Positions 1-64,000 of a stretch of 64,000 bases of DNA are shown one piece after another. The notes beneath the pieces are model-generated. The model saw nothing but the letters and a program-made list of their open reading frames with translations. It searched no databases and had not been told where the DNA came from. The translations under genes were made by a program, and so were the position numbers. How positions within the stretch are numbered: the first letter of the stretch is position 1; each line of letters opens with the position of its first letter. Origin of the DNA: Nonomuraea rubra (GTDB lineage Bacteria > Actinomycetota > Actinomycetes > Streptosporangiales > Streptosporangiaceae); contig NZ_JACHMI010000001.1 in NCBI RefSeq assembly GCF_014207985.1, positions 913,001-977,000 on the forward strand, in the 5' to 3' direction.

Positions 1-1352
<1,352 letters not shown>

Positions 1353-1444
1353 CAGGACCTCCCCCGCCCACCCTAGACGGCGGCGGCCGCCGCGCCGGGG
1401 ATCAGGGGGTGCGGCCGGAACAGGACGCGGCGTAGGTTACGGGC

Positions 1445-2599
1445 GTGGATATGGACTTCGTCTGCGCTCAGGCCGGTCGTCCGGCGCCGGAACTCACGCG
1501 CAGGGACGTGGCGCGCGCGCTGCTCGTCGTGCCATCGGGCGTGGCGCTCGTGGCGCTGCCCGACCTGCGGCGGGCCATGATGTCGGCGGGCAACCCGCTC
1601 TCGCTGGCGTTCTGGGACTCGGCCAAGGCGACGCTCAGCTCGATCGAGGCGGGGGTGGCCACGGTGGGCGACGTGCAGAGGTGGGTTGAGTCCACGGGCA
1701 CGGAGCCGATCCTCATGACGCCCAGCTACTTCGTCTGGCCGGAGGAGGACGAGCGCGGGCCCGTGGCGAGCGAGATGTTCGCCCGGTTGGTGGCGTACCT
1801 GGAGGAGCGGGTGGAATCGGGGGAGATCGACCCCGACGCGCTGGCCACCGGCGACCAGGACGCCCGCACGGCCTACGAGGAGCTGCAGGAGCGCTGGCTG
1901 AGCACGCCGCTGCCCGACGGCAGGGTGCCCGGGTTCGCGGTCAGCGACGAGCAGGACGAGGAGCTGTTCGCGGCCTGGGACGAGGAGGAGGCGTTCGCGC
2001 TGTCGGAGCTGCGGCGGATCATGGCGGAGCTGCCCAAGCAGCCCGAGCTGCCCGTCACGGAGCTGGAGGCGGCCGCGGCGCGGCTGCGCGCGCTGCTCGC
2101 CCTGCCCGGCTATCCCGCCAACGTGCTGCGGGCCTGCGCCGGCTTCGACGACCGGCCGGTGCCGGACGGCGACGCGGAGCTGTGGCTGGCGGTGGTGGCC
2201 GGGGTGGCCGGGCCGATCTCGGACCTGTCGGACGGCGCTGACGTGCTGGAGGAGTTCGCCGACCTCGACAGGGACCTGAGCGAGGAGGACACCGCGCTGG
2301 CCAACCTCTGCGCCATCCAGCACGCCGACTGGCTGGCCGGGGTGGCGGCACTGGTACGCATGGGCCCCGGGGTGCTGGCCTCGCCCGAGCGCATGGCACG
2401 GCTCATCGCAGAGTCGGAGGACATCGACGTCGACGAGCAGGACGACGACGACCTCGACGCCACGGAGGGTCTCTTCGAGTCGGTGGTGACCCTGTGGCGG
2501 GTGCTCGGCGTCGTGGACAAGGACGACGTGCTCACGCCACTGGGCTGGTGGGGGCTGCCCAAGGCCCTCGAACGCGCCTGGTCGCCCCCCGCCGAGTGA
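1445..2599 (+). CDS. Conserved hypothetical protein, acidic, 384 aa
   Basis: I do not recognise a family. GTG at 1445 is preferred because a TAGGTT -10-like hexamer (1433-1438) lies six bases upstream with no Shine-Dalgarno, the leaderless layout seen repeatedly in this window; ATG at 1451 is the alternative. The protein is rich in Asp/Glu, has no signal peptide or clear membrane segment, and is predicted cytosolic. Its C-terminal third has a dense acidic patch (DEQDDDDLD around residue 338) and ends with a Trp/Leu-rich segment. It converges with the GNAT gene, the two stops being four bases apart. Codon bias (high GC3) supports a real gene. Confidence 0.75.
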   Translation: MDMDFVCAQAGRPAPELTRRDVARALLVVPSGVALVALPDLRRAMMSAGNPLSLAFWDSAKATLSSIEAGVATVGDVQRWVESTGTEPILMTPSYFVWPEEDERGPVASEMFARLVAYLEERVESGEIDPDALATGDQDARTAYEELQERWLSTPLPDGRVPGFAVSDEQDEELFAAWDEEEAFALSELRRIMAELPKQPELPVTELEAAAARLRALLALPGYPANVLRACAGFDDRPVPDGDAELWLAVVAGVAGPISDLSDGADVLEEFADLDRDLSEEDTALANLCAIQHADWLAGVAALVRMGPGVLASPERMARLIAESEDIDVDEQDDDDLDATEGLFESVVTLWRVLGVVDKDDVLTPLGWWGLPKALERAWSPPAE

Positions 2600-2603
2600 C
2601 CGC

Positions 2604-2882
2604 TCAGCCCACGAGCTCCTGGAACTCGGGGTGGCGCTCGATGTACTTGGCGACGTAGGGGCAGCGCGGCTCGACGCGCAGGCCGGTGTCGGCGCTCGCC
2701 TGCAGGGCGTGCCCGACCAGCTTGCCCGCCAGCCCCTGCCCCTCGTACGCGGGCAGCACCTCGGTGTGCGTGAAGACGATCTTCGTGGGCAGCAGCAGAT
2801 AGTCGGCGAACCCGGCGACCTTGCCGTCCACGAGGATCTCGAACCGGCTCTCCGTCGAGTTGTCGACTATTTCGATCGGCAT
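2604..2882 (-). CDS. Small GNAT-type N-acetyltransferase (YjdJ-like), 92 aa
   Basis: This is the short, single-domain GNAT family. The core shows the beta4/P-loop region (VLPAYEGQGLAGKLV, the Q/RxxGxG/A acetyl-CoA pyrophosphate-binding loop) and the C-terminal CPYVAKYIERHPEF segment typical of these ~90-100 aa proteins. The acceptor substrate is unknown for most members. The ATG directly abuts the TAG of the upstream small membrane protein (TAGATG), so translation is probably coupled, and both follow mca on the same strand. Confidence 0.9.
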   Translation of the reverse strand: MPIEIVDNSTESRFEILVDGKVAGFADYLLLPTKIVFTHTEVLPAYEGQGLAGKLVGHALQASADTGLRVEPRCPYVAKYIERHPEFQELVG

Positions 2883-3062
2883 CTACTTCTTGGCCTTCTC
2901 GTCGTCGCGGGCCGCTTCCTCGATCTCGCCCTCGCGCGGCACCTGGATCTTCGACATCTGCTTGTTCATCGACTTGATCAGGATATACAGGGCGAGCCCG
3001 AGCAGGGCCACGACGACGAACCCGAGCAGACCCGGGCTCACTTCACCTGCTGCTAGAACCAT
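2883..3062 (-). CDS. Small single-pass membrane protein downstream of mca, 59 aa
   Basis: One hydrophobic segment (about residues 8-30, LLGFVVVALLGLALYILIK) is followed by a charged tail rich in Lys/Glu (EIEEAARDDEKAKK), predicting an N-out, C-in single-pass protein. ATG at 3062 is chosen over the adjacent GTG at 3065 because GGAAGG is better spaced for it. A comparable small membrane protein follows mca in mycobacteria (Rv1083), so the gene is real despite its size; its role is unknown. It sits between mca (62 bases upstream) and the GNAT gene (zero spacing), suggesting one transcript. Confidence 0.85.
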   Translation of the reverse strand: MVLAAGEVSPGLLGFVVVALLGLALYILIKSMNKQMSKIQVPREGEIEEAARDDEKAKK

Positions 3063-3123
3063 CACCCTTCCAGTCTGCCACCGAGGTGCCGTGGTCCGTT
3101 CAGCGGTCCGCTCAGTGGTCCGC

Positions 3124-4044
3124 TCAGTGGCAGGCGGGCTCGACCTCGTCGGCGTGGATGCCCGCGAACAGGTCGTCCTCCGGCAGCTCGGTGTCGACCA
3201 GCGAGCGCGCCAGGTGGTAGTCCTCGGTCGGCCAGATCTCCTGCTGCAGCTCGCGCGGGCAGACGAACCACCAGCTGTCGGGGTCGACCTGGGTGGCGTG
3301 CGCCTTCAGCGCCTCGTCGCGGATCTCGAAGTAGTCGCCGCACGGCACCCGCGTGGTCACCGGCCACTTGGCGGGGCGGTCCTCCCAGCGGGAGATCCAG
3401 TCGGCGTACGGGGAGCCGAGGCCGCGCTCGGTCATCGCCTCGTGCAGCGCCTCGAAGCGCTCCTTGGTGAAGCCCATCTGGTAGTAGAGCTTGAGCGGCT
3501 GCCACGGGTCGCCGGTGCCGGGGTAGCGGTCGGGGTCGCCGGCCGCCTCGAACGCCTCCACGGACACCTTGTTGGTCATGATGTGGTCGGGGTGCGGGTA
3601 ACCGCCGTCGTCGTCGTACGTGATGATCACGTGCGGCCTGAACTCGCGCACGGCGGCCACCAGCGGCGCCGAGGCGTCCTCAAGCTTCTGCAGGCCGAAG
3701 CAGCCCTCAGGCAGCGCCTCGTCCTCGTTCTCCGGCAGCCCGGAGTCCACGAAACCCATGAAACGCTGCTCGACGCCGAGGATCTCGCGCGCCCTGGCCA
3801 TCTCGGCCTTGCGCACCTCCGCGATGTTGGCGACGATCTCAGGCCGGTCCATCTTCGGGTTGAGCACGGATCCGCGCTCGCCGCCCGTGAGGGTACAGAC
3901 CAGCACTTCCACGCCTTCACGCACGTAACGCGCCATGGTGGCGGCACCCTTGCTCGACTCGTCGTCGGGGTGGGCGTGAACGGCCATCAGCCTCAGCGGT
4001 GCACTCACGGGCTCGATGCTCCTCAGTTGGGACCGGTCAGTCAC
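3124..4044 (-). CDS. mca: Mycothiol S-conjugate amidase Mca
   Basis: Mca cleaves mycothiol S-conjugates into glucosaminyl-inositol and a mercapturic acid that is exported, which detoxifies electrophiles and antibiotics. The zinc-dependent LmbE/PIG-L fold is shown by AHPDDE at about residues 24-29 (ligands H25 and D28) and HPDH at about 151-154 (ligand H154). Total length (306 aa) and the sequence throughout match Mca rather than its paralogue MshB. GTG 4044 is supported by a TAACCT -10 at 4056-4051 six bases upstream (leaderless); GTG at 4008 is a possible internal start. It is divergent from DUF4307, as in mycobacteria. Presence of Mca implies that the host makes mycothiol. Confidence 0.96.
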   Translation of the reverse strand: MTDRSQLRSIEPVSAPLRLMAVHAHPDDESSKGAATMARYVREGVEVLVCTLTGGERGSVLNPKMDRPEIVANIAEVRKAEMARAREILGVEQRFMGFVDSGLPENEDEALPEGCFGLQKLEDASAPLVAAVREFRPHVIITYDDDGGYPHPDHIMTNKVSVEAFEAAGDPDRYPGTGDPWQPLKLYYQMGFTKERFEALHEAMTERGLGSPYADWISRWEDRPAKWPVTTRVPCGDYFEIRDEALKAHATQVDPDSWWFVCPRELQQEIWPTEDYHLARSLVDTELPEDDLFAGIHADEVEPACH

Positions 4045-4142
4045 CCAGAGAGGTTAGTTTCTGCTGGGCGGTCGCGAGGGCACACCCCCCGCGGGCGACA
4101 ATTGTCTCGGATAACGCTGAGGGAGTGCAGGGAGATTCCGCC

Positions 4143-4562
4143 ATGGTCACCAAAGATGCCGGGAACGGGCCAGTTCTCGGCACGCCCGACGACTTTCCGG
4201 ACCGACCCAAGCGAGGTGGCCGGCTGGTCGTCCACGTGGTGATCGGCGTGCTGGTGGCCATCATCGCAGGTGGCTGGGGCTACGTGATGTGGTCGATGAC
4301 GGCCGGGGGGTCGGAGGCGCCGGCGCAGGTCGTGACGTTCAAGGTCAACGGACCCAGCAGGGCCGAGATCACCTTTGAGGTCTACAAGCCAGACGATAGG
4401 GTGGCCGTCTGCCGGATCAGGGCTCTGGACGTCAATCATGCGGAAGTGGGCAGCAAGGAAGTAAGAATCCCGGCTGGTGAGGGTAGTAAGCAGCTCAAGG
4501 AAAGCCTCGACACGAGTGGTCAGGCGACTTCCGTCCACATCCAGTACTGCAATCTCGTATAG
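4143..4562 (+). CDS. DUF4307 membrane protein
   Basis: A 139-aa protein with an N-terminal cytoplasmic tail, one transmembrane helix (about residues 29-52) and an extracytoplasmic domain of roughly 85 residues with two cysteines (CRIRALDV and QYCNLV) that could form a disulfide. Actinobacterial DUF4307 proteins sit beside greA and mca, exactly as here (Rv1081c is the mycobacterial counterpart). ATG 4143 is chosen because the longer frame upstream lacks a plausible site; GCAGGGAGATT precedes this ATG as a usable Shine-Dalgarno. Function is unknown. Confidence 0.88.
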   Translation: MVTKDAGNGPVLGTPDDFPDRPKRGGRLVVHVVIGVLVAIIAGGWGYVMWSMTAGGSEAPAQVVTFKVNGPSRAEITFEVYKPDDRVAVCRIRALDVNHAEVGSKEVRIPAGEGSKQLKESLDTSGQATSVHIQYCNLV

Positions 4563-4670
4563 TGAGACATTTGGGGAAGCGTTCGAGCGGTTAACTTGTT
4601 AGCCTTTCGCAATTCAACCGTACGCAACCTCAGATGATCTCAGGGCCCCCTAGGCAAGCAAGGAGAACCC

Positions 4671-5171
4671 GTGGCCGACTCTCGCGATGAGAACGTCACA
4701 TGGCTGACGCAGGAGGCGTACGACCGCCTGAAGGCGGAGTACGAGTATCTCTCTGGCCCCGGGCGCGTCGACATCGCCAAGAAGATCGAGGCCGCCCGTG
4801 AGGAGGGCGACCTGCGCGAGAACGGCGGATACCACGCCGCCAAGGACGAGCAGGGCAAGATGGAGGCCCGGATCTTCCACCTCCGGCAGATTCTCGACAA
4901 CGCCCAGGTGGGAGAGGCCCCCAAGGCCGAGGGTGTGGTGGGCCCCGGCATGACCGTGACCATCCGGTTCGTCGGTGACGACGACGAGGTCACCTTCCTG
5001 CTCGCCTCCCGCGAGGAGAGCGGGGCGCCGATCGACGTCTACTCGCCCAAGTCCCCGCTCGGGGCGGCGATCAACGGCAAGAAGATCGGTGAGAAGGCGA
5101 CCTACTCCCTGCCCAACGGACGGCAGAACACCGTCGAGATCCTCGAGGCTGTGCCGTACATCGGCAACTGA
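4671..5171 (+). CDS. greA: Transcription elongation factor GreA
   Basis: GreA enters the secondary channel of RNA polymerase and stimulates transcript cleavage to rescue backtracked complexes. The 166-aa protein has the two-domain layout: an N-terminal antiparallel coiled coil (about 1-80) with the acidic tip EEGDLRENG, and a C-terminal FKBP-like domain containing the PLGAAINGKKIGEKATY signature. The GTG start follows AAGGAG at the right distance. The Rv1080c counterpart is adjacent to DUF4307 as well. A strong stem-loop lies 16 bases past the stop (5188-5219). Confidence 0.97.
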   Translation: MADSRDENVTWLTQEAYDRLKAEYEYLSGPGRVDIAKKIEAAREEGDLRENGGYHAAKDEQGKMEARIFHLRQILDNAQVGEAPKAEGVVGPGMTVTIRFVGDDDEVTFLLASREESGAPIDVYSPKSPLGAAINGKKIGEKATYSLPNGRQNTVEILEAVPYIGN

Positions 5172-5176
5172 CCCCC

Positions 5177-6448
5177 ATGGACCACGACCGCCGGGCCCAC
5201 GCTGGCCCGGCGGACTTTTCGCATGGGTCCGGAATCCGGCAAGACCTCAGTTTCTTAGTCAAGACCCGTAAACGGCGTAACACCTACAAACTGGTGCCGT
5301 TCATCGTGGTGGCCCTGGTCGCGGTGCTGACCGCGGACGTGCTGTTACTGACGCAGCCGGACGCGGCCATGACGCCCGTCGACGACGTCGTGCGGGTGAC
5401 ACCCCGGCAGACGCCGCTGGCGCAGAAGCGGCCCGCGCAGCAGCAGCCCGCCGTGACCACGCAGCCGGTGGCGCCGCTGAGCAAGCTGCACAAGCCGAAC
5501 CTGTTCGTGCTGACGAACAGGCCGTTCACGAACGAGATGCTGCAGAAGGTCGCCAGGCTGTCCGGCGTGCGGGCGCTGGAGCTGGCGGACGCGGCCTCGG
5601 TCACGCTCGACGGCAAGCGCGTGCAGACGCTGGCCGTCAACCCCTCCACGTTCCGGTCCTACACCCCCAAGGTGACCGCCTCGTCCGACGCGCTGTGGCA
5701 GAACGTCGCGGCCGGGGACGTGGCGGTCTCGTTCGTGCTCGGCAACGACGGCGGGCTGTCGCTGCACAGCCGGGTGTCGGCCGGCTCGGCCGGGCAGCTG
5801 CGCATCGGCGCCTACGCCACGACGGGCTTCGGCGCCGTGGACGCCGTCGTGTCCAAGGACGTCGGCCGCTCGCTGGGGCTGCCCCGCGACAACGCGCTCA
5901 TCGTCAGCGCGCCCAAGGCGAACTCCGACACGCTGAGCAGGAAGATCAAGAAGGCGCTGGGCAAGGGCACGCAGGTGGCCATGGTCAACCCCGTGCTGCC
6001 GCAGCCGCAGCAGAAGGTGACCCAGCGGAACTGGCCGGCGGGCTCGTTCATGACCGGCGAGCAGCTCACGGTGGCGCTGAAGGCGGCCGTCTCCAAGCTG
6101 GGCCGCCCGTACGTGTGGGGAGCCGAGGGGCCGGAGACCTTCGACTGCTCCGGCCTGGTCCAGTGGGCCTACGGGCAGGCGGGGGTGCGGATGCCGCGGG
6201 TGACGCACCAGCAGTGGGTGACGGGGCCGCAGGTGCCGTACTCGCAGGCGCATCCGGGTGACCTGCTCTTCTGGCGCAACGACCCGACGAACCCCGACTA
6301 CATCTCCCACGTGGCGATCTACTGGGGTGACGGGAAGATGTTGCACGCGCCGCGTACCGGGGACGTGGTCAAGATCGTCCCTGTGAGCACCAGGAACCTG
6401 GCGGGCGTCGTCCGGGTGAGCCCCATCGCGGCGGCCAAGGTCCGCTGA
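5177..6448 (+). CDS. Membrane-anchored NlpC/P60 peptidoglycan hydrolase, start uncertain
   Basis: The C-terminal ~120 residues form an NlpC/P60 cysteine peptidase domain (gamma-D-Glu to diamino-acid endopeptidase family): DCSGL with catalytic Cys at about residue 324, His in SHVAIY at about 378 and a third polar residue, His ~390. The N-terminal part has a TRKRRN-flanked transmembrane anchor (about residues 40-58), then a Pro/Gln-rich spacer and an unclassified extracellular region. ATG 5177 is the only standard in-frame start before the basic anchor; the next is GTG 5294, which would remove the positive residues. ATG 5177 has no clear ribosome site and the greA terminator falls within its first 15 codons, so the true N-terminus is open. 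Two TTA codons (5255 and 5345) are unusual here and may give bldA-type developmental control. Confidence 0.85.
   Translation: MDHDRRAHAGPADFSHGSGIRQDLSFLVKTRKRRNTYKLVPFIVVALVAVLTADVLLLTQPDAAMTPVDDVVRVTPRQTPLAQKRPAQQQPAVTTQPVAPLSKLHKPNLFVLTNRPFTNEMLQKVARLSGVRALELADAASVTLDGKRVQTLAVNPSTFRSYTPKVTASSDALWQNVAAGDVAVSFVLGNDGGLSLHSRVSAGSAGQLRIGAYATTGFGAVDAVVSKDVGRSLGLPRDNALIVSAPKANSDTLSRKIKKALGKGTQVAMVNPVLPQPQQKVTQRNWPAGSFMTGEQLTVALKAAVSKLGRPYVWGAEGPETFDCSGLVQWAYGQAGVRMPRVTHQQWVTGPQVPYSQAHPGDLLFWRNDPTNPDYISHVAIYWGDGKMLHAPRTGDVVKIVPVSTRNLAGVVRVSPIAAAKVR
5188..5219 (+). terminator. Intrinsic terminator-like hairpin after greA
   Basis: A perfect 10-bp GC stem (CCGCCGGGCC at 5188-5197, GGCCCGGCGG at 5204-5213) with the six-base loop CACGCT is followed by ACTTTT. 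This is a good rho-independent terminator for greA. It also lies inside the first codons of the longest reading of the NlpC/P60 gene, which complicates that gene's start. Confidence 0.85.
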
Positions 6449-6502
6449 CCCTTCCCTTGACGAACAGGTCCTTCTACCTGCGCGTGCATTCGGGCCGCAA
6501 GA

Positions 6503-6520
6503 ATGTAATGTTGATTACAT
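6503..6520. promoter_or_regulatory. Palindromic operator overlapping the start of the 6519 gene
   Basis: ATGTAAT at 6503-6509 and ATTACAT at 6514-6520 form a perfect 7-bp inverted repeat around GTTG. The right arm includes the first bases of the ATG. TAATGT (6506-6511) also fits a -10 element seven bases before the ATG, so a bound protein would block a leaderless promoter. The encoded protein looks like a ribbon-helix-helix factor, so autoregulation is likely. Confidence 0.6.
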
Positions 6521-7040
6521 GACTACAGACGACGCGACCGCACAGGTACGCGGCTGGTTCACCGGGCGGCTGCCCGAGGGGTGGTTCACCGGGGCGCCCG
6601 TGATCGTCAGGGACCGCGAGGAGATCGCGGTGCTCGGCACGCTGCCCGACCCGCCGGCCGACACGCCGGACGCCGAACGGCCGGCCCTGATCGAGGGGCT
6701 CGCCAGGAGGTTCAGGGAGGAGACCCGCGAGCGGCGGATCGAGATCGCCAGGGAGGCCGAGCGCAGGTTCCGGCAGAAGGTGTCCTGGGGCGTGGTCTGC
6801 GGCGGCGAGACTGTGATGTTCACCACACTCTCCGTGCCCGTGATGACACGCCTGCGCCAGGCCGAGCGCCAGGTCCTCGACACGCTCGTGGCCGCCGGCG
6901 TGGCCAGGAGCCGCAGCGACGCGCTCGCGTGGTGCGTGCGCCTGGTCGGCAAGAACACCGACGAGTGGCTGGCCGAGCTGCGCGACGCCCTCCAGCACGT
7001 CGACCGCGTTCGCTCTTCCGGGCCCGACGTCAATTCCTGA
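6519..7040 (+). CDS. Hypothetical protein with ribbon-helix-helix-like C-terminus
   Basis: This 173-aa protein is not matched to a named family. The N-terminal ~100 residues include a Trp-containing beta-rich segment and a long basic helix (RRFREETRERRIEIAREAERR). The C-terminal part reads beta-strand (TLSVPV), helix (RLRQAERQVLDTLVAAG) and helix (SRSDALAWCVRLV), resembling an Arc/CopG ribbon-helix-helix unit; this is inference from pattern only. ATG 6519 is chosen because a palindrome that doubles as a -10 region sits immediately upstream and no Shine-Dalgarno is present. A DNA-binding autoregulator is the simplest reading; an antitoxin without a visible toxin is the alternative. Confidence 0.72.
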   Translation: MTTDDATAQVRGWFTGRLPEGWFTGAPVIVRDREEIAVLGTLPDPPADTPDAERPALIEGLARRFREETRERRIEIAREAERRFRQKVSWGVVCGGETVMFTTLSVPVMTRLRQAERQVLDTLVAAGVARSRSDALAWCVRLVGKNTDEWLAELRDALQHVDRVRSSGPDVNS

Positions 7041-7066
7041 GATCGGCCAGCGGAAACGGCTCGCGG

Positions 7067-7123
7067 AAAGGACTAAACCACTTCGGAAATTGGTTTAGAC
7101 CAGCGTAATTGGACTGGACCACT
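7067..7123. promoter_or_regulatory. Three tandem DasR (dre)-like boxes upstream of pckG
   Basis: The known DasR site is a 16-bp palindrome centred on TGGTCTAGACCA. Three near copies follow one another: 7067-7082 (GGACTAAACCACT core, 12 of 16), 7089-7104 (TTGGTTTAGACCAG core, 13 of 16) and 7108-7123 (TTGGACTGGACCACT core, 13 of 16). Centres are 22 and 19 bp apart, roughly two helical turns. They lie about 30-100 bp above the likely pckG promoter (TAGGCT at 7173-7178). The GntR family member that binds is inferred. Confidence 0.5.
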
Positions 7124-7188
7124 GGCCTTCGGACGTGTGAAAAACTTCTCTTTTAAATCCGCTCCGCCTGGGTAGGCTCCCCCAATCG

Positions 7189-7280
7189 TCAGGGCCGCTG
7201 CCTGCGGCGACGCCCCAGTCAAAAGGTCTATGCCAATTGGCTTTCGGGGCGCTTCGTCGTTAATGATGACTGGGCCCTGA
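7189..7280 (+). promoter_or_regulatory. Structured pckG leader with mutually exclusive stems
   Basis: TCAGGGCC (7189-7196) can pair with GGCCCTGA (7273-7280), and CCCAGTC (7214-7220) can pair with GACTGGG (7268-7274). The two right arms overlap at 7273-7274, so the helices compete. The segment lies between the probable -10 (7173-7178) and the GGAGGAG ribosome site of pckG, and encloses the small upstream ORF at 7230. It does not match a riboswitch class I know. Confidence 0.35.
7230..7280 (+). CDS. Possible 16-aa upstream ORF in the pckG leader
   Basis: ATG 7230 follows AAAAGGTCT and reads [16 protein letters not shown] to TGA at 7278-7280, twenty bases before the pckG GTG. One codon is TTA, rare in this DNA. 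The stop falls within the right arm of the leader stem, so ribosome position on this ORF could change folding. Small size makes coding status uncertain. Confidence 0.3.
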
Positions 7281-7300
7281 GAGAGTGGAGGAGTCAAGCC

Positions 7301-9094
7301 GTGTCCGTTTCCGTGGAAGTAGAAGCGCCCACCAGCAATCGCGAATTGGCCGCGTGGGTGAACGAGATCGCAGCACTCACCCAGCCGGACCGCGTCGAGT
7401 GGTGCGACGGGTCGGAGGAGGAGTGGACACGGCTGACCAACCTCCTCGTGGAGCAGGGCACGCTCACCCGCCTGGCCGCCAGGCCCAACAGCTTCTACGC
7501 CAAGTCCGACCCCACCGACGTGGCGCGGGTCGAGGACCGCACCTACATCTGCTCCGAGCGCCGTGAGGACGCCGGGCCCACGAACAACTGGATCGCTCCC
7601 GGCGAGATGCGCCAGACGTTCGGCGAGCTGTTCAAGGGCTGCATGCGCGGCCGCACCATGTACGTGGTGCCGTTCTGCATGGGCCCGCTGGGCGGCGAGA
7701 TCTCCCAGCTCGGGGTGGAGATCACCGACTCCGCGTACGTCGCCGTCTCCATGCGCGTCATGACGCGGATGGGGGACAGGGCGCTGCGGCTGATCGAACA
7801 AAGGGGCGACTTCGTCAAGGCCGTCCACTCCGTCGGGGCGCCGCTGGAGCAGGGCCAGGCGGACGTGCCCTGGCCGTGCAGCTCCACGAAGTACATCAGC
7901 CACTTCCCCGAGACCCGCGAGATCTGGTCGTACGGCTCCGGCTACGGCGGCAACGCGCTGCTCGGCAAGAAGTGCTACGCGCTGCGCATCGCCAGCGTGA
8001 TGGCCCGCGACGAGGGCTGGCTGGCCGAGCACATGCTCATCCTCAAGCTCACGCCGCCCTCCGGCGAGACCCGATACATCGCGGCCGCCTTCCCGAGCGC
8101 CTGCGGCAAGACCAACCTCGCCATGCTCCAGCCCACGATCCCGGGCTGGAAGGTCGAGACGATCGGCGACGACATCGCCTGGATGCGGTTCGGCGACGAC
8201 GGCCGCCTCTACGCCATCAACCCGGAGGCCGGCTTCTTCGGCGTGGCCCCCGGCACCGGCCAGGTCACCAACGCCAACGCCATCCGGACTCTCTGGGGCA
8301 ACAGCATCTTCACCAACGTCGCGCTCACCGACGACGGCGACGTGTGGTGGGAGGGACTCACCGAGGAGCCGCCCGCGCACCTCACCGACTGGAAGGGCCG
8401 CTCCTGGACGCCCGACAGCGACGAGCCCGCCGCCCACCCCAACGCGCGCTTCACCACCCCTGCCGCCCAGTGCCCGACCATCGCGGACGAGTGGCAGGAC
8501 CCCAAGGGCGTGCCCATCTCAGCGATCTTGTTCGGCGGTCGCCGCGCCACCGCCGTACCTCTGGTAACGGAGTCGCTGAGCTGGCAGCACGGCGTCTTCC
8601 TCGGAGCCAACGTCGCCTCCGAGAAGACCGCCGCCGCCGAGGGCAAGGTCGGCGAGCTGCGCCACGACCCGTTCGCCATGCTGCCGTTCTGCGGCTACAA
8701 CATGGGCGACTACTTCGGCCACTGGCTGGACATCGGCCGCCGCCAGGGCGCGAAGCTGCCGAGGATCTACTACGTCAACTGGTTCAGGAAGAACGACGAG
8801 GGCAAGTTCGTCTGGCCCGGCTTCGGCGAGAACAGCCGCGTGCTCAAGTGGATCGTGGAGCGGCTGAACGGCGAGGCCAAGGCCGTGCCCACGCCGATCG
8901 GCCTGCTGCCGGCCGACCTCGACACCCAGGGCCTCGACCTGTCGGAGGAGGACCTGCGCACGCTGCTGACCGTCGACCGGGAGGTCTGGCGGGAGGAGGC
9001 CGCGCTGATCCCCGGCCACTTCGAGACGTTCGGCGACCACCTGCCCAAGGAGCTGTGGGACGAGTACAACGCGCTGCTCGACCGCCTCGGCTGA
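7301..9094 (+). CDS. pckG: Phosphoenolpyruvate carboxykinase (GTP)
   Basis: PckG converts oxaloacetate and GTP to phosphoenolpyruvate, GDP and CO2, the entry step of gluconeogenesis. The 597-aa protein is the usual length for the GTP-dependent class. It shows the cysteine-containing P-loop [13 protein letters not shown], the metal-binding region around [10 protein letters not shown], the substrate loop [10 protein letters not shown] and the GTP-site motif ILFGGRR. The GTG start has GGAGGAG about eight bases upstream. The 260-bp upstream region holds DasR-like boxes, a promoter candidate and a structured leader, implying control at several levels. Confidence 0.97.
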
Positions 9095-9105
9095 GCGCCG
9101 CTCCC

Positions 9106-9134
9106 TTGTGCGGTACGGCCAGGCCGTCTAACTT
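9106..9134 (+). promoter_or_regulatory. Promoter of the Cys-tail/DUF692 cluster
   Basis: TTGTGC (9106-9111) and TAACTT (9129-9134) are separated by exactly 17 bases, a good housekeeping-type promoter. It lies 35 bases before the TTG start of the first membrane protein and just past pckG. Confidence 0.6.
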
Positions 9135-9169
9135 GGCCGGACGCCGTACCGCCGCTCGGGAGGGCAGCC

Positions 9170-10144
9170 TTGGATCTCGTCCTGCTCATCGCAGCCTTCG
9201 GAGTCTTCTTCCTGGTCGGCAGCGCTGAGCAGCGCGTCGAGCGGGAGCGCAGGCGCATCAGCGAGGTCACGCCGAGCGGCACGGGGCACCAGCTCTCCCA
9301 CTACGAGCTGGCCTATCTCTCCGGCGGCCCGCGGCGGGCCGTCAACACGGCGCTGGCCGTCCTCGCGACGGCCGGCGCCGTTCGCGTGTCCCGGTCCTCC
9401 CAGGTCACCCCGGTGCACGGGGCGCGCCCGTCGCCCGAGCCGATCGAGCAGGCCGTGCTCGACGCGCTGGCCGCCAGGCCGGGCGGCTACCGGGCGGGCG
9501 AGCTGCGCCGGGAGCTGGAGCATCATCCCGCGCTCCGCGCCCTGGCAGGCGGGCTGGAGGCCCGCGGGCTGATCGTGCGCGAGGAGGCGTTCGCGACGGC
9601 GTGGCGGCTCAGGGACCGGACCCAGCTCGCGGTGGCGGTGGCCGTGGCGTACCTGGTGCTGCTGGTCGTGCTGAGCGCGATCGGGGTGGCGGGCAAGGAG
9701 AGCTACCTCGTCGGGGCGTTCCTGATCTCCGGGTTCGCGGTGGTCAGCGGTGCCGCGGCGCTGCACCGGCAGAAGCGGCGACTGCGCAACGTCGTCACCC
9801 GCGAGGGGCGCGACGTCCTGGTCTCGGCCCGCGCCTACCACCAGCGGGGCGTACGCGACCACAGCTCGCTCGTCCTGGCCGTCGGCATCCCCGTCGGCCT
9901 GTACGGGCTGCACGAGCTGGGCGACCAGAGCCTGTGCGACGGGCTGTCGGCCGGGGACCCGCGCGGTGACTGCGCCGGCTCCTGCGGCTCGTACGGAGGC
10001 GACGGCTCGACGTTCGGCAGCGACTCCCACGGCGGGCTCGACTTCGGCGGCGGCTCGTCGAGCTGTGGCGGAGGGTCCAGCAGTGGCGGCGGATCCAGTT
10101 GTGGCGGCGGATCGAGCTGCGGGGGCGGATCCAGCGGGAGCTAA
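9170..10144 (+). CDS. TIGR04222-type membrane protein with Cys/Gly/Ser-rich tail (copy 1)
   Basis: The TTG start follows GGGAGGGCAGCC. Order of parts: an N-terminal hydrophobic segment (residues 1-17, MDLVLLIAAFGVFFLVG), a conserved region with HYELAYLSGGPRRAVNTAL and a helical EPIEQAVLDAL region, two central transmembrane helices (about 152-172 and 180-197), a basic segment, and from about residue 262 a low-complexity tail of Gly, Ser and six Cys, ending in repeated SSCGGG units. Members of this actinobacterial family typically occur as paralogues with such tails and near DUF692 genes; the DUF692 enzyme lies two genes downstream. The tail is a plausible target for cysteine modification (inference). 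Confidence 0.85.
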   Translation: MDLVLLIAAFGVFFLVGSAEQRVERERRRISEVTPSGTGHQLSHYELAYLSGGPRRAVNTALAVLATAGAVRVSRSSQVTPVHGARPSPEPIEQAVLDALAARPGGYRAGELRRELEHHPALRALAGGLEARGLIVREEAFATAWRLRDRTQLAVAVAVAYLVLLVVLSAIGVAGKESYLVGAFLISGFAVVSGAAALHRQKRRLRNVVTREGRDVLVSARAYHQRGVRDHSSLVLAVGIPVGLYGLHELGDQSLCDGLSAGDPRGDCAGSCGSYGGDGSTFGSDSHGGLDFGGGSSSCGGGSSSGGGSSCGGGSSCGGGSSGS

Positions 10145-10242
10145 ACGAGCAAAACCATGGCCTGCCCTGGCCCACCCTTTACCGTGCGAATAAGTGTCTT
10201 TCCGGCACGCAGGCTGATCGGCCGCACGAGGGGAGGCCGCAC

Positions 10243-11160
10243 ATGGACCTGTTCCTGCTCATCGTTTCGGTGGCCATCGCGGCTTACGCCGTCGCCACCA
10301 CCTCCGCCGTCACCCGCGCGCACGCCGCCATCCGGCGCGAGACCGCGGGCATCCGATACCGGGATCTCGGCCACTACGACCTGGCCTATCTGGCGGGTGG
10401 CCCGCACCGGGTGGCCGACACCGCGATCGCCACCCTGGCCGAGCGCCACGACCTCCGCGTCTCGCGCGGCGGCCGGGTGCACCGCGTCATCTCGAGCACC
10501 GTCGCGCGGGAGCCCGTCGAGGAGGCGGTGCTGGGCATGGTGGCCGCGCGCTCGGGCCTGCCCGTGATGTCGCTCAGGATCGAGGTCGCCAGGAGCCTGG
10601 CGATGGACGAGATCAAGCAGCGGCTCCTGGCACACGGGCTGCTCCTGCCCGACGACGTCTTCACCCGGGCCCGCGCTCTGGCCGTGCGGCTGCGGGTGCT
10701 GTCGCTGGCCGCGTACGCCGGCTTCGTGATCGAGGGCCTGACCATGGTCGTGGCCCCGAACCTCTACGCGCTGCTCGCCACGCTGGTCTTCCTGGGCACG
10801 GCGTTCGGCGCGGAGGTCGTGCTCGGCACCCACCGCCGGGCCTTGCGCGCCACGCTGACCGCGTCCGGCCGGGAGGCGCTGGACTCGGCCAGGCAGGCGA
10901 ACGCCAGGGGCGTCGCCGAGGGGCCCGTCCCGCTCGCGCTCTACGGCGTCGAGTCGCTGCGCGACCCCACCCTGCGGGCCGAGCTCGGCAGGCAGCAGGC
11001 CAGGCGCGAGCGGCGGCGCGGGAGCTCGTACGCTGGGGGCGGCTCGTCGAGCTGCGGTGGTGGCGGCGGCAGCGCCCACGGCACCGCGGGCTGCGGAAGC
11101 GGATCGTCGTGCGGCGGGGGCGGCGGCTGCGGCGGCGGTGGTTGCGGAGGAGGAAGCTGA
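10243..11160 (+). CDS. TIGR04222-type membrane protein with Cys/Gly-rich tail (copy 2)
   Basis: ATG 10243 is chosen because GGGGAGG precedes it and the product then starts [17 protein letters not shown], matching copy 1 (MDLVLLIAAF). The layout is the same: N-terminal helix, a [19 protein letters not shown] motif, a conserved [11 protein letters not shown] region, two central helices, then a tail (from about residue 270) with five Cys in [16 protein letters not shown] and [11 protein letters not shown] arrangements. It lies 98 bases after copy 1 and its TGA is two bases before the DUF692 start, so it is probably co-transcribed with the enzyme. Function unknown; duplication of copy 1 is clear. 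Confidence 0.86.
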
Positions 11161-11162
11161 CC

Positions 11163-11978
11163 ATGGCGGGGCTGGGAGTGGGCATCGGCTGGCGGTCCGA
11201 GCTGGACCTGACCATCGAGCGCATGGCGGGCGTCGACTTCCTCGAAGTGGTCGCCGAGAACGTCAAGCCCGCCCACCTGCCCGAGTCGCTGCGCGTGCTG
11301 CGGTCCAGGGGCCTGCCGGTGATCCCCCACGGGGTGTCGCTCGGGGTCGGCGGCGCGGAGCCGCCCTCCCCTGCCCGGCTGGCCCACCTGGCCGCCTGCG
11401 CGCAGGCGCTGGAGGCGCCGCTGGTCAGCGAGCACCTGGCGTTCGTCCGCGGCGGCGGCGTGGAGGCCGGGCACCTGCTGCCGGTGCCGCGCACGCGCGA
11501 GTCGCTGAAGGTCGTCGTCGAGAACGTGCGCCGGGCCCAGGACGCGCTGCCCGTCCCGCTGGCCCTGGAGAACGTCGCGGCCATCTTCGGCTGGCCCGAG
11601 GACGAGCTCACCGAGGCGCAGTTCCTGGCCGAGCTGGTGGACGCCACCGGCGTGGGGCTGCTGATCGACGTGGCCAACCTCTACACCAACCAGTTCAACC
11701 TGGGCCTGCCGGCGGTGGCGGCGCTGGACACGCTGCCGCTGGAGCACCTGGCGTACGTGCACGTCGCCGGCGGCTACGAGCATCACGGCATCTGGCACGA
11801 CACGCACACCACGGCAGCACCCCAGGCCGTGCTCGACCTGCTCGCCGAGCTGTGCTCCAGAGTCACCCCGCCCGGGGTGCTGCTGGAGTGGGACGACGAG
11901 TACCCCAGCGACGCCGTGCTGGCCGGCGAGCTGTCCAGGATCAGGGCCGCGATGGCGGTGGCCGGAGAGGCCGGATGA
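11163..11978 (+). CDS. DUF692 multinuclear iron oxidase (MNIO, MbnB-like)
   Basis: DUF692 enzymes are TIM-barrel, multi-iron oxygenases; characterised members (MbnB, ChrH, TglH) remodel cysteine or other residues in peptide substrates. This 271-aa protein has the motif set in order: HGVSL (H56), SEHLAF (E90, H91), LENVA (E136, N137), LIDVANLY (D169, N172), YVHVAGG (H200), WHDTH (D213, H215) and LLEWDDEYP (~E247), consistent with the iron ligands of the family. ATG 11163 starts two bases after the second Cys-tail gene; the stop overlaps the next gene (ATGA). The neighbours make the Cys/Gly tails the leading substrate candidates, which is inference. Confidence 0.92.
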
Positions 11979-12436
11979 GCCCGGAGGAGGCGCGGCGGCT
12001 CGCCGACGTACAGGGGCCGTCGGCGCAGCCGCCGCGGCCTGCCCCGCGACACGAGCACGGCGGGCCACGGGGGCTCGGCGAGCAGGAGGAGCGGCGCAGG
12101 CGGCTGGCCGAGGCGCAGGGCCGCGTCGTGGCGGCCCTGGTGGCCGGGGCGGAGGTGCCCGAGGGCTTCGACCCGGAGCGCATGCGTGCCCAGGCGCTCA
12201 GCCTGATCGCCAAGCGCCGCGCCATCGTGGCCAGGATCCGCCCGGACGCCGCCCAGGCGGCCGGCCCCGACCTGGCCGCCGAGTTCGCCGCGTACGCCGC
12301 CGCCCGCGCCACCCCGCCACCCGGCTACCGCGCCGACGCCGACGACTTCGCCGCCTGGCTGCGCGAGCGCGGCAGGATGCCCGGAGATCCGGCCCCCAGG
12401 CGCCGCTGGTGGTCCCGCCTTCCCGGCAGGCGCTGA
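11975..12436 (+). CDS. Small partner protein of DUF692, 153 aa
   Basis: Translation starts at an ATG overlapping the DUF692 stop (ATGA), so expression is coupled. The N-terminal ~40 residues are Pro/Arg-rich and probably flexible. The rest is helical and basic: a [20 protein letters not shown] helix, [22 protein letters not shown], and an [28 protein letters not shown] segment, ending in a basic tail. MNIO enzymes often need a small partner that binds the substrate leader (MbnC, TglI); position and size fit that role. I believe similar proteins accompany DUF692 in streptomycetes, but I cannot confirm homology. Confidence 0.7.
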
Positions 12437-12501
12437 TCGGCCCTTGATCACCCCGCCCCTCCCTGGCATACCCTGATCGCAGCAAGCGCTTGGGAGGCGG
12501 C

Positions 12502-13383
12502 ATGCGGATCGTCAACATGGGCGAGTGGCCCCTGGACCAGGAGGACGAGCGGCAGCACGACCCCGGCGGCGAGCCGCTGTGGAACGAGTCCTGGTACTAC
12601 GACTTCGTCTCCGAGGACGGCGGGACGGCCGGCTACGTCCGGCTCGGCCTCTACCCCGGCTGGAACCGCGCCTGGTACTGGGCCTGCCTGGTCACCGCCG
12701 GCGGCGGCACGGTGGCGGTGCTCGACAACGAGGCGGCCCTGCCCGCCCGGGACCTGACGGTGGCGGGCCCCGCCTACACGGCCGCGCACCGCACCCCCGA
12801 CCCCTTCGAGCGCGCCGAGATCCACCTGAACTCCGCCGAGCTCACCCTGGACCTGGAGTTCCGCTCGGCGGCCGGCGTCTACGGCTACGCGATCACCCCG
12901 CGCTACGAGATCCCCTGCGAGGTCACCGGCACGATCGGCGGCGTGCCCTTCCGCGGCCACGGCGAGCGTGACCACAGCTGGGGCGTGCGCGACTGGTGGT
13001 CGATCTCGTGGTTGTGGAGCAGCGCCCGCCTGGACGACGGCACGTACCTGCACGGCATGCGCGCCAACCTGGGCATGGAGCTGCCCTGGCCGGCGTTCCT
13101 GGCGGGCAAGGACGGCCTGGCGCACGTCGAGGGCTTCTCGGCGGCCACCGTCTTCGACGGCGACCGGCCGGCGCGGACCGTGCTGAACTTCCCCGGCTGC
13201 GCCACGACCGTGCGCCCGATCGCGTTCGCCCCCGTGACGCTCACCTCGCCCGAGGGGGTGGTGGCGGAGTTCCCGAGGGCGCTGTGCGCGTACGAGACCG
13301 AGGACGGGCGGACGGGGTACGGCTGGACGGAGTGGCACCAGCCGCCGGGCTGGCGGGAGCACGCCTGGGAGCCGAGGGTTTAG
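12502..13383 (+). CDS. DUF7064/DUF7065-like protein (CrtC/AttH-related lipocalin-like fold)
   Basis: ATG 12502 is preceded by GGGAGG at the right distance. The 293-aa product is rich in Trp and Tyr and contains the hallmark HGERDHSWGVRDWW, seen in the hydroxyneurosporene-hydratase/AttH superfamily and its relatives of unknown role. The N-terminus carries ESWYYDFVSEDG and the middle LGLYPGWNRAWYWA, both consistent with beta-strands of a two-barrel fold. No signal peptide. Substrate unknown; lipid or terpenoid handling is only a family-level suggestion. It is co-directional with the DUF692 cluster, 65 bases away, but is not obviously part of it. Confidence 0.75.
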   Translation: MRIVNMGEWPLDQEDERQHDPGGEPLWNESWYYDFVSEDGGTAGYVRLGLYPGWNRAWYWACLVTAGGGTVAVLDNEAALPARDLTVAGPAYTAAHRTPDPFERAEIHLNSAELTLDLEFRSAAGVYGYAITPRYEIPCEVTGTIGGVPFRGHGERDHSWGVRDWWSISWLWSSARLDDGTYLHGMRANLGMELPWPAFLAGKDGLAHVEGFSAATVFDGDRPARTVLNFPGCATTVRPIAFAPVTLTSPEGVVAEFPRALCAYETEDGRTGYGWTEWHQPPGWREHAWEPRV

Positions 13384-13411
13384 CCGGGAGGCGCGGGGTA
13401 ACGGGGAGGGG

Positions 13412-13924
13412 GTGGGGGGTCTACGCTGCGTCGACGGGTCGTACCTGACCGTGACGCCTGTGGCGTGCACGGACAGCGTCGGCGCGCCGTACGAGATCAC
13501 CCTGGAGCTGCACCGCGACGGCACCCCGTACGGCAGCGTGGGCGAGCGCTGCGGGCACCTGCTGGCGCGCCTGGCGCACGGCGTGGACGAGGCCCGCCAG
13601 GGCCGGGGCGCGGCCACGCGCTGGGCCGATCCGGACGACCGTTTCCCCGGCGAGGAGCCCGACGGCGAGCTGTTCTCCTTCCGTTACCTCACCAGGGCCG
13701 GGCGGGGCGGCGGCGAGCTGCGCTGCCAGCTGCGCACGATCCCGGTGTGGCAGCCGGGTCCCGGCGAGTGGCGGCTGACCAGGAGGGCCTACGTGGAGGC
13801 CTGGGGCGCCACCGGCGTGGGCATGCGGGCGGTGCTCACCTCGGCGGAGCTGTCGGTGTTCGTGCGGCAGCTCGTGAATGAGGCGGAAGGGTGTCTGAAA
13901 GGTGGAGAGTCTGCGGAGGAATAG
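13412..13924 (+). CDS. Conserved hypothetical protein, 170 aa
   Basis: No family recognised. GTG 13412 has a very purine-rich AACGGGGAGGG directly upstream; GTG 13451 is an alternative that would begin VTPVACTDSVG. The protein looks cytosolic and mixed alpha/beta, with repeated short beta-like segments (YEITLELHRDGTPYG, RCQLRTIPVWQPG, EWRLTRRAYVEAWG) and a C-terminal helix ending in GGESAEE. High GC3 across the frame supports coding. It lies 28 bases after the previous gene and 93 bases before uppS. Confidence 0.65.
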   Translation: MGGLRCVDGSYLTVTPVACTDSVGAPYEITLELHRDGTPYGSVGERCGHLLARLAHGVDEARQGRGAATRWADPDDRFPGEEPDGELFSFRYLTRAGRGGGELRCQLRTIPVWQPGPGEWRLTRRAYVEAWGATGVGMRAVLTSAELSVFVRQLVNEAEGCLKGGESAEE

Positions 13925-14017
13925 CGCAGACGGAGCGGGCACGGGCGATCCGCGGTGATAATTGCCTGTTGGGGCAATACGACCAATGGGGCATAAGCAC
14001 CGCTGGGGAGGCACTCC

Positions 14018-14779
14018 GTGGGCCTGCGCGACCTGGTCTACCGGCTGTACGAACACCGGCTGGAGGCCAAGCTGTCGAAGGACAGCATCCCCCGGCATGT
14101 CGGGGTCATCATCGACGGCAACCGCCGCTGGGCGCGGGCCATGGGCCTGCGCGACGTGGCCACGGGCCACCGCAAGGGCGCGGACAAGATCTCCGAGCTG
14201 CTCGGCTGGTGCCGGGAGCTGGGCGTCGAGGTGGTCACGGTATGGATGTTGTCCAACGACAACCTGAACCGGCCGAGGGAAGAGCTGGAGCCGCTGCTGC
14301 GCATCATCGAGGACGTGACGCAGGAGCTGGTGGCCGAGGGCTGGCGGATCAGCCCGGTCGGCGCCCTCGATCTGCTACCGGACCGGACGGCTAATGTCCT
14401 AAAAAATGCAAAAGAAGCTTCATCACACCGTCCAGGCCTGATTGTGAACGTTGCAGTTGGGTATGGAGGAAGACGTGAGATTGCCGATGCGGTGCGCTCA
14501 CTGCTCCAGGAGCACGCGAGCAGGGGAGCGAGCATCGAGGACCTGGTCGAGGTACTCGATGTCGAGCACATCGCGGAGCATCTTTACACTCGCGGCCAGC
14601 CCGACCCGGACCTCCTCATCCGGACCTCGGGCGAGCAGCGCCTGTCCGGCTTCATGCTCTGGCAGAGTGCTCACTCCGAGTTCTACTTCCACGAGGCTTA
14701 CTGGCCGGACTTCCGCAGGGTGGACTTCCTGCGGGCGCTGCGTGATTACGCTGCGAGACACCGACGTTACGGTTCCTGA
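14018..14779 (+). CDS. uppS: Cis-prenyl transferase (Z-isoprenyl diphosphate synthase, UppS/Rv1086-like)
   Basis: This family condenses isopentenyl diphosphate in cis, giving polyprenyl diphosphates for cell-wall carrier lipids; the mycobacterial homologue in this position (Rv1086) makes Z,E-farnesyl diphosphate. The 253-aa protein has the catalytic HVGVIIDGNRRWAR (Asp in IDGN), region III LSNDNLNRP, NVAVGYGGRREI and the C-terminal LLIRTSGEQRLSGFMLWQ motif. The GTG start follows a purine-rich GGGGAGGCACTCC. Product chain length cannot be told from sequence. A short AT-rich patch (14393-14470) inside the gene has unusual codons (CTA, AAA, TCA), unlike its surroundings. Confidence 0.93.
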   Translation: MGLRDLVYRLYEHRLEAKLSKDSIPRHVGVIIDGNRRWARAMGLRDVATGHRKGADKISELLGWCRELGVEVVTVWMLSNDNLNRPREELEPLLRIIEDVTQELVAEGWRISPVGALDLLPDRTANVLKNAKEASSHRPGLIVNVAVGYGGRREIADAVRSLLQEHASRGASIEDLVEVLDVEHIAEHLYTRGQPDPDLLIRTSGEQRLSGFMLWQSAHSEFYFHEAYWPDFRRVDFLRALRDYAARHRRYGS

Positions 14780-14809
14780 CACGACATTCGGGTATCCAGG
14801 ACGTAACGT
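14764..14809. other. Inverted repeat across the uppS stop
   Basis: ACGTTACG (14764-14771) and CGTAACGT (14802-14809) are perfect reverse complements, 30 bases apart, flanking the uppS stop. A second small palindrome, TGTCCG/CGGACA (14816-14821 and 14831-14836), follows. They could be a weak terminator or operators for phoH; no T-run is present. The 207-base gap to phoH holds nothing else I recognise. Confidence 0.35.
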
Positions 14810-14986
14810 TGGAAGTGTCCGGTCACAGGTCGGACATTTCGGAGAGGTCCCGCCTTTGCACCAACACTTGCCGAGGGGGGCCGGACTCCGGCACCGACGG
14901 CAGTTCGCGGTCGGGGACGCGGGTCCGGTCCGATTCCCACCTCGTCTGCAGGGTGCCCGCACCAAGGGGTACCCGGGGGAGAACGT

Positions 14987-16306
14987 GTGGCAGTGTCCTC
15001 GAGCAACCCTACTCACCAGTCGGCCAAGCGCACGTACGTGCTGGACACCTCGGTCCTCCTAGCCGACCCGGCGGCGATGACCCGGTTCGCCGAGCACGAC
15101 GTGGTCCTTCCGATCGTGGTCATCACGGAGCTGGAAGGCAAGCGGCACCATCCGGAGCTCGGCTACTTCGCCCGCAAGGCCCTGCGCTACCTGGACGACC
15201 TGCGCGTCCAGTACGGCAGGCTGGACGAGGCGATGCCGACAGGGGACGGCACGATCAGGGTAGAGCTCAACCACAGCGATCCGTCCATCCTGCCCGTGGG
15301 CTTCCGCCTCGGCGACAACGACACGCGCATCCTGACCGTGGCCCGCTCACTGGCCGCCGAGGGCTGCGACGTCGTGCTGGTCTCCAAGGACCTGCCGATG
15401 CGGGTCAAGGCCGCCTCGATCGGCCTGGTGGCCGAGGAGTACCGCGCCGAGCTGGTGCACGAGTCGGGCTGGACGGGGATGGCGGAGGTCCAGGTCACCA
15501 CGGACGACGTGGAGACCCTCTTCGAGTCGGGCACCGCCGACCTGGAGGAGGCCAGGGACCTGCCCGCGCACACGGGCCTGCGGCTGCTGTCGGCCAAGGG
15601 CTCCGCGCTCGGCAGGGTGCAGCCCGACAAGTCGGTGCGCCTGGTCCGCGGCGACCGCGAGGTGTTCGGCCTGCACGGCCGCTCAGCAGAGCAGCGCATC
15701 GCGCTCGACCTGCTGATGGACCCGGAGATCGGCATCGTCTCGCTCGGCGGCAGGGCCGGCACCGGCAAGTCGGCGCTGGCGCTCTGCGCGGGCCTGGAGG
15801 CGGTCCTGGAGCGCCGCCAGCACCGCAAGGTGATCGTCTTCCGCCCCATCTACGCCGTGGGCGGCCAGGAGCTCGGCTACCTGCCCGGCTCCGAGGGCGA
15901 GAAGATGGGCCCGTGGGCCCAGGCGGTCTACGACACCCTCGGCGCCATCACCTCACCCGAGGTGATCGAGGAGGTGCTCGACCGGGGCATGCTGGAGGTG
16001 CTCCCGCTGACCCACATCCGCGGCCGGTCGCTGCACGACGCGTTCGTGATCGTGGACGAGGCCCAGTCGCTCGAACGCGGGGTGCTGCTGACCGTGCTGA
16101 GCCGGATCGGCGCCAACTCGCGGGTGGTGCTCACCCACGACGTGGCCCAGCGCGACAACCTGCGCGTCGGCCGGCACGACGGCGTGGTCGCGGTGGTGGA
16201 GAAGCTGAAGGGTCACCCGCTGTTCGCCCACGTCACGCTCACCAGGTCCGAGCGCTCCCCGATCGCCGCGCTGGTGACGGAGATGCTCGAGGACATCACC
16301 ATGTGA
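14987..16306 (+). CDS. phoH2: PhoH-family PIN-ATPase (PhoH2)
   Basis: PhoH2 proteins combine a PIN ribonuclease domain with a PhoH ATPase and act as RNA helicase/ribonuclease. The N-terminal PIN domain (about 1-150) starts [14 protein letters not shown] (acidic D20) and continues with ITELEGKR and DNDTRIL; the PhoH domain (about 225-435) has the Walker [14 protein letters not shown] and Walker B FVIVDEAQ, followed by [13 protein letters not shown]. Length 439 aa is typical. The GTG start lacks a strong Shine-Dalgarno apart from GGGGGAGAAC. Rv1095 is the mycobacterial counterpart. It converges with the afsQ3-like gene, stops three bases apart. Confidence 0.95.
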
Positions 16307-16309
16307 CGC

Positions 16310-16813
16310 TCACTTGAGCTCACCGCACGTGTGCCGCCCCTCGTCCTTCGGGGGGCGGCCCTGGTTCTCCCGTACGATCCGCACCACCTCGTACGCCGCG
16401 TCCTGCTGCGCGGTGCAGACGATCTGCGCCATGCCCAGCTTGGTCAGCGTGCCGTCGCCGCTGATGTAGACGGTCAGCGTCGAGGTGCGGGGGAGCTGGA
16501 TCTCGTCACGCTGCGGCGGGTTGATCGAGTTCCTGGTACGCAGGTACGTGAACCCGCGCAGCGCGGTGTCCCGGTCGCCGAGCGGGCGGGCCGAGGCCTC
16601 GAAGAGCGCGCCGAGCACGCTCTCCACGGTGTCGTCCTCGACGTCGGCCGGCTCCCGCGCCAGCTTGCCGTTCCTGACCAGGTAGATCGTCTTGGTCGGC
16701 GGCGGGATCCTGACGGTGGGGGCGCTGCCCCTGTCCTGCACGTCGGTGGGTGAGATGCCGCAGGCCGTCATGGCCAGCAGCAGCAGGGCGGCGATGCTCG
16801 TGATGGCCTTCAT
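16310..16813 (-). CDS. AfsQ3-like lipoprotein (possible GerMN-type)
   Basis: A 167-aa exported protein with an N-terminal hydrophobic signal ending in a lipobox-like AMTAC (Cys18 as lipidation site; the -3 Met is slightly off consensus). The mature part has TIYLVRNGKLAREP and STLTVYISGDGT segments resembling a GerMN sporulation/germination domain, and two further Cys near the end. ATG overlaps the kinase stop (ATGA), so the order is regulator, kinase, lipoprotein, as in afsQ1-afsQ2-afsQ3 of Streptomyces coelicolor. A modulator of the kinase's sensing is the likely role, inferred from context. Confidence 0.8.
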   Translation of the reverse strand: MKAITSIAALLLLAMTACGISPTDVQDRGSAPTVRIPPPTKTIYLVRNGKLAREPADVEDDTVESVLGALFEASARPLGDRDTALRGFTYLRTRNSINPPQRDEIQLPRTSTLTVYISGDGTLTKLGMAQIVCTAQQDAAYEVVRIVRENQGRPPKDEGRHTCGELK

Positions 16814-18225
16814 ATGTGCGGCAGCCAGACCGTGAAGAGGGTTCCAGGGTGCTGGAGGCGTACGGAGATCGTGCCCCCGTGGAGCTGGACGTTGGCGCGG
16901 GCGATGGCCAGGCCCAGGCCGCTGCCCTGGCTGCGCGCCCGGCCCGCGCCGGCCTTGAAGAAGCGGTCGAAGACGTGCGCCAGCGCCTCCCGCGGGATGC
17001 CCTTGCCGTGGTCGCGCACCTTCACCTCCAGGCCGTTCTCCGTGGTCCTGGCGGTGACCACGACCGGGGGCAGGCCGTGCTTGAGCGCGTTGCCGACCAG
17101 GTTGGCCACGATGACGTCGAACCGGCTGGGGTCGAGGTTGGCGGTCAGGCCCTGGGAGGCGGTGACCGTCACCTGGTCGCTCCAGCCGCGTACCTCCAGG
17201 CAGTCCTGGATGGAGTCGGCCACGTTCACCGGCTCCAGGTTGAGCGTGGCCGTGCCCGCGTCGAAGCGGCTGATCTCGATGAGGTGCTCGACCAGCTCGC
17301 GCAGGCGCTCGATCTCCCTGAGCACCAGCCGTACGGCCTGCGCGGGTGCCTCCGGCAGGTGGTCGGCCTCGTCGGAGAGCATGTCGGCCACGGCCGTCAT
17401 GGCGGTCAGCGGTGTGCGCAGCTCGTGCGAGACGTCGGCCACGAACCTGCGGGACATGGCCTCCAGCGAGCGCAGCTCCGACACGCTCAGCTCCAGCGCG
17501 GCCGCCGCGTCGTTGAACCGGGCGGTGAGCCCGGCCAGCTCGTCCTGGCCGTGCACGGGCAGCCTGGTGTCCAGCCTGCCCTGCCCGAGCGCCTGGGCGG
17601 CGGCGCTCAGCCGGCGCACCGGCAGCAGCACCTGCCGGGCCGACACCAGCGCCACGCCCAGGGCGATCAGCACGATGACGAGGCCGGTCTGGGCGAGCGT
17701 GGTCCTCAGCGTGTCGAGCTGGCGCTGGTCGTCGCGCAGGGGGAAGAAGACGAACGCCTGCAGGCCGGTGGACTCGGGCCGGCCGGCGTTGTCGCGGTAG
17801 ACCTCGGCGCCGACGATGAGGTAGAGCTCGTTGTCGATGATCTTGCGTTGGGTGACGACGCTCTGCTTGGCCCTGCCGTGCAGCTCGTTGGGCACGTCGC
17901 TGAGCGACATGGGGCCCTCGGAGGCGACGACGGTGCCGTACTCGACCAGGGCGCTGCGTCCCGGCCCCGCCAGCGCGTGGGCCACCCGGGAGAGCTCCCT
18001 GGACGTCGGGGCGGCCTCGCCCGGCCTGAGCTTCCCGATGGGGAAGTTGATGGTGGCCAGCTCCCTGGTCACCAGGTCCAGTGAGGTGGTCTCGGTCCTG
18101 GTGAGCAGCGCGCTCTTGGCCAGCTCGTAGCCGATGGTGGCGACCAGCAGGGAGGCGGTGACGGCGACGAGGGTGAACGTGATGACCAGGCGGGCACGCA
18201 GCCCCGTGGGACGGGGGATGATCAC
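16810..18225 (-). CDS. afsQ2: Sensor histidine kinase, AfsQ2-like
   Basis: GTG 18225 overlaps the regulator's TGA (GTGA) and yields a 471-aa kinase starting with IIPRPTGLRARLVITFTLV. Layout: first transmembrane helix (about 10-32), extracellular sensor (about 35-165), second helix (about 168-188), HAMP linker, HisKA with phospho-acceptor in DVSHELRTPLTAM, then the HATPase domain with NLVGNALKHG (N box), DHGKGIP (G1) and GSGLGLAIA (G2). The open frame continues far upstream but there it only shadows the regulator gene. AfsQ1/Q2 in streptomycetes respond to nutrient conditions and influence antibiotic production and development. Confidence 0.92.
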   Translation of the reverse strand: MIIPRPTGLRARLVITFTLVAVTASLLVATIGYELAKSALLTRTETTSLDLVTRELATINFPIGKLRPGEAAPTSRELSRVAHALAGPGRSALVEYGTVVASEGPMSLSDVPNELHGRAKQSVVTQRKIIDNELYLIVGAEVYRDNAGRPESTGLQAFVFFPLRDDQRQLDTLRTTLAQTGLVIVLIALGVALVSARQVLLPVRRLSAAAQALGQGRLDTRLPVHGQDELAGLTARFNDAAAALELSVSELRSLEAMSRRFVADVSHELRTPLTAMTAVADMLSDEADHLPEAPAQAVRLVLREIERLRELVEHLIEISRFDAGTATLNLEPVNVADSIQDCLEVRGWSDQVTVTASQGLTANLDPSRFDVIVANLVGNALKHGLPPVVVTARTTENGLEVKVRDHGKGIPREALAHVFDRFFKAGAGRARSQGSGLGLAIARANVQLHGGTISVRLQHPGTLFTVWLPHI

Positions 18226-18896
18226 GGGGGGCTGAACCGGTATCCGAAGCCGCGCACGGTGTGGATGAAGACGGGCTCGGCCGGTTTGGGCTCGATCTTG
18301 GCGCGGATGCGCTGCACGCAGGCGTCCACCAGGCGGGAGTCGGCGATGTGCGTGTGGTCCCAGACGGCGCGCAGCAGGTAGCGGCGGTTGAGCACCTGGC
18401 CGGGGTGCCGGACCAGTTCGAGCAGCAGCCGCAGCTCCGTCGGGGTCAGGTGGATCTCCTTGCCGGCCAGTGTGACCTTGAGCGCACCCCGGTCGATCAC
18501 GAGGTCGCCGAACGTGATGCGGTCGGAGGCGGCGGACTCGGCGCGGCGCAGCACGGCGCGGATGCGGGCGTCCAGGACGCGCGGCTCGACCGGCTTGACC
18601 ACGTAGTCGTCGGCGCCGGCCTCCAGCCCGACGACCACGTCCAGGTCGTCGCCGCGGGCCGTGAGCAGGATGACGGGGAGCTGGTCGAGCTTGCGTACGC
18701 GGCGGCACACCTCGACGCCGTCGATGCCCGGGAGCATCACGTCGAGAATCGCGATCTCCGGGCGGCGGGCCCTGATGTGGTCGAGAGCCTCCTCACCCGT
18801 CGCGTACGACGTGACGGAGTGCCCCTGCCTGGTCAGCGCCAGCTCTAGCGCCGTGCGGACCGAGGGGTCGTCTTCTACGAGGAGGATGCCAGCCAC
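18222..18896 (-). CDS. afsQ1: OmpR-family response regulator, AfsQ1-like
   Basis: The receiver domain (1-115) carries the acidic pair in ILLVEDDPS, the phosphorylation Asp in AILDVMLPGIDG, and Lys in VVKPVEPRVLDARIRAVLRR. The C-terminal winged helix has LTPTELRLLLELVRHPGQVL and DSRLVDACVQRIRAKI. RTALELALTRQGHSV, DVVVGLEAGADDYVVKP and the rest closely follow Streptomyces AfsQ1 as I recall it. The start is GTG 18896 (VAGILLVEDD) or GTG 18902; upstream is AT-rich (TAATAATGT) with no Shine-Dalgarno, suggesting a leaderless message. A GTCAC-N6-GTGAC AfsQ1-type box lies 40 bases upstream, so autoregulation is expected. Confidence 0.92.
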   Translation of the reverse strand: MAGILLVEDDPSVRTALELALTRQGHSVTSYATGEEALDHIRARRPEIAILDVMLPGIDGVEVCRRVRKLDQLPVILLTARGDDLDVVVGLEAGADDYVVKPVEPRVLDARIRAVLRRAESAASDRITFGDLVIDRGALKVTLAGKEIHLTPTELRLLLELVRHPGQVLNRRYLLRAVWDHTHIADSRLVDACVQRIRAKIEPKPAEPVFIHTVRGFGYRFSPP

Positions 18897-18935
18897 GCGC
18901 ACATTATTAATCCATGTCTCGAATACCCGGTATGT

Positions 18936-18951
18936 GTCACCAAACTGTGAC
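18936..18951. promoter_or_regulatory. AfsQ1-box-like operator upstream of afsQ1
   Basis: GTCAC (18936-18940), CAAACT and GTGAC (18947-18951) match the published AfsQ1 pattern GTnAC-n6-GTnAC exactly, and extend to the palindrome TGTCAC/GTGACA. It sits in the divergent region between afsQ1 and the transglycosylase gene. Confidence 0.6.
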
Positions 18952-19032
18952 ATGGCGTAGATGAGATCCGGAAGGTGGGCAGCGACCCTGAAAGCGGCTT
19001 CCCTTCGGTCAACGGGCGCCCGAAGGGGGGCT

Positions 19033-19055
19033 GTCAACTCTGTGACTAAAGTCAC
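19033..19055. promoter_or_regulatory. Second GTnAC cluster between afsQ1 and the transglycosylase gene
   Basis: GTCAA (19033-19037), GTGAC (19042-19046) and GTCAC (19051-19055) lie four bases apart; TGTGAC/GTCACA around TAAA forms a perfect palindrome. The spacing differs from the strict AfsQ1 box, so this is a weaker candidate, but it lies closer to the transglycosylase promoter. Confidence 0.4.
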
Positions 19056-19163
19056 AATTTTCCGGAAACGCGGGGCTAACCTGCTGGTTGGTGAAATTTA
19101 CGTCAAGCGATTCCCGCGTTTCGGTTGCGGACCACCCCCCAGGACAGGGCAAGCTCATGCATC

Positions 19164-19877
19164 GTGAGCCCCGGTCCGCGGTTGAGTGAGCGCCCCCCGA
19201 AGGAAGATCTCCCTTCGGCGCGGCGGCCTTCGCGCTTCACTCCCAAGCGCATCATCATCACCGTGCTCTCGCTGGTGATCGTCTTCGGTGGCGGCGGGTT
19301 CGTCGTGAACCGCGCCATCGAGAACGCCAACAGGCCGGCGCAGGAGCCGCCGTCGATCACCGATCTCGGCAGGCTCGCCAGCGGCGACCTGTACGCGCCC
19401 GACCCCGAGGCCGACCTGCTCAAGGCCGAGGCCGAGCAGGCGTACAGGGCCGACAAGCTCAAGAAGGACCGCACCGGCCAGGCCGGCAAGGGCCTCGACT
19501 GGGTGGTGCCCGAGCAGGCCCCCGCCGGCGACGGCTTCCCCGCCATGAACTTCCCGCCGGGCAGCGACCCCTCGCCGGGCAGCAACAAGGCCACCGCCAA
19601 GGCGATGCTGGCCTCGTTCGGGTTCGGCGCGGACCAGTGGGGCTGCCTGGAGCGGCTCTGGCACAAGGAGAGCGGCTGGAACGAGCGGGCGATGAACCGC
19701 TACTCCGGCGCGTACGGCATCCCGCAGTCGCTGCCCGGCAGCAAGATGGCCAGCGCGGGCGCCGACTGGCAGACCAACGCCGCGACCCAGATCAAGTGGG
19801 GCCTGGGCTACATCAAGGGCCGCTACGGCACGCCCTGCGCCGCCTGGGGCCACTCGCAGCGCGTCGGTTGGTATTAG
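19164..19877 (+). CDS. Exported lytic transglycosylase-like protein
   Basis: The GTG start gives a 237-aa type II membrane protein: a basic N-terminal tail (RRPSRFTPKR), one transmembrane anchor (about 35-55, IIITVLSLVIVFGGGGFVV), a charged/disordered stalk, and a C-terminal SLT/lysozyme-like domain of ~80 residues with WGCLERLWHKESGWNERAMNRYSGAYGIPQSLPGSKM, where the Glu in KESGW is the expected catalytic acid, ending in WGHSQRVGWY. TTG codons at 19125 and 19182 are alternative starts. Such proteins cleave peptidoglycan glycan strands during growth or germination. It takes the divergent position that sigQ has in Streptomyces and is likely AfsQ1-controlled. Confidence 0.85.
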   Translation: MSPGPRLSERPPKEDLPSARRPSRFTPKRIIITVLSLVIVFGGGGFVVNRAIENANRPAQEPPSITDLGRLASGDLYAPDPEADLLKAEAEQAYRADKLKKDRTGQAGKGLDWVVPEQAPAGDGFPAMNFPPGSDPSPGSNKATAKAMLASFGFGADQWGCLERLWHKESGWNERAMNRYSGAYGIPQSLPGSKMASAGADWQTNAATQIKWGLGYIKGRYGTPCAAWGHSQRVGWY

Positions 19878-19955
19878 GTCCGCAGCGGGTCAACTTTCCT
19901 TCCCCAATCGGCAAGCCGCCGCGCCCGATCCTGTATACGGGCGCACGCTGGCCGC

Positions 19956-21953
19956 ATGGGTGTGAAGGTCAGTGTGATCATCAATGTCCACAATCCGGGT
20001 GACACCGCCGACGCGTGCGTCCGCTCCGCGCTGGAGCAGACGATGCCCCCGGACGAGTACGAGGTGATCGTCGTGGACGACGGGTCCACGGACGGGATCG
20101 CCGAGCGCCTGGACACCATCGCGGCCGTTCGCGAGAACGTCCGGGCGCTGCACCTGCCGTACACGGGCTCACCCTCGCGCGCCCGCAACGTCGGGCTGGC
20201 CGCGGCCGCCGGCGACTACGTCTACTTCCTGGAGCCGGGCGACCGCCTGGAGCGGGACGCCGTCGAGCGCATGCACGACCGGGCCGTGGAGACCGACGCG
20301 GACGTGCTGGTCGGCCGCATGGTCCGCGACTTCGGCCCGCCGATGACCGCCTTCGCGCGCAGCACGGGCCGGGCCGACATCCTGCGCGACCGGCTGCTCA
20401 CCGTGCTCCACCCGGAGCAGCTCTTCCGGCGCGCGTTCCTGGAGGAGCACGAGCTGGGCTTCTCCGTGCCGGGCAGCCGGATGGGGGAGCAGGCGTTCGT
20501 GCTGCGCGCCTACCTGCACGCCAAGGTCATCGCGGTGCTGGCCGAGCACGTCTGCTGCCACCTCGGGGAGCGTCCCGGCACCGAGGAGGAGCCGCGGGCC
20601 ATCGTCAGGGAGCTGCACAAGCTGCTGGACGACGTCGACACCTACGTGGGCGAGGGGCGCCAGCGCGACCGCATGTACGCGTACTGGCTGCGGTACGCCG
20701 TCCTGCGCCCGCTGGTGACCAGCAGGTTCGCCGACTCGTCCGTCGACAGGGGCATGCACTTCCGCGTCGTGCAGGAGCTGATGGAGCGGCGCTTCCCCGA
20801 GCACCTCGACCGCCACCTGCCCGTCCAGCTCCGCGTGGTGGCCGCGTACGTCCGCATGGGTCGTCTGGACCAGATCGTGCTCATGTCGAACTCCTCCAGG
20901 CGCGCGGGCCTGCGCGCCGACCTCACCGAGGTGCGCTGGGACGCCCACGTCCTGGTGCTCGGGCTGACCGCCGAGGTGCTGGCCGGCGACGGCACGCCCG
21001 ACAAGTACCAGGTGGACGGCGACAACCTGCACTGGATCCCGCCGCGCTCGCTGGAGACCAGGAAGCTGCCCGCGGACGTCACCGACATCACCAGGGACGT
21101 CGAGCGGGCCCGCATCGAGCTCTACGTGCGCCACGCCGAGACCGGCGTGGTGCACTTCCTGCCGCTCGCCCAGCACGTCGAGCGCGTCCCGGCGGGCCGC
21201 CGCCGGGTCCGGGTCCGCATCAAGGGCGAGACCCGCCTGGACATCACCACCGCGGCCCTCGGCGAGCCGCTGCGGCCGGGGGTGTGGGAGGTGCACGTGC
21301 GCATGTTCAGCGGCGCCAACCAGGCCAGGAGCCGCGTCAGCCGCCCCGACGGCCCGCTCAACTGCCTCGGCGTGCTGGCCCAGCGGCCCAGGATGCGGCT
21401 GGTCGTGCCGTGCTGGAGCGACTCGGGGGAGCTGGGGCTGGCCATCGAGCCGCGCTCGTTCTCCGAGTCGATCAAGCTGGTGTCGCCGGGCGTGGAGGTC
21501 AAGCACCTGGGGCGGCACCTGTACGTCGTGCTGCCGGTGCCGTACGTGCCGCCGAGCGGGGGGCCGCCGCTGGAGCTCGTCATGCGCAGCACCGGCAGGC
21601 GCGCCCGCGAGGTGAGCGCGCCGGCGCTGGTCGAGGCCGGGGTGCCGGGCAGGCTCGCCGGCCAGCTCGTGGCCAAGGTGCCGGTCAAGCGCCTGCTTCC
21701 CGGCCCCGAGCACTTCGGGCCGGGAAGCTGGCTGTGCACGCTGCGCTCTCCCGACGAGGAGGTCGGGCTGCGGTTCGCGCTGGAGATGCGCAAGGGGAGG
21801 ATCGAGGCCAGGCCCGCCGCCGCCGTCGATCCCGAGCGCCGCCCGCCCATGGGCCGCGACACCGCGCTGCACCGGCTCGGCCGCAGGCTGCCCGGCGCGC
21901 GGCACCTCGTGCGCCTGGCGCGCGCGGGCAGGTACCGCTACCTCACCGACTGA
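19956..21953 (+). CDS. Family 2 glycosyltransferase with long C-terminal extension
   Basis: The N-terminal GT-A domain (about 1-230) begins VKVSVIINVHNPG, with EVIVVDDGSTDG (first Asp motif), SPSRARNVGL and a DYVYFLEPGDRLE segment equivalent to the metal-binding DxD region. The remaining ~430 residues are a helical stretch followed by repeated beta-rich segments (for example VWEVHVRMFSGAN, PRMRLVVPCWSDSG), seen in actinobacterial transferases linked to teichoic acid or surface glycan decoration. No transmembrane helix is evident. ATG 19956 is clear in frame but has only a weak ribosome site; TATACG 17 bases upstream hints at a nearby promoter. The sugar and acceptor are unknown. Confidence 0.85.
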   Translation: MGVKVSVIINVHNPGDTADACVRSALEQTMPPDEYEVIVVDDGSTDGIAERLDTIAAVRENVRALHLPYTGSPSRARNVGLAAAAGDYVYFLEPGDRLERDAVERMHDRAVETDADVLVGRMVRDFGPPMTAFARSTGRADILRDRLLTVLHPEQLFRRAFLEEHELGFSVPGSRMGEQAFVLRAYLHAKVIAVLAEHVCCHLGERPGTEEEPRAIVRELHKLLDDVDTYVGEGRQRDRMYAYWLRYAVLRPLVTSRFADSSVDRGMHFRVVQELMERRFPEHLDRHLPVQLRVVAAYVRMGRLDQIVLMSNSSRRAGLRADLTEVRWDAHVLVLGLTAEVLAGDGTPDKYQVDGDNLHWIPPRSLETRKLPADVTDITRDVERARIELYVRHAETGVVHFLPLAQHVERVPAGRRRVRVRIKGETRLDITTAALGEPLRPGVWEVHVRMFSGANQARSRVSRPDGPLNCLGVLAQRPRMRLVVPCWSDSGELGLAIEPRSFSESIKLVSPGVEVKHLGRHLYVVLPVPYVPPSGGPPLELVMRSTGRRAREVSAPALVEAGVPGRLAGQLVAKVPVKRLLPGPEHFGPGSWLCTLRSPDEEVGLRFALEMRKGRIEARPAAAVDPERRPPMGRDTALHRLGRRLPGARHLVRLARAGRYRYLTD

Positions 21954-21957
21954 CCCC

Positions 21958-23103
21958 TCATGGTCGGACCCAGCCGGCCAGCTCGTCGATGGCGCTCCTG
22001 AAGGCCGGGAGCATCGGCTTGAGCCGGTCGGGGTAGACGTCCACCAGGCTGTCGAGGTGGTTGCCGCCCTCGATCCGGTGGTAGCGGAACGGGCGGTGCG
22101 GGCCGACCATCTTCGCGTACACGTCGGAGTCGCGCGAGATCGGCAGCAGCGTGTCCAGCGTGCCGTGCAGGGTGATCAGCGGCTTGGTGATCCTGCCGGT
22201 CAGCGCGATCCTGGCCACGGCGGCGTACGGCTTGCGCTGGTCGTAGTCGTAGTCCGCCGCGGCGCCCTGGTAGGACGGGTCCAGCTCCTTCTGGTAGAGC
22301 TGCTGGGTGAGCTCCCAGTAGTACTGCCGGTGGAACGGCCACAGGAACTCCGAGCCCGCCGCGAACCCGGCCGCCCGCACCCCGGCCTCGTCCGGGTACG
22401 CCTTCAGCGCCGGAGGCAGGTAGTTCAGCAGGTTGTCGCCCTTGACCCGCCAGAGCGTGCCCTCCCAGTCCACGCCGCCGTCGTAGAGCCACCCGCGGTT
22501 CTCCAGCTGCCACCGCACCAGGTAGCCGCCGTTGGAGATGCCCGCGGCGAACGTGCGCTCGGGCTGCCTGCCGTACCGCTGCCTGACCACGGCCTTGGCG
22601 GCCACAGTGAGCTGGGTGACGCGGTGGTTCCACTCGGCGATGGCGTCGCCGGGGCGGCGGCCGTCCTCGTGGAAGTTCACGCCCACGTTGCCCTTGTCGG
22701 TGGAGGCGAACGCGTAGCCCTTCGACAGGACCCAGTCGGAGATCGTGAAGTCGTTGGCGTACTGCTCCCTGTTGCCGGGGGTGCCGGAGACGACCAGGCC
22801 GCCGTTCCACTCCTTCGGCAGCCTGATCACGAACTGGGAGTCGTGGTTCCAGCCGTGCGTGGTGTTGCCGGTGGAGGTGTCGGGGAAGTAGCCGTCGATC
22901 TGGAGGCCGGGCACGCCGGTGGGGTTGACCGTGGCTGCCGAGTGCAGCCCGGCCCAGTCGGCGGGGTCGGTGTGGCCCGTCCGCGCCGTGCCGGCCGTGG
23001 TCAGGTCGTCGAGCGCGGCGATCTGCGCGTGCTCGGCGCCCGGGACCGTGATCTGGCCGGCAGGTGTCAGTAAGCTCGCCACGAGCGTGAGCGCGACCAG
23101 CAT
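21958..23103 (-). CDS. Exported alpha/beta-hydrolase, tannase/feruloyl-esterase or hydroxybutyrate-oligomer-hydrolase-like
   Basis: A 381-aa protein with a short Sec-type signal (MLVALTLVASLLTPAGQ). The mature part has the nucleophile elbow AAGISNGGYLVRW (Ser in GxSxG-like context), an oxyanion-region LVVSGTPGNREQYAN, an acid candidate in LHGTLDTLLP and a His in EGGNHLDSL, so a complete Ser-Asp-His set is plausible. Overall pattern fits tannase/feruloyl-esterase-like enzymes and also extracellular 3-hydroxybutyrate oligomer hydrolases; the operon (hydroxybutyrate dehydrogenase, transporter) favours a hydroxyacid ester substrate. ATG follows the previous stop with no gap. Last gene of a five-gene operon. 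Confidence 0.8.
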   Translation of the reverse strand: MLVALTLVASLLTPAGQITVPGAEHAQIAALDDLTTAGTARTGHTDPADWAGLHSAATVNPTGVPGLQIDGYFPDTSTGNTTHGWNHDSQFVIRLPKEWNGGLVVSGTPGNREQYANDFTISDWVLSKGYAFASTDKGNVGVNFHEDGRRPGDAIAEWNHRVTQLTVAAKAVVRQRYGRQPERTFAAGISNGGYLVRWQLENRGWLYDGGVDWEGTLWRVKGDNLLNYLPPALKAYPDEAGVRAAGFAAGSEFLWPFHRQYYWELTQQLYQKELDPSYQGAAADYDYDQRKPYAAVARIALTGRITKPLITLHGTLDTLLPISRDSDVYAKMVGPHRPFRYHRIEGGNHLDSLVDVYPDRLKPMLPAFRSAIDELAGWVRP

Positions 23104-24102
23104 CTACGCCTCCCTCAGGTGCTCGGCCAGCAGGCGCTGGAACTCTTCCGGGTACTCCAGGTGCGGGCTGTGGCCGCAGTCGTCCAGGACGGCCTCGCGG
23201 TATCTCCCGTACCGCTCCAGCACGGCCCTGGTCTGGCTCACCATGGGCTGGGCCGGGGTGCCGGGGGAGCCGGGCACCACGCCGAGCGCGCCCAGGTGGG
23301 CCAGGTCGAACAGCGAGGCGTCCGAGACGATCACGTCGTCGGCACCCCTGATCCACAGGATCGGCGGCTTGGGGTCGATCGCGTGCAGGTCGTCCACGCG
23401 GAAGTGGGTCGGGGCCAGGGCGTTGAGCACGCCCGTCTTGCCCGGCGCCACGCCCGGCCACGCGCCGGAGGTGGCGGCGTCGCCGGGGTAGTGGGACTCG
23501 CCCACGCGCGTGGTGAGCATCGCCCGCACGTAGAAGTCCTCGTCGGGGACGGGGTGCTTGACGTAGGACGAGCGGAAGACGTTCCGGGGCGAGGCGGGGG
23601 CCTCCTCCGACAGGTCGCCCGCGCCGAGCCTGGACACGAAGTCGGGGTTGGCCGCCCCGGCGCCGGCCCCCGTCCCGTCAGGGTGCGTCAGCCGCCCGTC
23701 AGGGCCCTCTGTGCCGCCGTAGCCGTACGGGGAGACCGGGTTGACCAGGGTGAGGCTCCTGACGGCCGCAGGGCGGTCACGCAGCGCCTGGAGGACGACG
23801 CCGCCGCCCATGCTCCAGCCGACCAGGTGCACCCCGTCCAGCTCCATCGCGTCCAGGAGCTCCAGGAGGTCGTCGGAGTAGTCGCGCAGGCCCCTCGTGG
23901 CGTCCACGGGCGCCGGGTCGGTGTCGCCGAACCCGCGCAGGTCCACCGCCAGCGGCCGGAACCCGCCGGGCAGCGCCGCCATGGCGTCGCGCCAGAAGGC
24001 GGCGGAGGAGACGTTGCCGTGCACGAACAGTACGGGCTCGCCGGTGGTCCTGCCCTCGACGGTCAGGACGTGCTGGGTGAGTCTCGGCGTGGTGACCTTC
24101 AT
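23104..24102 (-). CDS. Alpha/beta-fold hydrolase, cytosolic
   Basis: The 332-aa protein has LFVHGNVSSAAFW (oxyanion-hole HG), LAVDLRGFGDTDP, the nucleophile elbow VGWSMGGGV, an acid near IRGADDVIVSD and DCGHSPHLEYP with the catalytic His. A lid-like insertion of about 100 residues lies between the elbow and the acid. ATG 24102 overlaps the transporter's TGA (ATGA), so the two are translationally coupled. It is likely to hydrolyse an ester imported by the neighbouring transporter; the exact substrate is unknown. Confidence 0.88.
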   Translation of the reverse strand: MKVTTPRLTQHVLTVEGRTTGEPVLFVHGNVSSAAFWRDAMAALPGGFRPLAVDLRGFGDTDPAPVDATRGLRDYSDDLLELLDAMELDGVHLVGWSMGGGVVLQALRDRPAAVRSLTLVNPVSPYGYGGTEGPDGRLTHPDGTGAGAGAANPDFVSRLGAGDLSEEAPASPRNVFRSSYVKHPVPDEDFYVRAMLTTRVGESHYPGDAATSGAWPGVAPGKTGVLNALAPTHFRVDDLHAIDPKPPILWIRGADDVIVSDASLFDLAHLGALGVVPGSPGTPAQPMVSQTRAVLERYGRYREAVLDDCGHSPHLEYPEEFQRLLAEHLREA

Positions 24103-25373
24103 TTCGCGTGGATCCTTTCGGCGAGGTCGCTGCCCCGAGTCTCGCGGGCGGCGTAGACCGCGACCAGGGTGAGCAGCGCCGCCACGCCGAGGTAGGCCGA
24201 GATGGGCACGCTGCTGCCGAACTGCTGGAGCAGCGCCACCGCGATGATCGGGGCCAGCGCGCCCGCCACGATCGCCGAGAGCTGCGCGCCGATGGAGACG
24301 CCGGTGTAGCGGGTCCTGGTGCCGAACAGCTCGGAGAAGAAGGCCGCCTGCGGGCCGTACATCATGCCGTGGAAGAGCAGGCCGACCGTGACGGCCAGGG
24401 TGATGGCCAGGAAGTTGCCGGTGTCCACGAGCGGGAAGAACGCGAAGATCCACACGCCGATGCCGGCGGCGCCCGCCAGGTAGATCGGGCGGCGGCCGAC
24501 CCGGTCGGACAGCGCGCCCCACAGCGGGATCGTCACGAAGTGGATGCCCGAGGAGATCAGCACCGCGTTCAGCACGGTCGAGTTCTCGATGCCGGTCTGC
24601 TTGGCGTAGGTGATGACGAAGACGGTCAGCAGGTAGAACGAGATGTTCTCCGCCAGGCGGGCGCCGATCGCGACCAGCACGTCCTTGGAGTGGTGCCGCA
24701 GCACCCCGACGATCGGGGCCCTGGGCTCGGGCGGAGCCTGCTGGAAGACCGGCGACTCGCTGATCGACAGCCTGATCCAGAGCCCGATCAGCACCAGCAC
24801 GCCCGACAGCAGGAACGGCACCCGCCACCCCCACGACAGGAACGCCTCTTCCGACTGCCAGGCGGCCAGCGCCGCCAGCACGCCGGTGGCCAGCAGGTTG
24901 CCGCCGGGGGCGCCGGCCTGCGGCCAGGAGGCCCAGAAGCCGCGCCGCGCCGTGTCGCCGTGCTCGGAGACGATCAGCACCGCGCCGCCCCACTCGCCGC
25001 CGAGCGCGAAGCCCTGGACGAGCCGCAGCGTCGTCAGCACCAGCGCCGCCGCCGGGCCCAGCGTCTCGTACGTCGGCAGGCAGCCGATCAGGAACGTCGC
25101 CGTGCCCATCATCAGCAGGCTGACGACCAGCAGCGTCTTGCGGCCGATGCGGTCGCCGAAGTGGCCGAAGACCAGGCCGCCGAGCGGGCGGGCGACGAAC
25201 CCGACGGCGTAGGTGAGGAACGCCAGCAGCGTGCCGGTCAGCGGGTCGGACTCGGGGAAGAAGAGCTTGTTGAACACGAGGGCGGCTGCCGAGCCGTACA
25301 GGAAGAAGTCGTACCACTCGATGGTGGTGCCGATCAGGCTCGCGGCGACGATCTTCTTGATGGAAGTGGCCAT
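24099..25373 (-). CDS. MHS-family MFS transporter
   Basis: A 12-helix major facilitator of the metabolite:H+ symporter group (relatives: ShiA, KgtP, ProP). The 424-aa product has the family start IVAASLIGTTIEWYDFFLYG, the loop 2-3 signature GHFGDRIGRKTLLV, RLVQGFALGGEWGGAVL and the second-half repeat ALSDRVGRRPIYL. Such carriers take up small carboxylates; the operon context suggests 3-hydroxybutyrate or a related hydroxy acid (inference). ATG 25373 is used; an in-frame GTG lies nine bases upstream. It starts 31 bases after the regulator gene. Confidence 0.9.
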   Translation of the reverse strand: MATSIKKIVAASLIGTTIEWYDFFLYGSAAALVFNKLFFPESDPLTGTLLAFLTYAVGFVARPLGGLVFGHFGDRIGRKTLLVVSLLMMGTATFLIGCLPTYETLGPAAALVLTTLRLVQGFALGGEWGGAVLIVSEHGDTARRGFWASWPQAGAPGGNLLATGVLAALAAWQSEEAFLSWGWRVPFLLSGVLVLIGLWIRLSISESPVFQQAPPEPRAPIVGVLRHHSKDVLVAIGARLAENISFYLLTVFVITYAKQTGIENSTVLNAVLISSGIHFVTIPLWGALSDRVGRRPIYLAGAAGIGVWIFAFFPLVDTGNFLAITLAVTVGLLFHGMMYGPQAAFFSELFGTRTRYTGVSIGAQLSAIVAGALAPIIAVALLQQFGSSVPISAYLGVAALLTLVAVYAARETRGSDLAERIHAK

Positions 25374-25404
25374 GCCGGTCACCGTAGGTTGTGACCGGGG
25401 TCAC

Positions 25405-27360
25405 TCATATAGCGTGCGGACCCATAGTGTCGGGCGTGTCTGTGTGGCCGAGCCGGTGCAGGCGGAGGGCGAGCTGGATCTCCAGCGCCCGCTCCGGCTC
25501 CAGCCAGCCCTCGCCGAGCAGCTTGCCGATCCGGTCGAGCCGCTGCGTGACGGTGTTGACGTGGATGTGCATGGTCTCGGCCGTGCGCGAGGGGGAGCCG
25601 CCGGTGCCGAAGTAGGCCGCCAGCGTGTCGGTCAGGGCGGTGCCCCTGCGGGCGTCGTAGTCGATGACCGCGCCGAGCGTCCTGCCGACGAAGCCGCCCA
25701 CGTCACGGCCGTCGCCGACGAGTAGCCCGACGAAGCCCAGCTCGGCCGCGCCCGCGCCGTCACCGGCCCGTCCGAGCGCGATCAGCGCCTCCGCGCACCG
25801 CCGCGCCTCCTGGTAGGCGGCGGCCACGTCCCGTGCCTCCTGCTCCTGCCCTCCTGGCGCGCCGGTGCGCTGCCGCCCCGCTCCCGGCGCTCCCGCACCG
25901 GCCGCGGGCTGCCACGTGCCGGGCATCACCACGCACGACGCGCCCGCCGTCGCCGGGCTGTGCAGGGACGACGTCAGCTCGCGGGCCACGCGCTGCGCCA
26001 GCCCTCCCGCGTCGTCGCCCGGCAGCAGGAGCACCACCTCGTCGCCCCGCCCCGTCGCCAGGCCGTGCCGCACGGCGGCGTGCGACGACGCCCAGAACGC
26101 CGCCCGCTCGCGCTGCCCCGCGTGCTTGGCCACCACCACCACGTGCGGCGCGCCCAGGTCCATGCCCAGCCGCCGTGCCCGGTCGGCCAGCCCCGGCGAG
26201 CCGGGCCGGGAGATCAGGTCGTCGAGCAGCTCGCCCCTGACCCGCCCCTCGGCCTCGGCCACGCTCCTGCGGAACAGCAGCAGCAGCGCGCACACCAGCG
26301 CCGCCCGCTCCAGGATGCGCTCGTCGGCGTCGTCGCTGCGCAGGATCAGCGTGCACAGCGGCTCGCCGCCCACGTCCACGGACGCGATCAGCAGATCGCC
26401 CCTGCGCACGGTACGCCCCAGCGCCCTGGACGCCTGCGCCGCCTCGAACACGCCCGTGTCCAGCTCGCCCACGTCGCCGCTGATGGCCCGCCCCAGGTCG
26501 TCCAGCACGGCCAGCGAGCCGCCCAGCACGTCGGTCACCACGGCCGCCACGTCCTCGATGCCGCCGCCGCGCAGCACCAGCGAGGTCATCCGGTCGTGCG
26601 CCATGGCGGCCCGCTCCACGGCCTCGCCGTGCTCCCTGGCGGTCCGGTGGGCGTGGGAGAGCTCCTCCAGCGCGTTCCTGGTCTCCTGCAGCAGCCTGGC
26701 GTTGTCGATCGCGACGGCGGCGTGCGCCGCCAGGCTGGCCAGCAGCGACACCTCCTCCTGGTGGAACGGCCTGGCGCTGCGGTTGGCCGCCATCAGCACC
26801 CCGATCACCCGCTGCCCCAGCCGCAGCGGCACGCCCAGGATGGCGACCAGGCCCTCCTCCTTGACGGCGTCGTCGATGTGCTCCTTGTGCCGGAACCTGG
26901 CGTCGGCGAAGTAGTCGGCCGTCGCGTACGGCACCGCCGTCTGCGCCACCAGCCCGCCCAGCCCCGCCCCCATGGCCAGCCGCAACGCCCGGAACTTGGC
27001 CGAGATCGACCCGTCCGTGACCCGCATGTAGGTGTCGCCCCGCTCGGGGTCGTGCAGCGTCATGTACGCGACGTCGGTGGCCAGCAACTGCCTGGCCCGG
27101 TGCACGATGGCCTCCAGCACGGCGTCGAGGTCGCGCAGCGCCGCCAGGTCGCCGGCCGTGTCGTACAGCGCGGACAGCTCCGCCTCGCGCCTGGCCCGCC
27201 GTTTCAGCAGGTCGCGCACCTTGAGCGCCTCGACCTTGGCGCGCTCCAGCTCCTCGATCGCCGCCGCGTCCGCGCCGGCGGCCCTGGCCTGGATGATCGG
27301 CCCCTCGAACTCGACCGCGGACGCCTCCCTGGCCAGCAGCTCCAGGAACCGGATGCTCAC
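25405..27360 (-). CDS. GAF-PucR/CdaR-type transcriptional regulator
   Basis: The 651-aa protein has a helical N-terminus (coiled-coil-like ELERAKVEALKVRDLLKRR), a GAF domain (about 75-235; GVPLRLGQRVIGVL, LASLAAHAAVAIDNARLL), a central region of CdaR/PucR type and a C-terminal helix-turn-helix with GSPSRTAETMHIHVNTVTQRLDRIGKLLG, the PucR_HTH30 signature. The GTG start overlaps the SDR stop by one base (TAGTG). As part of the operon it probably senses a small metabolite through GAF and activates the cluster. The open frame extends upstream, but there it only shadows the SDR gene. Confidence 0.9.
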   Translation of the reverse strand: MSIRFLELLAREASAVEFEGPIIQARAAGADAAAIEELERAKVEALKVRDLLKRRARREAELSALYDTAGDLAALRDLDAVLEAIVHRARQLLATDVAYMTLHDPERGDTYMRVTDGSISAKFRALRLAMGAGLGGLVAQTAVPYATADYFADARFRHKEHIDDAVKEEGLVAILGVPLRLGQRVIGVLMAANRSARPFHQEEVSLLASLAAHAAVAIDNARLLQETRNALEELSHAHRTAREHGEAVERAAMAHDRMTSLVLRGGGIEDVAAVVTDVLGGSLAVLDDLGRAISGDVGELDTGVFEAAQASRALGRTVRRGDLLIASVDVGGEPLCTLILRSDDADERILERAALVCALLLLFRRSVAEAEGRVRGELLDDLISRPGSPGLADRARRLGMDLGAPHVVVVAKHAGQRERAAFWASSHAAVRHGLATGRGDEVVLLLPGDDAGGLAQRVARELTSSLHSPATAGASCVVMPGTWQPAAGAGAPGAGRQRTGAPGGQEQEARDVAAAYQEARRCAEALIALGRAGDGAGAAELGFVGLLVGDGRDVGGFVGRTLGAVIDYDARRGTALTDTLAAYFGTGGSPSRTAETMHIHVNTVTQRLDRIGKLLGEGWLEPERALEIQLALRLHRLGHTDTPDTMGPHAI

Positions 27361-28112
27361 TAGTGCGCCGTCCAGCCACCGTCCACCGGCAGCGACACGC
27401 CGGTGATGAACGCCCCGGCGGGCCCGCACAGGTAGGCGACCAGCTCGGCCACCTCCTCGGGCTCGATCAGGCGCTTGATCGCCGCGGGGGCGAGCATGAT
27501 GTCCCGTACGACCTCGTCCTCGGGGATGCCGTGCACCTTGGCCTGGTCGGCGATCTGCGCCTCCACCAGCCCGGTGCGCACGTACGCCGGGCAGACGCAG
27601 GTCGAGGTCACCCCGTGCGGGGCCCCCTCCAGCGCCACCACCTTGGAGAACCCCTCCAGCGCGTGCTTGGCCGTCGTGTACGCCGACTTGTACGGCGAGG
27701 CCCGCAGCCCGTGCACCGACGAGATGTTCACGAACCGCCCCCAGCCCCTGGCGTACATGCCGGGCAGCACCCGGCGCGCGATCAGGAACGGCGCCTCCAC
27801 CATCACCTTGAGCATCGTGGCGAACACCTCGGGCGGGAACTCCTCGATCGGCGCCACGTGCTGGAACCCGGCGTTGTTCACCACGATGTCCACCGGCTCG
27901 TCGGGCAGCGCCGCCACGAAGCCGGGCTCGCTCAGATCGGCCACCACCGCGGCGCCGCCCACCTCGGCGGCCACCTTCTCGGCGGACTCGGCCCGCAGGT
28001 CCACGACCAGCACCCTGGCCCCGGCCGCGGCCAGCCGCCGCGCGCACGCCGCCCCGATGCCGCCCCCGGCCCCCGTCACCAGCGCGGTGCGCCCCGTCAG
28101 CTCCTTCGCCAT
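27360..28112 (-). CDS. bdhA: 3-hydroxybutyrate dehydrogenase-like short-chain dehydrogenase
   Basis: A 250-aa classical SDR with the cofactor loop VTGAGGGIGAA, NNAG, catalytic Ser in NISSVHGL and YTTAK (Tyr and Lys), and the C-terminal FITGVSLPVDGGW. The VHGLRASPYKSAY and CVCPAYVRTGLVE segments match 3-hydroxybutyrate dehydrogenases, which interconvert 3-hydroxybutyrate and acetoacetate with NAD. ATG 28112 follows GGCGAGGT. First gene of the operon SDR-regulator-transporter-hydrolase-exported hydrolase (28112 down to 21958). A palindrome at 28162-28185 lies in its promoter region. Confidence 0.85.
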   Translation of the reverse strand: MAKELTGRTALVTGAGGGIGAACARRLAAAGARVLVVDLRAESAEKVAAEVGGAAVVADLSEPGFVAALPDEPVDIVVNNAGFQHVAPIEEFPPEVFATMLKVMVEAPFLIARRVLPGMYARGWGRFVNISSVHGLRASPYKSAYTTAKHALEGFSKVVALEGAPHGVTSTCVCPAYVRTGLVEAQIADQAKVHGIPEDEVVRDIMLAPAAIKRLIEPEEVAELVAYLCGPAGAFITGVSLPVDGGWTAH

Positions 28113-28161
28113 ACCTCGCCACCCTAAGCGCTCGCCCGGCCGCGACGCATGGGTGCGGGCG

Positions 28162-28185
28162 ACATAGATGGCTGGCCGCCTATGT
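28162..28185. promoter_or_regulatory. Inverted repeat in the bdhA/trpD divergent region
   Basis: ACATAG (28162-28167) and CTATGT (28180-28185) are perfect arms around a 12-base GC-rich centre. It is 50 bp before the SDR start and ends 18 bp before the trp leader -10 (TATGGT at 28203-28208). A site for the PucR-type regulator is the simplest guess. Confidence 0.45.
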
Positions 28186-28199
28186 GGATCAAGCGCGTC

Positions 28200-28208
28200 T
28201 GCTATGGT
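28200..28208 (+). promoter_or_regulatory. Extended -10 promoter of the trp leader
   Basis: TGCTATGGT fits an extended -10 (TGn-TANNNT), with TATGGT at 28203-28208. The leader ATG is at 28215, so transcription probably starts at or next to it. No -35 match is visible. Confidence 0.5.
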
Positions 28209-28214
28209 GAGGGC

Positions 28215-28253
28215 ATGATCGCGTATTCGTCCCAGTGGTGGCCCGCCTCCTAG
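28215..28253 (+). CDS. trpL: Tryptophan leader peptide, [12 protein letters not shown]
   Basis: Twelve codons ending in TAG, with two adjacent Trp codons at positions 8-9, directly upstream of trpD. Trp-rich leaders sense charged tRNA-Trp through ribosome stalling. The Trp codons lie just before CCGCC (28243-28247), which pairs with GGCGG (28253-28257), and a much stronger hairpin follows at 28276-28300. Placement, size and tandem Trp make an attenuation leader very likely. Confidence 0.8.
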
Positions 28254-28275
28254 GCGGACCTCCGGCGATACGCGC

Positions 28276-28300
28276 ACGGCCGCCTCGACGAGGCGGCCGT
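28276..28300 (+). terminator. Strong hairpin of the trp leader (attenuator-like)
   Basis: ACGGCCGCCTCG (28276-28287) and CGAGGCGGCCGT (28289-28300) are perfectly complementary, giving an 11-bp stem with a tiny GAC loop. No T-run follows, so it may terminate through a different mechanism or act by hiding downstream sequence; it lies 50 bases before the trpD ATG. Confidence 0.65.
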
Positions 28301-28350
28301 CACCGTTGCAGTGGGTGCCCCCCGTCGAGCACAGACACGAAGGGGCACTC

Positions 28351-29409
28351 ATGACCACCACCTGGCCACGGATCCTCACCACGCTGCTCGACGGCACCTC
28401 GCTCACCGCCCGCCAGGCCACCTGGGCGATGGACCAGATCATGTCCGGCATGGCAACCGACGCCCAGATCGCCGCGTTCGCGATCGCGCTGCGCGCCAAG
28501 GGCGAGAGCGTGGCCGAGGTCGCGGGGCTGGCCGACGGCATGCTCGCCAGGGCCTCGGCGATCCGCGTGCCCGGCGACCCCGTCGACCTGGTCGGCACCG
28601 GCGGCGACCGCGCCAACACCGTGAACATCTCCACCATGGCCGCCATCGTGACCGCCGCCGCCGGGGCCAAGGTGGTCAAGCACGGCGGCCGGGCCGCCTC
28701 CTCCATGGCGGGCGCCGCCGACGTGCTCGAAGCGCTCGGCGTGGTCATCGACCTGCCGCCCGCCGCCGTGGTGCGGGTGGCGGACGAGGTGGGCATCACG
28801 TTCTGCTTCGCGCCCGCGTTCAACCCGGCGCTGAGACGCACCTCCCAGCCGCGCCGCGAGCTGGGCGTGCCCACGGTCTTCAACTTCCTGGGGCCGCTCA
28901 CCAACCCCGCCCTGCCCTCCGCGCAGGCCGTCGGCGTCTTTCACCCGACCATGGCCCCGACCATCGCGGGCGTGCTGGCCGAGCGCGGCTGCTCCGCGCT
29001 CGTCTTCAGGGGCGACGACGGGCTCGACGAGCTGACCACCTGCGGCCCCTCGACGATCTGGGTCGTACGCAGGGGCAGGGTCACGCGTACCGGCTTCGAC
29101 CCGCTCGACCTGTCGATCCCCCGGGCCCGCACCGAGGACCTGCGTGGCGGCGACGCGCGGCACAACGCCGGCGTGGCGCGGGCCGTGCTCTCCGGAGAGC
29201 AGGGCCCCGTGCGCGAGGTCGTCCTGCTGAACGCGGCCGCCGCCCTGGTGGCCGCCGACGGCACCCCGCCGGCGGCCGAGATCACGGCCGCGCTGGCGGC
29301 CGGCTACAAGCGGGCCGCCGACGCCGTCGACTCCGGTGCCGCGCTCTCCCTGCTCACCCGCTGGGCCGACGCCACCCGGCGGGCCGCCGCCGGGACGGTC
29401 AGGGCCTAG
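28351..29409 (+). CDS. trpD: Anthranilate phosphoribosyltransferase
   Basis: TrpD transfers phosphoribose from PRPP to anthranilate in tryptophan synthesis. The 352-aa protein has the helical N-terminal domain and the PRPP loop [38 protein letters not shown], and [13 protein letters not shown] 28351 follows AAGGGG. It stands alone, without other trp genes, behind its own Trp leader. Its last 11 bases overlap the 3' end of fumC on the other strand. Confidence 0.97.
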
Positions 29410-30784
29410 TCATGGACAGCACGTCGAGTGCGGCGTCGAGCTGCTCCTCCGTGAGCTTTCCCGCCGCCACGTGGCCGCGCTCGATGACGACCTCCCTGAT
29501 CGTCCTGCGCTCGGCCAGGGCCTGCTTGGCGATCTTCGCCGCCTCCTCGTAGCCGACGTACTTGTTCAGCGGGGTGACGATCGACGGGGACGACTCGGCG
29601 TACTCGCGCAGCCGCTCGACGTTGGCCGTGATGCCGGCGACGCAGCGGTCGGCGAGCAGGCGGGAGACGTTCGCCAGCAGCCTGATCGACTCCAGGATGT
29701 TGCGCGCGATGAGGGGCAGCTGCACGTTCAGCTCGAAGTTGCCCGACGCGCCGGCGAACGTGATCGCCGCGTCGTTCCCGATCACCTGGGCCGCGACCAT
29801 GGCCGTGGCCTCGGGGATCACCGGGTTGACCTTGCCCGGCATGATCGACGAGCCCGGCTGCAGGTCGGGCAGGTTGATCTCGCCGAGCCCCGCGCGCGGC
29901 CCCGAGCCCATCCAGCGCAGGTCATTGGCGATCTTGGTGAGCGAGACCGCGACCACCTTGAGCTGCCCCGACAGCTCCACGATCGAGTCCTGCGCGCCCT
30001 GGGCCTCGAAGTGGTCGGCGGCCTCCTGGAACGGGATGTCCGTCGCCTCGCGCAGCTTGGCGATGGCCTCCTGGGCGAAGCCCGGCGGCGTGTTGATGCC
30101 CGTGCCCACGGCCGTGCCGCCCAGCGGCAGCTCCAGCACGTGCTCCAGGGCCGCCGAGACGCGCACGACGCCGTGCTCGACCTGCGTGGCGTACCCGCCG
30201 AACTCCTGACCCAGCGTCACCGGCGTCGCGTCCATCAGGTGCGTACGCCCCGACTTCACCACGCCGTCGAACTCGATCGCCTTCTCCCTCAGCGCCTGCG
30301 CCAGGTGCCTGAGCGAGGGCAGCAGGTGGAAGGTCACCTCGGTGGCCGCCGCCACGTGGATCGAGGTGGGGAACACGTCGTTGGACGACTGCGAGGCGTT
30401 CACGTGGTCGTTGGGATGCACGGGACGGCCCAGCCGCTCCTCGGCCAGCGTCGCGATCACCTCGTTGGCGTTCATGTTGGACGAGGTGCCCGAGCCGGTC
30501 TGGAAGACGTCGATCGGGAAGTCGGCGTCGTGCTCGTTCTCCGCCACGTCGGCGGCGGCCTGCGCGATCGCCTCGGCCAGGTCCTTGTCGATCACGCCGA
30601 GCTCGCCGTTGACCTCGGCCGCCACCGCCTTGATCAGGCCGAGCGCGGCGATGTGCGACGGCTCCAGGGGCCGGCCTGAGATCGGGAAATTCTCCACTGC
30701 CCGCTGGGTCTGCGCGCGCCACTTGGCGCCAGCCGGCACGCGTACCTCGCCCATCGAGTCATGTTCGATCCGGAACTCACTCAT
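29399..30784 (-). CDS. fumC: Class II fumarate hydratase
   Basis: Iron-independent fumarase of the TCA cycle (fumarate to L-malate). The 461-aa product has the superfamily signature [47 protein letters not shown] and [17 protein letters not shown], the four active-site regions of the tetramer. ATG 30784 is clear. It lies 49 bases after the kinase gene. A class I, iron-sulfur fumarase is encoded 4.2 kb away, so the organism has both types. Rv1098c is the mycobacterial counterpart. Confidence 0.97.
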
Positions 30785-30833
30785 GACTTCCAGTCTGACC
30801 CACGGCGGTCTGAACGGCCCGGAGGCACCCGCC

Positions 30834-32729
30834 TCAGCTCGAGAACAGGGCCACGATGAGTACGGCGATCACCACGGCCGCCGCTGCCGCCACCGCCATG
30901 AGCACCAGCATGCCGTTGCGGTTGCCCGCGGGGCGCTTCTCCTCCGGCGGGCCCGCGATCGCGAACAGGTCCGTGCCCAGGCCGTGCCCGCCGAACTGCT
31001 GCCCCTGGAGGCTCTGCTGATGGGGCAGCTGCGGCGGGGGTCCGGACTGCGGCTGGGGCTGGCCGGGCGGGGGAGCGGGCACCGGATAGACCTGCTGGCC
31101 GGGGGATCCCTTCGGGATGCGGGTCGTCGCGAAGGAGCCCTCGTCGGCGGGGCGCTGCGGCCTTCCGCCCTGCTCCTGCGCCCCGGGGAACGGGCCCTTG
31201 GGGCGCGAGATGCTGACCGTCCGCTCGGGGTCGTAGTCGCCCTCGGTACCTGGGGCCTGGCCCGCGTTCGGGGCGAAGGGCTGCTGCCCCTGCCCGTGGC
31301 CGCCGCCGGCGGCCTGCGGCACGGTCGGCGCGTTCGGCCCGTGCGCCGGCCCCTGCGGGCCAGCCGCGTGCGGGCCTGTGGGGGCGCCGGGTCCCGGGGC
31401 AGGCCGCGGTCCCGCCGGACCGCCGGGTCCCGCCGCGGGCTGCGGCCCTGAGTGGCCGCCGGCTCCCGGCGCGGGCTGCGGCCCTGACTGGCCGCCGAAT
31501 CCCGGGGCAGGCTGCGGCCCTGAGGGGCTGCCACGTCCGGGCGCCGACTGCGGCCCTGGCGCGGGCTGAGCCCCTGACGGGGTGCCCGGGCCCTGGGCGC
31601 CCGCCGGGCGCTGTCCGGGCGGCGTGTGGGCGGCAGGGGGCCCGCTGAAGGCGTTCGGCCCGGTGGGTGCCTGAGGCCCGCTCATGCCCTGCATCGCGTG
31701 CCCCACACCGGAGGCCCCCGGCCCACCGGCGGGCACCGGGCCGCGGCCCTGAGGCCCGCCGGGTCCCTGCCCAGGAGGTCCGTAGGGCGGCTGGCCGGCC
31801 GGGCGCTGGGCGCCTGGGGCCGGGTTCTCGGGGGTGGCGAACGGATCGGGCAAAGCGGCCTCCTGCGCCATAAGAGCCTCGGCCGTCAGCACCGGCATCT
31901 CGCTCGTGGGGGTGTCGGCGACCATGCGCAGCAGGGTCTCCGCCTTGGCAGCGTTCAGCCGCTGCCGGTAGTCCTTGTTCAGCAGCCCGTTCAGCACGGG
32001 CCTGAGCTGCCCCGCCTGCGTGGGCGGGTCGGCGCTCTCGGTGAGCAGCGCCGCCAGCGTCTCCGCGATCGTGGACCGCTCGTACGCCGGCCGCCCCTCG
32101 ACGGCGAAGTAGAGCGTGGCGCCGAGCGACCAGATGTCGGACTCGGGGCCGGTGTACTCACCCCTGGCGCGTTCCGGCGCGGTGTAGCCGGGCGAGCCGA
32201 TCACCATGCCGGTCTTGGTCAGCCGGGAGTCACCCTCGGCCTTGGCGATGCCGAAGTCGGTCAGCACCACGCGCCCGCTCTCGGTGATGAGCACGTTGCC
32301 GGGCTTGACGTCGCGGTGGGTGATGCCCTGGGCGTGCGCCGCGCGCAGGGCCCCGAGCAGGTCCACGCCGATCTCGGCCACCAGCCGCGGCGGCAGCGGC
32401 CCCTCCTCCTCGATGACCTGCTCCAGCGAGCGGGCCTCGATGAGCTCCATGATGATCCACGGGCTGTTGTCCTGGATCAGCACGTCATGGATGGAGGCCA
32501 CGGAAGGGTGGCTGATCCGGGAGGCGATGCGGCCCTCGCGCACCATACGTTCGCGCAGCTCGGCCCGCTGTTCCTCGGTGAGACCCGGGTCCTGGCGGAT
32601 TTCCTTGACCGCCACCTCGCGCCCGAGCGCGCGGTCGCGGGCCCGCCACACGGTGCCCATCGTGCCCCGCCCGAGCGGGGTGATGAGCTCGTAGCGCTCC
32701 GCGAGCAGGCGTGTCTGCTGTTCCGGCAT
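30834..32729 (-). CDS. Transmembrane Ser/Thr protein kinase with Pro/Gly-rich linker
   Basis: ATG 32729 has TATCTT six bases upstream and no Shine-Dalgarno (leaderless). The Hanks-type kinase domain (about 10-270) shows [24 protein letters not shown] (catalytic Asp), DFGIAKA and [12 protein letters not shown] 300-residue linker follows, rich in Gly, Pro and Gln, with repeated [12 protein letters not shown] units. A single transmembrane helix ([22 protein letters not shown]) ends the protein, so the catalytic domain is cytoplasmic and the tail is tiny; no extracellular sensor is present. It forms a pair with the next kinase. Confidence 0.93.
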
Positions 32730-32764
32730 GAGAAGAAGATATCGATTCTCGCTTGGGAAGTGCT

Positions 32765-33880
32765 TTACCCTCGCTTGCGAAGTTCTCTTGGCCAGAACCG
32801 CCGAGGAAGGCACAACTTTATCACCGTCGCTTTGAAACGGGCATAAGCCGACGGCGCCGGACGCGGTTCGACCCGCTTCCTGTGCACGCCCTCGCCTGGT
32901 TTGCGTTCCTGCCGGGGCGAGGGCACGTTCACGGAGCCCGCCGGCGGATCCGCCCTGTGCAGCCCGCGGTGCGCGGGCCTGCGCACGAAAGGGGGCTGCG
33001 GGATCGTGATCGACGGCGAGGGGCGGGCCGGCCTGCGCGGAGTCAGCGGCTCCTCCGCCGAGCCGCCCGCGGCGACCCTGGTCAGCATGAGCGAGGCGCG
33101 CACGGAGTCGAGCCTGGTCGCGGGGTCGATCCTGAGCAGCGCGTCGAGCACGGGCGCCAGCGGGCCCGCCTTGGTCATCGGGATCGGCTCGCCGCTGGTC
33201 AGTGCCGCGAGCGCGGCGGCGGCCGTACGCCTGCCGTGCAGGCCCCTGCCCTCGACGGCGGTGTAGAGGGTCGCGCCGAGCGACCACAGGTCGCCGGCGG
33301 GGCTGGCCTTCGAGCCGAGCACCCGCTCGGGAGCGATGTAACCGGCGGACCCGAGAACGATGCCCGCCTGGGTGATGGAAACGTCACCCTCGAGTGCGGC
33401 CAGGCCGAAGTCGGTGAGCACCGCGCGGTCCTCCGTCACCAGCACGTTGCTCGGCTTCACGTCGCGGTGCAGGATGCCCTTGGCGTGCACGGCGCGCAGC
33501 GCCCCCAGGATCTGCCGGCCGATCTCGGCGGCCTTGCGCGGGTGGAGCGGTCCTTCCTCCTGGATGAGCTGCTCCAGGGACTTGGCCCGCAGCAGCTCCA
33601 TCACGATCCACGGCCGGTCGTCCTCGGTGACCACGTCGAAGACGGTGATCACCGACGGGTGCGCGACCATCGCGGTCGCCCGGCCCTCGCGCTCGGTGCG
33701 CGCGCACAGCTCGGCACGCAGCTCCTCGTCGAGGACCGTGGGCAGCCGTACTTCCTTGACCGCCACGTCCCGGTCGAGCAGCTCGTCATGTGCCCGCCAA
33801 ACGGTGCCCATGCCGCCGCGACCAACCGGCTCCACGAGCCGATAGCGCGCGGCGAGTAGGTAACCGGAGGGCGCACGCAT
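32765..33880 (-). CDS. Soluble Ser/Thr protein kinase
   Basis: A 371-aa Hanks-type kinase with VGRGGMGTVWRA, AVKE, HRDVKPSN, DFGLAAL and GSAGYIAPERV in the first ~270 residues, then a basic, Pro-rich tail with no transmembrane helix. TAAGCT seven bases before ATG 33880 suggests a leaderless start. Its organisation and the 35-base gap to the next kinase suggest duplication followed by loss of the membrane anchor. Targets unknown. Confidence 0.92.
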   Translation of the reverse strand: MRAPSGYLLAARYRLVEPVGRGGMGTVWRAHDELLDRDVAVKEVRLPTVLDEELRAELCARTEREGRATAMVAHPSVITVFDVVTEDDRPWIVMELLRAKSLEQLIQEEGPLHPRKAAEIGRQILGALRAVHAKGILHRDVKPSNVLVTEDRAVLTDFGLAALEGDVSITQAGIVLGSAGYIAPERVLGSKASPAGDLWSLGATLYTAVEGRGLHGRRTAAAALAALTSGEPIPMTKAGPLAPVLDALLRIDPATRLDSVRASLMLTRVAAGGSAEEPLTPRRPARPSPSITIPQPPFVRRPAHRGLHRADPPAGSVNVPSPRQERKPGEGVHRKRVEPRPAPSAYARFKATVIKLCLPRRFWPRELRKRG

Positions 33881-33950
33881 GCCAGGCAGCTTACCTATTT
33901 GTGTAAACCGACCAGTAGAGGCGGGGCCGATAATTTGTTGCGAACTTAAG

Positions 33951-34117
33951 TCAAGCCGCCTGACTCGTCACGTCAGCAAACGTCCTGGCCACATCATCCC
34001 AGTTGATGAGGCCCCGCAGTTTCTCCGCGTGATCCGGACGGGCGCGTCGCGATACCGAAGGTAGTACGCCTGCCCCGGTGCGTCGAACACGAGCGGCGGC
34101 GTGGTGTTCTCCCATCG
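33951..34117 (-). pseudogene. Possible degraded C-terminal gene remnant
   Basis: On the minus strand one frame reads RWENTTPPLVFDAPGQAY then YLRYRDAPVR, and an overlapping frame continues DHAEKLRGLINWDDVART to FADVTSQAA and a stop at 33951-33953. Joined by a single one-base shift near 34035 these look like the end of one globular protein. A 54-codon ORF (ATG at 34115) also covers the second half. I do not recognise the family. No intact upstream gene is present. Confidence 0.35.
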
Positions 34118-34133
34118 GTCACGGTTCAGTGAC
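34118..34133. promoter_or_regulatory. Second exact AfsQ1-type box
   Basis: GTCAC (34118-34122), GGTTCA and GTGAC (34129-34133) repeat the element found upstream of afsQ1. It lies 260 bp before the small-ORF group. A chance match remains possible. Confidence 0.35.
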
Positions 34134-34394
34134 GGGCTCGCGGCCCGCGGCTCCCGGGCCCGCCCGGGCTCCCGCGCGCGGGCAGGTTCGCGCCGCCCGC
34201 GCGAGCGCTTTACCCGCGACCACTCTCCGCGCGTTTCCGCAGCTCATGTGCCGTTTGTGTCGATCGGCACAACGACAGGCCGAAAATTTGTGCATGATGC
34301 CTGGTAGGGGACATTCAGGCGTACGGCAGGCTGACTGACAGGAACCACGGGGCGCCGTCAGCGACTTGTAAGGGTGCCGTAAGGGGACGGGGGC

Positions 34395-34526
34395 ATGGTT
34401 AGGACCAGGAAAGAAGGCCGAACGCCCTCGCTGACCGTCATCCAGGAAACTGTCGGTGCCGAACGTCAGACTGAGAGCAGAACGCCCGAGGGTCCCACCG
34501 ATGAAGTCAGACCACTAAGGACGTGA
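34395..34526 (+). CDS. Candidate small ORF 1 (43 aa) upstream of DUF5999
   Basis: ATG 34395 follows AAGGGGACGGGGGC. The product is hydrophilic, mostly Arg/Glu/Thr, with no membrane segment. Its TGA shares a base with the next ATG (TGATG). GC3 is lower than in neighbouring genes, which argues against strong coding selection, so it may instead be leader RNA. Confidence 0.3.
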   Translation: MVRTRKEGRTPSLTVIQETVGAERQTESRTPEGPTDEVRPLRT

Positions 34527-34624
34527 TGAGGATGCGCCAGATCCAGGTTCGCCGCCGGCCGAAGAAGCCGACCAGAGCCGCACTGGACCTCCGCACACCG
34601 TCAGGGCGCACGCTGCCCTTTTGA
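34526..34624 (+). CDS. Candidate small ORF 2 (32 aa), basic
   Basis: ATG 34526 overlaps the stop of small ORF 1 and has AAGGACG upstream. The 32-residue product (MRMRQIQVRRRPKKPTR and on) is strongly basic in its first half. It ends 37 bases before DUF5999. The overlapping layout suggests coupling; coding status is uncertain. Confidence 0.35.
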   Translation: MRMRQIQVRRRPKKPTRAALDLRTPSGRTLPF

Positions 34625-34661
34625 AGACCCGCAACCCGGAGCGCAATCTGAGAGGTGCGCC

Positions 34662-34850
34662 ATGTGCAGTCACAAGCCCGTTTGCCCCAGTGCCGACTCC
34701 CCCGACCGCGAGCGGTCGCACGTCATCTCGGCCCACCCCGACCAGGGCTGGAGCCTTCTCTGCAACGGCGTCGTGCTGTTCGATGACACCGGTCTGCTGC
34801 TGCCCGACGGCTCCGTCGTGGCACCGCACCGGGCCCCGGTGGCCGCATGA
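34662..34850 (+). CDS. DUF5999 small protein
   Basis: A 62-aa protein beginning MCSHKPVCPSADSPDRE with two closely spaced Cys, then AHPDQGWSLLCNGVVLFDDTG and LLLPDGSVVAPHR. This matches the small actinobacterial DUF5999 family. Three cysteines suggest metal or redox chemistry, but no function is known. ATG 34662 follows GAGAGGTGCGCC. A tiny ORF overlaps its stop. Confidence 0.85.
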   Translation: MCSHKPVCPSADSPDRERSHVISAHPDQGWSLLCNGVVLFDDTGLLLPDGSVVAPHRAPVAA

Positions 34851-34987
34851 GCATCTCCCCGATCACCGGGCCCGGCGCAGGGCGGGACGCGCCGCCGCCC
34901 GGCGCGGCCGATCCCGCCGGCCGGCCTGACCGCGCGGCCGCCGCCGCCCCTCCTGCACCTGCCTGTCAGGCGCCCGCAGGCGCCTGA
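34847..34987 (+). CDS. Possible small ORF overlapping the DUF5999 stop (46 aa)
   Basis: ATG 34847 overlaps the DUF5999 TGA (ATGA) and the frame stays open for 46 codons, ending inside a hairpin at 34966-34987. The product is Ala/Pro/Gly-rich and low in complexity, so a chance ORF in GC-rich DNA is as likely as a gene. Confidence 0.2.
   Translation: MSISPITGPGAGRDAPPPGAADPAGRPDRAAAAAPPAPACQAPAGA
34966..34987. terminator. Hairpin between DUF5999 and fumA (convergent)
   Basis: TCAGGCGCC (34966-34974), loop CGCA, GGCGCCTGA (34979-34987): a perfect 9-bp stem. No T-run, but the position between two convergent genes suits a bidirectional terminator of the type common in GC-rich actinobacteria. Confidence 0.5.
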
Positions 34988-35003
34988 CTCCCCGGCGCCG
35001 GCG

Positions 35004-36656
35004 TCAGCGGCGGCCGATGGACAGGACCGGGCCGGTCCTGTCGGTGAAGAAGTCGTCCCCCTTGTCGTCCACGACGATGAACGCGGGGAAGTCCACCACC
35101 TCGATCTTCCACACCGCCTCCATCCCCAGCTCGGGGTACTCCAGCACCTCCACCTTCTTGATGCAGTCCTGCGCCAGCCGCGCCGCGGGCCCGCCGATGG
35201 ACCCCAGGTAGAAGCCGCCGTACTGCTGGCAAGCCTCGGTGACCTGCTTGGACCGGTTCCCCTTGGCCAGCATCACCATCGACCCGCCCGCCGCCTGGAA
35301 CCGCTCCACGTACGAGTCCATGCGCCCGGCCGTCGTCGGCCCGAACGAGCCCGACGCGTAACCCTCGGGCGTCTTGGCAGGACCGGCGTAGTAGACGGCG
35401 TGGTCCTTGAGGTACTGCGGCATCTCGCCACCGTTGTCCAGCAGTTCGGCGATCTTGGCGTGCGCGATGTCGCGGGCGACCACCAGCGGGCCCGACAGGG
35501 ACAGGCGGGTCTTGACCGGGTACTTGGTGAGCTCGGCGAGGATCTCGGGCATCGGCCGGTTGAGGTCGATCGCGACCACGTCGTCCGACAGGTGCTCGTC
35601 GGTGGTCTCGGGCAGGAAGCGGGCCGGGTCGGTCTCCAGCTTCTCCAGGAACACCCCCTCCGGCGTGATCTTTGCGAGGGCCTGGCGGTCGGCGGAGCAG
35701 GACACGGCGATGGCGACCGGGCAGGAGGCCCCGTGCCTGGGCAGGCGGATGACGCGCACATCGTGGCAGAAGTACTTGCCGCCGAACTGCGCCCCGATGC
35801 CCAGCTTCTGCGTCAGCTCGAAGACCTTGGCCTCCATCTCCAGGTCCCTGAACCCGTGCCCGGACGGCGAGCCCTCCGTGGGGATCGAGTCGAGGTAGCG
35901 GGCGCTGGCGTACTTGGCGGTCTTGAGGGCGTACTCGGCGGAGGTGCCGCCCACGACGACGGCCAGATGGTACGGCGGGCAGGCCGCCGTGCCGAGCGAG
36001 CGGATCTTCTCCTCCAGGAAGGCCATCATGCGCTTCTCGTTGAGCACGGCCTTGGTCTCCTGGTACAGGAACGACTTGTTGGCCGAGCCGCCGCCCTTGG
36101 CCATGAACAGCAGCTTGTACTCGTCGGGGTGCCCGTGGGGGTCCTCGGCGTACAGCTCGACCTGGGCGGGGAGGTTGTCGCCGGTGTTCTTCTCCTCCCA
36201 CATGGTGATGGGGGCCATCTGGGAGTAACGCAGGTTGAGCTTGGTGTAGGCGTCGTACACGCCGCGCGAGATGTGCTCGGCGTCCTGCCCGTCGGTCAGC
36301 ACGTGGCGGCCGCGCTTGCCCATGACGATGGCGGTGCCGGTGTCCTGGCACATCGGCAGCACGCCGCCGGCCGAGATGGAGGCGTTCTTCAGCAGGTCGA
36401 GGGCGACGAAGCGGTCGTTGCCGCTGGACTCGGGGTCGTCGACGATCTTCCTGAGCTGGGCGAGGTGCGAGGCGCGCAGGAAGTGCGAGATGTCGTGCAC
36501 GGCCGTCTCGGTGAGCAGGCGCAGCGCCTCGGGGTCGACTTCGAGGAACGTACGCCCGGCCGCCTCGACCTTCCGCACCCCCTCCGAGGTGATCAGCCGG
36601 TATTCCGTCTCGTCGGCTCCAAGCGGCAGCAGGTCGGTGTAGTCGAACTCGCCCAT
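35004..36656 (-). CDS. fumA: Class I (iron-sulfur) fumarate hydratase
   Basis: Oxygen-sensitive [4Fe-4S] fumarase, single-chain form of about 550 residues: the N-terminal catalytic part has [20 protein letters not shown] with a cluster-ligand Cys, [13 protein letters not shown] and [16 protein letters not shown] (second Cys); the C-terminal swivelling domain has [18 protein letters not shown] and [15 protein letters not shown] 36656 is chosen because AAGGA is correctly spaced; ATG 36662 has none. With fumC nearby, the host encodes both fumarase classes, which would allow use under different iron or oxygen conditions. Confidence 0.94.
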
Positions 36657-36711
36657 GTCCATCCTTTCGGTCGCACAAGAGATTACGCGCACCGATAGGA
36701 GGGGAGGGCCG

Positions 36712-37599
36712 TCAGGCCTCGGACGGCCGCACCGCCGCCCGCGCGCCCGCGCGTTCCGCGCTCAGGCCGATCAGGATGCCGGCGACCACCAGGCCGGCGC
36801 CCAGCAGGTCGTACGCGGTCGGCATGGCCACCCCGAGCACGGCCCCCGTGACGATGGCCGCCACCGGGATGAGCCCCGCGAACAGCCCGGCCCGCCCGGG
36901 CCCCAGCTTGGGCAGCGAGGTGTACCAGAGGAAGAACGCCACCACGGTCACCACGACCGCCAGGTAGGCGAACCCGAGCGCCTCGGCCAGCGTCGGCACC
37001 CTGAGCATGCCCGTCCCCGCGTCGGCCAGCCCGACCACCGCCAGCATGGGCACGGCCAGCGTCGTCGAGTACGCCGACACCCGGATCGGCCCCAGCTTCG
37101 GCAGCAGGGGGATCGCCAGCAGGGAGAAGCTCACCTCGCCCACCAGCGCGCCCAGCGCCCACAGCAGGCTCTCCTGGGTGCCGCTGCCGAGCCCAGTGGC
37201 CAGCGTCGCCCCCGCCACCACCACGCCGGCCCCGACCAGCAGCCGGGGCGCGGGCCGCCCGCCCGCCAGCGCCAGGGCCAGCGGCACGGTGCCCAGCACG
37301 GTGCCCACCAGCGCCGGCCCCGAGGCGCGGGTGGACTCCACCACGGCCACGTTGAAGAACACCAGGCCCAGCAGCGTCAGCCCGAGCAGGCAGAGCGACT
37401 CGCGCCACGTCATGCGGACGAACCGAAGGCCGAGCACTCTCGTTATGACAAGCAGGATGACCGAAGCGACGAGATACCGGACCGCCTGGCCGCCGTATAT
37501 GGGGTATGCGCCGACCAGTCCGGAGACCCCCGCCAGCGTCCCGACCAGGAACATGGCCGCGGCGGCGCCCACGATGCCGTTTTTCATGCCGTTTCTCAT
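36712..37599 (-). CDS. EamA/DMT-family transporter
   Basis: Ten transmembrane helices arranged as two EamA repeats (295 aa): first repeat [20 protein letters not shown] and on, ending [12 protein letters not shown]; second [25 protein letters not shown] to the end. Such proteins export amino acids or related metabolites. It is divergent from the MocR-type regulator at 37668 with a 68-base shared control region, the usual pairing for a regulator and its exporter. Confidence 0.9.
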
Positions 37600-37637
37600 G
37601 CGAAGGATGCTAGGGAGACAATGGTTCGCACAAACAG

Positions 37638-37667
37638 TCCAATGTCCCGCCGGGAGACAGGACCAAT
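37638..37667. promoter_or_regulatory. Direct repeats in the EamA/MocR control region
   Basis: TCCAAT (37638-37643) and ACCAAT (37662-37667) are repeated 24 bp apart, and ACAATGG lies further upstream. MocR/PdxR regulators commonly bind direct repeats with such spacing near their own start. The second copy touches the regulator's ATG. Confidence 0.4.
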
Positions 37668-39080
37668 ATGGCAGACCTTCATATCCAGATAAATCGCGGA
37701 AAGGGGGGCATCGCCGGGCAGATCGCGGCTGAGCTGCGCGCCTCCATCCGGGGCGGCCGGCTCACGCCGGGCACCCGCCTGCCCGCCACCCGCGACCTCG
37801 CCACCGACCTCCAGGTCTCCAGAGGGGTGGTCGTGGAGGCGTACGAGCAACTGGTCGCCGAGGGCTTCCTGGTCTCCAGGGTGGGCGCCGGCACCCGGGT
37901 CACCCCCAAGAACGCCACCCGCGCCGCCCCGGGGCCGCGCGGCTCCGCCCCCGCCAGGCCCGATCCGGTCCGCCGGGCGCCGAGCGCCCAGGCGTCTCCC
38001 CCGCACTACGGTCATCGCCCCACCTCCCCCGACCTCGGCCACTTCCCCCGTGAACGCTGGCTCGCGGCCGTAAGGCACGTCCTGACCACCGTACCCTCGG
38101 ACGCCCTCGATTACGGGGACCCCGGCGGCGTGCCCGAGCTGCGCGAAGAGCTGGCCGCCTACCTCAGGCGGGTCAGGGCGGCCGACGTGCGGCCCGAGCA
38201 CCTGATCATCGTCGGCGGCGTGGCGCAGGGGCTGAGCCTGGCCCTGCACGTGCTGGCCCAGCAGCGCTCGCTTCGGCTGGCCGTGGAGGACCCGACGAGC
38301 CACCGGCAGGTGCCGCTGCTGCGCAGGGCGGGGGCGCACCTGGTGCCGGTGCCGGTGGACGAGCAGGGCCTCGACGTGCGCAGGCTGAGCGGGGACGCCG
38401 TGCTGGTGACGCCCGCCCACCAGTTCCCGACCGGGGTGGTGCTCTCTCCGGAGCGCCGGGCCGCGCTGATGGAGTGGGCGTACGCGGGGCGCCGGATCGT
38501 CCTGGAGGACGACTACGACGCCGAGTTCCGCTTCGACCGCGACCCCGTCGGCTGCCTCCAGGGCCTGGCGCCCGACAGGGTGATCCTCTCCGGCAGCGTG
38601 AGCAAGGCCCTGGCGCCCGGGCTGCGGCTCGGCTGGGTGGCCGCGCCGCCCGACCTGGCCGAGGCCATCCGGCGGGCGCGGGGCGAGCTCGACCTGGGCT
38701 CGCCGGTGATCGAGCAGTACGCGCTGGCCCACTTCCTGCGTACCGGGGGCTACGACAAGCACCTGCGGCGCATGCGCAGGGAGTACCGGCGCCGCCGGGA
38801 CGCCCTGGTCGAGGCGCTGGCCGAGCAGCTGCCGGAAGTCCGGGTCAGGGGCATCGAGGCCGGGCTGCACGTGTACCTGGAGCTGCCCAGGGGGTGGGAC
38901 GAGTCGCGTACCGTGCTCGCCGCCCTCCAGCTCGGCCTGTCCGCGGAGCCGGTGGGGCCGATGCGGGAGCTGCCGGGGCCGGCGGCCGTGGTGGTGGGGT
39001 TCGCGCGGCTGCCCCCGCACAAGGCGGCCGAGGCCGTACGCGGGTTGAAGGTCCGCATGTCAGGACAAACTGTTGACTGA
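37668..39080 (+). CDS. MocR/PdxR-type regulator (GntR DNA-binding plus aminotransferase-like domain)
   Basis: The 470-aa protein has an N-terminal GntR winged helix (about 5-75; RLPATRDLATDLQVSRGVVVEAYEQLVAEGFL) and a C-terminal PLP fold-type I domain (about 120-465) with LDYGDPGGVPELREELAAYL, the Asp in LEDDYDAEFRFD and the Schiff-base Lys in LSGSVSKALAPGLRLGW. Such regulators sense PLP or amino-acid aldimines and control vitamin B6 or amino-acid genes. AGACAGGA precedes ATG. Its divergent partner is the EamA exporter. Confidence 0.93.
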   Translation: MADLHIQINRGKGGIAGQIAAELRASIRGGRLTPGTRLPATRDLATDLQVSRGVVVEAYEQLVAEGFLVSRVGAGTRVTPKNATRAAPGPRGSAPARPDPVRRAPSAQASPPHYGHRPTSPDLGHFPRERWLAAVRHVLTTVPSDALDYGDPGGVPELREELAAYLRRVRAADVRPEHLIIVGGVAQGLSLALHVLAQQRSLRLAVEDPTSHRQVPLLRRAGAHLVPVPVDEQGLDVRRLSGDAVLVTPAHQFPTGVVLSPERRAALMEWAYAGRRIVLEDDYDAEFRFDRDPVGCLQGLAPDRVILSGSVSKALAPGLRLGWVAAPPDLAEAIRRARGELDLGSPVIEQYALAHFLRTGGYDKHLRRMRREYRRRRDALVEALAEQLPEVRVRGIEAGLHVYLELPRGWDESRTVLAALQLGLSAEPVGPMRELPGPAAVVVGFARLPPHKAAEAVRGLKVRMSGQTVD

Positions 39081-39131
39081 GGGAGAAGTGCTCGCTTAGA
39101 AAGAGAGCCGGACGAGCGAACGGGAGGCGCC

Positions 39132-40070
39132 ATGCGGGTGGGACTGCTGGGGCTGGGCAGGATCGGGGCCTTCCACGCCGCGACCCTGGCCGCGCATCCC
39201 CTGGTGGACGAGCTGATCGTGAGCGATCCCGTACACACCTCGCCGCACGGGAGGCCGGGCGACGCGTTCGAGGCGGACGCCGTCGTCATCGCCACCCCGA
39301 CCAGCACCCACGCGGAGCTGATCATGAAGGCGTGCCGGCTGGGCATCCCGGTCTTCTGCGAGAAGCCGGTGGCGGGCACGGTGGCCGACACCGTCAAGGT
39401 GCTGGAGGCCGGTGCGGGCAACCGGGTGCAGATCGGGTTCCAGCGCAGGTTCGATCCCGGTTACGTGGCTGCGGCGCACGCGCTCAGGGCCGGCGAGCTG
39501 GGCGAGCTGCACCGCGTGCACCTGGTCACGGCCGATCCGGCGCCGCCGCCCGCCGCGTACATCCCGCTGTCCGGCGGCCTCTTCCGCGACTGCCACATCC
39601 ACGACTTCGACATCCTGCGCTGGGTGACCGGCCGGGAGGTCGTGTCAGTCTACGCGAGGGGGGCCAACCGCGGCGCCGCGTTCTTCGCCGAGGCGGGCGA
39701 CGTGGACAACAGCGCCGCGCTGCTGACGCTGGACGACGGCACGCTGGCCACCCTGCAGGGCTCGCGCTACAACGGCGGCGGGTACGACGTGCGCATGGAG
39801 CTGGCGGGCACCAGGCGCACGCAGGCCGTCGGCCTCGGCCCGCGAGCCCCGCTGCACACCACCGAGGGCCCGTCCGGCCTGGAGCCGCCCTGGCCGGACT
39901 TCGTGGCCCGCTTCGAGACCGCCTACCGCGCGGAGCTGGACGCCTTCCTGCGCAGCGACCGGAGCCCGTGCTCGATCGAGGACGCGCTGGAGGCCCTCTA
40001 CGTGGCCGAGGCCGCCGACCTGTCGCTGCGCGAGGGCCGTCCCGTCGAGGTCGCGGAGGTACGGCACTAG
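39132..40070 (+). CDS. Gfo/Idh/MocA-family oxidoreductase (inositol-dehydrogenase-like)
   Basis: A 312-aa NAD(P)-dependent dehydrogenase: Rossmann start MRVGLLGLGRIGAFHA, VIATPTSTHAELI, the catalytic Lys in the family motif FCEKPVAGT, GFQRRFDPGY and GGLFRDCHIHDFDILRWVTG (His and Asp of the active site). The pattern is close to myo-inositol 2-dehydrogenases. GGGAGGCGCC precedes ATG. No other inositol genes are near, so the substrate is open. It converges with the MFS gene. Confidence 0.9.
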   Translation: MRVGLLGLGRIGAFHAATLAAHPLVDELIVSDPVHTSPHGRPGDAFEADAVVIATPTSTHAELIMKACRLGIPVFCEKPVAGTVADTVKVLEAGAGNRVQIGFQRRFDPGYVAAAHALRAGELGELHRVHLVTADPAPPPAAYIPLSGGLFRDCHIHDFDILRWVTGREVVSVYARGANRGAAFFAEAGDVDNSAALLTLDDGTLATLQGSRYNGGGYDVRMELAGTRRTQAVGLGPRAPLHTTEGPSGLEPPWPDFVARFETAYRAELDAFLRSDRSPCSIEDALEALYVAEAADLSLREGRPVEVAEVRH

Positions 40071-40110
40071 CGTCAGGTCGCGGCGGGGGCGTGGAGGTGC
40101 GGCGCCGGCC

Positions 40111-41271
40111 TCAGGTGGCGGCGGGGGCGCGCTTGGGCTCGAAGCCCGGGGCCAGCGCGATGATCGCGGCGGCCAGCACCAGCGGCGCCGCGAACGCCAC
40201 CCGCATGTCGGCCGCGTCCGCGATGCCACCCACCAGGGCGGCTCCGACGATGAAGCCGACGTAGTTGAAGAGGTTCACGCGGGCGATGGCCACGCCGGTG
40301 CCCGCCGGGTCGAGCTTGCCCGCCGCCGAGAACGACTGCGGCGCCACCACCGCCAGCCCCACGCCCGTGAGCCCGAACGCGACGATGCCCAGCGGCTGCG
40401 TCGGGGCCAGCACCACGCCGAGGAACCCGAGCGTGGCGATCACGCCGCCGATCCTGACGATGGCCGCGGGGCCGTACCGCCGGACGGCGAAGTCGCCGCC
40501 GAGCCTGACGGCCAGCGTGGTCGCCTGGTACGCGGCGTAGGCCAGCGGGATCACGGCGGGGCTCGCGGCGAGCACGTCCTTCATGAAGACGGTGTTGAAG
40601 TTGGACACGGCGGCGTCGCCGACGTACAGGAAGCCCATGGCCAGGCAGAGCGGGATGATCGGCCGCCACGGGAAGCGGCCGGCGACGGCCGTGCCCTCGG
40701 CCTCGACCTTCTCCTCCTCGCGCGTGCACAGGTCCCGCCCGGCGTAGAGCGAGCCGGCCACCGCGAGGACCATGGGCAGGGCCATGACCACCGGCAGCGG
40801 CAGCCCGGCGGCTCCCGACGCCCACAGCGCCGCGGCCAGGCTGAACACGCTCCACACGCAGTGGAACCCGTTCAGCACCTCCACGCCGTACCTGCGCTCG
40901 ACGGCCACGCCCTGCATGTTCATGCCCGCGTCCACCGCGCCGACCGCCACCCCGAACAGCAGCAGCACCGGCAGCAGCAGCGGCACGTTCGGCGCGAGCC
41001 CGGCCAGCACCACCGCGCCGGCCACCACCGGCTGGGCGATCCGCAGCAGCAGCTTGCTGCCGAACCGGGCGGCGAACGCGCCCGCCGCCACGCTGCCGAC
41101 CCCCGCGAACACGGGCACGACCAGCAGCAACATCGTCAGCGAGCCCTCGTCGAGCCCATGCTTGGCCTGAAGGTTGGCGACCTGGATGAGCAACGAGGCG
41201 AAGGAGAGGCCCTGCACGGCGTAGACGACGTACGTGGCGACGCGGGCCTGGCGATCACGTGCGGACGGCAC
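40111..41271 (-). CDS. MFS transporter, 386 aa
   Basis: About 12 hydrophobic segments with the shortened loops of the small MFS family: GVGSVAAGAFAARFGSKLLLR in the 2-3 loop, VGAVDAGMNMQGVAVERRYG and GFHCVWSVFSLAAAL, features shared with sugar-type/YbjJ-like transporters. The GTG start follows AGGAGG. A 10-base G:C homopolymer lies just upstream in the leader (41287-41296). Substrate unknown. It is divergent from a TetR gene at 41370, the probable regulator. Confidence 0.87.
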   Translation of the reverse strand: MPSARDRQARVATYVVYAVQGLSFASLLIQVANLQAKHGLDEGSLTMLLLVVPVFAGVGSVAAGAFAARFGSKLLLRIAQPVVAGAVVLAGLAPNVPLLLPVLLLFGVAVGAVDAGMNMQGVAVERRYGVEVLNGFHCVWSVFSLAAALWASGAAGLPLPVVMALPMVLAVAGSLYAGRDLCTREEEKVEAEGTAVAGRFPWRPIIPLCLAMGFLYVGDAAVSNFNTVFMKDVLAASPAVIPLAYAAYQATTLAVRLGGDFAVRRYGPAAIVRIGGVIATLGFLGVVLAPTQPLGIVAFGLTGVGLAVVAPQSFSAAGKLDPAGTGVAIARVNLFNYVGFIVGAALVGGIADAADMRVAFAAPLVLAAAIIALAPGFEPKRAPAAT

Positions 41272-41286
41272 AGCGGCCTCCTGATC

Positions 41287-41296
41287 GGGGGGGGGG
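41287..41296. repeat. Homopolymeric G10 tract in the MFS leader
   Basis: Ten consecutive G on the plus strand (C on the mRNA side of the transporter), beginning 15 bases from the GTG start and directly next to the AGGAGG ribosome site. Such tracts are prone to length change during replication. Confidence 0.9.
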
Positions 41297-41369
41297 AATC
41301 AAACGTGAGGCGCGGTCAGGTTAACGGCTGCCCAAGGCCCTCCGCCAGGGGCGAGATAGGCTGCCGCGC

Positions 41370-41960
41370 GTGAGACGGGGCTACGCGACCGGTGCGGCGC
41401 GCAGGGAGCGCATCCTGGCCACCGCGCTGCTGGAGTTCGCCGAGCACGGCTACCGGGGCGCGTCGCTGGCCCGCATCGCCGAGCGTGCCGAATTGTCACA
41501 GGCCGGGCTGCTGCACCACTTCAGGAACAAGGAGCTGCTGCTCGTCGCCGTCCTCGACTACCGCGACGAGCTGGACGTGCGCAGGTTCGACCTGGAGCCG
41601 TCCGGCGGGATCGGCGCGCTGCGCGCCCTGGCCGCGGTCGTCGAGCACAACTCCCGGGTGCCGGGCCTGGTCCAGCTCTTCTCCGTGATCAGCGGCGAGG
41701 CCGTGACGCCCGGCCACCCCGGGCACGACTGGGCCAGGCGGCGCTACCGGCGGCTGCGCGCGATGATGGCGGCGGCGCTGCGCAAGGGTGTCGAGCTGGG
41801 CGAGTTCAGGGCGGGGCTCGACGCCGAGGCGCACGCCGACCGGCTGATCGCCATGATGGACGGCCTGCAGACACAGTGGCTGATCGACCCGGACCGGGTG
41901 GACATGGCGGCCGTCTTCCAGGGCTACGTGGACGACCTCATCGCCACGCTGCGCCCCTGA
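41370..41960 (+). CDS. TetR-family regulator
   Basis: The 196-aa protein has an N-terminal TetR helix-turn-helix (RILATALLEFAEHGYRGASLARIAERAELSQAGLLHHFRNKELLLVA, described in pieces: helix 2-3 at about 27-47) and a ligand domain with the DWARRRYRRLRAMM and IAMMDGLQTQWL segments of the TetR_C_6-like group. TAGGCT (41357-41362) lies seven bases before the GTG, a leaderless start. It is divergent from the MFS transporter and overlaps the DUF998 gene by 37 bases at the 3' ends. Confidence 0.9.
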   Translation: MRRGYATGAARRERILATALLEFAEHGYRGASLARIAERAELSQAGLLHHFRNKELLLVAVLDYRDELDVRRFDLEPSGGIGALRALAAVVEHNSRVPGLVQLFSVISGEAVTPGHPGHDWARRRYRRLRAMMAAALRKGVELGEFRAGLDAEAHADRLIAMMDGLQTQWLIDPDRVDMAAVFQGYVDDLIATLRP

Positions 41961-42598
41961 GCGGCGGGCGCCGGCACGTCCTCCAGGCGCTTGGCCGCGG
42001 CCCACACGCCGAGCGCCAGCAGCGCCGCCACCTCGGTGACGGCCATCCCCCGCTCCACCAGCCCCAGCGGCATGACGCGGTACCACGGCAGCCCGTTGCC
42101 GGCCCCGACGAGCATCACCGCGCCGATGCCGGCCACCCACAGCACCGAGCAGATCCCCAGCCCGAACGCCGCCAGCGTGGCCTTCGACCGCTCCTTGTGC
42201 CGCCACGGCCTGGCGATGATCACGGCGGCCAGCGGCAGGCAGAGGAAGGCCACGAAGCTGCCCACCCGGTGGATGCTGCCGCTCAGGCTCGGCCCGACCG
42301 ACCAGTCGTGCTTCTCGAACCAGGCCGTGAGGAACAGCCCGACGCTCCAGCCCAGCAGCGCGATGCTGCCGAAGATCCCGGCCAGCCGCTTGCGCGCCAG
42401 CGACACGCCGATGGCCAGCGAACCCGCCGCCAGCAGCCCCACCCCGAGCCCGAATATCCATCCGTCGGGGCCCAGGCCGTGCTCGCTGATGGTCCTTCTG
42501 AACGGGTTCGTCTCGTCGAGGTTCGTCAGGTCGAGGCCCAGGATGACCATGCTGCCCGTGCCTGCCGCGCCGAGACCCCACCGCGCCGGTTGATGCAC
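41924..42598 (-). CDS. DUF998 membrane protein
   Basis: GTG 42598 is chosen because GGGAGG is five bases away; GTG 42604 is too close to it. The 224-aa product has about six transmembrane helices (for example TGSMVILGLDL, WIFGLGVGLLAAGSLAIGVSLA, FVAFLCLPLAAVIIA, GICSVLWVAGIGAVMLVGAG), with the conserved DLTNLDETNPFRRTISEHGLGPDGW-type loop (in parts), typical of DUF998. Function unknown. Confidence 0.82.
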   Translation of the reverse strand: MHQPARWGLGAAGTGSMVILGLDLTNLDETNPFRRTISEHGLGPDGWIFGLGVGLLAAGSLAIGVSLARKRLAGIFGSIALLGWSVGLFLTAWFEKHDWSVGPSLSGSIHRVGSFVAFLCLPLAAVIIARPWRHKERSKATLAAFGLGICSVLWVAGIGAVMLVGAGNGLPWYRVMPLGLVERGMAVTEVAALLALGVWAAAKRLEDVPAPAAQGRSVAMRSST

Positions 42599-42854
42599 GC
42601 ACACCTCCCTCTACCGGGATACCTTTGCCGGGATAACGGCGATGCGCGCGCGTAGATTCCTAAGAAATTCGTGAGAAAGCCGCTCAGCCGAGCGCCTGCC
42701 TGATCAGGTCGTCACGCGGCACCGGCTGCTCAACCGCCACGCCGACGTGAACGAGAACCTGGCGGAGGAGATGGCCGGTCTCCTGGCCAGAATCCGCCGA
42801 CACCGGGTCATTCGGCACGAGCGAACAGGGCGAGAGCCAGATATCGTCAGAAGT

Positions 42855-43505
42855 GTGAACGAACGCGCGGGATCGTGGTTGCCCAAGCTGCAGGAAGTCG
42901 GCGAGCGGCTGGCCGAGGAATGGGTGTCCGCTCGCCGTCCCCCGGCCTCCGACGACGTGCCGCAGCCGCACGAGCTGCGCGCGTCCGACGCCGACCGCGA
43001 ACGCATCGCCCAGGTGCTCCAGGACGCCCACGCCGACGGCCGGCTCACCCTGGACGAGCTGGAGGAACGGCTCGGCGTGCTCTACTCCGCGCGCACGCTC
43101 GGCGAGCTGGCCGCGCTCACGACCGACCTGCTGCCCCCCGACCAGCAGCCGCTCAACCTCGACGGCCGGCCGGTCTCGGCCATCTTCAAGCAGGAGCAGC
43201 GGGGCGGGCGCTGGGTGGTGCCGGCGGAGCTGGGCGTGACGGCCATGTTCGGCACGACGAAGCTCGACTTCCGCGACGCGATCCTGCAGAACCGGCGGAT
43301 CATCATCAACGCCACCCTCGTCTTCGGCGGGCTGGAGATCCACGTGCCGGAAGGGCTCGAGGTGATCAGGGTCGCCAAGGACAAGACGGTCCGCCTGACC
43401 AAGCAGCCCACCGAGCCGGGAGCGCCGGTGGTCGAGGTGCGCACGACGAACTTCGCGGGCGAGGTCAAGGTCAAGGAACCGCCCCGCCGCAAGCGCCGCC
43501 GCTGA
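42855..43505 (+). CDS. DUF1707 protein with LiaF-like C-terminal domain
   Basis: GTG 42855 is preferred because TATCGT (42842-42847) lies seven bases upstream; longer readings from 42747 lack support. The 216-aa protein has the DUF1707 motif ELRASDADRERIAQVLQDA and HADGRLTLDELEERL (about 40-80), and a C-terminal beta-helical domain with TAMFGTTKLDFRDAIL and NATLVFGGLEIHVPEG, as in LiaF/cell-wall-active-antibiotics-response proteins. No membrane segment. DUF1707 proteins are common in actinobacteria; a signalling or adaptor role is only guessed. It converges with glpX. Confidence 0.87.
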   Translation: MNERAGSWLPKLQEVGERLAEEWVSARRPPASDDVPQPHELRASDADRERIAQVLQDAHADGRLTLDELEERLGVLYSARTLGELAALTTDLLPPDQQPLNLDGRPVSAIFKQEQRGGRWVVPAELGVTAMFGTTKLDFRDAILQNRRIIINATLVFGGLEIHVPEGLEVIRVAKDKTVRLTKQPTEPGAPVVEVRTTNFAGEVKVKEPPRRKRRR

Positions 43506-43511
43506 CCGCCC

Positions 43512-44546
43512 CTACCCCGCCGTGTCGAAGTTGATCGCGCTGTACGCGCGCAGCTTCCACAGCTGGTGCTCGCTGTCGATCTTGCGGATGGTGCCGGACC
43601 TGCCGCGCATCACCAGCGACTGCGTCACCGCGGAGCCGGCGCGGAACCGTACGCCCTGCATGAGCTCGCCGTGCGTGATCCCGGTCGCGGCGAAGAACAC
43701 GTCGTCGGACCTGACCAGGTCGTTCGTCGTGAGCACCTGACCGAGGTCGTGCCCGGCCTCGACGGCCTTGGCCCGCTCCGCGTCGTCGCGCGGCCACAGC
43801 CTGCCCTGGATCACCCCGCCCAGGCACTTGAGCGCGCACGCCGCCACGATGCCCTCGGGCGTGCCGCCGATGCCCAGCATCAGGTCGATGCCGGTGCCCG
43901 CGCGGGCCGCCATGATCGCGCCCGCCACGTCGCCGTCGGTGATGAACTTGATCCGCGCGCCCGTCTCCCTGATCTCCTTGACCAGCCGCTCGTGCCTGGG
44001 CCGGTCGAGCACGACCACGGTCACGTCGGACGCCGAGCAGTGCTTGGCCCTGGCCACGGCGTTGATGTTCGCGGCCACGGGGGCCTCGATGTCCACCACG
44101 TCGGCCGCCTCCGGGCCGGTGACCAGCTTCTCCATGTAGAACACGGCCGACGGGTCGTACATCGAGCCGCGCTCGCTGACCGCGATCACCGACACCGCGT
44201 CGGGCATGCCCAGCGCCGTCAGCCGCGTGCCGTCGATGGGGTCCACCGCCACGTCGCAGTCGGGGCCGCTGCCGTCGCCGACCTGCTCGCCGTTGTACAA
44301 CATGGGGGCGTGGTCCTTCTCGCCCTCGCCGATCACGACCACGCCGTTCATCGACACGGTGCTGATGAGCTGGCGCATGGCGTTCACGGCCGCGCCGTCC
44401 GCGCCGTTCTTGTCACCCCTGCCGACCCAGCGGGCGGCGGCCATCGCGGCGGCCTCCGTGACGCGGACGAGCTCCAGCGCCAGGTTTCGATCGGGAGCGT
44501 GCTCGCTGGTGGCGAGCGCCGGTGGCACGGAAGTCTGGTCGGACAT
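43512..44546 (-). CDS. glpX: Class II fructose-1,6-bisphosphatase
   Basis: GlpX hydrolyses fructose-1,6-bisphosphate to fructose-6-phosphate, the committed gluconeogenic step. The 344-aa protein shows [48 protein letters not shown] (metal ligands) and [23 protein letters not shown]. Together with pckG in this window it gives two key gluconeogenic enzymes. Rv1099c is the mycobacterial counterpart and sits next to DUF4245 there too. Confidence 0.97.
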
Positions 44547-44715
44547 GATGACGGGCCCTCCTCGTGGGACAACTGCCTCGATCGTAGTTGCCGGTCTCTG
44601 CCCGGTCGGAGGCGGTTAATCTGCTTACCGAGAGGATTTGCGTCATACCCTGTGCGCGCCAAGGATCTTGCCTCCACCATGGAGCGTGGCGCCCCCGCCG
44701 TGGAGGAGATCCCGT

Positions 44716-45327
44716 ATGAGCCCTGATGTGGAGAATGCGGTGGCCCAGCCGCGTACGTCCGAGCGTGGTGCCGCCACGCGCAGCTCGCTGCTCGCCGCCG
44801 CCCGAGAGGTGTTCGTCTCGAAGGGCTTCGCCGAGGCGGGCGTGACCGACGTGGTGGGCAGGGCCGACGCCAGCGTGGGCAGCCTCTACCACCACTTCTC
44901 CGGCAAGGCCGACCTGTACCTCACGCTGTGGGAGGAGTTCCAGGCCAGGCAGACGCAGCGGACCAAGCGGGCCGTCCGCACGGCCCGCGGCGACGGCGAG
45001 AACGACCCCATGCGCGTGTTCGTCGGCGCCGCCCGCGCGTACCTGGAGGGCTGCCTGGAGGAGCGCGAGCTGGCCGCGCTGTTCCTGCGCGGCGACGGGC
45101 CGCCCGGGTTCGACGTGGTGATGCGCGACCGGCTGCGCGTGTGGGCCCAGCGCAACGCGGCCCTGTTCGAGGACGAGCCCGCCCTCGTCGTGGTCGTCAC
45201 CGGGGCGCTGGCGGCGGCCGTGTCCGAGGTGGTGCGCTCCGGCGACCGCGCGCTGGCCGAGGAGGTGCTGGCCATCATCGGCCGGATCCGCCCGGCCGCT
45301 TCCGCGACCACGCCCTCCAGCGGGTAA
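44716..45327 (+). CDS. TetR-family regulator
   Basis: ATG 44716 has GGAGGAGAT eight bases upstream. The 203-aa product has an N-terminal helix-turn-helix region with SLLAAAREVFVSKGFAEAGV and ADASVGSLYHHFSGKADLYL, then a helical ligand-binding domain ending in RIRPAASATTPSSG. It lies 12 bases before DUF4245 and divergent from glpX; its target is unknown, though the shared region with glpX (44547-44715) is a candidate. Confidence 0.9.
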   Translation: MSPDVENAVAQPRTSERGAATRSSLLAAAREVFVSKGFAEAGVTDVVGRADASVGSLYHHFSGKADLYLTLWEEFQARQTQRTKRAVRTARGDGENDPMRVFVGAARAYLEGCLEERELAALFLRGDGPPGFDVVMRDRLRVWAQRNAALFEDEPALVVVVTGALAAAVSEVVRSGDRALAEEVLAIIGRIRPAASATTPSSG

Positions 45328-45338
45328 CCTCGCCAACT

Positions 45339-45869
45339 GTGCGACGGTTCACCCAAGGTCTGTACGGCTACGCGGTAGCCCTCTTCGTCTGCCTCGCGGG
45401 CGCCGGGATCTTCCTCCTGGTCACCCCGCAGAGCCGGGAGGAGCACATCCCGCGGCTTGATTACTCCATCACCGTCGCCAACTTCGGCCACACCGTGCCC
45501 TTCGGCGTCTGGGCCCCGAGCCAGGACCCGGCAGGCTGGGTGCCCAACAGCAACAGGATCGCCAAGGGCGAGAGCGGCGCGCAGGTCCTCTACCTCGGCT
45601 ACGCCACCGCCAAGCGCCAGCACGCGATGTTCGCGCAGAGCAACGAGCAGCCCGCGGCCGGCTTCGCCAACCGCATGTCCAACACCGACAAGACGCAAGG
45701 CACGCAGCAGATCGGCGGCGTGGCGTGGGAGCAGCGCTTCCGTGAGGACAAGAACCAGCGCTCGCTGGTGCGCGTGCTGCCCGACGTGACGCTCGTCATC
45801 ACCGGCACGGCCGACTGGACGGAGCTGGGCGAGCTGGCGGCGCGGCTCCAGCAGCGGCCCAAAGGCTGA
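45339..45869 (+). CDS. DUF4245 membrane-anchored protein
   Basis: The GTG start is placed by TAACCT (45325-45330) eight bases upstream. The 176-aa product has one N-terminal transmembrane segment (about 10-30, YAVALFVCLAGAGIFLLV) and an extracytoplasmic domain with PFGVWAPSQDPAGWVPNS, GGVAWEQRF and LVITGTADWTELGELA, as in DUF4245. Rv1100 next to glpX is the mycobacterial counterpart. Function unknown. Confidence 0.87.
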   Translation: MRRFTQGLYGYAVALFVCLAGAGIFLLVTPQSREEHIPRLDYSITVANFGHTVPFGVWAPSQDPAGWVPNSNRIAKGESGAQVLYLGYATAKRQHAMFAQSNEQPAAGFANRMSNTDKTQGTQQIGGVAWEQRFREDKNQRSLVRVLPDVTLVITGTADWTELGELAARLQQRPKG

Positions 45870-45901
45870 GGTTGTCGGCCGGCGCGTCTAGGGTGGTGGC
45901 C

Positions 45902-46147
45902 GTGGCAGAGGAATCAGGCGAGAAGAACCCCTCCTACGAGCAGGCTCGCGAGGAGCTGACCGAGGTGGTGCGCCGGCTGGAGACCGGGGGGCTCACCCTG
46001 GAGCAGTCGATCGAGCTCTGGGAGCGGGGGGAGAAGCTGGCGGCCGTGTGCGAGGAGTGGCTCCAGGGCGCTCGCGTCAAGCTCGCCGCCGCCATGGCCC
46101 GCCGCTCCGACCCTGCCTCCGGCCACTCCAACGACGCGCCCTTCTAG
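45902..46147 (+). CDS. xseB: Exodeoxyribonuclease VII small subunit
   Basis: The 81-aa protein is the usual XseB size and has the two-helix pattern SYEQAREELTEVVRRLETGG and LTLEQSIELWERGEKLAAVC. XseB subunits wrap the XseA stalk in the ExoVII nuclease that degrades single-stranded DNA. GTG 45902 fits a leaderless start (TAGGGT at 45889-45894). The large subunit is 1.3 kb away on the opposite strand, not adjacent as in most genomes. Confidence 0.93.
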   Translation: MAEESGEKNPSYEQAREELTEVVRRLETGGLTLEQSIELWERGEKLAAVCEEWLQGARVKLAAAMARRSDPASGHSNDAPF

Positions 46148-46173
46148 AGGCTATCGGGCAGCGCCCTCTAGAC

Positions 46174-46234
46174 GCTTTCGCGGGCGCGCTCTCGCCCGGC
46201 GCTTCCAGAGGCTTTCGCGGGCGCGCTCTCGCCC
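46174..46234. repeat. Tandem 24-bp direct repeats after xseB
   Basis: GCTTTCGCGGGCGCGCTCTC plus GCCC occurs at 46174-46197 and again, identical, at 46211-46234 (period 37). A more degenerate copy seems to precede at about 46148-46172. The region 46148-46321 otherwise holds nothing I recognise; hairpins within the repeats may serve as terminators. Confidence 0.7.
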
Positions 46235-46321
46235 AGCGCGACGGGCCCCCGCACCGTCGCTCTGGGCTCGCCGGACCGCTCGACCCCTGCGGTGGCCCGC
46301 CGGCCGTACAGTCTCCGGCAG

Positions 46322-46735
46322 TCAGGCGGACGTGCGGTGGAGAGCCACCACCGGGATGCGGCGGGTGGTCTTGGCCTCGTACTCGGCGAAGCCCGGCGCC
46401 TGAGCCACCATCCGGGCGTAGAGCTGGTCGCGCTCCGCACCCTCGACGAACTCCGCCTTCACCCCGAACTCCTCCGTCCCGATCTCCGCCGTGGCCTCGG
46501 GCGTGGCGCGCAGGTTGTGGTACCAGGCCGGGTGGTTGTCGGCACCGGCGTTGGAGGCGATCACGACGTAACGGTCGCCGTCCGCCAGGTACATGACCGG
46601 AGTGGTGACGGACCGGCCGCTCTTGGCCCCCGTGGTGGTGAGCAGCACCAGCGGGGAGCCCTCGAACATGCCGCCGACCCGGCCCTCGTTGGCCCGGAAC
46701 TCGTCGATGATCTGCTGGTTGAAATCGCTGGGCAT
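46322..46735 (-). CDS. F420-dependent (deazaflavin) nitroreductase-family protein
   Basis: A 137-aa split-barrel protein of the Ddn/DUF385 family: NQQIIDEFRANEGRVGGMF, SPLVLLTTTGAKSGRSVTTPVMYLADGDRYVVIAS (in parts) and NHPAWYHNLRATPEATAEIG are the typical F420-binding and core motifs. Members reduce quinones, nitroaromatics or similar compounds with F420H2. GAGGAGCCGAGG precedes ATG. It is divergent from a TetR gene with two matching palindromes between them, so it is probably induced by the TetR ligand. Confidence 0.92.
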   Translation of the reverse strand: MPSDFNQQIIDEFRANEGRVGGMFEGSPLVLLTTTGAKSGRSVTTPVMYLADGDRYVVIASNAGADNHPAWYHNLRATPEATAEIGTEEFGVKAEFVEGAERDQLYARMVAQAPGFAEYEAKTTRRIPVVALHRTSA

Positions 46736-46753
46736 CCTCGGCTCCTCAATAAT

Positions 46754-46795
46754 CGGAGAGTTCTCCGGTTGACAGGTTAATCGGAGAACTCTCCG
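46754..46795. promoter_or_regulatory. Twin TetR operators between the F420 reductase and tetR
   Basis: CGGAGAGTTCTCCG (46754-46767) and CGGAGAACTCTCCG (46782-46795) are palindromes with the same 6-bp arms (CGGAGA/TCTCCG), differing only at the centre; centres are 28 bp apart. They cover the promoter region of both divergent genes, including a TTGACA at 46769-46774. Confidence 0.75.
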
Positions 46796-46818
46796 TTTAC
46801 AACCGGTATGCTGCGCCC

Positions 46819-47433
46819 GTGCGCGAACGTCGATCGCTGCCCGTCGTCGGGCAGCCCCAGCCGGAGCGGGCCGACGCCGCCCGCAACCGGCAGAAGATCA
46901 TCGAGGCGGCGGCGCGGATGGTCACCGAGTGCGGCACCGACGAGCTCTCGCTCGACGAGGTCGCCCGCGAGGCGTGCGTCGGCGTGGGCACCGTCTACCG
47001 GCGGTTCGGCGACCGTACCGGGCTGCTGCTGGCGCTGATCGACGAGCGGGAGCGGCGGTTCCAGGCGGCGTTCCTGTCGGGGCCGCCGCCGCTCGGTCCG
47101 GGCGCGCCCGCCCGCGAGCGGATCGTGGCGTTCCTGCACGCGCTGGTCGATCGCATCCTGGCGGACGAGGCGCTGTTCCTGCTGCTGGAGAAGGGCGGCA
47201 CGGCCAAGCGCTTCACCGGGCCGTACCGGGTGCACCACATCCACCTCGCCACGCTGCTCGCGCGGGCGTGCCCGGGCGCGGACGCCGCGTACCTGGCCGA
47301 CGCGCTGCTCGCGCCGGTCAACGCGCACCTGATCGCCTGCCAGCGGGAGGAGCGCGGCATGACGGTCGAGCAGATCAAGTCCGGCCTGGAAGCCCTGGCC
47401 GAGGCCGTCACCCGCGCCACACCGTCAGCTTGA
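46819..47433 (+). CDS. TetR-family regulator of the F420-reductase pair
   Basis: GTG 46819 has TATGCT (46807-46812) six bases upstream, a leaderless start. The 204-aa protein has RQKIIEAAARMVTECGTDEL and LDEVAREACVGVGTVYRRFG (helix-turn-helix) and a TetR C-terminal domain. The TxFR pattern GVGTVYRRFGDRTGLLLALI is typical of TetR regulators of drug or stress responses. The twin CGGAGA palindromes immediately upstream are its likely binding sites. Confidence 0.92.
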   Translation: MRERRSLPVVGQPQPERADAARNRQKIIEAAARMVTECGTDELSLDEVAREACVGVGTVYRRFGDRTGLLLALIDERERRFQAAFLSGPPPLGPGAPARERIVAFLHALVDRILADEALFLLLEKGGTAKRFTGPYRVHHIHLATLLARACPGADAAYLADALLAPVNAHLIACQREERGMTVEQIKSGLEALAEAVTRATPSA

Positions 47434-47472
47434 GCAGGCCGCCAGCCTGAGCAGGCTGCCGGCCGGGACCGG

Positions 47473-48684
47473 TCAGGCGTCCGGGTCCTCGGCGCGGACC
47501 GTGAGGCGGTCGTCGGTCAGGCGGATGGTCAGCAGGGTGCCGGGCGCGACGTCCTTGGCCAGGCGTATGACCTCGCCCGACGGGTGCTGCACGATGGCGT
47601 AGCCGCGTTCCAGCGTGGCGGCCGGGGACAGGGAGACGAGGCGGGCGCGCAGGTGGGCGAGGTCGTCGGCGGCGCGGTCGAGCGAGCCCGACAACGAGCG
47701 CCTGGCCCTGTCGCGCAACGCCTCCGCCTGCTCGGCCCGGCGCTCCAGCTCGCGTACGGGGTCGGCCAGCGAGGGCCGCGAGCGTACGGACGTCAGCCAG
47801 GACATCTCCCGGTCGAGCCAGCCGCTCATCACCCTGCGCCCGCAGTCGCGGAGCTGGCGCACCAGCGTGAGCTGCTCGCCGACGTCCGGCACGACCTTCT
47901 TGGCGGCGTCGGTGGGGGTGGAGGCGCGTACGTCGGCCACCAGGTCGAGCAGCGGGCTGTCCTGCTCGTGCCCGATGGCGCTCACCACGGGCGTACGGCA
48001 GGCCGCCACCGCGCGCACGAGCGTCTCGTCGGAGAAGGGCAGCAGGTCCTCCAGGGAACCGCCGCCGCGGGCGACGACAATCACGTCGACCGAGGAGTCG
48101 GCGTCCAGCTTGCGCAGCGCCTCCGTGACCTCGGCCACCGCGTACGGCCCCTGGACGGCCACCTCCTCGACCTTGAACCGCACGGCCGGCCAGCGGCGCC
48201 GCGAGTTCTCCAGCACGTCGCGCTCGGCCGCCGAGTCGCGGCCGCAGATCAGCCCGATCGTGCCCGGCAGGAACGGCAGCCGCCGCTTCCTGTCGGCGTT
48301 GAACAGCCCTTCGGCGGCCAGCAACTGCCTGAGCCGCTCCAGCCTGACCAGCATCTCGCCCACGCCCACCGGGCGCATCTCCAGCGCGGTGAACGCGAAC
48401 GAGCCCCTGTTGACCCAGAAGTCGGGCTTGACGTGCAGCACCACCCTGGCGCCGTTGGAGGGCCGGGGCACCGTCGCCTCGTAGACGCCGCGCGGGGCGG
48501 TGACCCTGGCCGACACGTTGGCGACCGGGTCACGCAGGGTCAGGAACACCGTGCCGCCACGCGCGCTCAGGTCGGTGATCTCTCCCTCGACCCAGACCGT
48601 GCCGAGTCTGCCGATCCAGCCGCCCACCATCTGCAGGACCGTGCGGATCGGCAGGGGGGACTCAGGCGTGGTCTTCGAGGTCAT
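47473..48684 (-). CDS. xseA: Exodeoxyribonuclease VII large subunit
   Basis: The 403-aa protein has the N-terminal OB-fold ([20 protein letters not shown]), the catalytic domain with [43 protein letters not shown] and [28 protein letters not shown] (in parts), a long coiled-coil stalk ([19 protein letters not shown] to [10 protein letters not shown]) and the C-terminal [12 protein letters not shown] 48684 is leaderless by TAGTCT (48696-48691). Its partner xseB is separated by an unrelated two-gene cassette and lies on the other strand. Confidence 0.96.
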
Positions 48685-48701
48685 GGGGGAAGACTAGTGA
48701 C

Positions 48702-49583
48702 CTATTCGCCGGCCTGGAGCTTGGCGAGGCGGTTCTCGAACATCTTGATGACCTCGGGCCGCGCCGTCGTCGCCCGCTCGTACGCGAGGAAGTCGCCGAT
48801 CTGCTCGGCCGTCTTGCCGCGCATCCTGGCGCGCAGCGAGGCGACGGTCAGCCCGGACCAGCCGGGCAGCGGCTCGGCCAGGTCCACGGCGGCGGCGGGC
48901 TCGGGCGCGGCCACCGGCTCAGGGGCGGCGACCGGCTCGGGAGCCGCGGCGGGCTCGGCGGTGGCGGCGGCGGGCTCCGGCGCGGGGGCGGGCTCGGCGG
49001 CCTTGGCGGCCTTGGGCTGAGCCTTGGGCTTCCTGGCGGCCTTCGGCTTGGGAGCGGGCGCCTCCACGGCGGGCGTCTCCACGGCGGGCTCGGCCACGGC
49101 CTTGGGGGCGGCAGGCGCCACAGCCGCCTCGGGAGCGGCCTCGGGCTCGGCGACGGGCTCCGTGACAGGCTCCGTCTTGCCGGCCGGCTCGGCCTTCTCC
49201 GCCGGCTCGGGCTTGGTCGCGGGCGTGAAGATGACCGGGTCCGGCTTGGCCTTGGCGGCGCCGTTGGGCTCGGCAGCGCCGGAGCGCGGAGCGAAGATGA
49301 CCGGCTCCTTGCGCGCCGGCTTGTCCTCCGAGGTCTCGGCGGGAGCGGCGGCCACCTGGTCGGCGGCGGACGGCCGGGAGTCGTACTCCTCCTCCTCGCG
49401 CTCCTGCTTGCCCCCGAGCCCCTTGATGGAGTTCTTCATCCTGTCCACGAGCAGCAACGCCTGCCCGGCGGCGCTGAGCGTGGTCTGGACGACCATGAGC
49501 GGCAGGTCCTTCGCCTTCTCCTTGAGCTCGTCCTTGTTGGTGACGGTTCTTGCGATGTTGCGTATCACGTCGCTGAGGGACAT
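48702..49583 (-). CDS. Lipid-droplet-associated-type protein with Ala/Pro/Glu-rich tail
   Basis: The N-terminal ~50 residues (MSLSDVIRNIARTVTNKDEL, LPLMVVQTTLSAAGQALLLVDRM) form an amphipathic/hydrophobic segment shared with the small protein encoded beside ispH in mycobacteria (Rv1109c), annotated in some actinobacteria as lipid-droplet-associated. A 150-residue low-complexity linker (PEPVAAPEPVAAPEPA type repeats) follows, then a short C-terminal helical domain (LRARMRGKTAEQIGDFLAYE). GGGAGACGTTC precedes ATG. Role in lipid storage is inferred from family naming only. Confidence 0.8.
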   Translation of the reverse strand: MSLSDVIRNIARTVTNKDELKEKAKDLPLMVVQTTLSAAGQALLLVDRMKNSIKGLGGKQEREEEEYDSRPSAADQVAAAPAETSEDKPARKEPVIFAPRSGAAEPNGAAKAKPDPVIFTPATKPEPAEKAEPAGKTEPVTEPVAEPEAAPEAAVAPAAPKAVAEPAVETPAVEAPAPKPKAARKPKAQPKAAKAAEPAPAPEPAAATAEPAAAPEPVAAPEPVAAPEPAAAVDLAEPLPGWSGLTVASLRARMRGKTAEQIGDFLAYERATTARPEVIKMFENRLAKLQAGE

Positions 49584-49684
49584 GAACGTCTCCCTGGGAG
49601 GTCAGTATTGGACGGCTAGTCTGGCGCACCGCGGGCGACCACGCACGCGCGGGCCAGATGACCGCTCCACGTAGCATAGAAAGT

Positions 49685-50650
49685 ATGGAGCCCCAGACCC
49701 CCTCATCCCGCCGAGTCCTCGTAGCCAAGCCACGGGGTTACTGCGCCGGAGTCGATCGAGCCGTGGTAGCGGTCGAGAAGGCTCTGGAGCAGTACGGCGC
49801 GCCCGTCTACGTCCGCAAGCAGATCGTCCACAACACGCATGTCGTGAAGACGCTCGAGGCCAGGGGCGCCATCTTCGTCGACGAGACCGAGGAGGTGCCG
49901 GAGGGGGAGATCGTGGTCTTCTCCGCCCACGGCGTCTCGCCGGCCGTGCACGAGGAGGCCAGGCAGCGCAACCTGCGCACGATCGACGCCACCTGCCCGC
50001 TGGTGACCAAGGTGCACAACGAGGCCAAGCGGTTCGCGGCCAAGGACTACGACATCCTGCTGATCGGGCACGAGGGCCACGAGGAGGTCGAGGGCACCTC
50101 CGGTGAGGCCCCCGACCACATCCAGCTCGTCGACGGGCTCGACGCGGTCGACAAGGTGCAGGTCAAGGACCCGAGCAGGCTGGTGTGGCTGTCGCAGACC
50201 ACGCTCTCGGTCGACGAGACCACCGAGACCGTGGCCCGGCTCAAGGAGCGTTTCCCCACGCTGATCGACCCGCCCAGCGACGACATCTGCTACGCCACCC
50301 AGAACCGCCAGGTCGCGGTCAAGGAGATCGCCGCCGAGTCGCAGCTCGTCATCGTGGTCGGCTCGGAGAACTCCTCCAACTCCAAGCGGCTGGTCGAGGT
50401 GGCCAAGGACTACGGCGCGCAGGCGTCGTACCTGGTGGACAACGCCGACTTCATCCGCGACGAGTGGCTCGACGGCGTCACCACGGTCGGCGTCACCAGC
50501 GGCGCCTCGGTGCCGGAAGAGCTGGTCGAGGAGGTGCTGGCGAGGCTGGCCCGGCACGGGTTCGGCGACGTGACGGAGGTGGAGCCGGTGCAGGAGAGCA
50601 TGCGCTTCGCCCTGCCCCACGAGCTGCGCAAGGACCTGCGCGCCTCCTGA
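49685..50650 (+). CDS. ispH: 4-hydroxy-3-methylbut-2-enyl diphosphate reductase
   Basis: IspH performs the last step of the MEP pathway, giving IPP and DMAPP from HMBPP with a [4Fe-4S] cluster. The three cluster cysteines are visible in [23 protein letters not shown] and [11 protein letters not shown]; catalytic Glu lies in [13 protein letters not shown] context and [12 protein letters not shown] follows. 321 aa is standard. ATG 49685 has TAGCAT (49672-49677) seven bases upstream (leaderless). It feeds uppS in this window. Rv1110 is the mycobacterial counterpart. Confidence 0.97.
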
Positions 50651-50654
50651 CGGC

Positions 50655-51167
50655 TCAGTCCTCGCCGCGCGGGGTCCCGTACACCTTGGGCTCGAAGTAC
50701 CCTTCGGGCTCCGGCACGAACGGCTGGCGCGGGCGCGACATCTCCGTGCCCGCCTTCAGCTCCTCCCGCAGCTCCCGTACGTTGTCGCGGAGCCCGCGCC
50801 GCCACGCGATGCCCAGCACCAGGGCCGAGCCCGCGAACAGCCACGGCGCGCCCTGCGTCATCGACGTGTAGAGGCCCAGCGCCAGCGACTGCACGATCGA
50901 CACCGAGCCGAACGCCCGCCCCAGCTCCACGAAGAGCGTGGCGCAGAAGAACACCAGCGGCGGCGTCACCACCAGCGACAGCAGCTCGCGCTGGTTGACC
51001 AGCACCACGCCGAGCACGCTGGCCAGCACGAACGCCGCGCCCACGATCTGGTCCACGCCGAACACGGCTGTCAGCACGTAGCCCGCCAGGGTGGCCACCA
51101 GGGCGAGCGCGATGGCGCCGCGAGCCGTCAGCCTGACCGCAGAGCGCCTGCCCTTCTCACCTGCCAC
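50655..51167 (-). CDS. DUF6542 membrane protein
   Basis: A 170-aa protein with four transmembrane segments (RGAIALALVATLAGYVLTAV, VGAAFVLASVLGVVLV, LLSLVVTPPLVFFCATLF, WLFAGSALVLGIAWRRG) and a hydrophilic C-terminus with RPRQPFVPEPEGYFEPKVYG. The GTG start is preceded by AAAAGGGGGG. The counterpart Rv1111c sits between ispH and ychF in mycobacteria as here. It follows rmuC by 15 bases, so it is probably co-transcribed. Function unknown. Confidence 0.85.
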   Translation of the reverse strand: MAGEKGRRSAVRLTARGAIALALVATLAGYVLTAVFGVDQIVGAAFVLASVLGVVLVNQRELLSLVVTPPLVFFCATLFVELGRAFGSVSIVQSLALGLYTSMTQGAPWLFAGSALVLGIAWRRGLRDNVRELREELKAGTEMSRPRQPFVPEPEGYFEPKVYGTPRGED

Positions 51168-51182
51168 TGGCCCACCCCCCTT

Positions 51183-52439
51183 TTACTGCGACCCGCCTGC
51201 CAACTTACCGTTCGCGTGGGTTATCAGAGATGAGGTTTCGAGCAGTTCGGGGGAGGCCAGGGGCCTGGGCAGCCCTTCGAGCATCTCGGGCGCGTCGAGC
51301 TCGCCGTCCACGACGCCGAGATCGTGCAACTTGCGCGCCGTGACCAGCACGCGGCTTTCGAGCGATCCGACCGACTTGTTGTACGCCTCCACAGCCCGCG
51401 TCAGCGCCTTGCCCAGCGACTCGACGTTCCTGCCCAGGGACGACAGCCGCTCGTACAGCTCCTTGCCCAGCTCGAACACCGCCCGCGCGTTCTCGCTCAG
51501 CGCGGCCTGCTGCCAGGCGTAGTGCGCGGTGCGCAGCATCGTGATCAGCGTCGTGGGGGTGGCGATGTGCACGCGCCGCGTCATCGCGTACTCCAGCAGC
51601 CCGGGCTCGCGTTCGAGCGCCGGCGCCAGGAACGCCTCCCCGGGGATGAACAGCACCACGAACTCCGGCGACGGGTTGAACCCCTGCCAGTACGACTTGG
51701 CCGCCAGCCGGTCGATGTGCTCGCGCACGTGGCGGGCGTGCGCGTCCAGGCGTACGGAGGCGAGTGACTCGTCGGACGCCTCGGCGGCCTCCAGGTAGGC
51801 GGCCAGCGAGACCTTGGAGTCGACCACGATGTTCTTGCCCCCGGCGAGCCTGACGACCATGTCGGGCCGCATGGCGCCCTCGGTGACCTGCTCGTCGAAG
51901 TCGCAGTAGCGCTGCATGCCGGCGATCTCGGCGACCCTGCGCAGCTGCAGCTCCCCCCACCGGCCGCGGGCCTCGGGCCGCTGCAGCGCCCTGACCAGGG
52001 CGGTGGTCTGGGAGCGGAGCTGCTCGTTGCTCTGGCGGACGAACTCGAGCTGCTTGGCCAGCTCCGCCCGCGCCGCCCGCTGCCCCGACTCGGTGTCGCG
52101 CAGCTGGGACTCCACCCGGGCCAGCGCGTCCTTCAGCGGCTCGACCAGGTGCTCGACGGCCTGCTTGCGCTGCTCCAGATCGCCGGCGGCCTCCGCGCGG
52201 GTGGCCGCGAGCCTGGTCTCGGCCAGCTCCAGGAACCGGACGTTGTTGACGTCGAGCGCGCGCGTGGACAGCGCCTGGAACCGCTCGGCGAGCTGCTCCT
52301 CGACGTAGACCAGCTTCTCGCCCGCCGACTTGGCGCGCGCGTCGGCCTCGGCCACCCGCACCGCCGCCCTGGTCCTGGCGACCAGGAACCCCACGAGCAG
52401 ACCGACGGCGAGACCGATGAGAAGCGACACGACGTCCAC
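51183..52439 (-). CDS. rmuC: DNA recombination protein RmuC
   Basis: RmuC-family proteins have an N-terminal membrane anchor (VDVVSLLIGLAVGLLVGFLVA), a long coiled coil (about 35-150) and a nuclease-like core with RGRWGELQLRRVAEIAGM, MRPDMVVRLAGGKNIVVDSKVSLAAYLEA (in parts), SPEFVVLFIPGEAFLAPAL and ATPTTLITMLRTAHYAWQQ, all present here. They limit DNA inversions in Escherichia coli. The start is uncertain between GTG 52439 (used) and GTG 52430-52433 region; no strong ribosome site is seen. It is divergent from the Cys-rich exported protein. Confidence 0.92.
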   Translation of the reverse strand: MDVVSLLIGLAVGLLVGFLVARTRAAVRVAEADARAKSAGEKLVYVEEQLAERFQALSTRALDVNNVRFLELAETRLAATRAEAAGDLEQRKQAVEHLVEPLKDALARVESQLRDTESGQRAARAELAKQLEFVRQSNEQLRSQTTALVRALQRPEARGRWGELQLRRVAEIAGMQRYCDFDEQVTEGAMRPDMVVRLAGGKNIVVDSKVSLAAYLEAAEASDESLASVRLDAHARHVREHIDRLAAKSYWQGFNPSPEFVVLFIPGEAFLAPALEREPGLLEYAMTRRVHIATPTTLITMLRTAHYAWQQAALSENARAVFELGKELYERLSSLGRNVESLGKALTRAVEAYNKSVGSLESRVLVTARKLHDLGVVDGELDAPEMLEGLPRPLASPELLETSSLITHANGKLAGGSQ

Positions 52440-52534
52440 CCCAGCGATGATCCCAGGATGCGGGGCTCGAATCTTCCCGACACGCTTGGGCGTTCCGCTT
52501 GTGCGCCTCATCACCCGTCACGCACAGTACTGGG

Positions 52535-53251
52535 ATGGATACGGTACCGAAGCTCGCCATTGCGGGCGTCGCCGTGACCGCGGCCCTGATCGCGCTGGCC
52601 GGCGCGGTCATCGCGGGCTCGGGGGAGTCCACGCAGCCCCGCCCGGTGCTGCGCTGGACGCCGGGCGCGTGCGTCACGGGCGAGCTGGCGCTGACGGCGT
52701 GCAACGGGGGCGACTCCGAGGTGGTGGCCATGGCCGCCGACCCGCCGGCGCCCGGCGAGTGCCCGGTGGACACCGACGAGGTCCTGCGGGTCGGCGCGGG
52801 CCGTACGGCGTGCGTACGCAACTTCCTGGAGCCCCATCCCGGCGACCCCGGCGGGGGCGGCGGCCTGCTCAGGCCGGGCGACTGCGTCACGCTGGAGGGC
52901 CGCGAGCGGGCCTGCGCGCGGCCCGGCTGGTACGGCAGGACACTCGCCCTCGCGGACGAGTCCGCCGCCTGCCCCGACGGCACCCTCGACACCCTGGACG
53001 GCGACTCCCAGGTCATCTGCCTGGGCCGGGGCGGCCAGGTGCTCGACCGCGGCACCTGCGTGGCCGAGCCCGCCACCGACGTGATCGCCCGCTCGGCCGT
53101 CACCCGCGTGCCCTGCGACTCCCCGCACGCCTGGGCCAGGGTGCTGTCGTTCGAGGTCACGCCCGCGCGCTGCCCGCCGAGCTCGCGGCGCTACCTGCGC
53201 GCCGACGAGGGCTACCGTCCGGTGACCTGTCTGTACGTTCTCAGCAAGTAA
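52535..53251 (+). CDS. Exported or membrane-anchored cysteine-rich protein
   Basis: The 238-aa protein has an N-terminal hydrophobic helix (AIAGVAVTAALIALAGAVIAG) and an extracytoplasmic part with 12 cysteines, spaced fairly evenly (for example GACVTGELALTACNGG, DCVTLEGRERACARPGW, GTCVAEPATD, PVTCLYVLSK), compatible with six disulfides. No family recognised; septum-formation-type or Cys-rich surface proteins of actinobacteria are possible relatives. ATG 52535 is the only good start after the divergent rmuC. Its TAA is part of the -10 (TAAACT) of ychF. Confidence 0.75.
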   Translation: MDTVPKLAIAGVAVTAALIALAGAVIAGSGESTQPRPVLRWTPGACVTGELALTACNGGDSEVVAMAADPPAPGECPVDTDEVLRVGAGRTACVRNFLEPHPGDPGGGGGLLRPGDCVTLEGRERACARPGWYGRTLALADESAACPDGTLDTLDGDSQVICLGRGGQVLDRGTCVAEPATDVIARSAVTRVPCDSPHAWARVLSFEVTPARCPPSSRRYLRADEGYRPVTCLYVLSK

Positions 53252-53262
53252 ACTCTGCGTCC

Positions 53263-54339
<1,077 letters not shown>

Positions 54340-54424
54340 CGCCTTTCGACGGCACGGCGCTCACGTAGAGCAAGGCTTCGCTACGGTAGGTTACCGACGG
54401 CGGCCGACGGCGAAGCCCCCAAAG

Positions 54425-54464
54425 CGTCTGGTGTCCCTGGAACGCCAGACGTTCGTTCCAGGGA
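54425..54464 (+). promoter_or_regulatory. Interlocked inverted repeats, possible H-type pseudoknot
   Basis: CGTCTGG (54425-54431) pairs with CCAGACG (54445-54451); TCCCTGGAAC (54434-54443) pairs with GTTCCAGGGA (54455-54464). The arms alternate (1-2-1'-2'), as in an H-type pseudoknot, or as two exclusive hairpins. The element lies between ychF and the small gene at 54540, after a possible -10 TAGGTT (54385-54390). Confidence 0.5.
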
Positions 54465-54539
54465 TTACTGAGGCGTCAACCACTTTGGGCCCCCGCGCGT
54501 CGAATCGTCACGGCGTTCACGCTGAATCGGGAGGCCCTC

Positions 54540-54839
54540 ATGTTCCGTCGCATCACCAGGAAGCGGCGCTCGGCGCCCACGCTCGCGGGCATCAGCCTCG
54601 AGGAGGAGCTGGCCCTCATCCGGGTCGAGCTCATGTACGGCCTGCGCGTCAACCGCGAGGCGTACCTCCGCAGGAAGGTGGACGAGCGCGTCGAGATGGC
54701 GTCGCGCATGCGCGAGCGCGAGCCCGCCGAGATGCTGGCCGATCTCCGGGGCTCGCTGGAGCGCTCGGTGCGGCCGACGGTCGTGGACCTGCACAGCCGC
54801 CGTCAGGCGCGGACGAGCCAGGACCCCGAGCCGGCCTGA
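54540..54839 (+). CDS. Small helical hypothetical protein, 99 aa
   Basis: ATG 54540 follows GGGAGGCCCTC. The product starts with a basic stretch (MFRRITRKRRSA), then a long charged helix (SLEEELALIRVELMYGLRVN, REAYLRRKVDERVEMASRMRERE) and a disordered end. No family recognised. It could bind nucleic acid or act as a small scaffold; this is speculation. The upstream interlocked repeats may regulate it. Confidence 0.65.
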   Translation: MFRRITRKRRSAPTLAGISLEEELALIRVELMYGLRVNREAYLRRKVDERVEMASRMREREPAEMLADLRGSLERSVRPTVVDLHSRRQARTSQDPEPA

Positions 54840-55169
54840 CGATCCGCAGCCGATTCCGACCCATGCCGATTCCGCAGGTCGAGACAGGTCCATGCCTGTT
54901 TTGGACAGGAATCCATGGCTGCCGCGCTATGCGATTTTAGGCGTCTGGCCTGGTCAAAAGGCGATTCCAACGGGAACTGACAGGAATCGGCACTGTGGCC
55001 TGTCATGCGGGCCCGGTTTGCCGGTGGGGAGGGTCATGCCGCAGCATGGGCGTGGCTTTCTCGGAACAATGGCGGAGACCGGATAGGGTGACTACTTCAC
55101 CGCGGATGATGGGGATCGGCAACGGACGACACCGCGCCAGCCGGGGGGATCGGCGCGAGCGGAGGCGTG
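54840..55169. other. 330-bp intergenic region with GGAATC/GATTCC repeats
   Basis: Five copies of GGAATC or its complement lie at 54852, 54868, 54908, 54963 and 54983, two of them forming an inverted repeat (CGATTCC at 54962-54968, GGAATCG at 54983-54989). ACAGG/CCTGT also forms a small palindrome near 54885-54900. TAGGGT at 55084-55089 is a possible -10 for the transfer-like operon that starts at 55170. No gene is seen. Confidence 0.5.
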
Positions 55170-56186
55170 ATGGCTCGTAGGTCTACCGTCCAGCACGATC
55201 CTCGGATCGCTGACGGGCCCGGGCTTTCCGCAACCCTGGACACGGCCGACTTCGAGGCGCCGCCGCCCCGCAGGCCGCGGCGCGGCGGCTGGTCGGGTGG
55301 CGGCGGACGATGGCTGGTGTGGACGGGCCGCATCATTCTCTGGGCGCTTATCGTGGTTATCGTGGTGAATGGGATTCGTGCCCCATTTGAGCGGTTTACG
55401 CAGCAAGAGCCTGCTTCGTCCAATGTTGCCGCGCAGGTCGACAAGGGATTCCCCACTGACGGCGGCATGGCGTTCGCCGCCCAGTTCGCTGGGGTTTATC
55501 TGAATTTCAGCCCGGAGGACGCGGCCAGCAGGTCGAGCAAGCTCGCGGCGTTCCTGGCCGAGGGCATGGACGCGCAGATGGGCTGGGACGGCTACGGCAA
55601 GCTGGCGGCGGTCGCCGTCCAGCCGTACGACATCGAGGCGAGCGACGCCCACAACGCCGTGGTCAGCGTGGCGTTCCAGTCGGGCCCGCGCCGGATGCTG
55701 CTGTCGGTGCCGATCTACTACTCCGGCGACGACGCCGGACGGCGCTTCGTCGTGGCGGGCCGCCCGGCGATCCTGCCCGCACCGGCCCCGGCCGACCTTC
55801 CCCAGGTGGCCGCGCCGGAGACCGACGACGCCGCGGCAGCCGAGCTCAAGCCCCAGCTGGAGGGCTTCTTCAAGGAATACGCGTCCGGTGACGCGGCGGG
55901 GCTGCAGCGCTACGTCGCCGCGGGCAGGAGCCTGCCCAGCTTCGGCGGCGCGTTCGCGTTCTCGCAGCTCAAGGAAGTCGTGGTGCCTGTGGGGGGTGCC
56001 ACCAGAGAGATCCAGGCGGTCGTGGTGTGGGCCGTGCCCAGCGGCGACGCCCCGCCCACTCCCAACGCCACCGACCCGGCGGCGGTCGGCGGCACGCTGG
56101 AGCAGGTCTACCGCCTGACCGTGGAAAAGCAGGGCGACAAGTGGTTCGTCGCCGACATCCGCGGTGGCGGCCGCGTCGTTGGATAG
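55170..56186 (+). CDS. TcpC-family conjugation-type protein (VirB8-like)
   Basis: ATG 55170 follows GGAGGC; the GTG just before it is less well spaced. The 338-aa protein has a cytoplasmic Arg/Pro/Gly-rich N-terminus, one transmembrane helix (about 48-70, WTGRIILWALIVVIVVNGI), and two tandem extracytoplasmic NTF2-like domains (about 80-190 and 205-335; ending VEKQGDKWFVADIRGG). This is the TcpC layout of Gram-positive conjugation systems, where it is a VirB8-like scaffold at the membrane. First gene of the cluster. Confidence 0.82.
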   Translation: MARRSTVQHDPRIADGPGLSATLDTADFEAPPPRRPRRGGWSGGGGRWLVWTGRIILWALIVVIVVNGIRAPFERFTQQEPASSNVAAQVDKGFPTDGGMAFAAQFAGVYLNFSPEDAASRSSKLAAFLAEGMDAQMGWDGYGKLAAVAVQPYDIEASDAHNAVVSVAFQSGPRRMLLSVPIYYSGDDAGRRFVVAGRPAILPAPAPADLPQVAAPETDDAAAAELKPQLEGFFKEYASGDAAGLQRYVAAGRSLPSFGGAFAFSQLKEVVVPVGGATREIQAVVVWAVPSGDAPPTPNATDPAAVGGTLEQVYRLTVEKQGDKWFVADIRGGGRVVG

Positions 56187-56231
56187 AGGCACGGCCGCGC
56201 CGCTGATCGGTACCCCCCGGGAGGACAAGAA

Positions 56232-56519
56232 GTGACCTTGAAGACAGTAATGCTCACCTTGATCGAGATGTCGCCGACACCGACCCCGGTGTCCACCGGC
56301 ATCGACACCGGAGGGCTCGCCAACTTCCTGCGCGCGTTCTTCGCCCCGTTGTTCCTGGTCGTCGTCTCCGTGGTCGCGCTGTTCTTCCTCTTCACCCGCG
56401 AGATCACGCGGTTCGTGCAGTTCCTGATCCTGGCCGTGGCCATCGGAGTGATCTTCTACGTGCCCAACATCATCGAGGTGACAGCGCGGGCGATCGCGGG
56501 CGCACTGGGCATCAGATAA
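56232..56519 (+). CDS. Small two-helix membrane protein of the transfer cluster
   Basis: A 95-aa protein (GTG start after GGGAGGACAAGAA) with a short polar N-terminal part (SPTPTPVSTGIDTGG) and two strong transmembrane segments (LFLVVVSVVALFFLFT and FVQFLILAVAIGVIFYVPNI). Size and position suit a TcpD/VirB2/VirB3-like component. No specific family claimed. Confidence 0.75.
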   Translation: MTLKTVMLTLIEMSPTPTPVSTGIDTGGLANFLRAFFAPLFLVVVSVVALFFLFTREITRFVQFLILAVAIGVIFYVPNIIEVTARAIAGALGIR

Positions 56520-56573
56520 GGGTTGAGACCGCTTCGCGGCGGTCATGAACGAGCGGGTGGAGAGGAGGACCGT

Positions 56574-59500
56574 GTGGACCTGCCCACGTATACGAACATC
56601 TGGCGGATAGAGAAGCGGCTGTACAAGCTGTACGACCTACGGCTGCCGATGCCGCTGCCCATCGTCTGGATCGGCGTGTTCGTCGGGGTGTTCGTCCCGT
56701 GGTCGCTCCTGCTGGTCCTGGTGGGCGTGCCGGTGGAGATGCCCTGGCACGTGCTGTTCCTGGTGCCGCCGGGCATCGTGACGTGGTTGTCCACCCGTCC
56801 CGTCATCGAGGGCAAGCGGCTCACCGAGCTGCTCGAATCGCAGCTCCGCTACCTGGGCCAGCCGAAGGCGTGGTACCGCATGGCGCCCAGCTCGGAGCCC
56901 GAGACCGTCACGTTCTCCGGCCGCGTCTGGCGCACCGGCCCCGCCCGCGCCAAGTCGAAGGCGCCCCGCAAGGCCCGCCAGCCGCAGCGCAGGCGCGAGG
57001 CCCAGCGGATCACCGGGCCCCGCCAGGTCCGCCCCGCGGTCGCCGCCGCCGCTGCCGCCGCCTCCCAGGCGCCCGTCGCCGAGCCGCCCGCCCGTACGGG
57101 CTGGGGCAGCCGCCGCGGCGCCGCGCCCGCCCTCAAGGGCCGGGTACGCCAGGGAGCCGCGCCCCCGGCATCTGGGACCACGGGTGGGCCGGAGTGGCGT
57201 GAGAAGGGGGTCTCAGGCGGCTCTGGGGGGCGTCGGGAGCGGCCGGTGTCGCTTCTGGACGAGGCTGTCGGCACGGCGCACCCGCCGGCCGAGACGACCG
57301 GCCCTCGCTCCGGATCCGGTGGGCGCGAGGCTGTGGCACCGGTCCCCGGGCTGGACGAGCGCGCAACGAGCATCGCCGGCGGTTCCGCCGGCGAAACCGC
57401 CGGCGAAGCAGGCGGACGCGAGATCGCCGGCCAGGAGGCCGCTACCGCCGGTCAAGGAGCCGCTGCCGCACGCGAGATCGCCGGCGGATATGACGACGGG
57501 GCGGCGGACGACGCTCGTGCGCGGCGTGCGTTGGAGCAGGCGCAGGAGACGGGCGCCGCGGTGGATCGCGGCTCGGAGCTTACGAGCGGCCCGGAGCTTA
57601 CGGGCGGCTCAGATTTGGGCGGCTCGGGCCTCTTGGGTGCGCACGCGGAGATGAGCGCGGAGGCGGTGGCCGCGCGCGAGGCGAGCGTGCCGATCAAGAC
57701 GGCGGAGAGCCGCAAGCCCGCGGCGGGCAAGCCCATCGACACGGAGGCGCTGCGGCGGTTGCGACGGCTCGCGGCCAGCGCCGACGCCCCCGCCGACGCT
57801 CCGGGACGGGCCGAGGGCGTGGTGCGCCGGGGGCCGTCGGCCCGGGGTGAGGACGAGGTCGCCAGGGACCAGCACAGGAAGGGCCAGCCGCCGCGGCTGG
57901 CCCAGGGCGGGCTGGTGCTGCCCGGCACCCAGCGGGTCTGGCCCCCGCTCAACCCCAACGCCAAGCCCCAGCCCCGCCCTGCCGCCCCCGCGACGCCCGA
58001 CGCTCCAGCGGACCGGCCCGAGAACCCCGGCGAGAACCACGGCGAGAACCCCGGCGACCGCGCGCCGGAAGCCGCTCCGGTGGAGACGGCTGTGGGCGAT
58101 GTGCCGGGCTCGGATGAGGTGCCGCAGGACGTCGCGCCGGACGCGCCCGCCGAGGTGGTCGCCGGGGAGAGCGGCGGCACTCAGGGGCCGGGACCGGTGA
58201 TGGCTGACGAGCCCGTCGCGGTGACAGGCGACGACGGCGAAACGGTAACGGGCGAAGGCAGCGGGACGGCTGCGGGTGACGGTAGCGCCGTGGTGACCCG
58301 CGACGATGGCGGGACGGCTGCGGGTGACGGTAGCGCCGTGGTGACCCGCGAAGACGGCGGGACTGCCGCGGGTGACGGTAGCGCCGTGGTGACCGGCGAC
58401 GGCAGCGGGACCGCAGCGGGCGATGACAGCGCCACGGAGACAGGCGACCGCGGTGCCACGACCGCGGAGGCCGGCATCGCGCCGGTGGCGGGCGAGCCCC
58501 GCGACAAGGTGGCAGGTGACCGCGCGCCGACGACCGAGGAACCCCCCGCGGTGCCCGAGCGCAGCGCGCCGACGCCGCGCGACCGTGAGGCGACCCGCGC
58601 GAGCGAGGCGGCCAGCGAGCGCAGGAGCGCCCACGGGCGCGAGGCGGCGAGCGCCCAGGGCGCGGCCGTGCGGGGCGGCGGCGCGGTTCAGGAGTCGCGT
58701 GAGCCGGCCGGTGAGCGGGGTGGGCGGGCTGGGGAGAGTGTGGCGCCCGTGCCGGTGCCGAGGCCGGGTGAGGGCAGGGTGCGCAGGGTCGAGTCCGTGG
58801 TGGGCAGGGACTCCGGCGGCTGGCGCCGCATCGCGCAGGTCGTCGTCGGCGGCGGCGGGGTCCGTACCGACGGGTCGGAGATCGACGAGGCGCGGGCCAG
58901 GGCCGTGTTCGCGGGCGGCCGGCGGGTCGTCGTGCTGGGCTGCACCGGCGGAGCCGGGCAGACCACGACGGCGCTCATGCTGGGTCACACCTTCGCCCAG
59001 GTACGCGACGACAGGGTCGTGGCCGTCGACGCCAACACCGGCGGCGGCACGCTGACCAGCAAGATCCAGCCGGAGACCCCTGAGACCCTGACGTCGTTGC
59101 TGTCGGGGCTCGACCGGGTCAGCGGCTATCTCACCATGCGGGGTTACACCACGCGGACCGCCTCCGGGCTAGAGGTGATCAGCGCGGACACCGACGCGGG
59201 CGCCGAGCAGCGTCTCGCGGACCGGTCCTTCTTCTCCGACCACCGGCTCGGCGAATCCATGCGCCTGCTCGACCGCCACTACAAGCTGGCCGTCATCGAC
59301 CCGGCCGCCGCCCTGGCGGCCAGGTTGCTGCCGTACGCGGACCAGCTCGTCCTGGTGGTTCCGGCGAGCGAGGAGGCGCCGGAGGCGGTGGCGATGACGT
59401 ACGAGTGGCTCGACGGGCACGGCTGCGCGGAGCTGCGCAGGCGGGCGGTGATGGTGGTCAACGGCGTCAGCAGGCGTTCGATGACCGACGTCGAGCAGGC

Positions 59501-59732
59501 GGAGTCGGTGGCCAGAGGCAGGTGCCGGGCCATCGTCAGGGTCCCCTGGGAGGACGATCTGGCGCCCGGCGGCGCCGAGGTCGTCGATCCCGGGCAGTTG
59601 CGCGCGGCCGGGCGGCGGGCCTATCTGGCCCTCGCCGGTGTCGTGGTCGCGGGCTTCGCGGCACAGACCGTACGGACGAGCGAAGAGGAGTTGGCGAGTG
59701 ACCCCCCGGGCACGAGAATCGGTGAGCGTTAA
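56574..59732 (+). CDS. TcpE-like domain fused to a MinD/ParA-type ATPase through a long disordered linker
   Basis: GTG 56574 follows AGGAGG. Parts of this 1052-aa protein: residues 1-115 are TcpE/PrgI-like (PTYTNIWRIEKRLYKLYDLR, two transmembrane helices at about 23-65, then EGKRLTELLESQLRYLG); about 116-745 is a low-complexity linker of Ala, Gly, Glu, Asp, Arg and Pro with four 16-residue tandem repeats; about 770-1035 is a MinD/ParA/SIMIBI ATPase with VVVLGCTGGAGQTTTAL, VVAVDANTGGG and LAVIDPAAALA. The P-loop has Gln where the conserved Lys is expected (GAGQTT), and no signature Lys, so hydrolysis may be weak or absent. The fusion tethers an ATPase-like domain to the secretion membrane complex. 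Confidence 0.82.
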   Translation: MDLPTYTNIWRIEKRLYKLYDLRLPMPLPIVWIGVFVGVFVPWSLLLVLVGVPVEMPWHVLFLVPPGIVTWLSTRPVIEGKRLTELLESQLRYLGQPKAWYRMAPSSEPETVTFSGRVWRTGPARAKSKAPRKARQPQRRREAQRITGPRQVRPAVAAAAAAASQAPVAEPPARTGWGSRRGAAPALKGRVRQGAAPPASGTTGGPEWREKGVSGGSGGRRERPVSLLDEAVGTAHPPAETTGPRSGSGGREAVAPVPGLDERATSIAGGSAGETAGEAGGREIAGQEAATAGQGAAAAREIAGGYDDGAADDARARRALEQAQETGAAVDRGSELTSGPELTGGSDLGGSGLLGAHAEMSAEAVAAREASVPIKTAESRKPAAGKPIDTEALRRLRRLAASADAPADAPGRAEGVVRRGPSARGEDEVARDQHRKGQPPRLAQGGLVLPGTQRVWPPLNPNAKPQPRPAAPATPDAPADRPENPGENHGENPGDRAPEAAPVETAVGDVPGSDEVPQDVAPDAPAEVVAGESGGTQGPGPVMADEPVAVTGDDGETVTGEGSGTAAGDGSAVVTRDDGGTAAGDGSAVVTREDGGTAAGDGSAVVTGDGSGTAAGDDSATETGDRGATTAEAGIAPVAGEPRDKVAGDRAPTTEEPPAVPERSAPTPRDREATRASEAASERRSAHGREAASAQGAAVRGGGAVQESREPAGERGGRAGESVAPVPVPRPGEGRVRRVESVVGRDSGGWRRIAQVVVGGGGVRTDGSEIDEARARAVFAGGRRVVVLGCTGGAGQTTTALMLGHTFAQVRDDRVVAVDANTGGGTLTSKIQPETPETLTSLLSGLDRVSGYLTMRGYTTRTASGLEVISADTDAGAEQRLADRSFFSDHRLGESMRLLDRHYKLAVIDPAAALAARLLPYADQLVLVVPASEEAPEAVAMTYEWLDGHGCAELRRRAVMVVNGVSRRSMTDVEQAESVARGRCRAIVRVPWEDDLAPGGAEVVDPGQLRAAGRRAYLALAGVVVAGFAAQTVRTSEEELASDPPGTRIGER
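58263..58454 (+). repeat. Four 48-bp tandem coding repeats
   Basis: The unit encodes GTAAGDGSAVVTRDDG. Copies at 58263-58310, 58311-58358 and 58359-58406 are near-identical in DNA; a fourth (58407-58454) is diverged, and looser versions precede. They keep the frame of the linker and are a site for length variation. Confidence 0.85.
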
Positions 59733-59779
59733 GTGAACAAGCGAGCAGGTCTGGCCCGTTCATGCGCCGAGGGGGCGGC

Positions 59780-62257
59780 ATGAGCAGGGCGTCCCGAGCG
59801 CACCAGCGCCTCGCGGTCCGCTACTTCGACGACCGCGTCCTGCTCACAGACACCTGCGCATGGGCGTACTTCCGCCTCCCGACGGTCAGCTACGAGTTCG
59901 TCACGCCGGAAGAGCGTGAGGCGCTGGCCACCAACATCACGATCGCGCTGGCGGCGATCAGGATGCCCGACGCCGAGGTCCACCTGAGGGTGGCGCACCG
60001 CACGTACCCCGCCGCGGAGTGGGCCATGGCGCTGAACGCCACGTCCGACGAGGGGCCAGGCTGGCGCGACTACCTGGAGGAGATGTACCGGCACGTCTGG
60101 GCCAAGGACTTCTGGACCAAGGAGGTCTACCTCGGCGTACGGCTCGGCCCGCGCGGCAAGCAGCTCGGCAGCGGCGTGCTGTCCCAGCTCTTCGGCTTCT
60201 ACCAGAAGACGGAGAAGGCGCTGGGCATGGAGGACGACCACGTGCCCGACAGCGAGATCGGGCGGTGGACCGAGCAGGCCGAACGGCTCGGCAGGGCGCT
60301 CGCGTCGAGCGCCCTGTACGCCCGTCACGCCACCTCGGTCGAGGTGGCGTGGTTGTTCCAGCACGCGGCCGCCGGCTCGGCGGGGGATCCGGCGCCGTCG
60401 GCGAGCCCGCGCAGGCGCTGGGGCAGGGGCGAGATCGAGTCGCTGGTGGAGGGCGAGATCCACAACGGCAGGTCGCTGCTGCGGATCGTGCAGCCCCAGG
60501 GCGACTCGTACGTGGCGTACCTGTCGTTCGCGCGGTTCCCCGACCTGATGCCGTTCCCGGACGGCGAGCCGTGGATGCACTTCGCCGACCAGTTGCCGTT
60601 CCCGGTGGAGGTGTCGTCGCGGATGCGGCTGATCCCGCCGGTGAAGGCGTCCAAGGACGTGGCGCGCAAGCTGGCGCACGCCCGCGACATGGACCACCAC
60701 ATCCGCGAGGCGGGCGCGGAGGCGCCGCTGGCGCTGGCGGAGCAGATCGACGCGGCCCGCATGCTGGAGCACGGCATCACCAAGGAACGGCTGCCCTTCG
60801 TGTACGGCTGGCACCGCCTGATCGTCTCGGCCCCCACCGAGGACATCTGCGTGCAGCGGGTGGAGGCGGTGGTCGAGCACTACCGCGACATGGGCATCGA
60901 CGTGGTGAACTCGACCGGCGACCAGTTCTCGCTGTTCTGCGAGTCGCTGCCGGGCGAGAAGGTTCGCATGAACGCCTACGCCCAGCGCCAGCCCCTGCGG
61001 ACGATCGCGGGCGGCATGTCCACGGCCACGGTCGATCTGGGCGACCGGCTGGGTGAGGGCAGCGAGGGCTGGCTGGGCCCGTACATCGGCGAGACGGTCG
61101 GCAGGGCGCGCAGCATCGTGCACTTCGACCCGCTGGTGGCGGCGACCCGCAACCGGCCGACCGCCATCGCGATCACCGGCGAGCCGGGCGGCGGAAAGAC
61201 CACGCTCGCGCTACTGATGATCTACCAGATGGCGCTGCGCGGCGTGACGGTCGCGGTGATCGACCCGAAGGGCGACGCGGAGTCGCTGGTGCAGCTCCTG
61301 GAGAAGCGGGGGCGCAAGGCCCGCGTGATCCCGCTGGGCTCGGCCGCGCCGGGGCTGCTGGACCCGTTCTCGTTCGGCGACGACATCGCGGCGAAGAAGA
61401 CGATGGCGACCGAGACGTTGCGGCTGCTGCTGCCCCGCATGTCGGAGGAGCGCGAGTCGGCGATGATCCAGGCGGTGGCGGCGGTGTCCAACGGCGAGGA
61501 TCCCTCGCTGGGCAAGGTCGTCGACTTCCTGGAGCAGGCCGACGACCCCGCCTCGAAGAACCTCGGCGCGGTGCTGCGCTCGATGTCGGAGATGCACCTG
61601 GCCAGGCTCTGCTTCGACCCCTCCGGTGGCGACCAGATCGACTCGGAGGGGTGGACGACCGTGTTCACGCTCGGCGGGCTGACGCTGCCGGACGTGACCA
61701 CGGGCAGGGAGGACTACTCCTACGAGCAGCGGCTGTCGGTGGCCCTGCTCTACCTGGTGTCCCAGTTCGCGCGCAGGCTGATGAACGGCCTCGACCGGCG
61801 CGCCCCCAAGGCGATCTTCCTGGACGAGGCGTGGGCGATCACCTCCACGCCCGAGGGCGCCAAGCTGGTGCCCGAGGTCAGCCGGATGGGCCGCTCCCGC
61901 AACACCGCTCTGGTGCTGGTCTCGCAGAACGCGGGAGACCTGCTCAACGAGCAGGTGACCAACTGCCTGTCGTCCGTCTTCGCGTTCAGGTCCACGGAAC
62001 GGGTGGAAGTGGACCACGTCATGTCCCTGCTCGGGGTGGAGCCGTCGGAGGAGCACAAGGCCGTGCTGCGCTCGCTGGGCAACGGCGAATGCGTATTCCG
62101 CGATCTGGATGGCAGGGCGGGCCGGATCGGAGTAGACCTGATCTCCGAGGAACTTCTCCGCTGGCTCGACACGAACCCGACGCACGACAAACCCGGCGCC
62201 GCCGGGCATGATGATCATCAAGGGGGCGTGGGCAGGGCGCAGGAGGTACGGTCATGA
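59780..62257 (+). CDS. VirB4-like conjugation/secretion ATPase (TcpF-type)
   Basis: ATG 59780 is chosen because GAGGGGGCGG precedes it. The 825-aa protein has an N-terminal VirB4/TcpF region (about 1-420) and a HerA/FtsK-type ATPase domain with Walker A GEPGGGKTT (G467-T475, K473), VAVIDPKGDAESL, Walker B AIFLDEAW (D682, E683) and the sensor-like ALVLVSQNAGDLL. VirB4 ATPases power assembly of type IV systems and substrate transport. The stop overlaps the TrbL-like start (ATGA). Intact motifs suggest an active system. Confidence 0.9.
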   Translation: MSRASRAHQRLAVRYFDDRVLLTDTCAWAYFRLPTVSYEFVTPEEREALATNITIALAAIRMPDAEVHLRVAHRTYPAAEWAMALNATSDEGPGWRDYLEEMYRHVWAKDFWTKEVYLGVRLGPRGKQLGSGVLSQLFGFYQKTEKALGMEDDHVPDSEIGRWTEQAERLGRALASSALYARHATSVEVAWLFQHAAAGSAGDPAPSASPRRRWGRGEIESLVEGEIHNGRSLLRIVQPQGDSYVAYLSFARFPDLMPFPDGEPWMHFADQLPFPVEVSSRMRLIPPVKASKDVARKLAHARDMDHHIREAGAEAPLALAEQIDAARMLEHGITKERLPFVYGWHRLIVSAPTEDICVQRVEAVVEHYRDMGIDVVNSTGDQFSLFCESLPGEKVRMNAYAQRQPLRTIAGGMSTATVDLGDRLGEGSEGWLGPYIGETVGRARSIVHFDPLVAATRNRPTAIAITGEPGGGKTTLALLMIYQMALRGVTVAVIDPKGDAESLVQLLEKRGRKARVIPLGSAAPGLLDPFSFGDDIAAKKTMATETLRLLLPRMSEERESAMIQAVAAVSNGEDPSLGKVVDFLEQADDPASKNLGAVLRSMSEMHLARLCFDPSGGDQIDSEGWTTVFTLGGLTLPDVTTGREDYSYEQRLSVALLYLVSQFARRLMNGLDRRAPKAIFLDEAWAITSTPEGAKLVPEVSRMGRSRNTALVLVSQNAGDLLNEQVTNCLSSVFAFRSTERVEVDHVMSLLGVEPSEEHKAVLRSLGNGECVFRDLDGRAGRIGVDLISEELLRWLDTNPTHDKPGAAGHDDHQGGVGRAQEVRS

Positions 62258-64000
62258 AGGTCCGGCTATCCCGACGACTGGCGCTGGTTCTCGCGCTCAT
62301 CGGTGCTGTCCTGGCGGTGCCGCTCGTGCTGGGCGCCACCACCACCCCGGCCGCCGCGGCCCCCTGCGACCTGTCGGGCCCGCTCTCGCCCGAGATGGTC
62401 GGCAGCGGCGTCGACGGCCTGATCCAGCCGCCGGCCACCACGGCCGGCCCGCAGGCGCCGACCACCAACTACACGCAGTTCGGCATGAGCGGCCAGTTCT
62501 GGCACACGCACGAGCTGACCTGCTCCGACTACGTGGCCGTGCTCGGCAACATGTGGGCGAACGGCATCTTCACCGCGGCCAAGGCGGTCGACCGGCTGAC
62601 GATCACCACGTACCAGGCGGCGGCGACCGAGGGACCGCTCCAGGCCATCAAGGACGTGGTCGACGACATCGTCACGAACCTGTCCAACGCCATGTACTGG
62701 CCCTACCTCCGCCCGATCGTCATCCTCGGCGCCATCTGGCTGGCCTGGTACGGGCTGATCCGCAAGCGGGCCACCACGACCGCCGAGGGTGTCATCTGGA
62801 TGGTGCTGGCGGTCACGGTGGCGGTCTGGTTCTTCAGCCGCCCCGGCGACTTCACCGGCCTGGGCAAGGTCGTCACGGACAAGACGGGCGAGGTGGTCAA
62901 CTCCGCCTTCTCCGGCCTGCCCGGCGCGGGCGGCGCGTCCTGCCTGCCCCCGCCCGGCAACGCCAACCCGCAGGTCACGCCCGGCGGGTACGCCCAGACC
63001 GGCACGGCGGGCGTGGACCAGAACGCCGACGCGCTGTGGTCCACCCTGGTCTGCAAGCCGTGGCTGGTGGGCCTGTTCGGCACCTCCGACCCGCAGCAGC
63101 CCGTCGTGCGCGACTGGGGCCGCAAGGTGCTGGAGATGCAGTCGGTCCCGCCGCCACAGGCCGGCCAGCCTGCCCCCGACGTGGGGGCCAGGCAGTCGGA
63201 GTACGCCTCGCTGGCCGACAAGCTCAGGAACGACCCCCGCTACGCCACCTTCTCCGGCCGTGACTGGTCGAACCGGCTCGGAGTGGCCGTCGGAGCGTTC
63301 ATCGCGGCCATCGTCGCGGGGCTGCTCATCTTCCTCGTGGCGGTCTCGCTGCTGGTGCTCAAGGTCGGCTTCCTGCTGCTGCTCATCCTCGGGCCGATCT
63401 TCCTGCTGATCGGCGTGCATCCGGGCAGCGGGCGGATCGTCGCCATGCGCTGGGTGGAGATGCTCATCGGCACGCTGCTGCGGCAGGCCGTGCTGACGGT
63501 CGTGCTCAGCGTGCTCGTGTACGGGTACGCGCTGATCATCTCGACGGCCATGCCGTGGGGCATGCAGGTGCTGTTCATGGCGTTGCTGACGATCGCGGTG
63601 TTCTTCTACCGGCGGCCGTTCCAGCACCTGTTCGCCTCGATGAGCGGCCACACGGTCGCCACCCGCATGCTGGGCGAGGCCGCGAGCTCGTCCGTGCTCG
63701 AACGGTCGGCGGGCGCGCTGCCGCCGGTCGCCTCGGCCCGCATCGGCCGCTGGGGGCTGCGCAAGGCCGAGCCGCTCATCAGGGCGGCGGGCGCGGCCAA
63801 CCCGGCGGGCGCGGCGGCGACGGCGGCGGCCGGGCAGCTGCGCGCGCGCGGCGAGGAGGGGGAGGGCGCCGCTTCCGGCACCCGGATCCCGGCCACGGCG
63901 GCCCCGCTCGACACCGACCAGCAGGGCGGCAAGGCGGCCGGCCGGGCCACGCTCGAACCGCGCAGGGGCACCGCGCCCCCGCTCAACCTGAACGGCACGC
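62254..64000 (+). CDS. TrbL/VirB6-like multi-pass membrane protein (C-terminus off the right edge)
   Basis: ATG 62254 overlaps the VirB4 stop. The visible 582 residues have a cleavable-looking signal (LALVLALIGAVLAVPLVLGA), a Cys-containing extracytoplasmic part, two helices around residues 149-192 (YLRPIVILGAIWLAWYGLI, VIWMVLAVTVAVWFF), a second extracytoplasmic part with further Cys, and a cluster of helices at about 345-460 (VAVGAFIAAIVAGLLIFLVA, LLLLILGPIFLLIGV, RQAVLTVVLSVLVYGYALII, VLFMALLTIAVFFY). The Ala/Gly-rich cytoplasmic C-terminus continues beyond 64000. This is the expected inner-membrane channel component. Confidence 0.85.
   Translation, partial: MKVRLSRRLALVLALIGAVLAVPLVLGATTTPAAAAPCDLSGPLSPEMVGSGVDGLIQPPATTAGPQAPTTNYTQFGMSGQFWHTHELTCSDYVAVLGNMWANGIFTAAKAVDRLTITTYQAAATEGPLQAIKDVVDDIVTNLSNAMYWPYLRPIVILGAIWLAWYGLIRKRATTTAEGVIWMVLAVTVAVWFFSRPGDFTGLGKVVTDKTGEVVNSAFSGLPGAGGASCLPPPGNANPQVTPGGYAQTGTAGVDQNADALWSTLVCKPWLVGLFGTSDPQQPVVRDWGRKVLEMQSVPPPQAGQPAPDVGARQSEYASLADKLRNDPRYATFSGRDWSNRLGVAVGAFIAAIVAGLLIFLVAVSLLVLKVGFLLLLILGPIFLLIGVHPGSGRIVAMRWVEMLIGTLLRQAVLTVVLSVLVYGYALIISTAMPWGMQVLFMALLTIAVFFYRRPFQHLFASMSGHTVATRMLGEAASSSVLERSAGALPPVASARIGRWGLRKAEPLIRAAGAANPAGAAATAAAGQLRARGEEGEGAASGTRIPATAAPLDTDQQGGKAAGRATLEPRRGTAPPLNLNGT

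Follow-up and report, generated by a model that had tools for sequence, protein, structure and literature searches.

The window analysed here is a 64,000-nucleotide stretch of the Nonomuraea rubra genome. It contains a four-gene cluster, carried by a genome of 12.9 Mb, with the following features, all on the forward strand:

9170..10144, + strand: TIGR04222 membrane protein A, 324 aa, TTG start (TIGR04222 profile, 110.3 bits; AlphaFold2)
9926..10141, + strand: C-terminal Cys/Gly/Ser tail of A (sequence; disordered in the AlphaFold2 model)
10243..11160, + strand: TIGR04222 membrane protein B, 305 aa, ATG start (TIGR04222 profile, 88.9 bits; alignment A2)
11026..11157, + strand: C-terminal Cys/Gly/Ser tail of B; the linker before it is strongly basic (sequence)
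11163..11978, + strand: MNIO (DUF692, PF05114) enzyme, 271 aa, ATG start (PF05114, 264.1 bits)
11975..12436, + strand: PF26136 (SCO6045-like C-terminal domain) partner, 153 aa, all-helical model (homologues; AlphaFold2)

The list of open reading frames places the start of B at 10099, and the ATG at 10243 was chosen from homologues; for the MNIO gene, listed from 11109, the ATG at 11163 was used. The window enzyme is 97% identical to its counterpart in N. thailandensis, and the window partner is 93% identical to an N. rubra protein. Of 52 named related loci, 39 have upstream a gene that we take to encode PEP carboxykinase. A DUF7064/DUF7065 gene lies downstream of the window operon (12490-13383); within the four genes shown, such a gene was also seen downstream in 9/52 named related loci. 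One good promoter had been proposed at 9106-9134, but a sigma-70 consensus scan of 9050-12520 returned no promoter, although an actinomycete promoter could still escape this consensus. A terminator scan of the same interval found none, and no RNA family reached the Rfam gathering score anywhere in the window.

Both A (110.3 bits) and B (88.9 bits) score above the cut-off of 43 for the NCBIfam model TIGR04222 (near_uncomplex), and are therefore paralogues; they are 35% identical in alignment A2. The tail of A has six Cys (residues 256, 268, 272, 299, 311 and 317) and that of B five (271, 284, 290, 296 and 301), so that the two paralogous tailed proteins are as the sequence-only reading had described them. 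Together, the TIGR04222 profile and an AlphaFold2 model (mean pLDDT 77.6; helices 2-31, 138-171 and 178-205) divide A into an N-terminal helix, a GOLPH3/winged-helix-like soluble part, a two-helix hairpin and the Cys tail; the model shows this tail as disordered, with pLDDT below 50 at 273-296 and 298-316. By sequence, the N-terminal helix resembles an anchor, with no basic residues before it and RVERERRR after it.

The likeness to GPP34/GOLPH3 (PF05719) lies below the curated threshold of 29.1 bits, both for A (16.8 bits) and for a soluble form of the family from N. soli (19.8 bits), and the GPP34 profile match spans half the domain only. Four of the 33 members of alignment A2 match PF05719 at E 0.1 or better, and 16 match DUF2207_C. 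An N-terminal helix and a membrane hairpin also set the TIGR04222 protein apart from GOLPH3. When compared with solved chains, the TIGR04222 profile matched winged helices of the CRP/Fnr and MarR types (E 4.4e-4 to 1.3e-3), a sequence-level hint of a winged-helix-like core; DNA binding is not read from these matches. Foldseek searches with both AlphaFold2 models (A and the partner) gave nothing under E 0.001.

MNIO enzymes oxidise Cys with O2 at a multi-iron site, helped by a partner protein. The gene directly after the tailed proteins, previously read as encoding a DUF692 enzyme, does so according to its PF05114 match (264.1 bits, cut-off 25). The SEH, LEN, DVAN, VHVAGG, WHDTH and LLEW blocks of the window enzyme fall on conserved letters in the alignment with TglH and/or 3bww, and the iron-binding residues are presumably among the conserved His, Glu, Asp and Asn positions. 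The nearest solved chains by sequence are the DUF692 protein of 8hci/8hi7 (TglH; E 3.6e-25) and 3bww. Among the NCBIfam models, that of the bufferin maturase is nearest, with 190.3 bits, below its cut-off of 310; the scores for HvfB (149.4 bits, cut-off 360) and for the methanobactin enzyme MbnB (40.9 bits, cut-off 325) are also below. By inspection, the N-terminus of the enzyme contains no hydrophobic segment.

The start of the partner gene and the end of the MNIO gene share 4 bases, and enzyme and partner are fused in 23 of 105 MNIO loci, in agreement with the earlier description of a coupled small partner gene. Because of these fusions, the idea that the small gene encodes a regulator was dropped. 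The homologues found for the partner (n = 102) carry PF26136; a local Pfam scan of the window partner itself gave no PF26136 match, and no match to the DUF2063 domain of bufferin-type partners. The AlphaFold2 model of the partner is all helical (mean pLDDT 86.4), and its best structural matches are the TglHI entries 8hi7_A and 8hci_A; these are weak, and the TglI match is a tie. By sequence, the partner profile returned a single row among solved chains, at E 1.3. Among the literature matches listed, no use of the name PF26136 was seen.

The association of the two families was assessed by profile searches in 148 genomes drawn evenly from the class. TIGR04222 was matched in at least 51 genomes, a count in which misses are possible because no more than 17 candidates per genome were scored, and MNIO in 28. 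TIGR04222 was present in at least 24 of the 28 MNIO genomes, as against at least 27 of the 120 without MNIO. Thus, co-occurrence of the enzyme with the tailed family, on which the earlier linking of the two depended, is not rare. Fifty-two of 65 TIGR04222 rows were then analysed for Cys, 13 weak or fragment rows being excluded. Of the 23 rows located at most 2.6 kb from a same-strand MNIO gene, 17 had three or more Cys within their last 60 residues, as against 4 of the 29 others. For Gly-rich tails, the corresponding figures are 16/16 for the MNIO-adjacent rows and 4/18 for the others. Of the four non-adjacent Cys-rich rows, one (G079) ends about 510 bases from a contig end, and the genomes of the other three (G100, G111 and G038) have an MNIO gene elsewhere. 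In the survey of 105 MNIO loci, 100 of which are not cut by contig ends, a Cys tail was found within 2.6 kb at 77 of the 89 uncut loci with a linked partner and at 3 of the 11 without one. The tailed protein, the enzyme and the partner are mostly contiguous, with no gene between them; the comparison of flanking genes was limited to six seed proteins.

The tails share a local motif. In the last 45 residues of 79 tailed proteins, many of which come from related species, Gly follows 297 of the 318 Cys. When each tail was shuffled for 2000 rounds, Cys-Gly occurred 156 times on average and 183 times at most. In the same 79 tails Gly follows Ser in 208 of 766 instances and Gly in 1005 of 1713. We also considered that the Cys could be a by-product of Gly-rich codons, but dropped this idea because Cys-Gly far exceeds that of shuffled tails and because Gly-rich TIGR04222 tails away from MNIO are mostly Cys-poor. 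Tail length and Cys spacing vary among relatives. At the DNA level, a raw pattern for Cys-Gly tails was uninformative, with 11 sites in the genome itself and 17 for the reversed control.

A different repeat was seen in one genus, g41: at six loci where no MNIO gene was found (L028-L030, L067, L074 and L075), Asp-Gly repeats replace Cys-Gly in the TIGR04222 tails. The six MNIO-free g41 genomes have Gly-Asp tails with zero Cys, which are perhaps an unmodified, metal-binding version.

The tail is found on carriers with three helices, on carriers with one helix and, in one case, on a soluble carrier. One-helix, Cys-tailed carriers of 83-115 residues occur at nine loci in two families (G111, G078, G438, G440, G441, G427, G423, G122 and G453); those of G427 and G423 score poorly in the codon model and were accepted by position and by likeness to the others. 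A tenth one-helix protein (G481) has two Cys, and tailed frames at L211 and L212 give no TIGR04222 profile match. The soluble carrier, from N. soli DSM 45533 (L152, 5788-6309), is a tailed TIGR04222 form of 173 residues, encoded behind the enzyme and with no predicted helix; its four relatives in other Nonomuraea (P0143-P0146) are without a Cys tail. A tree was built from 72 of the 105 enzymes, with near-identical Nonomuraea rows thinned and rows with a first matched piece shorter than 180 residues (among them the window enzyme and L133) excluded; the window enzyme is represented by L101. In this tree, whose outgroup branches are long, the partner-linked enzymes all fall in a single clade of 65 rows (support 100/99). 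For three of these rows (L196, L197 and L210) no partner was detected. The one-helix carriers fall on two separate branches. As the tail occurs on three kinds of carrier, it is the tail that is the constant part, and the change of carrier points to the tail, rather than the carrier, as the substrate.

It has been reported that TIGR04222 proteins adjoin MNIO genes, mostly in Actinomycetota, and their C-terminal Cys segments have been proposed as periplasm-exposed, possible MNIO substrates; at least 10% of the clusters have PME-type 2 partners (Antoine et al., 2025; PMC12452194). The window cluster encodes Cys-rich C-terminal segments beside an MNIO gene, as in that class, and shares with it the two families, the neighbourhood and the tail-modification proposal. 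The pairing and the tail-substrate idea are therefore already in print, as a prediction. That the C-terminal tail of a membrane protein is the substrate, as the sequence-only reading had put forward, is probably correct, in view of the co-occurrence and of the tails at most partner-linked loci, but it is not new. What is new here is the partner family, the Cys-Gly motif, the variety of carriers and the predicted side of the membrane. The available text of PMC12452194 makes no mention of one-helix or soluble carriers, PF26136, partner fusions within this group, the Cys-Gly rule or a GOLPH3-like domain, and it places the tail in the periplasm, whereas we favour the cytosol.

On balance, we think it likely that the MNIO enzyme and its PF26136 partner oxidise the Cys of the Cys-Gly pairs in the C-terminal tails of A and B, which are predicted to lie on the cytosolic side, and that the modified tails would act as membrane-tethered metal ligands. 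The gene order, the families, the Cys-Gly motif, the enzyme-partner fusion elsewhere and the varied carriers are the parts of this proposal that rest on sequence. The partner would be to the enzyme what TglI is to TglH, presenting the tail to it. A tail made and kept on the cytosolic side would need no leader, protease or exporter, and the product would be the whole anchored protein and not a released peptide. The chemistry and the role are the least certain steps: by analogy with captophorins and bufferins, the reaction could give a 5-thiooxazole or another oxidised Cys product, and the tails could bind copper or another soft metal, possibly in connection with thiol or oxidative stress. The Cys-Gly rule fits a local motif like EGKCG, and by this analogy several Cys in each tail would be oxidised and the tails would bind metal, copper being the first candidate. 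We give about even chances to a broader proposal, that this is a class of MNIO product that is never exported or cleaved, in which the oxidised Cys-Gly tail at the cytosolic face of the membrane is a portable cassette, moved between GOLPH3-like three-helix, one-helix stub and soluble carriers and served by the same enzyme-PF26136 pair.

Among characterised systems, bufferins and captophorins are similar in that MNIO also acts on several Cys per substrate, and their EGKCG repeat also has Cys-Gly. Their precursors, however, have a Sec signal peptide and a DUF2063-RRE partner in place of the membrane anchor and PF26136 partner found here, and the bufferin maturase model, although the nearest, is not reached by the window enzyme at its cut-off. 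In fontiphorin, 5-thiooxazoles form at the Lys-Cys of the EGKCG repeats, with 4 Da lost per site, and copper is bound (PMC13097082). The TglHI system (3-thiaglutamate) provides both the nearest solved enzyme by sequence and the best, if weak, structural match of the partner. It acts on a single Cys appended at the C-terminus of a 50-residue peptide scaffold (PMC9016710), whereas several Cys of a protein tail are the candidate substrate here.

The charges, the soluble form and the GOLPH3-like model lead us to favour a cytosolic tail. These lines are not conclusive, but they go against the earlier suggestion of a surface protein or bacteriocin precursor. In the view of Antoine et al. (2025), which we hold to be unlikely but still to be reckoned with, the Cys tails are MNIO substrates that face the periplasm or the outside, for example by way of four membrane helices, like membrane-bound bufferins. 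That prediction is in print (PMC12452194), and a fourth hydrophobic stretch is indeed present at 231-250 of A. Where this stretch is counted, basic residues mostly precede it, and in 53 of 81 sequences the linker that follows is net acidic; under the positive-inside rule, both features also agree with a tail on the outside. Against this, the stretch forms a helix of only 12 residues (234-245) in the AlphaFold2 model, its mean hydropathy in the family is 0.95, and a charge falls within its 15 core positions in 41 of 81 sequences. In addition, the one-helix carriers are basic after the helix (9/9), the N. soli carrier is without any helix, a putative GOLPH3-like domain has parts on either side of the hairpin, and the enzyme itself, by inspection, lacks an N-terminal hydrophobic segment.

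Some loci depart from the pattern. In genus g23 of family f18 (probably Streptomyces), seven of nine loci have no Cys tail within 2.6 kb; at five of the loci the neighbouring TIGR04222 protein is free of Cys, and another, distant TIGR04222 protein with one tail Cys is encoded in four of those genomes. Three loci named Streptomyces (L143, L146 and L147) do have Cys tails. Elsewhere, L132 has enzyme and partner and no TIGR04222 gene, and L097, L099 and L194 have no neighbouring tail. In these exceptions, either the target is in trans or the enzyme acts otherwise. They bear on a further alternative, that the enzyme modifies another target, either some other TIGR04222 residue or a substrate elsewhere, while the Cys tail just travels along as an unmodified anchor, metal-binding or of low complexity. 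The Cys-free neighbours in f18/g23 and the missing tail gene of L132 are in line with this, as are the distant one-Cys proteins, with which the target may be in trans. Nevertheless, we regard this alternative as improbable: Cys-Gly far exceeds its frequency in shuffled tails, the tail is retained while the carrier changes in two branches, and 14 of the 18 Gly-rich TIGR04222 tails without an adjoining MNIO gene have fewer than three Cys. An ordinary RiPP, in which the tail would be cleaved from its carrier and set free (as a bacteriocin, metallophore or signal peptide), is very improbable. Most of the MNIO products described to date are, it is true, peptides (PMC12452194, PMC13097082), and a nearby protease or exporter is possible, given that the flanks were compared with six seed families only. 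Against this, the three genes mostly lie side by side with nothing between them, and the tails of relatives differ in length and in the spacing of their Cys, which is not what a defined peptide product would show.

If the tails are modified, MNIO enzymes would also act on full-length membrane proteins, beyond small, often copper-binding peptides, and an actinomycete family without known function would gain a role. Placement inside or outside changes what the tail could bind, and the change of carrier supplies natural candidate substrates of 83-115 residues. As to the role, SCO6045 of S. coelicolor is one of 28 genes raised by H2O2 in the wild type (3.0-fold for SCO6045); none of the 28, which include cysteine and sulfur assimilation genes, is raised in the mutant that lacks HbpS-SenS-SenR (PMC4991794). 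The partner domain takes its name from SCO6045; judging from this name, SCO6045 would be the enzyme-partner fusion. The role is possibly tied to thiol or oxidative stress.

Several smaller observations were made at related loci. L132 and L130, from near Nonomuraea species, have the same neighbourhood without and with the upstream TIGR04222 gene, respectively, a difference that represents loss or gain of that gene. In f18/g23, genes for related proteins flank the fused enzyme (genes 4 and 6 of L088, gene 8 of L090 and gene 3 of L087); these flanking proteins have about 250-265 residues, one N-terminal hydrophobic segment and no Cys. A TIGR04222 subtype with CCAPGHCGSY before the tail is MNIO-adjacent in L130 and is encoded on another contig in G131 (C445, L015). 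Lastly, the N. rubra genome itself encodes a third TIGR04222 protein (L063, 4380290-4380943), far from MNIO, with a short Asp/Gly tail and two Cys (GCGCGGG).
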